The translations under genes and the position numbers were made by a program. This document shows, in pieces, positions 1 to 40,885 of a stretch of 40,885 nt of DNA; within the stretch, counting starts at the first letter, position 1, and every line of letters begins with the position of its first letter. Below the pieces are notes generated by a model, which was given only the letters and a program-made list of their open reading frames with translations, made no database searches and had not been told where the DNA came from. Origin of the DNA: Rubrivivax sp. (GTDB lineage: Bacteria > Pseudomonadota > Gammaproteobacteria > Burkholderiales > Burkholderiaceae_C); assembly GCA_021298085.1 (NCBI GenBank), contig JAJTDE010000026.1, forward strand, positions 1 through 40,885, read 5' to 3'.

Positions 1-128
1 TTTAGCAGCGCGTCAATTAAGCGTAACTGGCGGGGTGTTAGGGTGCTCGTCTTGGCGAGCGAAACCGTAGAATCTGCGTCGTTAAGGGCGCCTGGTCTTG
101 CATTCGTGTGGGGCTGGGCGTTTTTCAT
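1..128 (-). CDS. partial hypothetical protein, start present, cut by window edge
   Basis: An ATG at 128-126 overlaps the TGA of the upstream excisionase-like gene (ATGA) and opens a frame that runs without a stop to base 1, giving about 42 residues beginning MKNAQPHTNARPG and ending TPRQLRLIDALL. The 4-base overlap and shared strand suggest translational coupling to its neighbour. The last visible segment, TPRQLRLIDALL, looks like the first helix of a small winged-helix or helix-turn-helix protein of the sort common in Burkholderiales islands, but too little is visible to name a family. Confidence 0.5.
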   Translation of the reverse strand, partial: MKNAQPHTNARPGALNDADSTVSLAKTSTLTPRQLRLIDALL

Positions 129-370
129 TGCGCCACTCCCAAAAGGCAGCGAATGTCCTCGATTCTCCAGGCTAGGCGGCCGTTGATGCGCAGTGGACGA
201 ATAGGGCCTGACTCAAAAGCCGCCCAGCAGCGTAGTGTCTGAGGCTTTCGATTCAGATGATGAGCTGCGGTTGCCGTATCTACGGCGGCGCGGGTTTCGC
301 GTTCAAGCGATACGAAGGCGGGTCCCGGTTCGAAATCGACACGGGTAGCGAATGTGGCGGCAGTGTGCAT
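125..370 (-). CDS. excisionase-like / helix-turn-helix DNA-binding protein (81 aa)
   Basis: A small basic protein. The segment from about residue 34 (AAVDTATAAHHLNRKPQTLRCW) reads as a helix-turn-helix of the MerR/excisionase kind: an alanine-rich first helix, the turn at HLNRKPQTLR, then an RINGRLAWRIEDIRCLL tail resembling the wing that follows it in such proteins. The ATG at 370 is preceded by TTGGAGCGTGT, a good ribosome site; an upstream in-frame ATG at 403 has none. It lies downstream of the integrase on the same strand and is coupled to the partial gene at 1-128. The likely role is recombination directionality or island gene control; this is inferred from fold and context, not from a recognised named family. 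Confidence 0.65.
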   Translation of the reverse strand: MHTAATFATRVDFEPGPAFVSLERETRAAVDTATAAHHLNRKPQTLRCWAAFESGPIRPLRINGRLAWRIEDIRCLLGVAQ

Positions 371-462
371 ACACGCTCCAATGCTAAAAGGTAGACATTC
401 CACGAAGGAACAACTTACCGTTTTCGCATCCGAGGGGCGCCGCCGGTTATCGCGGAGTCGCT

Positions 463-543
463 TTAGCGACAGAACTTCGGATTCGCATTCGCCACTGGGT
501 AGCGCCCGGCGTCAGGCGGGTTCGCGTCTTTCCGCGCTGTCAT
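463..543 (-). CDS. possible 26-aa leader peptide
   Basis: An ATG at 543 opens a 26-codon frame, MTARKDANPP through to PKFCR, ending in TAA at 465-463. It begins about 25 nt after the predicted transcription start of the promoter at 573-602, and a GGAG lies about 13 nt upstream of the ATG, which is further than usual. Its stop falls inside a small hairpin. Position and size fit a leader peptide, but there is no homology-based support and it could be chance. Confidence 0.3.
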   Translation of the reverse strand: MTARKDANPPDAGRYPVANANPKFCR

Positions 544-572
544 GCCAAGTGGCAAACTCCAGAATTTGAAAT

Positions 573-602
573 ATTATAGGTGCGTTGTTCTGAATTCTGC
601 AA
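573..602 (-). promoter_or_regulatory. sigma70-type promoter for the island gene pair
   Basis: On the minus strand TTGCAG (602-597) is followed after 18 nt by a perfect TATAAT (578-573). The surroundings are unusually AT-rich for this window. Transcription would start near 566 and run into the excisionase-like gene. Confidence 0.7.
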
Positions 603-726
603 CCCCATGGCGCGGATTAAGAAACGGTCGATTAATACCTACTTCCGCCGTGAGTATTCCCCTGCTGTGGCTTGCTTCGGGGGGCGTCGTCTTTGGCGTT
701 GTGGGAAAGCAGGGGCGGAGGAAAAC

Positions 727-2028
727 CTAGGCCACGCTTACTAGCTGTAGCCCTCCAGCGTTTGCCACAACCGCTGCGTCGAACTCAACTTTCGCTTGTT
801 CCAGAATCCAAGCTTCGATGCGCTCGTGGTGCACGCGAAGTAGGTCGAGCGGGCGGACGGTGTAGTGACGCTCGGCGGTGGCGCTTGGCTTGTGGCCCAT
901 CAATTGCGCCACCACCCCGGCCGGGATTTCCAGCCACTCCGTGAGGCTCTTAAAGGAGCGGCGCAGGCCGTGCAGCGATAGCCCGTCGATGCCGGCCACT
1001 CCACAGGCGCGGGCGTGGAGTTCGTTAGGCGCGGCCACTACGTCAGCCCTGGCGCCAGAAAACACCCATTGATTGCGGCGAGGCAAGGCGGCCAGCAGGT
1101 GTGCCACGTAGGGGGTAAGCGGGACGGTGCGCTCGCCCTCCACCTTGTCGCGGATGGTCAGGCCCTTCCACTTGGTGTTCAGGTCCTCCCATTGCATTTC
1201 CAGCACCTCGCCGGGCCGGGCGCCAGTCAGGAGCACGGTTTGCAGATAGGCTGCCACCACGGGGTTATGGATGCCTCGCACGGCATCGAACCATGCCGGC
1301 AGTTGCTCGCGTTGCAGCGCGTCTGCCTTCACCCCCGGGCGGCCCAGCGACTCCCGGGCCTTTTTGGACTTCGCGGGGTTCTTGTCTGGAACAGCGCCAG
1401 CGTAGGCCGGTTGCTCTGCGCACCAGCCCAGAAAGGCTTTAAGCAGGCGCCACGCCAGCCGGGCGGAAGTGGGGCGGTTTCTCGCCTCGCGGGCGGCCCA
1501 CGCTTCGATGGTGGCGGCGTCTAGGTCCCTCAGTGGCTTTGCCATCAGGGGCGCCAGAATTCCCGGCTGTAGCGACTTGCTGCGCTTGCCCGGCACGCCC
1601 CCCGGCGCTGCTTTCGCAACGTGGTCTTGATAGTGGCGCTCGCCCCAGTGCGGCCGGCGCTCCAGCAAGTAGGCGGCCCAAGCCTCGGAGACGGTCACGC
1701 TTTGTCGCTTTGCGTCCTCTCGGCTAGCCACGTCGGCGGCGGTCGCTGCGGCCTTCACCGCACGCGGGTCGCGCCCTTCGTCAATTTGGCGCTGTAACTC
1801 GCGGGCTCGGGCCTGCGCGTTTGGAATCGTCCAGGCGTCAGGGCTGCCGATGGTCAAGCGCAGGGTGCGGCCCTGAAACAGGCTCTGGAACACGTATGAC
1901 GGCTTCCCGGTTGGCGTCATACGCAGGCCCAGCCCGGGCGCGGTGGCGTCCCAAAGGAAGGCCTGGGCCTTGTCGGCGGGGCACTTGAACCCGTCAACCT
2001 TTGCCCTCGTCAGATTCACTCGTGCCAC
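727..2028 (-). CDS. tyrosine-type site-specific integrase
   Basis: This 433-residue protein catalyses integration and excision of the island by strand exchange through a 3'-phosphotyrosine intermediate. The N-terminus (about 1-90) is the arm-DNA-binding domain of P4-type integrases (DUF4102), about 110-215 is the core-binding SAM-like domain, and about 235-400 is the catalytic domain. All catalytic residues are visible: R271 (TGARPGEVL), K295, H353-x-x-R356 (LHGLRRSF), H379 (MGHK) and nucleophile Y389 (RHYTVRP). It therefore looks intact. It starts with GTG at 2028 behind GAAGGGCGCACC. The start is about 200 bp from the tRNA-Cys fragment, and the repeated GATGTAAT boxes just upstream may serve its binding or control. 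Confidence 0.95.
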   Translation of the reverse strand: MARVNLTRAKVDGFKCPADKAQAFLWDATAPGLGLRMTPTGKPSYVFQSLFQGRTLRLTIGSPDAWTIPNAQARARELQRQIDEGRDPRAVKAAATAADVASREDAKRQSVTVSEAWAAYLLERRPHWGERHYQDHVAKAAPGGVPGKRSKSLQPGILAPLMAKPLRDLDAATIEAWAAREARNRPTSARLAWRLLKAFLGWCAEQPAYAGAVPDKNPAKSKKARESLGRPGVKADALQREQLPAWFDAVRGIHNPVVAAYLQTVLLTGARPGEVLEMQWEDLNTKWKGLTIRDKVEGERTVPLTPYVAHLLAALPRRNQWVFSGARADVVAAPNELHARACGVAGIDGLSLHGLRRSFKSLTEWLEIPAGVVAQLMGHKPSATAERHYTVRPLDLLRVHHERIEAWILEQAKVEFDAAVVANAGGLQLVSVA

Positions 2029-2047
2029 GGTGCGCCCTTCGGTTCTA

Positions 2048-2090
2048 TTACATCCACCATTACATCGGCAGTGTGTAACGGTAGATGTAA
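2048..2090 (-). repeat. repeated GATGTAA boxes upstream of the integrase
   Basis: On the minus strand GATGTAA occurs at 2066-2060 and again at 2054-2048, a 12-bp period, and the same heptamer is inverted at 2084-2090. A related GTGTAAC lies at 2073-2079 on the plus strand. Short direct plus inverted repeats between an attachment site and the integrase start fit arm-type integrase/excisionase sites or an operator. Function is inferred from position only. Confidence 0.45.
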
Positions 2091-2223
2091 GACGATTTCC
2101 TCAATCGAACCATCAACCAATCAACGCAATCCCTGTTTGGATGTCCAGTGAATCGTGCATAAGTTGTTGATGTGTATTGATTCTATCTACAGCAGTCAAC
2201 GCGGGTGCATGTTTCGTTCGTAC

Positions 2224-2269
2224 GATTGCAAATCCGTCTAGCCCGGTTCGACTCCGGGTCGCGCCTCCA
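2224..2269 (+). other. 3' fragment of tRNA-Cys(GCA), island attachment site (attR-like)
   Basis: The 46 bp from GATTGCAAATCC to the encoded TCCA match the 3' half of bacterial tRNA-Cys: anticodon loop with GCA, variable region, T arm CCCGG-TTCGACT-CCGGG and the acceptor 3' strand. The expected 5' half (GGCGCG-type acceptor strand and D arm near 2196) is absent, and the 5' anticodon-stem strand is lost after two bases, so this is not a functional tRNA. Identity begins at the anticodon loop, a usual crossover point for tyrosine integrases. The adjacent integrase supports it being an attachment repeat. Confidence 0.85.
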
Positions 2270-2351
2270 CCTCTCTCTCCCCTCCATCCTCGTCCTCCAT
2301 CCACGCCTGCGGCCGCTTGCGCGGTGATTGCCCCGCCTGGCTGCGGCCATG

Positions 2352-2384
2352 AAAAAAGCCACCCCACGTTGACGTGAGGTGGCT
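2352..2384 (-). terminator. intrinsic terminator downstream of bamC
   Basis: On the minus strand an 11-bp stem with one mismatch, AGCCACCTCACGT pairing with ACGTGGGGTGGCT around a CA loop, is followed by TTTTTT. It lies 55 bp past the bamC stop and closes the leftward chromosomal operon before the island boundary. Confidence 0.85.
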
Positions 2385-2438
2385 GTTCTGGAGGGGCGTT
2401 TGGCGGGCCGCCTCGGGCCCGCGTGCGTACCGGCGGTC

Positions 2439-3587
2439 TCAGCGCTGCAGGTCAGCCGCCACCAGGGACACGATGCGCCTGGCCACGTCACCGGTCTCCG
2501 GCTGGCCCTGGCTGTTCTGCACCGACATCACCGATTTGCCCTCACCCGCGGCCCGCACCAGCACGCGGTAGCGAACGGGCGTCTGGGCATCCTTGCCGCC
2601 AAACAGACGGCCAAAGAAACCGGCATCCTCGCCCGTGCCCGGCGCGACGTAACGCACAAAGAACAGACCGGCTGAACGGTCGCGGTCTTCGACTGAGAAG
2701 CCGGTGCGGTCCAACGCCAGGCCGACGCGGCGGTAGGCACGATCGAATGCCTCGTTGATCTCGAGACTGGTGGCTTCCGACGGCCTGGGTGCAGCGGCCA
2801 CGGTGGACGCTGGCGCCTTGGCCGGGGCATTGGCAACGGCCTGACGCGCCGTCGTCTCATTGCCGCCGCCCAGCTTGATGAGCAAGCGCGCGAGGAATTC
2901 GGCCTCGAGTTGCGGGTCGTTGGGGGCGACACGCCAGACGGTTTGATCCTTCTGTTGGCCGACCACTTGCTCGACCATGCCCCGGTGCAGGATGTAGACC
3001 TCGGTGCCCGTGGGGGTGCGTTCCACACGGGTGCGGAAGCTGTCGCGTGTTCCGCTGTCGTAGAGGTTCTCGATCAGCCGTCCCAGGGTGCGGCGCAGGG
3101 CGTCCTGCGGGATCTTGGCGCGGTTTTCCGCCCAGTTTGTCTCCATGACGCCGACCTGGGGATTGTCGACCGACAGGGTGAAGCCACGCTCCTGCCAGAA
3201 GCTCTGCAGAGCAGGCCAAAGCTGTTCGGGTGGCACAGACGTCACCAGCCAGCGGTGGTCCCCCTGGCGTTCGATACGAGTGCCGCCCAGGGCATTGAGT
3301 GCCACGGCGTTGGTGGTAGTGGCCGCGGTGGTGCTGGCGCCGCTGCCGCTGGCCACGCCGCTGGCCGTCACCACGCCGCTCTGCGGGCGGTATCGGCTGT
3401 CGCGCGCGAGTTGCGTCAGGTCAGGCGGCACTTCGAGCTCGGGGGTCTTGGCGGCTTCGCTGCGGTAATCCACTCGCGAGCCACTGAACACGCCGTCAAC
3501 CGTGGAACAGCCAGCCAACAGCGAAAGCGCTGCGGCGGCGGAGACGGCCGCGCATGCGTGGAAACGGGTCGGGGTACGAGCGGTCAT
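2439..3587 (-). CDS. bamC: outer-membrane assembly lipoprotein BamC
   Basis: BamC (NlpB) is an accessory lipoprotein of the BAM complex that inserts beta-barrel proteins into the outer membrane. The 382-residue product starts at the ATG at 3587, giving a signal peptide with lipobox LLAGC and lipidated Cys27. An unstructured stretch follows (residues about 28-70, VDYRSEAAKTPELEVPPDL, the region that in E. coli BamC binds BamD), then two helix-grip domains (about 95-215 and 265-382). A longer frame to 3770 overlaps dapA and lacks a signal peptide, so it was rejected. Placement directly after dapA is conserved in many proteobacteria. The two domains are joined by an Ala/Pro-rich linker. Confidence 0.92.
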   Translation of the reverse strand: MTARTPTRFHACAAVSAAAALSLLAGCSTVDGVFSGSRVDYRSEAAKTPELEVPPDLTQLARDSRYRPQSGVVTASGVASGSGASTTAATTTNAVALNALGGTRIERQGDHRWLVTSVPPEQLWPALQSFWQERGFTLSVDNPQVGVMETNWAENRAKIPQDALRRTLGRLIENLYDSGTRDSFRTRVERTPTGTEVYILHRGMVEQVVGQQKDQTVWRVAPNDPQLEAEFLARLLIKLGGGNETTARQAVANAPAKAPASTVAAAPRPSEATSLEINEAFDRAYRRVGLALDRTGFSVEDRDRSAGLFFVRYVAPGTGEDAGFFGRLFGGKDAQTPVRYRVLVRAAGEGKSVMSVQNSQGQPETGDVARRIVSLVAADLQR

Positions 3588-3630
3588 CAAGTCGTCCTGG
3601 TTCTCGGGTAGGGGCTGGCCGGAGGGGCTG

Positions 3631-3657
3631 AAAAAAAGTCTGGCGGCCGGCGTCAGA
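3631..3657 (-). terminator. possible intrinsic terminator between dapA and bamC
   Basis: On the minus strand TCTGACG-CCGGC-CGCCAGA forms a 7-bp stem with one mismatch and a 5-nt loop, followed by CTTTTTTT. It overlaps the dapA stop codon and sits 44 bp before the bamC start. It may lower bamC expression relative to dapA rather than separate the two fully. Confidence 0.5.
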
Positions 3658-4534
3658 GCAGCGCCGCATCCTGCAGGGCGGCACGCACCGACGCCTGCCC
3701 GGATTCTGTCAGTGGCACGATCGGCAAGCGAACCGCTGGGCCACAGAGCCCCAGCTGGCTGAGGGCCCACTTGGTGGGCGCGGGGCTCGGTTCACAGAAC
3801 AACTGCTTGTGCAGGGCCAGCAGGCGCATGTGCAAGGCCGTGGCGCGCTTGACATCACCCTCGATGGCCGCCATGCACAGCTGGTGCATCAGCTTGGGTG
3901 CGACGTTGGCGGTGACGCTGACGTTGCCGTGACCGCCCAGCAGCATCAGCGCGATGGCCGTGCCGTCATCGCCTGAATACACCGAGAAGCCCTTGGGTGC
4001 GTGCTTGATGAGGTAGGCGGCGCGCTCGATGTTGCCGGTGGCTTCCTTGATGCCGATGATGCCGGGCACCTGCGCCAGGCGCAGCGCGGTCTCGGGCAGC
4101 ATGTCGGCCACGGTGCGTCCAGGCACGTTGTACAGCACCACGGGAAGGTCAATCGCCTCGGCGATGGCCTGGAAGTGCTGGACCATGCCTTCCTGCGACG
4201 GCTTGTTGTAGTAGGGAACCACCTGCAGCGTGCAGTCAGCCCCCACGGCCTTCGCAAAACGCGTCAGCTCGATGGCTTCACGGGTGTTGTTGGCGCCGGC
4301 ACCCGCCATGATGGGCACGCGGCCCTTGGCGTGCTCGACGGCCACGCGGATGACTTCGCAGTTCTCCTCCATCGACACCGTCGGGGACTCGCCCGTGGTG
4401 CCCACCACGCCGATGCAGTCGGTGCCTTCGGCAATGTGCCAGTCGATCAGCTTGCGCAGTGCTGCGTAGTCGATGCTGCCGTCGGGGTGCATCGGCGTCA
4501 CCAGGGCAACGATGCTTCCAAGGATGGGCTTCAT
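3653..4534 (-). CDS. dapA: 4-hydroxy-tetrahydrodipicolinate synthase
   Basis: DapA condenses pyruvate with aspartate-4-semialdehyde, the first committed step of lysine and diaminopimelate synthesis, in the cytoplasm. The 293-residue length equals that of the E. coli enzyme (292). Visible active-site residues are T46-T47 (GTTGES), Y108-Y109 ([11 protein letters not shown]), catalytic Y135 (VLYNVPGRT) and Schiff-base lysine K163 (GIKEATG). The ATG at 4534 is chosen because AGGAACACCCC precedes it and the family starts with this [11 protein letters not shown]-type strand; an upstream in-frame ATG at 4585 is less likely. It follows the methyltransferase gene by 93 bp and precedes bamC. Confidence 0.97.
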
Positions 4535-4627
4535 GGGGTGTTCCTGTTGAGGGGTCCAGTTTACCTGTGCGCCGACGGGGGTCATGGGCAGCGGCGCGGG
4601 CCGGGCACTGCAGGCGGGGCGGAGGGC

Positions 4628-5278
4628 TCAGGAGGGCAGTGGGTAGCGGACAGGCGGTTTGATGGGAAGCTGGCCATCTGTGGTGGCCGGTTGTTCGGCC
4701 GCCACGCGAACGGCCACGATGCGCTGGATGAAGCGGGCGGGCGCGTCGATGAAACCGTCTTCGTAGGCCACCACGCGCAGGCCGCTGGCCAGCTGCAGCA
4801 GTTCCCCGGGCTGCAGCAGGAATTCCGGCCGCGAGGGCCGGCCCACCGTCTGCTGGCCATGGGCGAAGGTTTCGTAGATCAGCACGCCGCCCGGCGCCAG
4901 GCACTCACGCAAGGCCGGCCAGCGAGGGCGCCACAGGTAGTGGGTGACCAGCACCCCGTCGAACTGCCGCCCGGCCAGCGGCCAGGGGCCGGTTTCCAGG
5001 TCGGCGCACAGCGTCTCGGCGCAGTCTGCCAGCGGCTGCAGGGCCTGGTTGTCACGGTCCACGGCCGTGAGGCGAAAGCCGCAGGCCGCCAGGTGCCGCA
5101 CGTGCCGCCCGCTTCCGCAGGCCAGGTCGAGCACGCGCGCGCCAGGGGCCAGCAGGTGCTGCCAGCGCAGCACCCACGCCGAGGGTTGAGCCACGGCGCC
5201 GTGGGCCTGGGAGGCCACCCGGGCTTCGGGCGCTACCGCAGTGGCCGTCGGCACAGGGGCTGCAGTCGGTGAAGCCAT
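4628..5278 (-). CDS. class I SAM-dependent methyltransferase (TehB-like)
   Basis: A 216-residue cytoplasmic protein with a Rossmann-type SAM-binding fold. Motif I is VLDLACGSGRHVRHL (49-63), followed by an acidic residue ending strand 2 (LTAVDRD) and motif IV-like LVTHYLWRPRW and GGVLIYETF segments. This pattern is typical of the methyltransferase_11/TehB-like group; the substrate cannot be read from sequence. The first 40 residues are a low-complexity Ala/Pro/Val extension before the catalytic domain. The ATG at 5278 overlaps the stop of the small membrane gene (TGATG), so it is probably translated by coupling in the MFS operon. Confidence 0.85.
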   Translation of the reverse strand: MASPTAAPVPTATAVAPEARVASQAHGAVAQPSAWVLRWQHLLAPGARVLDLACGSGRHVRHLAACGFRLTAVDRDNQALQPLADCAETLCADLETGPWPLAGRQFDGVLVTHYLWRPRWPALRECLAPGGVLIYETFAHGQQTVGRPSRPEFLLQPGELLQLASGLRVVAYEDGFIDAPARFIQRIVAVRVAAEQPATTDGQLPIKPPVRYPLPS

Positions 5279-5403
5279 CAGAAGCAGGCCCAGAACCGGT
5301 TGGCCAGATCGGCGGCCAGATGGGGGCTGAAGTAGGCCATGAAGGTGATGGCCATCACAACGGCGGCGCACACCAGGGCGGTCAGCCGCCACAGCCTGCT
5401 CAC
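5278..5403 (-). CDS. 41-aa single-span membrane protein
   Basis: A GTG at 5403 overlaps the TGA of the MFS gene (GTGA), and the frame ends in TGA overlapping the methyltransferase ATG at 5278 (TGATG). The product has a short basic start (VSRLWRL), one hydrophobic segment (residues about 7-24, ending AITFMAYF) and a short amphipathic tail. The tight overlaps at both ends and the clean membrane segment argue that it is a real gene rather than a chance frame. No family is recognised. It may assist or anchor one of its operon partners, which is inference. Confidence 0.65.
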   Translation of the reverse strand: MSRLWRLTALVCAAVVMAITFMAYFSPHLAADLANRFWACF

Positions 5404-6680
5404 AGGCCGGCCCCTGCGGCCGCGCCTGTCGGCGCCGCGGGCCTGCTGATGGCTGTCTCGCGCACCGGCAGGTTGATCAGGCCGGCAAACACACCCAGCG
5501 CAACGGAGATCCACCACACCGGCATGTAGCTGCCGTAGGCGTCATACAGCAGGCCACCCAGCCACACGCCCATGAACGAGCCGATCTGGTGGCTCAGGAA
5601 GACAAAGCCGCCCAGCATCGACAAGTACTGCACCCCGAAGATCTGCGCAATGACGGCGTTGGTGGGTGGCACCGTGGACAGCCACAGCAGCCCCATCACG
5701 GCGCTGAAGAGGTAGACGCTCCAGGGTGTCAGCGGTGCCGTCACAAACAGCACGATGGCCACCGCCCGCGAAAAGTAGATGGCACTGAGGATGTAGCGTT
5801 TCTGGATGCGCTGGCCCAGGGAGCCGGCCGCATAGGTGCCAAAAACGTTGAACAGCCCGATCAGGGCCAGGGCGACGGTGGCCACCTGGGGTGACAGCCC
5901 CTGGTCCTTCAGGTAGCTGGGCATGTGCACGCCGATGAAGACCACCTGGAAGCCACAGACGAAGTAGCCGGCCATCAGCAACTGGAAGGGCCGGTAGCCG
6001 AAGGCTTCACGCAGGGCGCCGCCGATGGTCTGGCGCGGCCGGCTGGTGCCGGCTTCCAGCGCGGGCTCGCGCAGAAACCGTGCCAGCGGCAGGATCAGCA
6101 ACGCCATGCCCGACAGCACAAACAGGGCGTTCTGCCAACCCAGGCCGGGCAGGTTGACCGCGCCCCATTGCAGGCCGCTGATCAGCCCGCTTTCCACCGG
6201 CACCATCAGGAACTGCCCGAAGGACCCAGCGGCGGCCGTCACCCCCATGGCCCAGGAGCGCTTGGCGGGGTCCGACACGTTGCGGCCGATCACGCCATAG
6301 ACGACGGCGTAGGTGGTGCCGGCCTGGGCCATGCCCAGCACCACACCGGCGGAGGCGGTGAACGCGATAGCCGTCGGTGCCAGCGCCATCAAGGACAAGC
6401 CCAGGGCGTAGAGCAGGCCGCCGGCGAGCAGCACACGGTAGGCGCCAAAGCGGTCAGCCAGCATCCCGGCAAACAGCCCGGCCACACCCCAGCTGAGGTT
6501 CTGCACCGCCAGCGCAAAGGCAAACTGCTCACGCGTCCAGCCGCGGTCCATCGTGATGGGCTGAAGCCACAGGCCGAAGCCGTGTCGGATGCCCATCGAC
6601 AAGGTGACGATCAGCGCGCCACAGAGCAGAACCTGGGCCAGCGGCAGCGCCGATGCGGGGCGGGGGGTGGGTAACGACAT
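5400..6680 (-). CDS. major facilitator superfamily transporter
   Basis: A 426-residue inner-membrane secondary transporter with about 12 predicted membrane spans. The MFS loop-2 signature is present as GMLADRFGAYRVL after the second span, with a repeat of the pattern in the second half (GSLGQRIQKRYIL). The N-terminal SMGIRHGFGLWLQPI and the overall pattern resemble the monocarboxylate/oxalate-formate-like MFS branch, but the substrate is not determined. The ATG at 6680 (MSLPTPRPAS) is chosen because the longer frame beyond it is only the shadow of dadA. It heads an operon with a small membrane gene and a methyltransferase, and is divergent from dadA with a shared 165-bp control region. Confidence 0.9.
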   Translation of the reverse strand: MSLPTPRPASALPLAQVLLCGALIVTLSMGIRHGFGLWLQPITMDRGWTREQFAFALAVQNLSWGVAGLFAGMLADRFGAYRVLLAGGLLYALGLSLMALAPTAIAFTASAGVVLGMAQAGTTYAVVYGVIGRNVSDPAKRSWAMGVTAAAGSFGQFLMVPVESGLISGLQWGAVNLPGLGWQNALFVLSGMALLILPLARFLREPALEAGTSRPRQTIGGALREAFGYRPFQLLMAGYFVCGFQVVFIGVHMPSYLKDQGLSPQVATVALALIGLFNVFGTYAAGSLGQRIQKRYILSAIYFSRAVAIVLFVTAPLTPWSVYLFSAVMGLLWLSTVPPTNAVIAQIFGVQYLSMLGGFVFLSHQIGSFMGVWLGGLLYDAYGSYMPVWWISVALGVFAGLINLPVRETAISRPAAPTGAAAGAGL

Positions 6681-6790
6681 GCCCCTGATTGTGACGCCTG
6701 AGCGCGGCCGCCAGGCGGTACGCGCTTGCCCTGCCCGAGCGATCGGTGGCCACTTCGGCGGTACATTGGCTTCTGAGGTACTGGCGCGGA

Positions 6791-6807
6791 GGGTGGTCTG
6801 ACCACCC
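6791..6807. promoter_or_regulatory. 17-bp perfect dyad matching the GntR/FadR operator pattern
   Basis: GGGTGGTC-T-GACCACCC is a perfect palindrome in the region between the divergent MFS and dadA genes, 38 bp before the dadA ATG. Its core TGGTCTGACCA (6794-6804) fits TNGTNNNACNA, the consensus described for the FadR branch of GntR regulators. It could be an operator for dadA, the MFS gene or both, or alternatively an mRNA hairpin in the dadA leader. No regulator gene is adjacent. Confidence 0.5.
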
Positions 6808-6845
6808 CTTCGCTGGCCGGCGTGTCGTCCGTTACCGGTGTGTCC

Positions 6846-8099
6846 ATGAAAGTCATCGTCCTCGGCGCAGGTGTCATCGGCACCAGCATTGCCTACGAAC
6901 TGGCCCGTGATGGCCACGATGTGGAGGTGGTCGATCGCCAGAGCGGCCCCGCGCTGGAAACCAGCTTTGCCAATGCCGGCGAAGTCTCGCCCGGCTACTC
7001 CTCGCCCTGGGCCGGTCCGGGTGTGCCCGTCAAGGCCATCAAGTGGATGTTGATGACCCACAGCCCGCTGGTGATCTGGCCGCTGCTGGACCCGGCCATG
7101 TGGCGCTGGGGTGCGGCGATGCTGGCCAACTGCACGGCACGCGCCTACGCCCTGAACAAGAGCCGCATGGTGCCGATTGCCGAGTACAGCCGGGACCGCC
7201 TCAAGCTGCTGCGCCAGGAAACGGGCATCCAGTACGACGACCGTGCGATGGGCACGCTGCAGCTGTTCAGGACGCAGAAGCAGCTCGACGGCATCGATGG
7301 TGACGTCGAGGTGCTCAAGCAGTACAAGGTGCCCTACGAGGTGCTGGACCGTGCCGGCTTCTGCCAGGTGGAGCCGGCCCTGGCGCAGACGCAGCACAAG
7401 TTTGTGGGTGCGCTGCGCCTGCCGGGTGACGAGACGGGCGACTGCTTCCTGTTCACCAACCGGCTGGCCGAGATGGCCAAGGCCAAGGGTGTGCGCTTTC
7501 GCTTTGACACCCGCATCGACGGGCTGCAGGTGGGTGGCGGTGCGCTGACCGGCGTCTTCACCGACGCCGGCCTGCTGCGGGCTGACCGCTACGTGCTGGC
7601 CCTGGGCAGCTACTCGCCCTTGCTGCTGAAGGGCATCGGCCTGAACATCCCCGTCTACCCGGTCAAGGGCTACTCCATCACCGTGCCCATCACCGATGAA
7701 CGCGCGGCACCGCAGTCCACGATCATGGACGAGACCCACAAGGTGGCCGTGACGCGCCTGGGCGACCGTATCCGGGTGGGCGGCACGGCCGAGCTGGCGG
7801 GCTACAACCTCGCGCTGCGCGAGCCGCGCCGCAAGACGCTGGAGCACGTGGTGACCGACCTGTTCCCTGGCGGCGGCGATGTGTCGCAGGCCACGTTCTG
7901 GTGCGGGCTGCGACCGATGACGCCTGACGGTACGCCCATCGTCGGGCCTACATCCGTGCAGAACCTGCTGCTGGCCACCGGCCACGGCACGCTGGGCTGG
8001 ACCATGGCCGCCGGCACGGCCCGCGTGCTGGCCGACCAGATCGCCGGCCGCCAACCCGAGATCGACGCCCGCGCCTTGGCCATGGCGCGTTACGCGTGA
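6846..8099 (+). CDS. dadA: D-amino acid dehydrogenase (FAD, quinone-linked)
   Basis: DadA oxidatively deaminates D-amino acids, chiefly D-alanine, to keto acids and passes electrons to the membrane quinone pool. The 417-residue protein opens with [14 protein letters not shown], the FAD-binding G7-x-G9-x-x-G12 motif, and carries the DAO fold typical of the family, including the [17 protein letters not shown] segment near residue 43 and the C-terminal [21 protein letters not shown] signature that closes on FAD. The ATG at 6846 is used because the upstream 8-residue extension adds nothing conserved. It is divergent from the MFS transporter, and parE starts 24 bp later, though parE probably also has its own expression signal. 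A racemase (dadX/alr) is not present nearby. Confidence 0.93.
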
Positions 8100-8123
8100 C
8101 CGGTCTCCCTAGAATCCCCCGTT

Positions 8124-10136
8124 ATGGCCATTCATGAAGGAAAGGCGGCGAACAGCCGCACAACTGCCGGCAGCTACGGCGAAGCCTCGATCCGCGTGCT
8201 CAAGGGCCTGGAGCCCGTCAAGCAGCGGCCGGGCATGTACACCCGCACCGACAACCCGCTGCACGTCATCCAGGAGGTGATCGACAACGCGGCCGACGAG
8301 GCCTTGGCCGGGTTTGGCAAGCGCATCGGGGTCATCCTGCACACCGATGGTTCAGTGACCGTCGACGACGATGGCCGTGGCATTCCTGTGGGCCTGCACC
8401 CGGAAGAACAGGTGCCGGTGGTGGAGATCGTCTTCACGCGGCTGCACGCAGGCGGCAAGTTCGACAAGGGCTCAGGCGGCGCCTACAGCTTCAGCGGCGG
8501 CTTGCACGGCGTGGGCGTGAGTGTCACGAACGCCCTGGCCAAGCGGCTGCAGGTGACGGTCTACCGCGATGCGCAGGTGGCGCAGATCGCCTTTTCCGGT
8601 GGCGATGTCATCGAGCCGGTGAGCAAGCGCGAGCGCACCGGCGGCGACCGCAAGCAGGGCACCAGCGTGCGGGTGTGGCCAGACCCTCGCTACTTCGAGA
8701 GCGCCGAGCTGCCGCGCCCTGAGCTGGTGCACCTGCTGCGCAGCAAGGCCGTGTTGATGCCCGGTGTCAGCGTCACGCTGACGGTGGAAAAGGCGACCGG
8801 GAAGGACGCCGAAGTCCACACCTGGCTGTACAAGGGCGGTTTGCGCGACTACCTCTCGCAGGGCCTGCTGGCCGAATCGGTGATTCCGCTGTTTGAAGGC
8901 GAGCAGTACGCCAGCGGCCAGGACACCGACAACGCGGCTGAAGGCGAGGGCGCAGCCTGGTGCGTGGCCTTCACCGAAGACGGCCACACCCTGCGCGAGA
9001 GTTACGTCAACCTGATCCCGACGGTGGCCGGCGGCACCCACGAATCGGGCCTGAAGGACGGGCTGTTTGCGGCCATCAAGGGTTTCATCGAACTGCACTC
9101 GCTGATGCCCAAGGGCGTGAAGCTGATGTCAGAGGACGTGTTTTCCCGCGCCAGCTTTGTGCTGTCGGCCAAGGTGCTGGACCCTCAGTTCCAGGGCCAG
9201 ACCAAGGAACGCCTGAACAGCAGAGATGCCGTGCGACTGGTCAGCAACTATGTGCGCCCGGCCCTGGAACTGTGGCTGAACCAGCACGTCGAGTTTGGCA
9301 AGCGACTGGCAGAACTGGTCATTCGCCAGGCCCAGACGCGCCAGCGCGCCGGCCAGAAGGTGGAAAAGCGCAAGGGTTCCGGCGTGGCTGTGCTGCCGGG
9401 CAAGCTCACCGATTGCGAAAGCCGCGACACCACGCTCAACGAGGTGTTCCTGGTGGAGGGCGACTCCGCCGGCGGCAGCGCCAAGATGGGCCGCGACAAG
9501 GAAACGCAGGCCATCCTGCCCTTGCGCGGCAAGGTGCTCAATGCCTGGGAGGTGGAGCGCGACCGGCTGTTTGCCAATACCGAGATCCACGACATCGCGG
9601 TCGCTGTGGGGGTCGACCCGCATGGCCCGAACGACGAGCCCGACTTTTCCAGCCTGCGCTATGGCAAGGTGTGCATCCTCAGCGACGCCGATGTCGACGG
9701 CTCGCATATCCAGGTGCTGCTGCTGACGCTGTTTTTCCGGCACTTCCCGAAGCTGGTGGAGCGTGGCCATGTGTACGTGGCCAGGCCGCCGCTGTTCCGG
9801 GTGGACGCCCCGGCGCGCGGCAAGAAGCCAGCGGCCAAGCTCTACGCGCTGGATGAAGGCGAGCTGCAGGTGACGCTGGACAAGCTGCGCAAGGAAGGCG
9901 CGCGCGACAGCAGCTGGACGATCAGCCGGTTCAAGGGTCTGGGCGAGATGAATGCCGAACAGCTCTGGGAGACCACGCTCAACCCAGACACCCGCCGCCT
10001 CCTTCAGGTGCGCTTTGGGACTCTGGGCTTCGACGCCGACGTGCACTCACTGACCCGCCTCATGGGCAAGGGTGAGGCGGCGGCCCGACGCGAGCTGATG
10101 GAACTGCATGGCGACGCGGTGGAGGTGGATGTCTGA
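8124..10136 (+). CDS. parE: DNA topoisomerase IV subunit B
   Basis: ParE is the ATPase subunit of topoisomerase IV, which with ParC unlinks replicated chromosomes. The 670-residue protein has the GHKL ATPase domain (about 20-230; E51 and N55 in QEVIDNAADEA, DDDGRGIP at 81-88, and the GGLHGVGVSVTNAL lid), a transducer domain (about 240-415) and the TOPRIM domain with E445 (EGDSAGGSAKMG) and D521/D523 (DADVDGSH). The C-terminal IRSRFKGLGEMN-like segment is present as SRFKGLGEMNAEQLW. EGDSAGGSA with the short TOPRIM separates ParE from longer GyrB proteins, and parC nearby supports ParE. Its 3' end overlaps the ExeA-like gene by 8 bp. Confidence 0.96.
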   Translation: MAIHEGKAANSRTTAGSYGEASIRVLKGLEPVKQRPGMYTRTDNPLHVIQEVIDNAADEALAGFGKRIGVILHTDGSVTVDDDGRGIPVGLHPEEQVPVVEIVFTRLHAGGKFDKGSGGAYSFSGGLHGVGVSVTNALAKRLQVTVYRDAQVAQIAFSGGDVIEPVSKRERTGGDRKQGTSVRVWPDPRYFESAELPRPELVHLLRSKAVLMPGVSVTLTVEKATGKDAEVHTWLYKGGLRDYLSQGLLAESVIPLFEGEQYASGQDTDNAAEGEGAAWCVAFTEDGHTLRESYVNLIPTVAGGTHESGLKDGLFAAIKGFIELHSLMPKGVKLMSEDVFSRASFVLSAKVLDPQFQGQTKERLNSRDAVRLVSNYVRPALELWLNQHVEFGKRLAELVIRQAQTRQRAGQKVEKRKGSGVAVLPGKLTDCESRDTTLNEVFLVEGDSAGGSAKMGRDKETQAILPLRGKVLNAWEVERDRLFANTEIHDIAVAVGVDPHGPNDEPDFSSLRYGKVCILSDADVDGSHIQVLLLTLFFRHFPKLVERGHVYVARPPLFRVDAPARGKKPAAKLYALDEGELQVTLDKLRKEGARDSSWTISRFKGLGEMNAEQLWETTLNPDTRRLLQVRFGTLGFDADVHSLTRLMGKGEAAARRELMELHGDAVEVDV

Positions 10137-11253
10137 CGCAGATCACCCGGACACCATTCGCGACGAGCTGCTGCCGCCGCGAGAGTCCGCCACGCCGGTA
10201 GAGCCCAGCGCGGCGTCCAGCGCCTCGGCCGGCGTGCTGCCGCTGTATGCGGCCTACTTCAGGCTGCGCCGTGAGCCGTTTTCCATCGCGCCTGACCCCC
10301 GCTGCCTGTACATGAGCGAGCGTCACCGCGAAGCCCTGGCCCACCTCTTGTTTGGGGTGCGCAGCGGGGGTGGCTTTGTGTTGTTGACGGGCGAGATCGG
10401 CGCGGGCAAGACCACCGTGTGCCGCTGCTTCCTGGAGCAGATACCGGCCGATGTCAATGTGGCTTATGTCCTGAACCCGAAGCAGTCCGTCCAGGAATTG
10501 CTGGAGTCGGTGTGCCAGGAGTTCCGCGTTGAGGCGCCCGCGCCAGTGCCCGGTGTGGGCGTGAAACCCTTTGTCGACGCCTTGAACCGTTACCTGCTGG
10601 AGCAGCACGCGGCCGGCCGCAGCAACGTGCTCATCATCGATGAAGCCCAGAACCTGTCGCTGGACGTGCTGGAACAGCTGCGCCTGCTGACCAACCTGGA
10701 AACGGCCGAACGCAAACTGCTGCAGATCATGCTGATCGGGCAGCCTGAACTGCGTGACATGCTCGCGCAGCCGGCCTTGGAGCAGCTTGAGCAACGGGTG
10801 ATCGCGCGCTACCACCTGCGGGCGCTGAGCCAGGACGAGACGGTGCGTTATGTGCACCACCGCCTGGCGGTTGCCGGGGCGGTGGCGCAAGGCTTGTTCG
10901 ACGAGCGTGCGCTGGCGCTGATCCACGAGGTGTCGCGCGGCGTGCCGCGGCGCATCAACCTGCTGTGTGACCGCGCGCTGCTGGGCAGCTACGCCAAGGG
11001 CAAGCCGCGCATCGACACCGAGATTGTCGAACGTGCCGCGGCCGAAGTCTTTGGCAAGCCGGCGCCGTCGGTGCTGCGCCGCCGTGGGCAACTCGCGCAG
11101 CGCCAGATGCTCACGCTGGTGGTGGCCGGTGTGCTGATCGGCCTGGCTGCGGCGGCCTTTGCAGCCTGGTGGGTGTCGCGCGGCCCAGTGCCGGTTACCG
11201 AGGCCTCACCATCGCCCGCCGCCCCAGCATCCACGGCACTGGCTCAACCCTGA
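10129..11253 (+). CDS. ExeA-like AAA+ ATPase (type II secretion GspA family)
   Basis: This 374-residue protein belongs to the ExeA/GspA family, ATPases that with GspB help insert the type II secretion secretin through peptidoglycan. The AAA+ core has Walker A GEIGAGKT (88-95) and Walker B VLIIDEAQ (167-174), with the family start LYAAYFRLRREPFSIAPDP near residue 39. A single membrane span follows near 330-350. It lacks the periplasmic peptidoglycan-binding domain of full-length Aeromonas ExeA and ends 20 or so residues past the span. The ATG at 10129 sits within the parE stop region, with GGAGG only 3 nt before it; an ATG at 10108 is the alternative. gspB follows after 36 bp. Confidence 0.85.
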   Translation: MSDADHPDTIRDELLPPRESATPVEPSAASSASAGVLPLYAAYFRLRREPFSIAPDPRCLYMSERHREALAHLLFGVRSGGGFVLLTGEIGAGKTTVCRCFLEQIPADVNVAYVLNPKQSVQELLESVCQEFRVEAPAPVPGVGVKPFVDALNRYLLEQHAAGRSNVLIIDEAQNLSLDVLEQLRLLTNLETAERKLLQIMLIGQPELRDMLAQPALEQLEQRVIARYHLRALSQDETVRYVHHRLAVAGAVAQGLFDERALALIHEVSRGVPRRINLLCDRALLGSYAKGKPRIDTEIVERAAAEVFGKPAPSVLRRRGQLAQRQMLTLVVAGVLIGLAAAAFAAWWVSRGPVPVTEASPSPAAPASTALAQP

Positions 11254-11289
11254 CCGCCAAACCACCCGCCAACCCCGACGGCCATTGCC

Positions 11290-12144
11290 ATGTCACTCAT
11301 CCTTGATGCCTTGCGCCGCGCCGAGACCGAGCGGGAACGGGAGCGCCTGGCCGTTCCCGGCCTGCACGACCAGGGACCTGCCGCGGGGAGCGCTGCGCTG
11401 GCGGGCACTGACGACGCCGAGTCGGCGGAAGCGCCGCGTTCTCGAAGGGGTTGGCTCCTGGCGTTGGGGGCCGTGCTGTTCAGTGCCGCGGTGGCCTTAT
11501 GGGTGCTGAAGCCCGCACCCGCGCCGACAGGGGCCCCGCCTGCCGCCGAAGGTCGGGTGGCGGGGGCGGTACCCGCGCCGGGACCCTCACCCTCACCACC
11601 AGCGGCGCCAGTGGCCACCGACCCGACGCGCGGAGCGCCGGTGCTGGTGCCGCTGCCGGCCCTGTTGCCCGAGCCTGCGCCGCCACCTGCCCTGCGGGTG
11701 GATCCCGGTGTACCGCCCCTGCAGCCGCAGTTGCCAGGCGCCGGCGCCGAACCGGCTGCGCGTGCTGCACCTGCGGCGCCTGCGGTACCCGCGGGCCCCG
11801 CGCTGCCGGCGTCACCCACCGCACCGGCGCTTCCCGCGGTCCGTCCGGCGCCCGCAGAGTCCGCAGAGCCCGCCGTGGCCCAGGCCACGAACCCGGCAGC
11901 GGCTAACATGCCGCTTTTCCGCGAGTTGCCCGAGCCCCTGCGCCGTGAATTGCCGCCCCTGGCCGTCAATGGCGCGGTGTATTCGCCCGATGCTGCCAGC
12001 CGCATGCTGGTGCTCGACGGTCAGGTCGTGCGCGAGGGGCAGAGTGTCCCCGGCGCGACCCAAGGCAGCCTGGTGCTCGAGCGCATCGGGCCCAAGGCCG
12101 CCACGTTCAGCTACAAGGGACAGCGCTTCCAGTTGCCGCTGTAA
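11290..12144 (+). CDS. gspB: type II secretion assembly protein GspB
   Basis: A 284-residue bitopic inner-membrane protein that partners the ExeA-like ATPase. The start [12 protein letters not shown] is the cytoplasmic motif shared by GspB/ExeB proteins. A membrane span lies at about 52-72, then a long Pro/Ala-rich periplasmic linker (about 75-205), then the C-terminal T2SSB domain (about 205-282; [40 protein letters not shown]). The linker is low in complexity and likely spans the peptidoglycan. The main gsp operon is not in this window. The parC ATG comes 23 bp after its stop, so it is likely cotranscribed with the topoisomerase genes. Confidence 0.87.
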
Positions 12145-12167
12145 AGGCCGTCTCAACCCCGTTCTCC

Positions 12168-14486
12168 ATGCCCGATCTTTTCGACCCTCCTCCCGCCCCC
12201 CACGCTGCACCCGACGACAGCATCGCCCTGGCCCAGTTTGCCGAACGCGCCTACCTGGAATACGCGCTGAGCGTGGTCAAGGGCCGCGCCCTGCCGGACG
12301 TGGCCGATGGCCAGAAGCCCGTGCAGCGGCGCATCCTGTATGCCATGCAGCGCATGGGCCTGGGCCACGGCGCTAGCGGGGCCCCGAAGCCCGTCAAGAG
12401 CGCGCGTGTCGTGGGCGATGTGCTGGGCCGTTACCACCCCCATGGCGACACGGCGGCCTACGACGCGCTGGTGCGCATGGCGCAGAACTTCAGCCAGCGT
12501 TACCCGCTGATCGACGGCCAAGGCAACTTCGGCAGCCGTGACGGTGATGGCGCAGCCGCCATGCGCTACACCGAGGCCCGGCTGTCGCCCATCGCGCGCC
12601 TGCTGCTCGACGAGATCGACGAGGGCACGGTGGATTTCCAGCCCAACTACGACGGCAGCACCGAGGAGCCTCGGCAGCTGCCGGCGCGGCTGCCGTTTGT
12701 GCTGCTCAACGGCGCCAGCGGCATCGCCGTGGGCCTGGCCACCGAGATCCCCAGCCACAACCTGCGCGAAGTGGCGGCCGCGGCGGTGGCTCTGCTGCGC
12801 AACGAGCAGCTGCCTGATGACGAGCTGCTGGCGCTGCTGCCGGCGCCAGACTTCCCGGGTGGCGGGCAGATCATCAGCTCGGCCGCCGATATACGCTCGG
12901 CGTATGCCACCGGCCGGGGCAGCCTGAAGGTCCGGGCGCGCTGGAAGATCGAGGAACTCGCCCGCGGGCAGTGGCAGCTGGTCGTCACCGAGCTGCCGCC
13001 CGGCACCAGCGCGCAGAAGGTGCTCGAGGAGATCGAGGAACTCAGCAACCCCAAGGTGAAGGCCGGCAAGAAGGCGCTGAGCCCTGAGCAGCTGCAGCTG
13101 AAGACCACGCTGCTGTCGGTGCTGGACGCGGTGCGCGATGAATCGGGCAAGGACGCGCCGGTGCGCATGGTCTTCGAGCCGCGCAGCCGTTCGGTGGAGC
13201 AGCAGGAGCTCATCACCGTGCTGCTGGCGCACACCAGCCTGGAAACCAGCGCGCCCATCAACCTCACGCAGGTGGGGCTGGACGGCAGGCCGATTCAGAA
13301 GAGCCTGCGCCAGATGCTGCTGGAGTGGGTGAGCTTCCGCCAGACCACCATCCAGCGCCGCACCCAGCACCGGCTGAAGAAGGTGCTGGAACGCATCCAT
13401 GTGCTCGAAGGCCGGCAGCTGGTGCTGCTGAACATCGACGAGGTCATCCGAATCATCCGCGAGAGCGACGAGCCCAAGCCCGCGCTGATCCAACACTTCA
13501 GCCTGAGCGACCGTCAGGCTGAGGACATTCTTGAGCTCCGGCTGCGCCAGCTGGCCCGGCTGGAGGCCATCAAGATCGAGCAGGAACTCTCCAGCCTGCG
13601 CGAAGAGCAGAAGAAGCTGGACGACATCCTCGGCAGTCCCGCCGTGCTCAAGCGCACGATGATCAAGGAGATCGAGGCCGACGCCAAGGCCTTCGGCGAC
13701 GAGCGCCGCACACTGGTGGAAGCGGCCAGCCGCGCGGTGGCCGAGGTCAAGCTGGTCGACGAGCCGGTGACGGTGGTGGTCAGCCTCAAGGGCTGGGTGC
13801 GCGCACTCAAGGGCCATGAGGTTGACGCCGCCAACCTGCAGTTCAAGCCGGGTGATGCGCTGTATGGCGTGTTTGCCTGCCGCAGCGTCGACACGCTGGT
13901 CACCCTGGGCAGCAACGGCCGGGCCTACAGCGTGGCCGTGTCCACCTTGCCCGGCGGGCGCGGTGACGGTGCGCCCATCACCACGCTGATCGAGCTCGAA
14001 CCTGGCACGCAGCCGGCCCACCACCTGGCGTCGCCCGCCGACACCTTGCTGCTGCTGGCCAACAGCGGGGGCTTCGGGCTGCTGGCCAAGGCGGGTGACC
14101 TCCATGGCCGCAACAAGGCCGGCAAGGCCTTCCTGAGCCTGGAGCCCGGCGAGCAGGTGCTGCCGCCGGTGTGTGTGCAGCCCGCCCAGGACAAGGTGGC
14201 CTGCCTGTCGCAGGATGGACGGCTGCTGTGCTTCGGCCTGGATGAACTCAAGATGCAGCCCAAGGGCGGCCGTGGCCTGACGCTGATGGAAGTGGACGCC
14301 AAGACGCCGCTGGTGTGCGTGACGGCCTACGCTGGCGCCTTGCAGGTGCTGGGCCAGGGGCGCGGGGGCAAGCCGCGCGAGGAGCTGCTGCGGCCTGCGG
14401 CTGCACAGCTCTATGTGGGCAAGAGAGCCCGCAAGGGTCGCAAGATCGACAGCTTCGTGCGGCCGATGCGCGTGGTGCCGGCCTGA
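12168..14486 (+). CDS. parC: DNA topoisomerase IV subunit A
   Basis: ParC is the DNA-cleaving subunit of topoisomerase IV. The 772-residue protein has the winged-helix breakage-reunion domain with catalytic Y134 ([10 protein letters not shown]) after the helix [12 protein letters not shown], the tower and coiled-coil region (to about 480, [18 protein letters not shown]), and a C-terminal domain of degenerate beta-pinwheel blades (about 500-760). Length and the absence of a GyrA-box QRRGGKG motif favour ParC over GyrA. The quinolone-determining positions equivalent to E. coli S80 and E84 are T95 and D99, both conservative. It closes the parE-exeA-gspB-parC group. Confidence 0.95.
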
Positions 14487-14615
14487 ACCAGGCGTTCTAA
14501 AGGGCGTGCAAATCCCGACTGTTCATCGCATGTCGATGGGCAGGACCTGCTCAGAATCCGTTAACTCCGGTTTTCTGTCGAGAACCGCCGATTGGATCTT
14601 TCTGGCAGGCCACTC

Positions 14616-16202
14616 ATGTTGGGTCTTCGCTTTCGTTCGGTCGCGACGCGTCAGCTCTGGTTGGCGATCCTCAGCGTTGTCATCCTGTGCACCTGCGTCG
14701 CGGTGGGCATGGGCATCGCCCGCGGCCTCACAGCGCACAGTGGCAAGGCCTTGGTGGCCAAGGACGTCATCGCTGATGTGCTTCCCCCGCCGGTCTATCT
14801 GATCGAGATGCGGCTGGTGCTGTCGCAGTCCCTGGAAGGCACCATGTCGGCAGAGGCTGCGGCTGCGCAGCTGGACCAGCTGTCAAAGGCCTACTTCGCC
14901 CGCATGCAGCACTGGCAGAAGTCACCACCGTTCGGGCTGGAGAAGTTGCTGCTGGGCAAGCAGCATGACGATGCCCAACGCTTCATGCAGGCGGCCCGTG
15001 AGATGGTCGCGCACGTGGCCCGTGATGACATGGCCGCGGCCAGAGCGTTGCTGCCGCAGGCGCACAGGGCCTATCGTGACCACCGCGCCGAAGTCGACAA
15101 GACGGTCGCTGAAGGCACGAAGATGGCCGCCCAGGCCATCGAGGACTTCGACCAGATGGCCGCTCGCTCGCAGCTCATCCTGATGGTGGTTCTCTGTGTG
15201 GGTGTGGCGGCCATGATGGGCTTGAGCTGGTTACTGTCGCAGACCTTGGTCAAGTCCTTGAAACAGGCCCGTGACCTGGCCCAGGCTGTCGCCGCGGGTG
15301 ACTTGCGGCAACGCGCCCAGGTGCGCGACACCGACGAACTGGCCCAGCTGATGCAATCGCTCAATGGCATGTGCGATTCGCTGTCGGACATCGTCGGCAA
15401 GGTGCGTCGCAGCGGCATGAGCCTGGCCGAGGCCAGCGAGCAGATGGCCTCGAACAGCCAGGAGTTGCGCGAACGCGCCGACAAGCATCAGGCTGAACTG
15501 AAGTCGACATCTCAGGCCCTGAAGGCCGTGACCGGCTTTGTGTCGCAGAACGCCGAGGCGGCTGAAAACGCCAGCCGGTTGGCCAAGGAAACCGGCAGCA
15601 GCGCCACGCGGGGTGTCTCGGCCATCGACCAGGTGGGCCAGACGATGCGCGGCATCACCCAGTCGTCCAACCGCGTCGCGGACATGGTGGGCATGATCCA
15701 GGGCATTGCGTTCCAGACCAACCTGCTGGCGCTGAACGCGGCCGTGGAAGCGGCCCGCGCGGGTGATCAGGGCAAGGGCTTTGCCGTCGTGGCTGCCGAA
15801 GTGCGCCAACTGGCCACGCGCAGCAACGCGGCGGCCAAGGAAATCAAGACGATGGTGGACGCCAGCCGCAGCGATGTGCTGGCCGGCGGCCCGCTGACCG
15901 AAGGGGCCCGCACCTCCATCCACCAGATGGTGGGGCAGGTCACCAGCATGAGCAACCTGGTTCAGGGCATCTGGGAAACCACGTTTGCCCAGAGTTCCGG
16001 CATCAACATGCTGGATGAGTCGATGGAAGTGCTGGCGCAGGACGCTGAGGGCCACCTGATGATGGTGTCGCAGACGGCCGATGTGGCGCTTGGTTTGCAG
16101 GAGCATGCCGGCGCACTCACACTGGCCGTCAGAGCCTTTCAGCTGCCCGATACCGTGGGTTCGGGCGCCGACGGGCGATCTGCCACAACCGTGCCGGCCT
16201 GA
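14616..16202 (+). CDS. methyl-accepting chemotaxis protein
   Basis: A 528-residue transmembrane chemoreceptor. Span 1 is near residues 12-36, followed by a periplasmic four-helix ligand domain (about 40-185, of the MCP 4HB kind), span 2 near 188-210, HAMP (about 211-263) and the signalling domain with the hairpin tip IAFQTNLLALNAAVEAARAG then DQGKGFAVVAAEVRQLA (about 363-405). It lacks a C-terminal NWETF-type CheR/CheB tether. The ATG at 14616 is used (AGG lies a few bases upstream); an in-frame TTG at 14592 is the alternative. It is a lone receptor with no che genes in the window. The region after the tip contains an atypical SDVLAGGPLTEGARTS segment. Confidence 0.92.
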   Translation: MLGLRFRSVATRQLWLAILSVVILCTCVAVGMGIARGLTAHSGKALVAKDVIADVLPPPVYLIEMRLVLSQSLEGTMSAEAAAAQLDQLSKAYFARMQHWQKSPPFGLEKLLLGKQHDDAQRFMQAAREMVAHVARDDMAAARALLPQAHRAYRDHRAEVDKTVAEGTKMAAQAIEDFDQMAARSQLILMVVLCVGVAAMMGLSWLLSQTLVKSLKQARDLAQAVAAGDLRQRAQVRDTDELAQLMQSLNGMCDSLSDIVGKVRRSGMSLAEASEQMASNSQELRERADKHQAELKSTSQALKAVTGFVSQNAEAAENASRLAKETGSSATRGVSAIDQVGQTMRGITQSSNRVADMVGMIQGIAFQTNLLALNAAVEAARAGDQGKGFAVVAAEVRQLATRSNAAAKEIKTMVDASRSDVLAGGPLTEGARTSIHQMVGQVTSMSNLVQGIWETTFAQSSGINMLDESMEVLAQDAEGHLMMVSQTADVALGLQEHAGALTLAVRAFQLPDTVGSGADGRSATTVPA

Positions 16203-16262
16203 CGTGCAGGCCGAACCAGACGGGAACATTCAGCGCGGGTTCAGCGTTCGATCAGGGCCCGT

Positions 16263-17519
16263 TCAGGGCGCGGAACCAAACCGCCCCACGCCGCCGGGAA
16301 ACTGCAGACCCGTACGGCCCGTCAGCTGACGGGTGATGGCGCTCTTGACCACCAGGTTCAGCGGCGGAAGGTTTTCCGACACCGCCAGTACGGCCCGTCT
16401 GGCCAGCTTGGCCGGCGCCCACTCGGTGGTGAACAGCTTCACGATGGCGTTGGTGCCGAGGTAGGTGGGCAGGGTGGTCAGCCGGTGTTCTTCGCCGTAG
16501 CGGGAGAGCACCTGTGCGCTGCCGATGTCGCGGCCAGCGGCACGTGCATCACGCAGCACCTGCGTCAGCACCTCAACGCCATAGAGCCCGAAGTTGTAGC
16601 CGTGCGCCGTGACCGGGTGCATGCCCACGGCGGCGTCACCCACCAGGGCAAAGCGGTGGCCGGTGAAGCGATGCGCATAGACCCCGACCAGCGGGTAATG
16701 GTGCCGACGCCCTGCGGGCTTCAGCATGCCCAGAGACGGTGGGCACTGCGCCTGCACCCGGCCGACAAACTCGTCGTCGCTCAGGGCCAACCACTCGGGC
16801 GCCCGGTTGCTGTCCACCGTGATGACGGCAGAGGACTGGCGGTCGTTCATGGGCAGCATGGCCAGCGTGTTGCCGTAACGGAAACACTCCCAGGCAATGC
16901 CGTCGGACTCGTGTTCGTGGTGCACACGGCCCACGACCACACTGCGCGCAAAGTCGTGTACCGACGCGCCGATACCCGCCATGCGGCGCACGTTGGAGAA
17001 GCGGCTGTCGGCGGCCACGACCAGGGGGGCCTGGAAGCGTCGGCCGTCGGCCAGCGTCAGGCTCGCGCGGTCAGACTGCAGGTGCAACTGCGTCACCTGC
17101 GCGCCAAACAACACCTTGATGGCCGGGCGTTCGGTGGCGGCTTGCCAGCAGGCAGCGCGGATACGGTGGTTGGGAACCAGCCAACCCAGTGCCTCCAGCG
17201 CGGTACCGTGTGCGCTGAAGTTGAGCAGGGAGCGGGACTCATCGCCGTCCAGCACCTTGGCCTGGCGCAGCGGCGCGATGTCTGCCTCAGGCAGGCGTTG
17301 CCAGATGCCCAGACTTTCCAGGACGCGGCGGCCGCGATGGGTCATCGCGATGTCGCGGCCGTCTTCCGCGGGCACTTCCACGTTGGCGCTGGGCGCCTGC
17401 TCCAGCACCCAGGGTTCAAAGCCGGCGTCAGCCAGTGAAACCGCCAGGGCCAAGCCTGCAGGCCCGGCGCCGACGATCAGGACATCGGGTTGGGAGGTGT
17501 TTTCAGCTGCGTGTGCCAT
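16263..17519 (-). CDS. ubiM: FAD-dependent ubiquinone ring hydroxylase, UbiM type
   Basis: A 418-residue flavoprotein monooxygenase of the UbiH/UbiF/UbiM family that hydroxylates the ubiquinone precursor ring at the inner membrane. It has the FAD-binding GAGPAG (17-22), the mid-protein DG-type region (APLVVAADSRFSNVRR) and the second FAD motif ALVGDAAVGMHPVTAHGYNFGL near residue 300. The V in GDAAV and the HPVTAHG sequence, in place of GDAAH and HPxxGQG, are features of UbiM, assigned to 5-demethoxyubiquinol hydroxylation. The ATG at 17519 precedes the conserved strand; an upstream ATG at 17567 is less likely. The gene converges on the chemoreceptor and lies downstream of dsbB with a 118-bp gap. 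Confidence 0.82.
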   Translation of the reverse strand: MAHAAENTSQPDVLIVGAGPAGLALAVSLADAGFEPWVLEQAPSANVEVPAEDGRDIAMTHRGRRVLESLGIWQRLPEADIAPLRQAKVLDGDESRSLLNFSAHGTALEALGWLVPNHRIRAACWQAATERPAIKVLFGAQVTQLHLQSDRASLTLADGRRFQAPLVVAADSRFSNVRRMAGIGASVHDFARSVVVGRVHHEHESDGIAWECFRYGNTLAMLPMNDRQSSAVITVDSNRAPEWLALSDDEFVGRVQAQCPPSLGMLKPAGRRHHYPLVGVYAHRFTGHRFALVGDAAVGMHPVTAHGYNFGLYGVEVLTQVLRDARAAGRDIGSAQVLSRYGEEHRLTTLPTYLGTNAIVKLFTTEWAPAKLARRAVLAVSENLPPLNLVVKSAITRQLTGRTGLQFPGGVGRFGSAP

Positions 17520-17637
17520 GCACCGATGATAGGCCGGCCGCTGTAGCCCTGACCCGAGTGACGTCAAGTTCCGGCAATGTTGCGGTGTCTGGCCACACGG
17601 CCCGGCACCCGTATGGCCACGTCCTTCAGACAGGCGT

Positions 17638-18135
17638 TCAGCGCGCGGACCGCATTTGGCTCAGCAGGGCCAGCACGGCCAGGGTGCCGACCATCGCGAA
17701 GGTGGCCAGGCTCCAGAATTCATAGGGCACACCCACCAGCGTCGTGGCGGCTTCGGCACAGGAGGCGCGCGCGGCAAAGACATCCGGCAGCAGCCCGTCC
17801 AGCCCGGTGGCGCTCATGAAGCGGTCGGCGAAGGTGAGGTTGCAGGAGTTGGACGACGACGCCACGAAGTGCTGCCACAGCGCGGCAGCGACGCCCAGCG
17901 CGGCCAGGAGATCCATCCCCAGGGCCGCCACCATGACTCCCAGGCGCCGGCGCCAGGCCATGCCCAGCACTGCAAAGGCAAAGATGCCCACGAAGATCAG
18001 CCGCTGCAGCACGCACCAGGGGCAGGGCTCCATGCCCATCACGTGCTGGGTGTGAAGGGCTGCTCCCATGGCCAGCACACAGGTGCCGGCCGCCATGGCA
18101 AACAGCTTGACGGGGTGGGTCAGCAGGTTGCTCAC
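17638..18135 (-). CDS. dsbB: disulfide bond formation protein DsbB
   Basis: DsbB reoxidises periplasmic DsbA and passes electrons to ubiquinone in the inner membrane. The 165-residue protein has four predicted spans and both redox pairs: C38-P-W-C41 in the first periplasmic loop, just after the first span, and C98/C126 in the second loop (SNSCNLTF and ASCAEA). CPWC is an accepted variant of the E. coli CVLC loop. R45 in CVLQRL corresponds to the conserved quinone-site arginine. Its ATG overlaps the RidA gene stop by 4 bp (ATGA). Confidence 0.94.
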   Translation of the reverse strand: MSNLLTHPVKLFAMAAGTCVLAMGAALHTQHVMGMEPCPWCVLQRLIFVGIFAFAVLGMAWRRRLGVMVAALGMDLLAALGVAAALWQHFVASSSNSCNLTFADRFMSATGLDGLLPDVFAARASCAEAATTLVGVPYEFWSLATFAMVGTLAVLALLSQMRSAR

Positions 18136-18590
18136 GCGACTTCAGCGATCAGTTCGATTTCCACACAGGCACCCATGGGAATCTGCGCAACACCAAAGGC
18201 GCTGCGGGCATGCGCGCCGACCTCAGGCCCGAAGACCTGCACCAGCAGCTCGGAGCAGCCGTTGGTCACCAGGTGCTGTTCGGTGAAGGTGGTGGTGCTG
18301 TTGACCAGGCTCATCACCTTGACGATGCGCTTGACCTGGGACAGGTCGCCAACGGCGGCCTGCAGGGTGCCGAGGAGATCGATCGCGATGGCACGCGCCG
18401 CGGCCTTACCCTCGTCGGTGGACATGGTCAGGCCCAGCTGGCCAACCCATGGTTTGCCGTCACGCCGGGCGATGTGGCCCGACAGAAAGACCAGGGAACC
18501 TGACCTGACAAACGGTACATAAGCCGCCGCCGGAACGGCGACGGCGGGAAGCTGGATGCCCAGCTCGCCCAGGCGTTGTGCAATGCTCAT
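18132..18590 (-). CDS. RidA/YjgF family protein
   Basis: A 152-residue cytoplasmic protein of the RidA superfamily, trimeric enzymes or binders of which RidA itself hydrolyses reactive enamine/imine intermediates. The family signature is visible at the C-terminus, HARSAFGVAQIPMGACVEIE, with the key arginine R129 and acidic E144. The N-terminal extension of about 20 residues and overall length resemble the YjgH-like subgroups rather than RidA proper (about 128 aa), so deaminase activity is not assured though the arginine is kept. It is first in a two-gene operon with dsbB, an association of unclear meaning. Confidence 0.88.
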   Translation of the reverse strand: MSIAQRLGELGIQLPAVAVPAAAYVPFVRSGSLVFLSGHIARRDGKPWVGQLGLTMSTDEGKAAARAIAIDLLGTLQAAVGDLSQVKRIVKVMSLVNSTTTFTEQHLVTNGCSELLVQVFGPEVGAHARSAFGVAQIPMGACVEIELIAEVA

Positions 18591-18767
18591 GAGGGTGTAA
18601 GACCGGTTGGAGAGAACTGCGGCGTCCGACCAGGGGCTGCCAGGCAGCTTGACTGCACAGACACCGCGCCGTCACAACGCTCGCTGATGTGACTCGTTGG
18701 AGGGAGCCCTGCGTGGGGGCCCCATGGGGACCGCGAGCGATTCAGACCAAGATCCTACACTGGGCCC

Positions 18768-21314
18768 GTGAACGCTGCCTGGGAGGGCCCGTCGCGCAAG
18801 GCTGTGCGTTGGGGCAAGACGCTGCCGGCACCGGCCCTGCTGCCGGGCCTGATGATGGCGTGGCTCGCCGGGACGGCCTGGCAGTTGCAGCAGCCCCGCC
18901 TGCTGGTGCATGTGTTCAGCCCCGCAGCCGTGGCGCTGGCCTTGGCCGCGCTGGTCGGTTTGGGCCTGATCGCCACCTGGGGTCTGCGGCGCTGGCCTGG
19001 CCGGCGCCTGGTGGTGCTGGCGACCTGCGTCGCCGCGGTGGCCTTCTGCGTGGCCGAAGCGCGGGCCTCCTGGCGTCTGTCGCAGGCGCTGCCGGCGTCC
19101 CTCGAGGGCCGTGATCTGCTCATCGAGGGCCGCGTCCAAGGTCTGCCGCGGTTCATGCCGGAAGGGGTGCTGTTCGAGGTGCGGGTGGAATCGTCCAGGC
19201 TGGCCGGCAAGCCGGTGCAGCTGCCGCCGGCCATCAGCCTGGGTTGGTATCGCGGCTTTGATGGCGAATCGCTGGTGGCGGAGCCTCCGATGCCTGTCCG
19301 GGCGGGTGACCGCTGGCGCTGGACGGTGCGGCTCAAGCGGCCCCATGGCCTGATGAACCCCCATGGGTTTGACCTCGAACTGTGGCTGTTCGAACGTGGC
19401 CTGGGGGCCACCGGCATGGTGCGCGGTGAAGCCACCTGGCTGGGCAGCAGCGGCGAAGACCGGCTTGACCGCTGGCGGCAGCAGCTGCGCGACGGGTTGC
19501 TGCGGCGTGCCGAGCGCGAGGCCGACAACCCGGCCGAGGCCAATGCGGCCGGTGTGCTGGCTGCGCTGTCGGTGGGGGACCAATCCTCCATCGACAAGGC
19601 CGGCTGGGAGCTGTTCCGCGTGACCGGCGTCAGCCATCTCATGAGCGTGAGCGGGCTCCACGTCACCATGTGGGCCTGGGTGGCCTCCGTGCTCGTGGGG
19701 CAGCTGTGGAGCCGTTCGGTGACGCTGCTGCGCCACTGCCCGGCCCCGGTGGCGGCGCGCTGGGGCGGCTTGCTGCTGGCGCTGGCCTATGCGCTGCTGG
19801 CGGGCTGGGGGGTGCCCGCGCAGCGTACGGTCTGGATGCTGGCCGTGGCCACGGTGATGCAGGGCAGCGGCCGCCTGTGGCCGGCCCACTGGGTACTGCT
19901 CGTGGCCGCCACGGTGGTGGTGGTGCTGGACCCATGGGCGCTGTTGCAGGTGGGCTTCTGGTTGTCGTTTGTCGCGGTGGCGATGCTGATCCTCTCGGGT
20001 GACAGCCAAGCGGCCGTGGCGGTGTTCGACATCGGGGCGCAGGTGCGGGCGGCCTTGCGCACCCAATGGATGGCCACGCTCGGGCTGGCACCATTGACGC
20101 TGCTGTTCTTTCAGCAGCTGTCGGTCGTGGGCTTCCTCGCCAACCTCTTTGCCATCCCCTGGGTCACGCTGGTGGTCACACCCTTGGCCATGCTGTCGGT
20201 GGTGCTGCCCGCCCTGCAGCCGTCGGCAGAGGGTGCTGTCGGGGTGCTGATGGCTGTGCTTGAGCCGCTGTCGCGGGGCCCCTGGGCGACATGGTCGGCT
20301 GCGGCGGCTGCACCCTGGGTGGCGCTGGCGGGCCTGCTGGGCGGCGTGCTGGCCATCGCGCCACTGCCGCTGGGCCTGCGCATCTGTGGTGCGTGCCTCA
20401 TCGTGCCGATGCTCCTGTCCAGGGCAGACGCACCGGAGTGGGGCGAGGTGCGCCTGGTCGCCTTGGATGTCGGGCAGGGCACGGCGTTCTCGGTTCAGAC
20501 GCAGCACCACCGTCTGCTCTACGACACCGGCCCCACGTATGGCCGTGGCGCCGCGCCGTCGGATGCCGCGTCCCGTGTGCTGCTGCCCTGGCTGCGTTCA
20601 CAGGGCCAGCCACCCATCGACCGCCTGGTGTTGAGCCATCGCGACACTGACCACACCGGCGGTGCGCGGACCCTGCTGGCCCAGGCGCGTGTGCACAGCA
20701 GCCTCAGTTCGTTGGAGGACGGGAATCCCTTGCTCGCGCAGTTGCCGCGTCACCAGCGGTGCGAGGCCGGCCAGCACTGGGTGTGGGACGGCGTGCGCTT
20801 TGAGGTGCTGCACCCTGCGCGCGATGACTACGAGCGTGCCCTCAAGCCGAATGCCTTGAGCTGCGTCGTCCGCGTGCATGACCGTCATGGGCCGCGGGTG
20901 CTGCTGACGGGTGACATCGAGGCTGCCCAGGAAGCCGAACTCGTTCGGCGTCTGGGGCACTCCCCGCCAACCGACGGCAGCCCTGGCACGCTGCATGCAA
21001 GCATCCTGATGCTGCCGCACCATGGCAGCCAAACCTCCAGCAGCCCGGCATTCTTGGACGCAGTGCACGCGCAAATCACCTTGGCACAGGCTGCCTACCG
21101 CAGCCGCTTCGGCCATCCGGCACCCACCGTGGTGGAGCGTGTGCAGTCACGCGGTGCGCTTCTCTACCGCAGCGATGCCTGTGGCGCCTGGCAGTGGCCT
21201 TCTTCGCCCGCCCCGACGCCGGTACATGCTGCCGGCCCGGCCAACCCCGTGGACCCTGGCTTCTGCGAGCGCGACCGCAGCCGCCGCTACTGGCATCATC
21301 CGGGCGAGCCGTGA
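18768..21314 (+). CDS. comEC: DNA uptake channel ComEC/Rec2
   Basis: ComEC forms the inner-membrane channel for single-stranded DNA in natural transformation. The 848-residue protein has an N-terminal DUF4131 segment (about 30-190), the polytopic Competence domain (about 245-530, including VSGLHVTMWAW near 294) and a C-terminal metallo-beta-lactamase-like domain with VALDVGQGTAF, H624-x-D626-x-D628-H629 (HRDTDHTGG), LLTGDIE and LPHHGS, so the metal site looks complete. The GTG at 18768 is the start; the final 40 residues are a low-complexity tail. No other com or pil gene is in view. Two hairpins sit at its stop before the next operon. Confidence 0.94.
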   Translation: MNAAWEGPSRKAVRWGKTLPAPALLPGLMMAWLAGTAWQLQQPRLLVHVFSPAAVALALAALVGLGLIATWGLRRWPGRRLVVLATCVAAVAFCVAEARASWRLSQALPASLEGRDLLIEGRVQGLPRFMPEGVLFEVRVESSRLAGKPVQLPPAISLGWYRGFDGESLVAEPPMPVRAGDRWRWTVRLKRPHGLMNPHGFDLELWLFERGLGATGMVRGEATWLGSSGEDRLDRWRQQLRDGLLRRAEREADNPAEANAAGVLAALSVGDQSSIDKAGWELFRVTGVSHLMSVSGLHVTMWAWVASVLVGQLWSRSVTLLRHCPAPVAARWGGLLLALAYALLAGWGVPAQRTVWMLAVATVMQGSGRLWPAHWVLLVAATVVVVLDPWALLQVGFWLSFVAVAMLILSGDSQAAVAVFDIGAQVRAALRTQWMATLGLAPLTLLFFQQLSVVGFLANLFAIPWVTLVVTPLAMLSVVLPALQPSAEGAVGVLMAVLEPLSRGPWATWSAAAAAPWVALAGLLGGVLAIAPLPLGLRICGACLIVPMLLSRADAPEWGEVRLVALDVGQGTAFSVQTQHHRLLYDTGPTYGRGAAPSDAASRVLLPWLRSQGQPPIDRLVLSHRDTDHTGGARTLLAQARVHSSLSSLEDGNPLLAQLPRHQRCEAGQHWVWDGVRFEVLHPARDDYERALKPNALSCVVRVHDRHGPRVLLTGDIEAAQEAELVRRLGHSPPTDGSPGTLHASILMLPHHGSQTSSSPAFLDAVHAQITLAQAAYRSRFGHPAPTVVERVQSRGALLYRSDACGAWQWPSSPAPTPVHAAGPANPVDPGFCERDRSRRYWHHPGEP

Positions 21315-21345
21315 GCCCACGGCTCACCGCCGCGGAGTCCTCCGC
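21311..21345 (+). other. two tandem hairpins at the comEC stop codon
   Basis: GTGAGCC-CAC-GGCTCAC (21311-21327) spans the comEC TGA and is followed 5 bp later by GCGGAG-TC-CTCCGC (21332-21345). Neither is followed by a T tract. They may act as a weak terminator or 3' mRNA stabiliser separating comEC from the following operon. Confidence 0.4.
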
Positions 21346-21426
21346 TGCGGCCGGCGCGACCTGGCCAGGCTGTTTGGCGCACGCTTCTCTGGCAGACTTT
21401 CGAACAACCCCCAACGGAGACTTCTC

Positions 21427-24400
21427 TTGTCCATCCACGTCGCGCTCCATCACGTCACCCGTTATCGGTATGACCGACGCGTGAACCTGTCTCCGCAGAT
21501 CGTGCGCTTGCGGCCAGCGCCCCATTGCCGCACGCCGATCCTGTCGTATTCGCTGCGCATCGAGCCGGAACCGCATTTCATCAACTGGCAGCAGGACCCG
21601 TTTGCCAACCACCTGGCGCGCCTGGTGTTCCCGGAAAAGACCGATGTATTCACGGTGACGGTGGACCTCGTCGCCCAGATGTCGGTCTACAACCCCTTCG
21701 ACTTCTTCCTCGAACCCTCGGCCGAGCATTACCCGTTCCGCTATGAGGCCGATCTGGCCCACGACCTGGCCCCCTACCTGGCCCGTGACCCGGCCACACC
21801 CCTGTTCGATCAGCTGATCAAGAGCGTCTCGCGCGACACGCAGCGCACCATCGACTTTCTGGTCGGGCTGAACCAGCGACTCCAGAACGACATCAGCTAC
21901 CTGATCCGCCTGGAGCCCGGCGTGCAGACGCCCGAGGAAACCTTGAGGTTGCGGTCCGGTTCCTGCCGCGACACCGGCTGGCTGCTGGTGCAGCTGCTGC
22001 GACACCTGGGCCTGGCGGCGCGCTTTGTCTCCGGCTACCTGATCCAGCTCAAGCCCGATGTGAAGGCGCTGGATGGCCCCAGCGGTGCCGAGGTCGACTT
22101 CACCGACCTGCACGCCTGGTGCGAGGTCTACCTGCCGGGCGCCGGGTGGATCGGCCTGGACCCGACATCGGGGCTGATGGCGGGTGAAGGCCATATCCCG
22201 GTCGCCTGCACACCCGAGCCCTCCACGGCCGCCCCGGTGAGCGGCGCAGTGGACTCCTGCGAGGTGGAGTTCGAGCACCAGATGCAGGTGACGCGCATCC
22301 ACGAATCGCCGCGCGTGACCAAGCCCTACACCGAGGAACAGTGGCAGGCCATCGACGCGCTGGGGCGCGATGTCGACGCTGTGCTGTCCGACAACGATGT
22401 CCGGCTGACGATGGGTGGCGAGCCGACCTTCGTGTCCGTGGTTGACCGTGAGGGCGCCGAGTGGAACTCGGCCGCACTCGGCCCCACCAAGCGGGGCCTG
22501 GCCACCGAACTCACGCACCGCCTGATGCAGCGTTACGGCCAGGGCGGCTTCCTGCACTTCGGCCAGGGCAAGTGGTACCCGGGTGAACAGCTGCCACGCT
22601 GGGCCCTCACGATTGCCTGGCGTGCCGATGGCCAACCCTGCTGGCAAGACCCCTCGCTGTTTGCCGACGAGCGCAAGCCGCACCGCTATACCGCGGCCGA
22701 TGCGCGGCGCTTCATCGACGGCCTGACGCAGCGGCTCGGCCTGTCTGAGCGCTTTGTGCAGCCCGGCTTCGAGGACACCTGGTACTACCTGTGGCGCGAA
22801 CGCCGCCTGCCCGTCAACGTCGACCCGCACCACAGCCGGCTCGACGACGAACTGGAGCGGGCCCGCTTGCGGCGCATCTTCGACCAGGGCCTGGCGGCAG
22901 AGGTGGGTTACCTGCTCCCGCTGCAGCGCACCTGGTTCCAGGGTGATACCGGCCCTCGCTGGGTCACCGGCCCCTGGTTCATGCGCGACGAACGCCTCTA
23001 CCTCATCCCGGGTGATTCGCCCATGGGTTGGCGCCTGCCGCTGGACAGTCTGCCCTGGGCCCAGCCGGCTGAGCGTCAGGCGGTCTTCGAGCAGGACCCG
23101 TTTGCAGCCAAGGCACCGTTGCCGGCCGCCGTGGAACTGCGTCGGCAGTGGCCCCTGTCCACGTCGGGCAGGGCTGCGCTTGCTGGCGCGGCTGCCGCCG
23201 TTGCGCCTGGCTTGCCCGCCAACACCCGGCCCGAAGGCGCTGACGATGACCACCCGGCGGACACGGTGCAAGGCTGGCCCGCCGGCAGTGTGTCGCCGCT
23301 GGGCTTGGCCTCTGGCCTTTCCAGCTCGCACACGCCCACGCGGCCGCACCCCCGCGGCCTGGTTGCCCGGCCAGGTCAGGCGGAATCGGCTGGCTGGCTG
23401 ACGCGCACCGCCCTGTGTGTCGAGGTGCGTGACCCGCAGCGCGCCAACGGCCCGCAGGCTGAGGCGGCGCACGGCGGCCGCAGCGGGGTGATGTATGTGT
23501 TCATGCCGCCGCTGCAGTACCTGGAGGATTACCTCGAGCTGCTGGCCGCCATCGAGGCCACGGCGGCCGAGCAGGGCGTGAAGATCGTGCTGGAGGGCTA
23601 CCCGCCGCCGCGCGACGCCCGCCTGAAGTTGCTGCAGGTGACGCCCGACCCGGGTGTCATCGAAGTCAACATCCACCCGGCCCACAACTGGGCCGAGCTG
23701 GTCGACCACACCGAGTTTCTGTACGAGGCCGCCCACCAGACGCGCCTGTCCACCGAGAAGTTCATGCTCGATGGCCGCCACACCGGCACGGGTGGCGGAA
23801 ACCACTTTGTGCTGGGTGGGGCCACACCGGCCGACAGCCCCTTCCTGCGCCGGCCTGACGTTCTCGCCAGCCTGCTGGCCTACTGGCACAACCACCCCAG
23901 CCTGAGCTACCTGTTCAGCGGGATGTTCATCGGCCCGACCAGCCAGGCACCGCGCGTTGACGAAGCGCGCAACGACCAGGTCTACGAGCTCGAGATCGCC
24001 CTGGCCGAGCTGGAGCGGCAGACAGCCGGTGGGGTGTCGGTGCCGCCATGGCTGATCGACCGCATCCTGCGCAACCTCCTGATCGACGTCACCGGCAACA
24101 CCCACCGCGCCGAGTTTTGCATCGACAAGCTCTATTCCCCCGATGGCCCGACGGGCCGTCTGGGCCTGCTGGAACTGCGCGCCTTCGAGATGCCGCCCCA
24201 CGCGCGCATGAGCCTGGTGCAGCAACTGCTGCTGCGCACGCTGCTGGCGTGGTTCTGGCGCGAACCGTATCGGGGTGGCAGCCAGACGCGGCTGACCCGC
24301 TGGGGGACAGCCCTGCACGATCGATTCCTGTTGCCCACCTTCCTGCAGATGGACTTCGACGACGTGGTGGCCGAACTCCAGCAGGCCGGCTTTGCGTTCG

Positions 24401-24975
24401 ACACAGCCTGGTTTGCACCCCACCTCGAATTCCGCTTTCCGAAGATCGGCAGCACCGCGGTGGCGGGCATCGCGATGGAACTGCGCGCGGCGCTCGAACC
24501 CTGGCATGTCATGGGCGAGGAGGGTGCGCCGGGTGGTACCGCCCGCTACGTCGATTCCTCTCTGGAGCGGCTGGAGCTGAAAGTCAATGGCCTGAACGAC
24601 AACCGCCACGTGGTCACCGTCAACGGGCAGGCCGCGCCGTTGCAGCCCACGGGGCGGGCAGGCGAATATGTCTGCGGTGTGCGTTACCGCGCCTGGCAGC
24701 CGCCGTCGGCACTGCACCCCACCATCGGAACCCATGTGCCGCTGACCTTCGACATCGTGGACAACTGGCTCAGCCGCTCACTGGGTGGCTGCCGCTACCA
24801 CGTGGCGCACCCCGGTGGCCGCAACTACGACACTTTCCCCACCACGGCCTATGAAGCCGAGAGTCGCCGCCTGGCGCGCTTCTTCGCCCACGGCCACACG
24901 CCAGGGAAGATGCAGGTGCAGCCAGGACGCGTGAGCGCCGAGTTCCCCAGCACGCTCGATCTGCGCAGGGCTTGA
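21427..24975 (+). CDS. transglutaminase-like / DUF2126 putative amidoligase fusion
   Basis: A 1182-residue cytoplasmic-looking protein. Residues about 1-90 are the bacterial transglutaminase N-terminal domain, 160-260 the transglutaminase core with triad C180 (RSGSCRDTGW), H229 (TDLHAWCEVY) and D245 (GLDPTSG). From about 370 onward is DUF2126, a family predicted to be an amidoligase of glutamine-synthetase-like fold; E746/N748 (VIEVNIHPAHNW) and H785 to H793 (DGRHTGTGGGNH) are its likely ATP/metal residues. The start is TTG at 21427, preceded by GGAGA, giving SIHVALHHVTRYRYD; the longer frame upstream runs through comEC. A low-complexity Ala/Pro stretch (about 570-680) interrupts DUF2126. It is first gene of the five-gene operon. 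Confidence 0.88.
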   Translation: MSIHVALHHVTRYRYDRRVNLSPQIVRLRPAPHCRTPILSYSLRIEPEPHFINWQQDPFANHLARLVFPEKTDVFTVTVDLVAQMSVYNPFDFFLEPSAEHYPFRYEADLAHDLAPYLARDPATPLFDQLIKSVSRDTQRTIDFLVGLNQRLQNDISYLIRLEPGVQTPEETLRLRSGSCRDTGWLLVQLLRHLGLAARFVSGYLIQLKPDVKALDGPSGAEVDFTDLHAWCEVYLPGAGWIGLDPTSGLMAGEGHIPVACTPEPSTAAPVSGAVDSCEVEFEHQMQVTRIHESPRVTKPYTEEQWQAIDALGRDVDAVLSDNDVRLTMGGEPTFVSVVDREGAEWNSAALGPTKRGLATELTHRLMQRYGQGGFLHFGQGKWYPGEQLPRWALTIAWRADGQPCWQDPSLFADERKPHRYTAADARRFIDGLTQRLGLSERFVQPGFEDTWYYLWRERRLPVNVDPHHSRLDDELERARLRRIFDQGLAAEVGYLLPLQRTWFQGDTGPRWVTGPWFMRDERLYLIPGDSPMGWRLPLDSLPWAQPAERQAVFEQDPFAAKAPLPAAVELRRQWPLSTSGRAALAGAAAAVAPGLPANTRPEGADDDHPADTVQGWPAGSVSPLGLASGLSSSHTPTRPHPRGLVARPGQAESAGWLTRTALCVEVRDPQRANGPQAEAAHGGRSGVMYVFMPPLQYLEDYLELLAAIEATAAEQGVKIVLEGYPPPRDARLKLLQVTPDPGVIEVNIHPAHNWAELVDHTEFLYEAAHQTRLSTEKFMLDGRHTGTGGGNHFVLGGATPADSPFLRRPDVLASLLAYWHNHPSLSYLFSGMFIGPTSQAPRVDEARNDQVYELEIALAELERQTAGGVSVPPWLIDRILRNLLIDVTGNTHRAEFCIDKLYSPDGPTGRLGLLELRAFEMPPHARMSLVQQLLLRTLLAWFWREPYRGGSQTRLTRWGTALHDRFLLPTFLQMDFDDVVAELQQAGFAFDTAWFAPHLEFRFPKIGSTAVAGIAMELRAALEPWHVMGEEGAPGGTARYVDSSLERLELKVNGLNDNRHVVTVNGQAAPLQPTGRAGEYVCGVRYRAWQPPSALHPTIGTHVPLTFDIVDNWLSRSLGGCRYHVAHPGGRNYDTFPTTAYEAESRRLARFFAHGHTPGKMQVQPGRVSAEFPSTLDLRRA

Positions 24976-24978
24976 CGC

Positions 24979-27561
24979 GTGACCGGGTTGCCGCGCCAGC
25001 CGTCGGGCCAGCAGCAGTCGCAGGGGCTGCTGCCGCTGCCGCCTGTGGAGGCGGCGGTGTCGGCCACTGATGTGCTGCTGCGGCGTGCATGGCCGATGGA
25101 GCCCGGCGTCTACGACGAGTGGCGTGAATCCCACCACCGGCTGCGGCCGCACTGGCAGCGTTTTGCCTCGGCCATGCCGGCACCCTTGCAGGGGCTGGAC
25201 CTGTCGTCCAGCCTGGACCGCCGCCGCCAGCAGGTCATCGACCGCATCCGCCAGGATGGCGTCACGCACAACGTCTTCAGCGACGGCGGCGTGGCCGCGC
25301 GGCCCTGGTCGCTGGAACTGCTGCCGCTGATCATCGAAGCGGGTGAGTGGGCCGGTATTGCGGCGGGACTTCAGCAGCGCGCCGAGCTGCTGCAGCGCTT
25401 GCTGGACGATGTCTACGGCCCGCAGCGCATGCTGCATGAAGGTTTGCTGCCGCCGGCCCTGGTGCTGCGCCACCCGGGTTATCTGCGCCCGTTGCAGGAG
25501 GTGAGCACGCCCAGCGGCCGCCGCCTGCACATCGTGGCCTTTGACATCACCCGTGCCGCCGACGGCCGCTGGTGGCTGATGGCGCAGCGCACCCAGGGCC
25601 CCAGCGGGCTGGGCTACGTGATGCACAACCGGCTGGTCGTATCCCGGCAGTTCTCCGACGCCTTCCGCGAGCTGCAGGTGCAGCACCTGGCCAGCGGCTT
25701 CCGCCAACTGTTGTCCTCACTGGAAGCGGATGCCCGTGTCGTGGCGCGCGGGGCCACGCCGCGCATTGTGCTGCTCACACCTGGCCCGTACAGCGAGACC
25801 TATTTCGAACACGCCTACCTGGCCCGCTACCTGGGCATCCCCCTGGTGGAAGGCAGCGACCTCACCGTGCTGGGCGAGAGCCTCTACATGAAGACGGTCG
25901 ACGGCCTGGAGCCCGTGCATGGTGTCCTGCGGCGGCTGGACGATGACTTTTGTGACCCGCTGGAGCTGCGTGCGGATTCCGCCCTGGGTGTGCCTGGCCT
26001 GGTGCAGGTGGTGCGCGCTGGCCGGGTGGTGATGGCCAATGCGCTGGGCAGCGCCTGGCTGGAATCACCGGCGGTGCTGGGTTTTCTGCCCGGCATTGCC
26101 CAGCGGTTGTTGGGCGAGCCCTTGCTGATGCCAGCGGTGCCCACCTGGTGGTGTGGTGAACCCGCGGCCTGGGCCGATGTGCGCGGGCAGGGTCGCCACA
26201 AGGTGCTGCGCAGCACTTTCCCGCGCGGCGGTCGAACCACCCAGGTGCATGCCTTCTCCGAGGCCCTCATCGAGGAAGACCCAGACGCCTGGACGCTGCA
26301 GACGCGCCTGCGGTTTTCCCGGGCGCCCATCTGGAGCGATGGTGCGGTGCAACTGCGCCCGGCGCTGCTGCGGGTCTACGCCATCTGCGACACCGACGGC
26401 CGCTGGCAGGTATTGCCCGGTGGCATGACACGTGTGGCCCCGCGCGAAGACGCCAGCTTGTCGATGCAGCGTGGCGGCACCAGCCTGGACACCTGGGTGG
26501 TGGGCGACGGCCCTGCCGAGCCTGACCAGCCGGTGCAGCAGCGCCTGAGCCTGGCCGAGCTGGAGCAGCGACAGGGCTCGGTCAGCAGCCGCACCGGCGA
26601 GAACCTGTTCTGGATGGGGCGCTACACCGAGCGCACCGAACAACAGCTGCGGCTGACACGCCTGCTGCTGCAGCTGATGGACGACGACGAGGATGTCGAG
26701 GCGCCGCTGCTGCAGCTGCTGTCCAGCCTGGCGGTGGACAACGGCCTGGCACCCCAGGGCGTGCCCACCCTGCTGCAGAGCGAACCCATGTTCCGCCGGG
26801 CCCTGTTGGCCGGCCTGGTGGACCCTCAGAGCTTCAGCATCGGCTTCAACCTGAGCGCGCTGGAACGCACGGCCCATGCGGTGCGCGAGCGCCTGTCGCC
26901 CGAGCAGTGGAAGCTGTGCCGCGACATGCGCGAGGAGTGGTTCAGCGTCTTCGAGCCCGGCGGCACACGCCCGCCCGGTGTCGGGCAGATGCAAACCGCA
27001 CTCGAACGGCTGGCGCTGCAGCTGGCCGCCGCCACGGGCGGGCAGACCGACCGCATGGGGCGCGACCACGGCTGGCGACTGCTGATCGTGGGTCGCCTGC
27101 TGGAACGGCTGATCGGGCTGGCGCATGTCCTGCAGCGTTTTGCCGAGAAGGGCCGCGCACTGACCTCGGCCGGTGTGGACGCCCTGCTGGACCTGTTCGA
27201 CAGCGCCATCCCGTTCAGGGCGCGATACCAGCGCCACGACGACCTGCTGGCGTTGTCGGAACTGCTCATCGTGGACGACACGCACCTGCGTTCGCTGGCG
27301 GGTGTGCTGCGGCGCCTGCGCACCGAGACCCGCAAGTTACCGGGTACCGATGCCTGGCGTGCCAGCCTGCTGGCCCGCCTGCCCGCAGAAGGCGCGGGGC
27401 TGAGCCTGGCGCAGGTGGCCGCGCTGGATGACCCTGCGCTGTTTGGCCTGGTGGCCCGCCAGTGCCGCGTGCTGCGGGAGACCGCGCTGCGCCTGGCCGA
27501 CGACATCAGCCATTACTATTTTTCGCTGCCTGGTGGGCAGGACGAGGCGCAGCGGGTATGA
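24979..27561 (+). CDS. circularly permuted ATP-grasp (type 2) fused to alpha-E domain
   Basis: An 860-residue protein. Residues about 60-500 form the circularly permuted ATP-grasp domain (DUF404/DUF407), seen in QDGVTHNVFSDG, RTQGPSGLGYVMHNR, and TPGPYSETYFEHAYLARYLG. From about 530 to 850 is an alpha-E (DUF403) helical domain starting SRTGENLFWMGRYTERTEQQ. ATP-grasp enzymes of this kind are predicted peptide or amide ligases; the alpha-E role is unknown. In the segment HKVLRSTFPRGG, R411 occupies about the place where related proteins have an ATP-contacting lysine. The second alpha-E ER motif is degenerate (LLERLIGLAHV). GTG start at 24979, 3 bp after the preceding stop. Confidence 0.87.
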   Translation: MTGLPRQPSGQQQSQGLLPLPPVEAAVSATDVLLRRAWPMEPGVYDEWRESHHRLRPHWQRFASAMPAPLQGLDLSSSLDRRRQQVIDRIRQDGVTHNVFSDGGVAARPWSLELLPLIIEAGEWAGIAAGLQQRAELLQRLLDDVYGPQRMLHEGLLPPALVLRHPGYLRPLQEVSTPSGRRLHIVAFDITRAADGRWWLMAQRTQGPSGLGYVMHNRLVVSRQFSDAFRELQVQHLASGFRQLLSSLEADARVVARGATPRIVLLTPGPYSETYFEHAYLARYLGIPLVEGSDLTVLGESLYMKTVDGLEPVHGVLRRLDDDFCDPLELRADSALGVPGLVQVVRAGRVVMANALGSAWLESPAVLGFLPGIAQRLLGEPLLMPAVPTWWCGEPAAWADVRGQGRHKVLRSTFPRGGRTTQVHAFSEALIEEDPDAWTLQTRLRFSRAPIWSDGAVQLRPALLRVYAICDTDGRWQVLPGGMTRVAPREDASLSMQRGGTSLDTWVVGDGPAEPDQPVQQRLSLAELEQRQGSVSSRTGENLFWMGRYTERTEQQLRLTRLLLQLMDDDEDVEAPLLQLLSSLAVDNGLAPQGVPTLLQSEPMFRRALLAGLVDPQSFSIGFNLSALERTAHAVRERLSPEQWKLCRDMREEWFSVFEPGGTRPPGVGQMQTALERLALQLAAATGGQTDRMGRDHGWRLLIVGRLLERLIGLAHVLQRFAEKGRALTSAGVDALLDLFDSAIPFRARYQRHDDLLALSELLIVDDTHLRSLAGVLRRLRTETRKLPGTDAWRASLLARLPAEGAGLSLAQVAALDDPALFGLVARQCRVLRETALRLADDISHYYFSLPGGQDEAQRV

Positions 27562-28526
27562 CAGGGGTTCAGCTCGACACGGCGCGGCTCATCGATGTCG
27601 TGCACGAGACACGCTACGTGTACGCGATGCCGGTGTCACAGTCTCACCATGTGGCCTACCTGACGCCGCTGGTGGACGCCCACCAGCAGGTACTGGCCCA
27701 CCACATTGACATCGAACCCGCACCCAGCGCACGTCACACCCGCAGCGACAGCCACGGCAACAGCAGCCTTCACTTTGCCCTGACACAGCCGCACCGTGAA
27801 TTGCGCGTCACGCTGGCCTGCCGCGTGGGTGTTCAACCGCGGTTCGCGGGGCTGCGCGCGGCGCAGTCGATGCCCTGGGAGCGCATGCGTGACCGGCTGC
27901 GCTACGTGGCCGGTGCCGTGTTTGACCCGGCGGTGGCCTATGCACAGCCGTCACCCCGCGTGCCACGCCTCGATGCGCTGCGGCAGTACGCCCAGGCCAG
28001 CTTCACCCGTCAGCGGCCGTTGGCCGACGCGGCCATCGACCTCATGCAGCGGGTTTACCGTGACTTTGAATACCGGGCCGAATCCACGCAGGTCGATACG
28101 CCGCTGGAAAAGGCGCTTGCCCAGCGCAGCGGGGTCTGCCAGGACTTTGCCCAGGTGATGATCGGTGCCTGCCGGATGCTCGGTGTGCCGGCCCGTTATG
28201 TCAGTGGTTATCTGCTCACGCAGGCGCCGGGCGGCGGTGACAAGCTGGTGGGTGCCGACGCCAGCCACGCCTGGGTGCAGGTCTATGTGCCGGGCACCCC
28301 CGGTGTGCCGGCCGACGGCTGGCTTGACCTGGACCCGACCAACAACCGCGTCGCCGGCCTGGAGCACGTGCGCCTGGCCGTCGGCCGTGACTTTGCCGAT
28401 GTCACCCCGCTGCGTGGCGTCGTCCGTGGCGGCGGCAAGCACACCCTCAGCGTGGGTGTGACCACCCGCAGTCCAGAGCCCTCTCCCTCAAGCCAACAAC
28501 GCTCCCTCAAGGCAGGAACCGCATGA
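27558..28526 (+). CDS. transglutaminase family protein (stand-alone)
   Basis: A 322-residue protein with the bacterial transglutaminase N-terminal beta domain (about 10-95, VHETRYVYAMPVSQSHH) and a papain-like transglutaminase core. The triad is C194 (RSGVCQDFAQ), H237 (DASHAWVQVY) and D259 (WLDLDPTNN), so it appears catalytically intact. Proteins of this type in ATP-grasp/alpha-E clusters are thought to act as peptidases or amide-bond transferases rather than as classical cross-linking enzymes. No signal peptide is seen. The ATG at 27558 overlaps the previous stop (ATGA), and its own stop overlaps the next ATG in the same way. The last 30 residues are low-complexity Ser/Pro-rich. Confidence 0.9.
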   Translation: MTGVQLDTARLIDVVHETRYVYAMPVSQSHHVAYLTPLVDAHQQVLAHHIDIEPAPSARHTRSDSHGNSSLHFALTQPHRELRVTLACRVGVQPRFAGLRAAQSMPWERMRDRLRYVAGAVFDPAVAYAQPSPRVPRLDALRQYAQASFTRQRPLADAAIDLMQRVYRDFEYRAESTQVDTPLEKALAQRSGVCQDFAQVMIGACRMLGVPARYVSGYLLTQAPGGGDKLVGADASHAWVQVYVPGTPGVPADGWLDLDPTNNRVAGLEHVRLAVGRDFADVTPLRGVVRGGGKHTLSVGVTTRSPEPSPSSQQRSLKAGTA

Positions 28527-29956
28527 AACACCCCTTTGACGAGATGCATGGGCTGCAAGGCGCCGTCCGTGAGCCCTACGCCCAGTACGAGCGCTGGCTG
28601 CAGGCCCAGCCCGCTGACGTGATGCACGCCCGTCGCAACGAAGCCGAGGTGATCTTCCGGCGGGTGGGCATTACCTTCGCGGTGTACGGCGCCAAGGACG
28701 AAGATGGCGCAGGCACCGAACGCCTGATCCCCTTCGACCTCATCCCCCGCGTGATCCCGCGGCAGGAGTGGCAGGACATGGAACGTGGGCTGGTGCAGCG
28801 GGTCACCGCACTGAACCGCTTCATCGAGGACGTCTACCACGGCCAGGAGATCCTGAAGGCCGGGCATGTGCCGGCCGACGCGGTGCTCAACAACGCGCAG
28901 TTCCGGCCCGAGATGTCTGGCGTCAAGGTGCCCGGCGGCGTGTATTCGCACATTGCCGGCATCGACATCGTGCGCGCCGGTGAGGCCGACGGCAGCGGGC
29001 GCTACTACGTGCTGGAAGACAACCTGCGTGTGCCCAGCGGCGTGAGCTACATGCTGGAAAACCGCAAGATGATGATGCGGCTGTTTCCGGAACTGTTTGT
29101 GCAGAACCGCGTGGCGCCAGTGGCGCACTACCCCGACTTGCTGCTGGAGACGCTGCGCGCGGTGGCGCCCGCCGCCGTCAACGAACCCACCTGCGTGGTG
29201 CTGACGCCGGGCATGTACAACAGCGCGTATTTCGAACACGCGTTCCTGGCGCAGCAGATGGGCATCGAGCTGGTCGAGGGCCAGGACCTCTTTGTCAAGG
29301 ACGACTTTGTCTACATGCGCACCACGCAGGGCCCCAAGCGTGTAGACGTGGTCTACCGGCGCGTGGACGACGACTTCCTGGACCCGCGGGCCTTCCGTCC
29401 TGACAGCACGCTGGGCTGTGCCGGCCTGCTGGATGTCTACCGCAAGGGCAACATCACACTCTGCAACGCGATTGGCACGGGTATTGCTGACGACAAGAGC
29501 ATCTATCCCTACGTGCCGAAGATGATCGAGTTCTACCTCGGCGAAAAGCCCATCCTGCACAACGTGCCCACCTACCTCTGTCGCGAGGCTGACGACCTGT
29601 CCTATGTGCTGGCGCACCTCGACGAACTGGTGGTCAAGGAAGTCCACGGTGCCGGCGGCTACGGCATGCTGGTGGGCCCCGCGGCCAGCAAGGCCGAGAT
29701 CGAGGAATTTCGCGCGGTGCTCAAGGCCAACCCGGCCAACTACATCGCCCAGCCCACGCTGAGCCTGTCCACCTGCCCCACCTACGTGGAACAGGGCATC
29801 GCGCCGCGCCACATTGACCTTCGTCCCTTTGTGCTGTCGGGCAAGACGGTGCAGATGGTGCCCGGTGGGCTCACCCGCGTGGCGCTCAAGGAGGGCTCGT
29901 TGGTCGTGAATTCATCACAGGGCGGCGGCACCAAGGACACCTGGGTGCTGGAATGA
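28523..29956 (+). CDS. circularly permuted ATP-grasp protein (stand-alone)
   Basis: A 477-residue protein matching the stand-alone version of the permuted ATP-grasp family (CP_ATPgrasp_1; DUF404/DUF407). Visible family segments are FDLIPRVIPRQEW near 71, YYVLEDNLRVPSGVSYMLEN near 160, LTPGMYNSAYFEHAFLAQQ near 230, and the glycine-rich VVKEVHGAGGYGMLVGP near 370 whose lysine is expected to contact ATP. Unlike the fused paralogue at 24979-27561, these nucleotide-site residues look intact. It is expected to catalyse ATP-dependent carboxylate-amine ligation, substrate unknown. ATGA overlap links it to the upstream transglutaminase; the alpha-E gene follows after 54 bp. Confidence 0.92.
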   Translation: MKHPFDEMHGLQGAVREPYAQYERWLQAQPADVMHARRNEAEVIFRRVGITFAVYGAKDEDGAGTERLIPFDLIPRVIPRQEWQDMERGLVQRVTALNRFIEDVYHGQEILKAGHVPADAVLNNAQFRPEMSGVKVPGGVYSHIAGIDIVRAGEADGSGRYYVLEDNLRVPSGVSYMLENRKMMMRLFPELFVQNRVAPVAHYPDLLLETLRAVAPAAVNEPTCVVLTPGMYNSAYFEHAFLAQQMGIELVEGQDLFVKDDFVYMRTTQGPKRVDVVYRRVDDDFLDPRAFRPDSTLGCAGLLDVYRKGNITLCNAIGTGIADDKSIYPYVPKMIEFYLGEKPILHNVPTYLCREADDLSYVLAHLDELVVKEVHGAGGYGMLVGPAASKAEIEEFRAVLKANPANYIAQPTLSLSTCPTYVEQGIAPRHIDLRPFVLSGKTVQMVPGGLTRVALKEGSLVVNSSQGGGTKDTWVLE

Positions 29957-30010
29957 TGGCTTCCACGATTCAGGCTATTGGCTGACGACGGTTCACAGGA
30001 TTCGACGACC

Positions 30011-30979
30011 ATGCTCTCAAGAACGGCCGACCACCTCTTCTGGATGTCACGCTACATGGAACGCGCCGAGAACACGGCGCGCATGCTGGACGTGAATTAC
30101 CAAACATCGCTGCTGCCGCAATCGGCCGACATGGCCGAGCAGGGCTGGCGGGGCTTGCTGAGCATCAGCGAGCTCACCAGTTCGTTCAGCCAGCGTGGCC
30201 AGCCGGTCACCGCGCGCAACGTGATGGATTTCATGGTGCGCGACGAGAACAACCTCTCCAGCATCTGGAGCTGCCTGCGCGCTGCGCGCGAGAATGCCCG
30301 CGCGGTGCGCGGCACCCTGACGACCGAGGTCTGGGAGACGCAGAACCAGACCTGGCTGGAATTCAACCGCCTGCTGAAGGAGGGCGCCTTCGAGCGCGAC
30401 CCTGGCGCCTTCTTCGAGTGGGTGAAGTTCCGTTCGCACCTGAGCCGGGGCGTCACGGTGGGCACGATGCTGATGGACGAGGCGCTGCACTTCATCCGCA
30501 TCGGCACCTTCCTGGAGCGCGCCGACAACACGGCGCGGCTGCTGGATGTGAAGTACCACGCGTTGACGGGCGGCGACTACTTTGCCCCACCGGGCAACGT
30601 GAAGGAACACCAGGAGATCGACTTCTACCACTGGAGCGCCATTCTGCGGTCGGTCTCGGGCTTCGAGATCTACCGCAAGGTCTACCGCAACGTGATCCAG
30701 CCGTCCAAGGTGGCGGAACTGCTGATCCTGCGACCCGACATGCCCCGTTCACTGGCGGCCTGCATGAACGAGGTGGTGGCCAACCTGCAGCAGGTGGCCA
30801 ACCAGCAGAGCGCCGAGACGCTGCGGCGTGCCGGCCGTCTGCAGAGTGACCTGAAGTACGGCCGGATTGACGAGATCCTGATGACCGGGCTTCACGCCTT
30901 CCTGACGCAGTTCCTGGACCGCGTCAACGACCTGGGCGCGGGCATTGGCCGCGATTTCCTGGTGCCCATAGCCGCCTGA
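30011..30979 (+). CDS. alpha-E domain protein (DUF403)
   Basis: A 322-residue all-helical protein of the alpha-E family, named for conserved Glu-containing helices. Two clear ER motifs are present: residues near 15 (FWMSRYMERAENTARML) and near 172 (FLERADNTARLLDVKY). It has no enzymatic motif and no signal peptide; in related clusters it always accompanies the permuted ATP-grasp protein and may bind its substrate. The ATG at 30011 is preceded by AGGA; an in-frame TTG at 29978 is an alternative. It closes the operon, followed by a perfect GC palindrome 108 bp downstream. Confidence 0.9.
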   Translation: MLSRTADHLFWMSRYMERAENTARMLDVNYQTSLLPQSADMAEQGWRGLLSISELTSSFSQRGQPVTARNVMDFMVRDENNLSSIWSCLRAARENARAVRGTLTTEVWETQNQTWLEFNRLLKEGAFERDPGAFFEWVKFRSHLSRGVTVGTMLMDEALHFIRIGTFLERADNTARLLDVKYHALTGGDYFAPPGNVKEHQEIDFYHWSAILRSVSGFEIYRKVYRNVIQPSKVAELLILRPDMPRSLAACMNEVVANLQQVANQQSAETLRRAGRLQSDLKYGRIDEILMTGLHAFLTQFLDRVNDLGAGIGRDFLVPIAA

Positions 30980-31087
30980 GGGGTACCGCAGGCCGTCTAC
31001 GGTGGGGCGACGGCTTTCTGCGCCCCCTTTGACGCAGCATAGGGAACGCGCGGCGGTTCTGCCGTGCAATGCGCGCGGTTGGGCTGC

Positions 31088-31114
31088 CCCCTGCCGGCGC
31101 AGCGCCGGCAGGGG
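31088..31114. terminator. 13-bp perfect inverted repeat between convergent genes
   Basis: CCCCTGCCGGCGC-A-GCGCCGGCAGGGG is a perfect palindrome with a 1-nt centre, lying between the convergent alpha-E gene and the sensor-kinase gene. No T tract follows on either side, so it may be a bidirectional hairpin terminator or a REP-like element. Confidence 0.45.
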
Positions 31115-31243
31115 TACCGTGTCGTCGCGCATAAGCCTCATCAGCCCTTGAGGAATCGCTTCAAAGCGTTCTGCAAGTGATGCGTGCGTGTCAGTTCTCC
31201 AGTGAGCGGAGCACTGAAATCCCACTTTTATCATTTTAATCAA

Positions 31244-33880
31244 TCACGCTGGAGCGCTATTCTCAGCTTCGGCCAACGGGAGCCACAGCTGAAAGGCTGC
31301 GCCACCGCCGTCGCGGTTGCGCGCCCGCAGCCAGCCTCCATGAGCCTGGACGATGCGCCGGGCGATGGCCAGGCCCAGGCCAGTACCGCCTGAACCATCC
31401 TTGGTCAGGCTGGACTGCACAAACGGCTCGAAGATGCTGTCGAGCTCATCCGGGGGAATGCCGGGGCCGCGGTCGGCCACCGTGACGATCAGCCCAGGGA
31501 CGCCGTCATCAGCCCAATGCTCGCGTGCCAGCAGTTCGATGGGGCCATCGGCTGGCGAGAACCGGATGGCATTGGCCAGCAGGTTGCGCAGCACCTGGGC
31601 GATGCGCTGGGTGTCGACGTGCAGTGTCCCCGGCTCCGGCGGGCCGTGAATGCTGAGTGTCAGGTTTTTGGCCTGCGCCAGAGGGTGCAGCTCGGAGACG
31701 GCCTGCTCGAGCAGGGACCGCAAGGCGAAGGATTCGCGCGACAGCTGAAGGCTGGTGCGGTCCAGCTTGGAGAGGTCCAGCAACTCGTTGACAAGACTCA
31801 GCATGCGCTGGCCGCCCTGGTGGATGTCCACAAACATGCTGTTGAACTTGGGCTCGTGCGCGCTGCGCATCTCGCCGAGTTCCGAAAAGCCGAGGACCGC
31901 CTGCAGCGGAGTGCGCAGCTCGTGGCTGATGTTGGCGATGAACTCCGTCTTGGCGGCGGATGCGCTCTCGGCGGCGTCCCGCGCCAAGCGGGTGATGCGT
32001 TCGGCCTCGCGCAGCTCGGAGATGTCGGTGAAGGAGCCCACGATGGCCAGCATGGCGTCGTGACCGTCACAGATCAGGGCCTTGGACACCAGCACATCGC
32101 GCAGCTGCCCGTCAGCGCGCATCACCTTCGCCTCGTAGCGGATCTTGCCACGCCGCTGGGCCATCAGTTCGTGGTCCTTGGCGGCGTGCACCGCGGCGAG
32201 TTCTGGCGCATGCTGCAGCTCTGCCTGGGTGCCCACCACCCCATGGCGCGGCTTCCCCGTGAAGGCCTCCCAGGCGGAGTTGACACGCAGGTAACGGTTT
32301 TCCAGGTCTCTGACGACCACCGGCAGGGGATTGTTCTCGATGAGGGCTTCGTTGAAGGCCAGCTGCTCGCGCAGCTTGAGCTGCGTATTGACCAGCTCGG
32401 TGATGTCCACCGCGCTGCCGGCAAAGCCCTGCAGCGTGTTGCCCTCCAGCAGCGCCACCACCGTCATCTCGTAGCGGCAGCGGCCCGTGGGGGTGTCGAT
32501 GAAGATCTCCGCATGGCGCGGCAGGGTGTCAGGCTGCGGACGCAGCAGGTTCTCGACGGCGAGCCGGGATTCGACCGCCACCCATTGGATCAAGGGTTGG
32601 CCAATGCAGGCGCCGGGCTGTAGCCCGGTGGCCGATGACCAGCGGGCGTTGACCAGCTGGAGTCGGCCTTCGGCGTCGGTCCTGAACAGGAGCTCACGAA
32701 CACTGGTGAACACTGCATCCAGTTCCTGGTTGCGCTGGGCAAGGCGGTTCTGTGCGTCCACCCAGCGGCGCGAGGCGGCGTCGGTCTTGTCCAGCGCACG
32801 TGCCAGCAGCGCGCTCAAACCGAGCACCGCGGCGATGCTCAGCAGCGCGGCGGCCGCAAAGCCGCTCAGACGTGCCGTGGCCTTGTCCGTCAGCGTTTGC
32901 CGGTCGGTGTCGACCATGACCCACAAGGGGTACTCACGCATAGCGCGGTAGCTGCCCAGTCGTTCGCCGGCGCGCAGCCCTCGGCCGATCCAATTGCCCG
33001 ACCCTCCGGGAGGAGCGCCGCTGGCCAGGGGGGGCAGTGTGCGAAGCTCGGACGGCGTTCCGGCGTCTGGCCTGCCTGATGCTGCCAGGCGCTGCCCATC
33101 GGCGGTGAGCAAGGCTGCAGCCAGCCCGCGCTCTTCCAGTGACGGGCCCGGAAGCATGAACCACACACCGGGCTTGAACAAGGACAGCACCAACAGCTCA
33201 CCCTGGGCAGTGGCTACCCGCTGAACCCAGGCCGCTGCCGTGCTGACGCTGGGCGCGGCGGTTGCGGCGGGGCCGGCCTGGTCAGGGTTGCCTGCTCGCA
33301 GGGTTGGCAGGGGCGGCAGCAGGCGGCCAGGCCCGGCGGAGGGCAGCGGCGCCCACGCCGCCAGTGCCAGCCGCTCACCGGTGCGCAGCGCGCCAGCCCC
33401 TTCCAGGACGCGCCCGTCGGCGGCCACGACGGCCATGGCCGTCAGCTGTCCGTGCTGGGCCAATGCGGCCTGCAGCGCAGGACCGACGGCCGCGCTCAAG
33501 CTGGGGTTCAGAAGGGCGTTGAGGGCAGGGTTCGGTGCCTGCTGAACTGCCGGGTTGGACGCCGAGGGCGGGGCATCGGCCTCGGCGGTGGTGGCAGGCC
33601 CGAGCGCGGTGCGGGCGCGGTCGGCGACGACGGCCGAGGCGTCCGCCGCAGCGTCCAGCGTGCGCGTCGCCTGCTGTTCCAGCTGCTGTGCCCACAGGGC
33701 CAACTGCTCGCTCGCATGGTGTTCTTCGGCGTCACGCTGCTCCCGCCACAGCGCTTGCAGCGCGCTCAGCAGCAGCACCGTGATGACACCCGCCACCGTC
33801 CACAGGATGCGCCCTGACACGGCTTGCCACTGGGGCTTCGGTACGGTGTGTTCCTTGTTCCCCGACGATGGTGCGTTCAC
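31244..33880 (-). CDS. membrane sensor histidine kinase with two PAS domains
   Basis: An 878-residue inner-membrane kinase. Span 1 is about 24-45, a large periplasmic domain follows (about 46-345, its first part low-complexity Ala/Pro/Asn, e.g. SNPAVQQAPNPALNALLNPS), span 2 is about 350-370, PAS domains lie at about 395-505 and 515-635, then HisKA with phospho-acceptor H653 (ISHELRTPLQ) and HATPase_c with N box (LLANAIRFSP), G1 (DRGPGIP) and G2 (GTGLGLAI). It has no receiver domain of its own. It is divergent from the two response-regulator genes at 34037-35541 and is probably their cognate kinase; the signal is unknown. GTG start at 33880 without a strong ribosome site. Confidence 0.92.
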   Translation of the reverse strand: MNAPSSGNKEHTVPKPQWQAVSGRILWTVAGVITVLLLSALQALWREQRDAEEHHASEQLALWAQQLEQQATRTLDAAADASAVVADRARTALGPATTAEADAPPSASNPAVQQAPNPALNALLNPSLSAAVGPALQAALAQHGQLTAMAVVAADGRVLEGAGALRTGERLALAAWAPLPSAGPGRLLPPLPTLRAGNPDQAGPAATAAPSVSTAAAWVQRVATAQGELLVLSLFKPGVWFMLPGPSLEERGLAAALLTADGQRLAASGRPDAGTPSELRTLPPLASGAPPGGSGNWIGRGLRAGERLGSYRAMREYPLWVMVDTDRQTLTDKATARLSGFAAAALLSIAAVLGLSALLARALDKTDAASRRWVDAQNRLAQRNQELDAVFTSVRELLFRTDAEGRLQLVNARWSSATGLQPGACIGQPLIQWVAVESRLAVENLLRPQPDTLPRHAEIFIDTPTGRCRYEMTVVALLEGNTLQGFAGSAVDITELVNTQLKLREQLAFNEALIENNPLPVVVRDLENRYLRVNSAWEAFTGKPRHGVVGTQAELQHAPELAAVHAAKDHELMAQRRGKIRYEAKVMRADGQLRDVLVSKALICDGHDAMLAIVGSFTDISELREAERITRLARDAAESASAAKTEFIANISHELRTPLQAVLGFSELGEMRSAHEPKFNSMFVDIHQGGQRMLSLVNELLDLSKLDRTSLQLSRESFALRSLLEQAVSELHPLAQAKNLTLSIHGPPEPGTLHVDTQRIAQVLRNLLANAIRFSPADGPIELLAREHWADDGVPGLIVTVADRGPGIPPDELDSIFEPFVQSSLTKDGSGGTGLGLAIARRIVQAHGGWLRARNRDGGGAAFQLWLPLAEAENSAPA

Positions 33881-34036
33881 GCACGAGAGTATCGGGTGAC
33901 TTGCGCGTGGGCTGATGTGTGGGTCGTCACCAATGACGCACGAATGGGGCGCCGTGGCGTCCTTCGCTGATCGAAAGTATCAATAATGTCGTTTGACGGC
34001 CGCTGAAACCCCGCGGGTGAATCCGCAAAATGCACC

Positions 34037-34702
34037 ATGACTGAGCCACAGCCTCCGGTGAACGACGAATGCTCCACCATCGAAGCGGCGCGCCTGCTGG
34101 GCCTGGCGGTTCGCTCGGTGCAGCTGATGGTGGACCGCGGCGAGCTGACGGCATGGAAGACGCCCGGCGGCCACCGGCGGATTTTGCGAGCGTCGGTTGA
34201 CGCGTGGATGGCAGGCCGCGCCAAAGGGGGTGACGCCGCCGAAGGCGTGGTGCTGGCGCCGGGGGGGCCTGCGCCGGTCGATACGGCGGCTTCCGGTCAG
34301 CATGCGCCCAAGCTGCTGCTGATCGAAGACTCGGCGCATTACCAGAACCTGATCAGCCTGCTGGTGCGCCAAAGCCTGCCCGAGGCCAATCTCCTGGTGG
34401 CCACCGATGGCATCGCCGGCCTGGCCATCGCTGGTCGCGAGCAGCCTGATGTCCTGATCATCGACATCCTGCTGCCGGGCATCGATGGCGCCACCCTGGT
34501 GACCAGCCTGCGCTCGCAGCCGCCGTTCAGCAAGACGACGCTGGTCATCGTCACCTCGCTGGATGCCGCCCAACGGGAGCCCTATGCCTTTGCCTTGCAG
34601 GACTTGCCGGTGATCCACAAGTCACGTCTGGTGGCGGAGCTGCCCCCCTTGCTGCAGCGCTGGCGCAGCCCGGCAAATCCAGCGCCGAGTGACGCTGGAT
34701 GA
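34037..34702 (+). CDS. response regulator with N-terminal excisionase-type HTH and C-terminal receiver
   Basis: A 221-residue protein with the domain order reversed from the usual. Residues about 12-55 are a MerR/excisionase-type DNA-binding domain (STIEAARLLGLAVRSVQL, then the wing TPGGHRRI). Residues about 92-210 are a receiver domain with acidic pair E97-D98, phospho-acceptor D143 (LIIDILLPG), T173 and K195. It probably controls transcription when phosphorylated by the divergent kinase. Its last 4 bases overlap the next gene (ATGA), so the two regulators are coupled. No ribosome site is obvious before the ATG at 34037. Confidence 0.88.
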   Translation: MTEPQPPVNDECSTIEAARLLGLAVRSVQLMVDRGELTAWKTPGGHRRILRASVDAWMAGRAKGGDAAEGVVLAPGGPAPVDTAASGQHAPKLLLIEDSAHYQNLISLLVRQSLPEANLLVATDGIAGLAIAGREQPDVLIIDILLPGIDGATLVTSLRSQPPFSKTTLVIVTSLDAAQREPYAFALQDLPVIHKSRLVAELPPLLQRWRSPANPAPSDAG

Positions 34703-35541
34703 CACCGCCGCCGAAGACGCTGCTGCTGGTGGAAGACGATGCCGCCGTGCGGCAGTTTGTGGCGATGGCCCTCGAAGACGAGCCCATGCGCCTGCAGGCC
34801 TGTGCCAGCCTGGCCTCGGCACGCGCCTGGATCGAGGCTGCCGCCCATGCCCCTGATGCGGTGCTGCTGGACCTGATGTTGCCCGACGGCAGCGGGGTGC
34901 AACTGCTCGACGACGCCGCCTTGCGTGCGCGCTGGCCTGCCACCGCCTGGGTGCTCTTCAGCGCGGGCAGAGCGGCAGAGTGGCTGAACGATGCGGCCGC
35001 CATGCGGCGCCGAGGTGTGGTGGCGGTGCTGGAGAAGCCGGTGTCGCTCTCACGGCTGCTGCAGGTGGTGCGTGCGGCGTGTGCGTCGGCGGCGCCGGCA
35101 GTGGCGGGTCTTCCCGTGAAGGCGTCAGGTGGCGTAGTGGTGAACGCACCACCAGACGCCGGCATCCCTGATTCAGTCGATGATCTCGACGGCTCTGATG
35201 CCGCGGCAGCTGATGCCGTGGCACGCTACTTTGAAGGCCAGGCACCGCTCTTCGAACAGATGCGGGCTTTCTCGGGGCCGCTGATGCGGCGCGAGTTGGC
35301 TGAGTTGTCAGCCTTGGCGATGGCCTTGAGCGGCAGCCCTTTGGCGAAGGCTGACGATTGGGCCGAAGCCCGTCGCCTGGCCCACAGCATGAAGACCGTG
35401 CTGGCCATGATGGGGTTTCCAACGGCATCGCAAGAAGCCCGCCAGGCCGAACTCTGTGCAGAGTTGCAGCGCGCGGCGGGCCTGGTGGACGCTTGTTCGG
35501 CGTTGACAAAAGCCGCCGGGCGCTGGCCGCCGGCGGCCTGA
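34699..35541 (+). CDS. receiver-HPt phosphorelay protein
   Basis: A 280-residue cytoplasmic protein with a receiver domain (about 5-125; D13-D14, phospho-acceptor D58 in VLLDLMLPDG, K113 in LEKP) and a C-terminal histidine-phosphotransfer-like helical domain (about 165-265) with candidate H229 in RRLAHSMKTVLAMMG, matching the HPt pattern A-H-x-L/M-K. No DNA-binding domain. Receiver plus HPt lets it take phosphate from a kinase and hand it on, so it fits as the middle of a kinase to receiver to HPt to receiver chain with its two neighbours. Gene start overlaps the upstream regulator by ATGA; it converges on the binding-protein gene with 3 bp between. Confidence 0.85.
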   Translation: MTPPPKTLLLVEDDAAVRQFVAMALEDEPMRLQACASLASARAWIEAAAHAPDAVLLDLMLPDGSGVQLLDDAALRARWPATAWVLFSAGRAAEWLNDAAAMRRRGVVAVLEKPVSLSRLLQVVRAACASAAPAVAGLPVKASGGVVVNAPPDAGIPDSVDDLDGSDAAAADAVARYFEGQAPLFEQMRAFSGPLMRRELAELSALAMALSGSPLAKADDWAEARRLAHSMKTVLAMMGFPTASQEARQAELCAELQRAAGLVDACSALTKAAGRWPPAA

Positions 35542-35544
35542 GCC

Positions 35545-36750
35545 TTACTTCTTGGCGGCCGGTGCGGCAGCCGCGGCGGGCGGCGACACATACTCCGACT
35601 GCACCACCCAACGGGCATCCTTCAGCATCGACAGGCGCGAGGCGTTGCTGCCCAGGCGCTTGTTCGGGCCGAAGCTGGACGGCGCCGAACCGAAGATGTC
35701 GGTCGGGAAGGTCATGCTGTCCATCGCCTTGATGAAGCTGTCGGTGGTCAGGTTTTGGCCAGCCTTCGATGCACCCAGGATGAAGTGGTCGATGATGGTG
35801 TAGCCATACACCGAGAACACCGTCGGGTCTTCGTTGAACTTGGTCTTGTATTTGTTGGCCCAGAACGCGACTTGCTGGGAGTTGGCGTCCAGGTAGGGGT
35901 TTGCCACGGTGTGGGTGGCGTAGAAACCGTCCATCGCGCGGCCACCCAGCTTGTGGATCAGGTCGGTGTAGGCGGCGCTGGAGCCCAGGAAGGTGGGGCT
36001 GAACTGCGTCTTGCGGCTCTCGGCGATGGCGCCGATGGTTTCGCGGATGATGGTGCCCAGCACGACGAAGTCGCAGTTGGCCGCCTTCATGCGCGCCACC
36101 TGGCTGGAGAAATCGGTGGCCCCGCGCTTGTAGCTCGTCTTCTCGGCAATTTCCACGCCGATGGACTTCAGGCCGGCTTCGGCACCACGCACCACTTCCA
36201 GGCCGAATTCATCGTCCTGGTACATCGTGCAGGCCTTCTTGGCGTTCTTTTCCTTGTACAGCTTCGGGGCTGCGACCAGCATCTGGTCGTAGTAGGTGGC
36301 CGCAAAGCTGTACTTCAGCCGGTGGAAGGGCTCGTACATTTCGCGGGCTGCCGTGACCGGGTAGAAGTTGATCACGTTCTTCTCGAACTGCACCGGCATG
36401 GCGGCCATGTTCTGTGCCGTGCCGATGTGGCCGACCATCGCGAAGATCTTGTCCTGGTTGACCAGCTTCTGCGCGGCCAGCACGGCCTTCTGCGGGGCGT
36501 AGGCCGAGTCTTCAACGATCAGGCGGAGCTTGCGGCCGTTGATGCCGCCTTGTTCGTTGATCTCGTCCACGCGCAGCAGCATGCCCAGTCGCACCTGCTT
36601 GCCGAAACCGGCGATCGGACCTGACAGGTCCTGGATGGAGCCCAGGACGATCTCGTTCTTGCTGACACCTTGGTTGGCGTGCGCGGTACTCGCGACGCCG
36701 GCAACGCCAGCCACGACCATGCAGGCCGCGATGATGGATTTCAGTTTCAT
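35545..36750 (-). CDS. ABC transporter periplasmic substrate-binding protein (LivK-like)
   Basis: A 401-residue secreted binding protein of the periplasmic-binding-protein type 1 fold (Peripla_BP_6). The signal peptide is MKLKSIIAACMVVAGVAGVA followed by a cleavage site near STAHA-NQG (residue 25). The mature start EIVLGSIQDLSGPIAGFGKQ and the INEQGGINGRKLRLIVEDSAY segment are typical. Family members serve branched-chain amino-acid, amide, urea or aromatic/fatty-acid ABC importers. A strong AAGGAG lies 8 nt before the ATG at 36750. It is last in the liv-type operon, after the CoA ligase gene. An Ala/Pro-rich C-terminal tail (AAAAAPAAKK) is unusual but harmless. Confidence 0.92.
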   Translation of the reverse strand: MKLKSIIAACMVVAGVAGVASTAHANQGVSKNEIVLGSIQDLSGPIAGFGKQVRLGMLLRVDEINEQGGINGRKLRLIVEDSAYAPQKAVLAAQKLVNQDKIFAMVGHIGTAQNMAAMPVQFEKNVINFYPVTAAREMYEPFHRLKYSFAATYYDQMLVAAPKLYKEKNAKKACTMYQDDEFGLEVVRGAEAGLKSIGVEIAEKTSYKRGATDFSSQVARMKAANCDFVVLGTIIRETIGAIAESRKTQFSPTFLGSSAAYTDLIHKLGGRAMDGFYATHTVANPYLDANSQQVAFWANKYKTKFNEDPTVFSVYGYTIIDHFILGASKAGQNLTTDSFIKAMDSMTFPTDIFGSAPSSFGPNKRLGSNASRLSMLKDARWVVQSEYVSPPAAAAAPAAKK

Positions 36751-36826
36751 CGGTCAATCTCCTTGTGGGACAGGATTCAGGGACAGTGGGTCTTGGCTGG
36801 TTAACGCCGCAGCGCCACACGCGGCA

Positions 36827-38692
36827 TCAGGCAGAACCCTTGTACATGCCTTCGATCAGGGCAGCGTATTTCTTCTGCACCAGATTGCGCTTGAGCTTCA
36901 TCGTGGCCGTGAGTTCCTCGTCTTCAGCCGTCAGTTGCGTTTCCAGCAAGCGGAAGGCCTTGACCTGCTCGACACGCGCAAACTTGGCGTTCACGCGGTC
37001 AATCTCGAGCTGGATCAAATCCTGCACCTCACGGGCACGGGTCAGGCTGGTGAAGTTGGAGAACGGGATATCGTTGTCCTGCGCAAACTTCTCGACGTTT
37101 TCCTGGTCGATCATGATCAGCGCGGTGAGGTAGGGGCGCTTGTCGCCGATGACCACGGCATCTGACACGTAGGGCGAGAACTTCAATTCGTTCTCGAACT
37201 CGCTGGGCGTGATGTTCTTGCCGCCGGCCGTGATGATGATGTCCTTCATCCGGTCGGTGATGCGGAAGTAGCCCTGTTCGTCTACAAGCCCGACGTCGCC
37301 CGTGTGCAGCCAGCCGTCAGCGTCGATGGTCTCCGCGGTCTTTTCGGGCAGGTTCAGGTAACCCGCAAAGATGCTCTGCCCACGCGCGAGGATCTCGCCC
37401 GTGGCGGGGTCGATGCGCATCTCAAGGCCTTCCACCGGCGTGCCAATGGTGCCCAGGCGCATGGCGTTGGGCCGGTTCAGCGAGCCGAGCGCGCAGGTTT
37501 CCGTCATGCCCCAGGCTTCCAGCATCGGGATGCCCAGCGACAGGTACCAGCGGATGAGGTCGGGCGAGATGGGCGCAGCGGCGGTGATGACAAGCCTCGC
37601 GCGGTGGATGCCGATCAGCTTGCGCACGTTGTCCAGCACCAGAAAGCGCGCCAGCCTGAACTTCAGCTTCAGCAGCCCCGGCACCGACTGCCCGGCCAGC
37701 ACGGCGTCGACCACCTGCCCACCCACGCCGATGGACCAGGCGTAGATCAGCTGCTGCAGCCGGGTGGATTCACGGACGCCGATGATCACGCCCGAGTAGA
37801 ACTTCTCCCAGACGCGGGGCACCGCGGCAAACACCGTCGGCGAGATCTCGCGGATGTTCTCTGCCACGGTGTCGGGGTTTTCGACAAAGTTCAGCCGAGA
37901 CCCCGCATACAGCGACACATACGCACCGGCCATGCGCTCGAAGATGTGGCACAGCGGCAGGAAGCACATGCGCTCGTCGACGCCCGATTGCGGCAGAGAC
38001 GCTGCGCTGCGCTGCATCGCAAACACCAGCCCCTTGTGCAGGTGCATCGCACCCTTGGGCTTGCCGGTGGTGCCGGAGGTATAGACCAGCACCGCCAGGT
38101 CTTCCGGCGTGCGGCAGCGGCTGCGTTCCTCGAAGAGCCCAGGGTGTGCCTTGTCGTGGGCCCGGCCTTTCTCACGCAGGGCTTCCAGGCTGATGACCTG
38201 GGGGTCCTTCAGGCCCTGCAGCCCTTCGGTGTCAAACACCACAATCCACTGCAGCAGCGGCAGTCGCTCGCGCACGGACAGCACCTTGTCGAGCTGTTCA
38301 TCGTCTTCGACAAAGATGATGCGGGTCTCGGAGTCGGTGCACAGGTATTCGACCTGGCCTTGGCTGTCCGTCGGGTAGATGCCGTTGGTGACACCACCCG
38401 CACACAGGGTGCCGAGGTCAGCCACCACCCATTCGACCATGGTATTGGCCAGTACCGATGCGCAGTGGCCGGGTTCAAAACCCAGCGCAGCCAGGCCCAT
38501 CGAGACCTCGCGCACCTGCTCGCCGACACGGCGCCATGTCCATTCGCGCCAGATGCCGAGCTTTTTCTCGCGCATCCAGACCTGATCACCCCGGGCCTTG
38601 ACGGCGTTCAGGAAGATTTCCGGGACGGTGTTGCCAGGCGTCATGACGCCCGTGCCGGTCTCGTAGTGGGCCAGTTCCCACAAGCCGCTCAT
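36827..38692 (-). CDS. AMP-forming acyl-CoA ligase (long-chain/aromatic acid type)
   Basis: A 621-residue cytoplasmic enzyme that activates a carboxylic acid to its acyl-AMP and then its CoA thioester. The P-loop motif YTSGTTGKPKGA lies at 204-215, the A5-type AWGMTETCALG near 423, GWLHTGDVGLVDEQGYFRI and TDRMKDIIITAGGKNITP near 505-535, and a C-terminal lysine-containing TATMKLKRN. The long form with the LCHIFERMAGAYVSL segment resembles long-chain fatty-acyl CoA synthetases. The start ATG at 38692 has AAGGAGCACTTCGC before it; the frame beyond is a shadow. Position within the liv operon, 13 bp after livF, suggests it activates the imported acid. Substrate undetermined. Confidence 0.9.
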   Translation of the reverse strand: MSGLWELAHYETGTGVMTPGNTVPEIFLNAVKARGDQVWMREKKLGIWREWTWRRVGEQVREVSMGLAALGFEPGHCASVLANTMVEWVVADLGTLCAGGVTNGIYPTDSQGQVEYLCTDSETRIIFVEDDEQLDKVLSVRERLPLLQWIVVFDTEGLQGLKDPQVISLEALREKGRAHDKAHPGLFEERSRCRTPEDLAVLVYTSGTTGKPKGAMHLHKGLVFAMQRSAASLPQSGVDERMCFLPLCHIFERMAGAYVSLYAGSRLNFVENPDTVAENIREISPTVFAAVPRVWEKFYSGVIIGVRESTRLQQLIYAWSIGVGGQVVDAVLAGQSVPGLLKLKFRLARFLVLDNVRKLIGIHRARLVITAAAPISPDLIRWYLSLGIPMLEAWGMTETCALGSLNRPNAMRLGTIGTPVEGLEMRIDPATGEILARGQSIFAGYLNLPEKTAETIDADGWLHTGDVGLVDEQGYFRITDRMKDIIITAGGKNITPSEFENELKFSPYVSDAVVIGDKRPYLTALIMIDQENVEKFAQDNDIPFSNFTSLTRAREVQDLIQLEIDRVNAKFARVEQVKAFRLLETQLTAEDEELTATMKLKRNLVQKKYAALIEGMYKGSA

Positions 38693-38705
38693 GCGAAGTG
38701 CTCCT

Positions 38706-39479
38706 TCATCGCCAGGTCTTCTTCTTTTTCCAGCGCCGTTCACCGCGGGCACCGGCTTCCTGCATGCCCAGGTAGAACTCCTTGATGTCCTCCTTGTCAC
38801 GCAGGCGTTCGCAGGTGTCCTCCATCACGATGCGGCCGTTCTCGAGCACATAACCGTAGTCGGCCGCGTTCAGCGCCATGTTGGCGTTCTGTTCCACCAG
38901 CAGCATCGTGGTGCCGCGCTCGCGGTTGATGCGCACCACGATCTCGAAGATTTCCTTGGTCAGCTTGGGGCTGAGACCGAGGCTGGGTTCATCGAGCAGG
39001 ATGAGTTCCGGTGCGGCCATGATGGCGCGGCTGATGGCCAGCATCTGCTGCTGGCCACCCGACAGCAAGCCGGCGTCCTGCCGTTCGCGTTCCTTCAGGA
39101 TAGGGAAGTAGCGGAAGACCGCCTCCATGTCGCGGGCCACACCATCGCGGTCCTGGCGCGTGTAGGCGCCCATCAGCAGGTTGTCGTGCACGCTCAGCAG
39201 GGGGAAGACCTCGCGACCCTCGGGCACGTGCATCAGCCCGCGCTGCACGATGAAGGCCGGGTCCTTCGCGGTGATGTCCTCGCCCTTGAAGGTGATGCTG
39301 CCCTTGCGCGGGTCGATGATGCCGCTGATGGTCTTGAGGATGGTGGTCTTGCCAGCGCCGTTGCTGCCCAGCACGGTGGCGATCTGCCCGCGCTCGACCT
39401 TCAGGCTGGCGCCCCGGATGGCCTTGATCGGCCCATAGGCGCTCTCGACGTTCAGGAGCTGAAGAATGACCTCGCTCAT
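38706..39479 (-). CDS. livF: branched-chain amino-acid-type ABC transporter ATPase LivF
   Basis: A 257-residue ATPase of the LivF group. Walker A GSNGAGKT (38-45), signature LSGGQQQM (139-146) and Walker B LILLDEP (159-165) are all intact, with the LivF-typical QRGLMHVPEGREVFPLLSV before the signature. It pairs with LivG to drive the LivHM-type permease. The ATG at 39479 overlaps the livG stop by 4 bp. The basic tail RRWKKKKTWR is beyond the usual LivF end (about 235 aa) and is a small lineage-specific extension. Confidence 0.94.
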   Translation of the reverse strand: MSEVILQLLNVESAYGPIKAIRGASLKVERGQIATVLGSNGAGKTTILKTISGIIDPRKGSITFKGEDITAKDPAFIVQRGLMHVPEGREVFPLLSVHDNLLMGAYTRQDRDGVARDMEAVFRYFPILKERERQDAGLLSGGQQQMLAISRAIMAAPELILLDEPSLGLSPKLTKEIFEIVVRINRERGTTMLLVEQNANMALNAADYGYVLENGRIVMEDTCERLRDKEDIKEFYLGMQEAGARGERRWKKKKTWR

Positions 39480-40291
39480 GCGGTTTTCCTCCGCAGCGAC
39501 GACACATCGTCGGCCGTGCCGAGGTAGGCCTCGATCACGCCGGGGTGCGCCTGCACCTCGGCAGGCTTGCCGAGCGCCAGCACCTCACCCTGGTTCATGG
39601 CCAGCACGCGGTCAGAAACGCGCGAGACCAGCGTCATGTCGTGTTCCACCATCAGGACCGTGATGCCCAGCAGCTGCACGATGTCCTGGATCCAGAAGGC
39701 CATGTCGCCGGTTTCCTCGACGTTCAGGCCCGACGAGGGTTCATCCAGCAGCAGCAGCTTGGGCTTGGTGGACAAGGCGCGTGCCAGTTCGACCACCTTG
39801 CGCACGCCATAGGGCAGCCCGGCCACCATGGTGTCGCGGTAGTGCTGCAGGTCGAGGAAATCGATGACCTCCTCCACCGCTTCGCGCGTCTCTCGCTCAG
39901 CCTGTCTGACCGAGGGTAGGAAGAGCAGCTCACCCAGGAGGTTGCTCTTGCGGTGCACGTGCCGCCCGATCAGCAGGTTCTGCAGGACCGTGGCGTGTTC
40001 AAACAGCTCGATGTTCTGAAACGTGCGGGCAATGCCCATCCCGGCAATCAGGTGGGGCGGCGTGGCCAGCAGGTTCTGCCCTTCGTAGAGCAGGCTGCCC
40101 TGGGTGGGCGTGTAGATGCGGCTGATCAGGTTGAAGACGGTGGTCTTGCCCGCGCCATTGGGCCCGATCAGCGTGAAGACCTCGCCCCGCTGGACATCGA
40201 AGCTGACCTTGTTGACGGCCAATACACCGCCAAAGCGGACTTGCAGGTCGCGTGCGCTGAGCAGCGCCTCAGAGGGAACAGCCCCGCTCAT
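39476..40291 (-). CDS. livG: branched-chain amino-acid-type ABC transporter ATPase LivG
   Basis: A 271-residue ATPase of the LivG group. Walker A GPNGAGKT (43-50), Q-loop region GIARTFQNIELF, signature-equivalent LPYGVRKVVE (159-168, in place of LSGGQ, as is common in LivG proteins) and Walker B LLLLDEP (179-185) are visible. It energises uptake together with LivF. The ATG at 40291 overlaps the livM stop (ATGA); the longer frame is a shadow of livM. The N-terminal 8 residues precede the usual ABC start. Confidence 0.94.
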   Translation of the reverse strand: MSGAVPSEALLSARDLQVRFGGVLAVNKVSFDVQRGEVFTLIGPNGAGKTTVFNLISRIYTPTQGSLLYEGQNLLATPPHLIAGMGIARTFQNIELFEHATVLQNLLIGRHVHRKSNLLGELLFLPSVRQAERETREAVEEVIDFLDLQHYRDTMVAGLPYGVRKVVELARALSTKPKLLLLDEPSSGLNVEETGDMAFWIQDIVQLLGITVLMVEHDMTLVSRVSDRVLAMNQGEVLALGKPAEVQAHPGVIEAYLGTADDVSSLRRKTA

Positions 40292-40885
40292 CTCAGACGG
40301 TCCGATTTGGTGAATGACTTCTGCCGCTTGAACATGCCCTTGCGGTAGAACGGGAACAGCTGGAACCAGGTTCTGATCTTCAGCCACCGGCCGTACAGGC
40401 CCAGCGGCTCAAACATCACGAAGCCGATCAGCACCAGGCCATAGATGACCGACTTCAGGCCGGGTGCCTGGCCGATGGCGTCGGGCAGGAAGTCCTTCAC
40501 GGCGGAGATGGCCTGGGGCAGGCCGATCAGGAAGATGGCGCCCAGGAAGGCCCCGTGCACACTGCCCAGCCCGCCGATGACCACCATCAGCAGCAGATCG
40601 ATCGACTGGATGATGTTGAACTGATCGGGCGACAGGAAGCGGATCTGGTGGGCGTACAGCGCGCCGCCGATGCCGGCCAGCGCTGCGCTGAGCGCAAAGC
40701 TCAATGTCTTGTAGTAGGCCAGATGGATGCCCATGCTCTGCGCCGAGATCTCGGAATCACGGATGGCCACAAAGGCGCGCCCGGTGGGCGAGCGCAGCAG
40801 GTTCAGCACGGCCAGCGTGCACATCACCGTGACGATGAGGCACACAAAGTAGAACGATTCGCTGGTGTCGGCCGCCCAGCCAAAC
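40288..40885 (-). CDS. livM: branched-chain amino-acid-type ABC permease LivM, partial
   Basis: The C-terminal 198 residues of an inner-membrane permease of the LivM group; the 5' part lies beyond base 40885 with no stop between. Visible are the conserved loop NLLRSPTGRAFVAIRDSE and MGIHLAYYKTLSFALSAALAG, which contacts the ATPases, and VVIGGLGSVHGAFLGA, with several membrane spans. The final 40 residues (GRWLKIRTWFQLFPFYRKGMFKRQKS) are a cytoplasmic basic tail. The stop overlaps livG. A livH gene is expected further upstream. Confidence 0.92.
   Translation of the reverse strand, partial: FGWAADTSESFYFVCLIVTVMCTLAVLNLLRSPTGRAFVAIRDSEISAQSMGIHLAYYKTLSFALSAALAGIGGALYAHQIRFLSPDQFNIIQSIDLLLMVVIGGLGSVHGAFLGAIFLIGLPQAISAVKDFLPDAIGQAPGLKSVIYGLVLIGFVMFEPLGLYGRWLKIRTWFQLFPFYRKGMFKRQKSFTKSDRLR

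Follow-up and report, generated by a model that had tools for sequence, protein, structure and literature searches.

A five-gene operon of the Anbu-associated kind in Rubrivivax sp. with a likely pseudo-ATP-grasp, and likely nitrogen-starvation switches in its relatives

The five consecutive genes described here belong to a kind of system that is already known, the predicted amide-synthesis system associated with the proteasome homologue Anbu, which is credited to Iyer et al. 2009 in the accessible parts of the papers citing it. What our analysis adds is a corrected division of functions among the genes and a testable link to nitrogen: for the richest version of the system it singles out the ligase expected to work and the one expected not to, and it shows how the genes group. 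The operon is located in a stretch of 40,885 nucleotides (the window), which is contig C197 of the 5.06 Mb host genome (G000, 349 contigs), and it combines a likely active stand-alone ATP-grasp with a second, fused ATP-grasp that is likely a pseudo-enzyme. An earlier note on this DNA had rightly assigned the genes to a predicted amide-synthesis system, but it had also read them as two equivalent ATP-grasp/alpha-E/transglutaminase (TG) sets for two sequential ligations, and this the residues and gene orders described below argue against.

The genes (Table 1) are separated by a 3-bp gap between genes 1 and 2, ATGA overlaps at 27558 (genes 2 and 3) and 28523 (genes 3 and 4) and a 54-bp gap between genes 4 and 5, so that both the positions and the tight linkage given earlier could be confirmed. 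Judged by this overlap, genes 1–5 are likely one transcription unit here. For the TTG start of gene 1, relatives use TTG or GTG at the same place. All family assignments stood as well, as Pfam places every gene far above the cut-off: gene 1 with DUF2126 (1333.7 bits), Bact_transglu_N and Transglut_core, gene 2 with CP_ATPgrasp_2 (434.6 bits) and Alpha-E (160.6 bits), gene 3 with Transglut_core (82.0 bits), gene 4 with CP_ATPgrasp_2 (559.5 bits) and gene 5 with Alpha-E (341.9 bits). None of the five matched NCBIfam at E ≤ 0.001, and searches of the host genome for Alpha-E, CP_ATPgrasp_1, Bact_transglu_N and DUF2126 (PF04168, PF04174, PF08379 and PF09899) gave no further match at E ≤ 0.001.

Table 1. 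Genes of the operon and a possible promoter remnant, in window coordinates.
Feature	Position	Strand	Start	Description
Gene 1	21427..24975	+	TTG	TG-like domain fused to DUF2126
Gene 2	24979..27561	+	GTG	circularly permuted ATP-grasp fused to alpha-E, likely pseudo-ATP-grasp
Gene 3	27558..28526	+		TG-like protein, C-H-D kept; partner of gene 2
Gene 4	28523..29956	+		circularly permuted ATP-grasp, every signature residue present; homologue of 3n6x
Gene 5	30011..30979	+	ATG	stand-alone alpha-E, all-helical model
TGGCGC-N5-TCTCT	21375..21390	+		place of the relatives' sigma-54-like site, 52 bp before gene 1; -12 half mismatched

Genes 4 and 5, a circularly permuted ATP-grasp adjoining an alpha-E gene, match the first two members of the Anbu operon, which according to the accessible parts of PMC6376114 and PMC5666114 consists of ATP-grasp, alpha-E, TG and Anbu. 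In contrast to this operon, Anbu of the host genome is encoded on a different contig (L116, G000:C302:23439-24263), the TG-like genes of the cluster (genes 1 and 3) are of the type associated with the fused gene and not of the Anbu-cluster type, and a module of TG-DUF2126, fused ATP-grasp-alpha-E and TG is added. The same parts of both papers give no experimentally confirmed role for Anbu and its partner genes; YbAnbu showed neither peptidase activity nor a specific interaction with the other proteins of its operon (PMC6376114), and Anbu has no known AAA+ partner (PMC5666114). That Anbu is missing from the host genome, as suggested by the Pfam proteasome model, which gave only L001 and L002, was rejected after the Anbu of a relative had matched at 70% identity and a profile had confirmed the match. 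The host genome has three proteasome homologues, the HslV-like L001, L002 and Anbu. L002 (G000:C250:17436-17939) is a proteasome-family protein of 192 aa, perhaps of the BPH type, encoded beside what by eye appears to be a dihydrolipoamide acyltransferase gene. At the order level Anbu was found in 59 of 120 genomes, with 58 of the 63 Alpha-E genomes carrying it and only 1 of the 57 others (genome relatedness uncorrected). Of the five Alpha-E genomes that lack Anbu, four have the fused gene (p 0.04, relatedness again uncorrected), a weak lead that the three-gene module possibly replaces Anbu in some genomes.

All five residues of the active ATP-grasp signature (E165, N167, K325, D432 and N463, numbered as in gene 4 like all ATP-grasp residues below) are present in gene 4. 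By eye, E165, N167, K325 and K372 can be paired with E330, N332, K498 and K533 of E. coli GspS, which we take to have roles in metal and ATP binding; since HH-suite did not properly align GspS with the ATP-grasp family, this pairing is based on visual comparison of motifs. For gene 4, the chemistry is suggested by homology and by the phosphate release measured for an Anbu-operon ATP-grasp (accessible part of PMC6376114). The only solved relative, 3n6x, was deposited as putative glutathionylspermidine synthase, and gene 2 matches it as well. For the model of gene 5, Foldseek gave no PDB match with E ≤ 0.001. The AlphaFold2 model of DUF2126 (mean pLDDT 72.7) had no Foldseek match below E 0.001 either, and in structure comparison its neighbours include the small-molecule ligases YbdK and GmaS. 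The domain is thus predicted to have a glutamine synthetase (GS) fold, as would be expected of a GS-fold amidoligase, which suggests that the working ligases are likely gene 4 and the C-terminal part of gene 1. Both TGs keep their full Cys-His-Asp triads, and here the earlier description is borne out by the conservation of the triads in relatives (read by motif): C, H and D are each found in 65/65 sequences of the gene 1 type, and C in 49/49, H in 49/49 and D in 47/49 of the gene 3 type.

We favour, with somewhat better than even confidence, an ATP-driven system of the Anbu-associated type that would make and break amide bonds, with genes 4 and 1 as ligases, the TG-like proteins as cysteine hydrolases and gene 2 as scaffold or regulator. 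Gene 4 together with gene 5 would activate a carboxylate with ATP and couple it to an amine, a second or alternative amide bond would be formed by the GS-like domain of gene 1, and cleavage, transfer or deamidation of such bonds would fall to the TG-like domains. Gene 2 may act as non-catalytic binding partner, scaffold or regulator of the active pair, and Anbu, encoded elsewhere in the host genome, as downstream hydrolase. In relatives, NtrC and sigma-54 would turn the system on under nitrogen shortage.

The product could also be a free small molecule, peptide-like or a polyamine amide, formed in the way GspS makes glutathionylspermidine, with the TG-like enzymes and Anbu trimming or recycling it and no protein being tagged. 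We regard this as a real possibility of clearly less than even probability. The annotation of 3n6x, the resemblance of some gene 4 motifs to GspS by eye and the presence of YbdK and GmaS among the structural neighbours of the GS-fold domain all point in this direction, and among ORFs of at least 100 codons we found no widely recurrent candidate gene for a substrate protein. However, a recurrent gene dedicated to transport or tailoring is missing from the order-level loci as well: the search for a further conserved partner gene among these ORFs gave an ABC ATPase family as the top cluster, present in only 12 loci, and the almost perfect co-occurrence with Anbu, a proteasome homologue, also argues against a free product. 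Among the clusters listed, a first pass of this search gave mainly antisense shadows of the known genes. The E. coli glutathionylspermidine synthetase/amidase (Gss) likewise combines a ligase with an amide hydrolase, and its E-x-N, Lys and Gly motifs could be matched to gene 4 by eye; it differs from the operon, which has TG-like proteins as hydrolases and an alpha-E partner for the ligase, and no profile alignment with it was found.

ATP-grasp sequences were compared in two alignments, the first with 64 stand-alone and 21 fused sequences and the larger second one with 148 stand-alone and 129 fused, non-identical ones. None of the five signature residues is kept in any fused sequence (0/129), whereas all five are present in 146 of the 148 stand-alone sequences, with the other two being gapped at N463. 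R169 is found in 148/148 stand-alone and 0/129 fused sequences, and the glycine loop is lost: G378, Y380, G381 and M382 are present in all 148 stand-alone sequences and in 14, 3, 5 and 1 of the 129 fused ones, respectively, and G379 in 147/148 versus 38/129. Gene 2 of the window accordingly has neither the five residues nor the glycine loop of an active ATP-grasp. The fused alpha-E has also lost most of the invariant polar residues, which further speaks against two versions of one set. Its ER motifs are kept (E17 in 122, R18 in 123, E169 in 124 and R170 in 124 of 124 sequences; R100 in 123/124), while E94, N95 and E109 are each found in 2, T152 in 0, D172 in 8 and R176 in 4 of 124, compared to at least 143 of 147 stand-alone alpha-E sequences for each of these six; R93 is present in 26/124 and N112 in 15/124.

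It is improbable, in our view, that the fused protein nevertheless works as a ligase through an active site at a shifted position, which would allow the two ligation steps proposed earlier. The class does retain D148 (125/129), R434 (128/129) and K372 (K in 87, R in 30 of 129), and it has motifs of its own, WWCG in 127/129 and TQ[AG]PSG in 104/129 (both 0/148 in stand-alone sequences), even if part of the fused set was fetched using these very motifs. Fused sequences, including the best 80 of at least 582 named relatives, are 36–63% identical to the protein of the window, a conservation that does not look like decay; the top named relatives, from Rubrivivax and related Burkholderiales, reach 58–63% over the best segment (best 80 of at least 582). 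The complete loss of the five signature residues stands against catalysis, as does the poorly conserved glycine loop. Gene 2 thus likely carries a conserved, non-catalytic pseudo-ATP-grasp with its own motifs, and the alignments are most simply explained if the gene 4/gene 5 pair was once duplicated and the copy was fused, gave up catalysis and was kept as a partner of the pair. A literature search covering sources other than Iyer et al. 2009 gave no publication on a fused ATP-grasp-alpha-E protein.

The combination that had been called striking in the earlier note, which asked for a survey of gene neighbourhoods, turned out not to be rare. At the order level Alpha-E occurs in 63/120, DUF2126 in 40/120 and the fused gene in 21/120 genomes, and the sets are nested, all 21 lying within the 40 and these within the 63. 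Among 80 genomes of the family, the fused gene is present in 55 and the stand-alone ATP-grasp in 71 (read from the match table), with one genome (65% complete) having only the fused gene without a stand-alone ATP-grasp. Three family-level loci (L117, L125 and L134) speak against strict nesting, as they have the fused gene and no DUF2126 within the stretch fetched. Gene orders were read from 78 order-level stretches (L113, a repeat of L065, was dropped, and L111, L112, L114 and L115 had been taken for proteasome homologues) and from 40 hand-chosen family-level stretches. A TG was called gene 3 type at ≥195 bits against the window protein (190 in the named-locus and adjacency counts); other single-domain TGs score up to 148 bits, most of them 59 to 134. 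On the same strand beside the fused gene, such a TG was found in 21/22 order-level and 29/30 family-level loci (the window being included in each) and in 76/81 named loci (the window and the best 80 of at least 582). DUF2126 is close to the fused gene and in the same orientation in 19/22, 27/30 and 69/81 loci, respectively (named loci again from the best 80 of at least 582), and some of the misses for both genes are contig ends. Gene 3 belongs with the fusion gene 2 and not with the split pair of genes 4 and 5. This pair can stand alone or be accompanied by Anbu, another TG type or DUF2126, and since genes 1–3 travel together while the company of the pair varies, the operon is best described as two joined modules, one of three genes and one of two. 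The full gene order of the window recurs in seven other genomes of the family (L118–L124; L117 has genes 2–5 only) and in 15/80 named loci, including Rubrivivax and Aquabacterium (best 80 of at least 582); the family and named sets may overlap in genomes, and contig ends truncate many of the 65 remaining named loci. In L188 a second DUF2126 and a second fused ATP-grasp-alpha-E gene directly follow genes 1–5 as a tandem copy. One order-level genome (G028, stretches L057 and L058) has four Alpha-E matches: one stretch contains two stand-alone ATP-grasp/alpha-E pairs, a fused gene and Anbu, and a third pair lies at another place.

In order to look at regulation, about 350 bp upstream were searched for sigma-54-like sites (TGGCACN5TTGCW with intact GG and GC), using shuffles that preserved base composition only; the window was counted in both the order-level (60) and the family-level (41) set of regions. 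With at most one mismatch, such a site precedes the stand-alone ATP-grasp in 33/60 order-level regions (shuffles 0.3–0.5%) and 11/41 family-level regions (shuffles 0.7–1.2%; reverse strand 1/41), and with at most two mismatches in 40/60 and 34/41 (shuffles 2.4–3.4%). The reverse-strand control of the order-level set, 4/60, exceeds the shuffle rate. Sites with at most one mismatch were found before DUF2126 genes in 7/39 and 8/27 and before Anbu in 1/53 and 0/8 order- and family-level regions, respectively. An NtrC-like palindrome precedes the stand-alone ATP-grasp in 16/60 (shuffles 0.0%) and 4/41 (0.2%) with at most one mismatch and in 30/60 and 10/41 with at most two. The split pair in much of the order thus likely carries nitrogen-starvation switches of both types. 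Induction data under nitrogen starvation in the accessible parts of PMC5491218, PMC7801951 and PMC8050072 agree with the sites, with the exception of the Anbu gene PP_2685, which changed little in two strains (1.12 and 1.45) and reached 4.81 in a third (PMC7801951).

Relatives with the gene order of the window have a site with at most two mismatches before gene 4 in 7/8 cases (L117–L124), as do 12/15 named loci of this order (130 bp searched; best 80 of at least 582), and before gene 1, where scored and for first copies, in 4/7 and in 10/11 named loci (best 80 of at least 582). In the window itself, no sigma-54-like site was found before gene 1 or gene 4, the latter overlapping gene 3, and the control has therefore probably changed in the host genome, in which rpoN is present. 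Relatives would have two nitrogen-controlled units, compared to probably one unit under other control here. The sequence at the place of the relatives' site before gene 1 (Table 1) is possibly a remnant of a sigma-54 site. Across the window 37 matches with at most two mismatches were counted against 31.6 expected by chance, and so neither the exact match at 29473 (inside gene 4) nor the one-mismatch match at 20984 (inside comEC) was taken as a promoter. An NtrC-like palindrome with two mismatches at 21142 also lies inside comEC and is not claimed as a site.

Nitrogen control in relatives and the two conserved TG triads would also suit a salvage function, in which TG-like enzymes free ammonia from glutamine side chains during starvation, an idea raised for TG in the accessible part of PMC6376114, and the ligases repair or protect proteins, but we give this little weight as it leaves two ligase folds and a conserved pseudo-ligase unexplained. 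For the amide-bond system that we favour, the accessible part of PMC5491218 offers a relative in B. cenocepacia I35_5080-83 (DUF404/407, DUF403, TG and a large TG protein), an NtrC-dependent cluster in which stand-alone ATP-grasp and alpha-E likewise neighbour TG proteins, including a large one. There, no fused ATP-grasp-alpha-E gene is named, and it is the window that has no recognisable sigma-54 site. The rlo operon (PMC12239564) is a different system and the inactive transglutaminase of PMC12096838 a different protein, and PMC9284123 has no bearing on the operon, each as far as the accessible text goes.

As a long shot, the system might tag proteins for recycling under nitrogen starvation, with GS-fold and ATP-grasp ligases adding an amide-linked mark under the control of the pseudo-ATP-grasp, TG-like enzymes editing it and Anbu reading or removing it. 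In the Pup-proteasome system the GS-fold ligase PafA works with the proteasome. Common to both are a GS-fold ligase (predicted here), the link to the proteasome family and nitrogen stress; in the operon, unlike there, the ligase is part of a TG fusion protein and ATP-grasps are encoded alongside it, and Anbu has no known AAA+ partner in the accessible part of PMC5666114. With the link between regulation and nitrogen starvation extending over much of an order, the open question of the Anbu partners can now be turned into direct tests with one candidate ligase, one growth condition and one pseudo-enzyme partner.

ARAGORN found no tRNA in the window. A tyrosine integrase gene with an Arm-DNA-binding domain is located near the contig start (727-2028). 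Directly upstream of the operon lies a ComEC-type competence gene (18768-21314), relatives of which are present in seven other order-level loci, probably reflecting shared chromosomal order.
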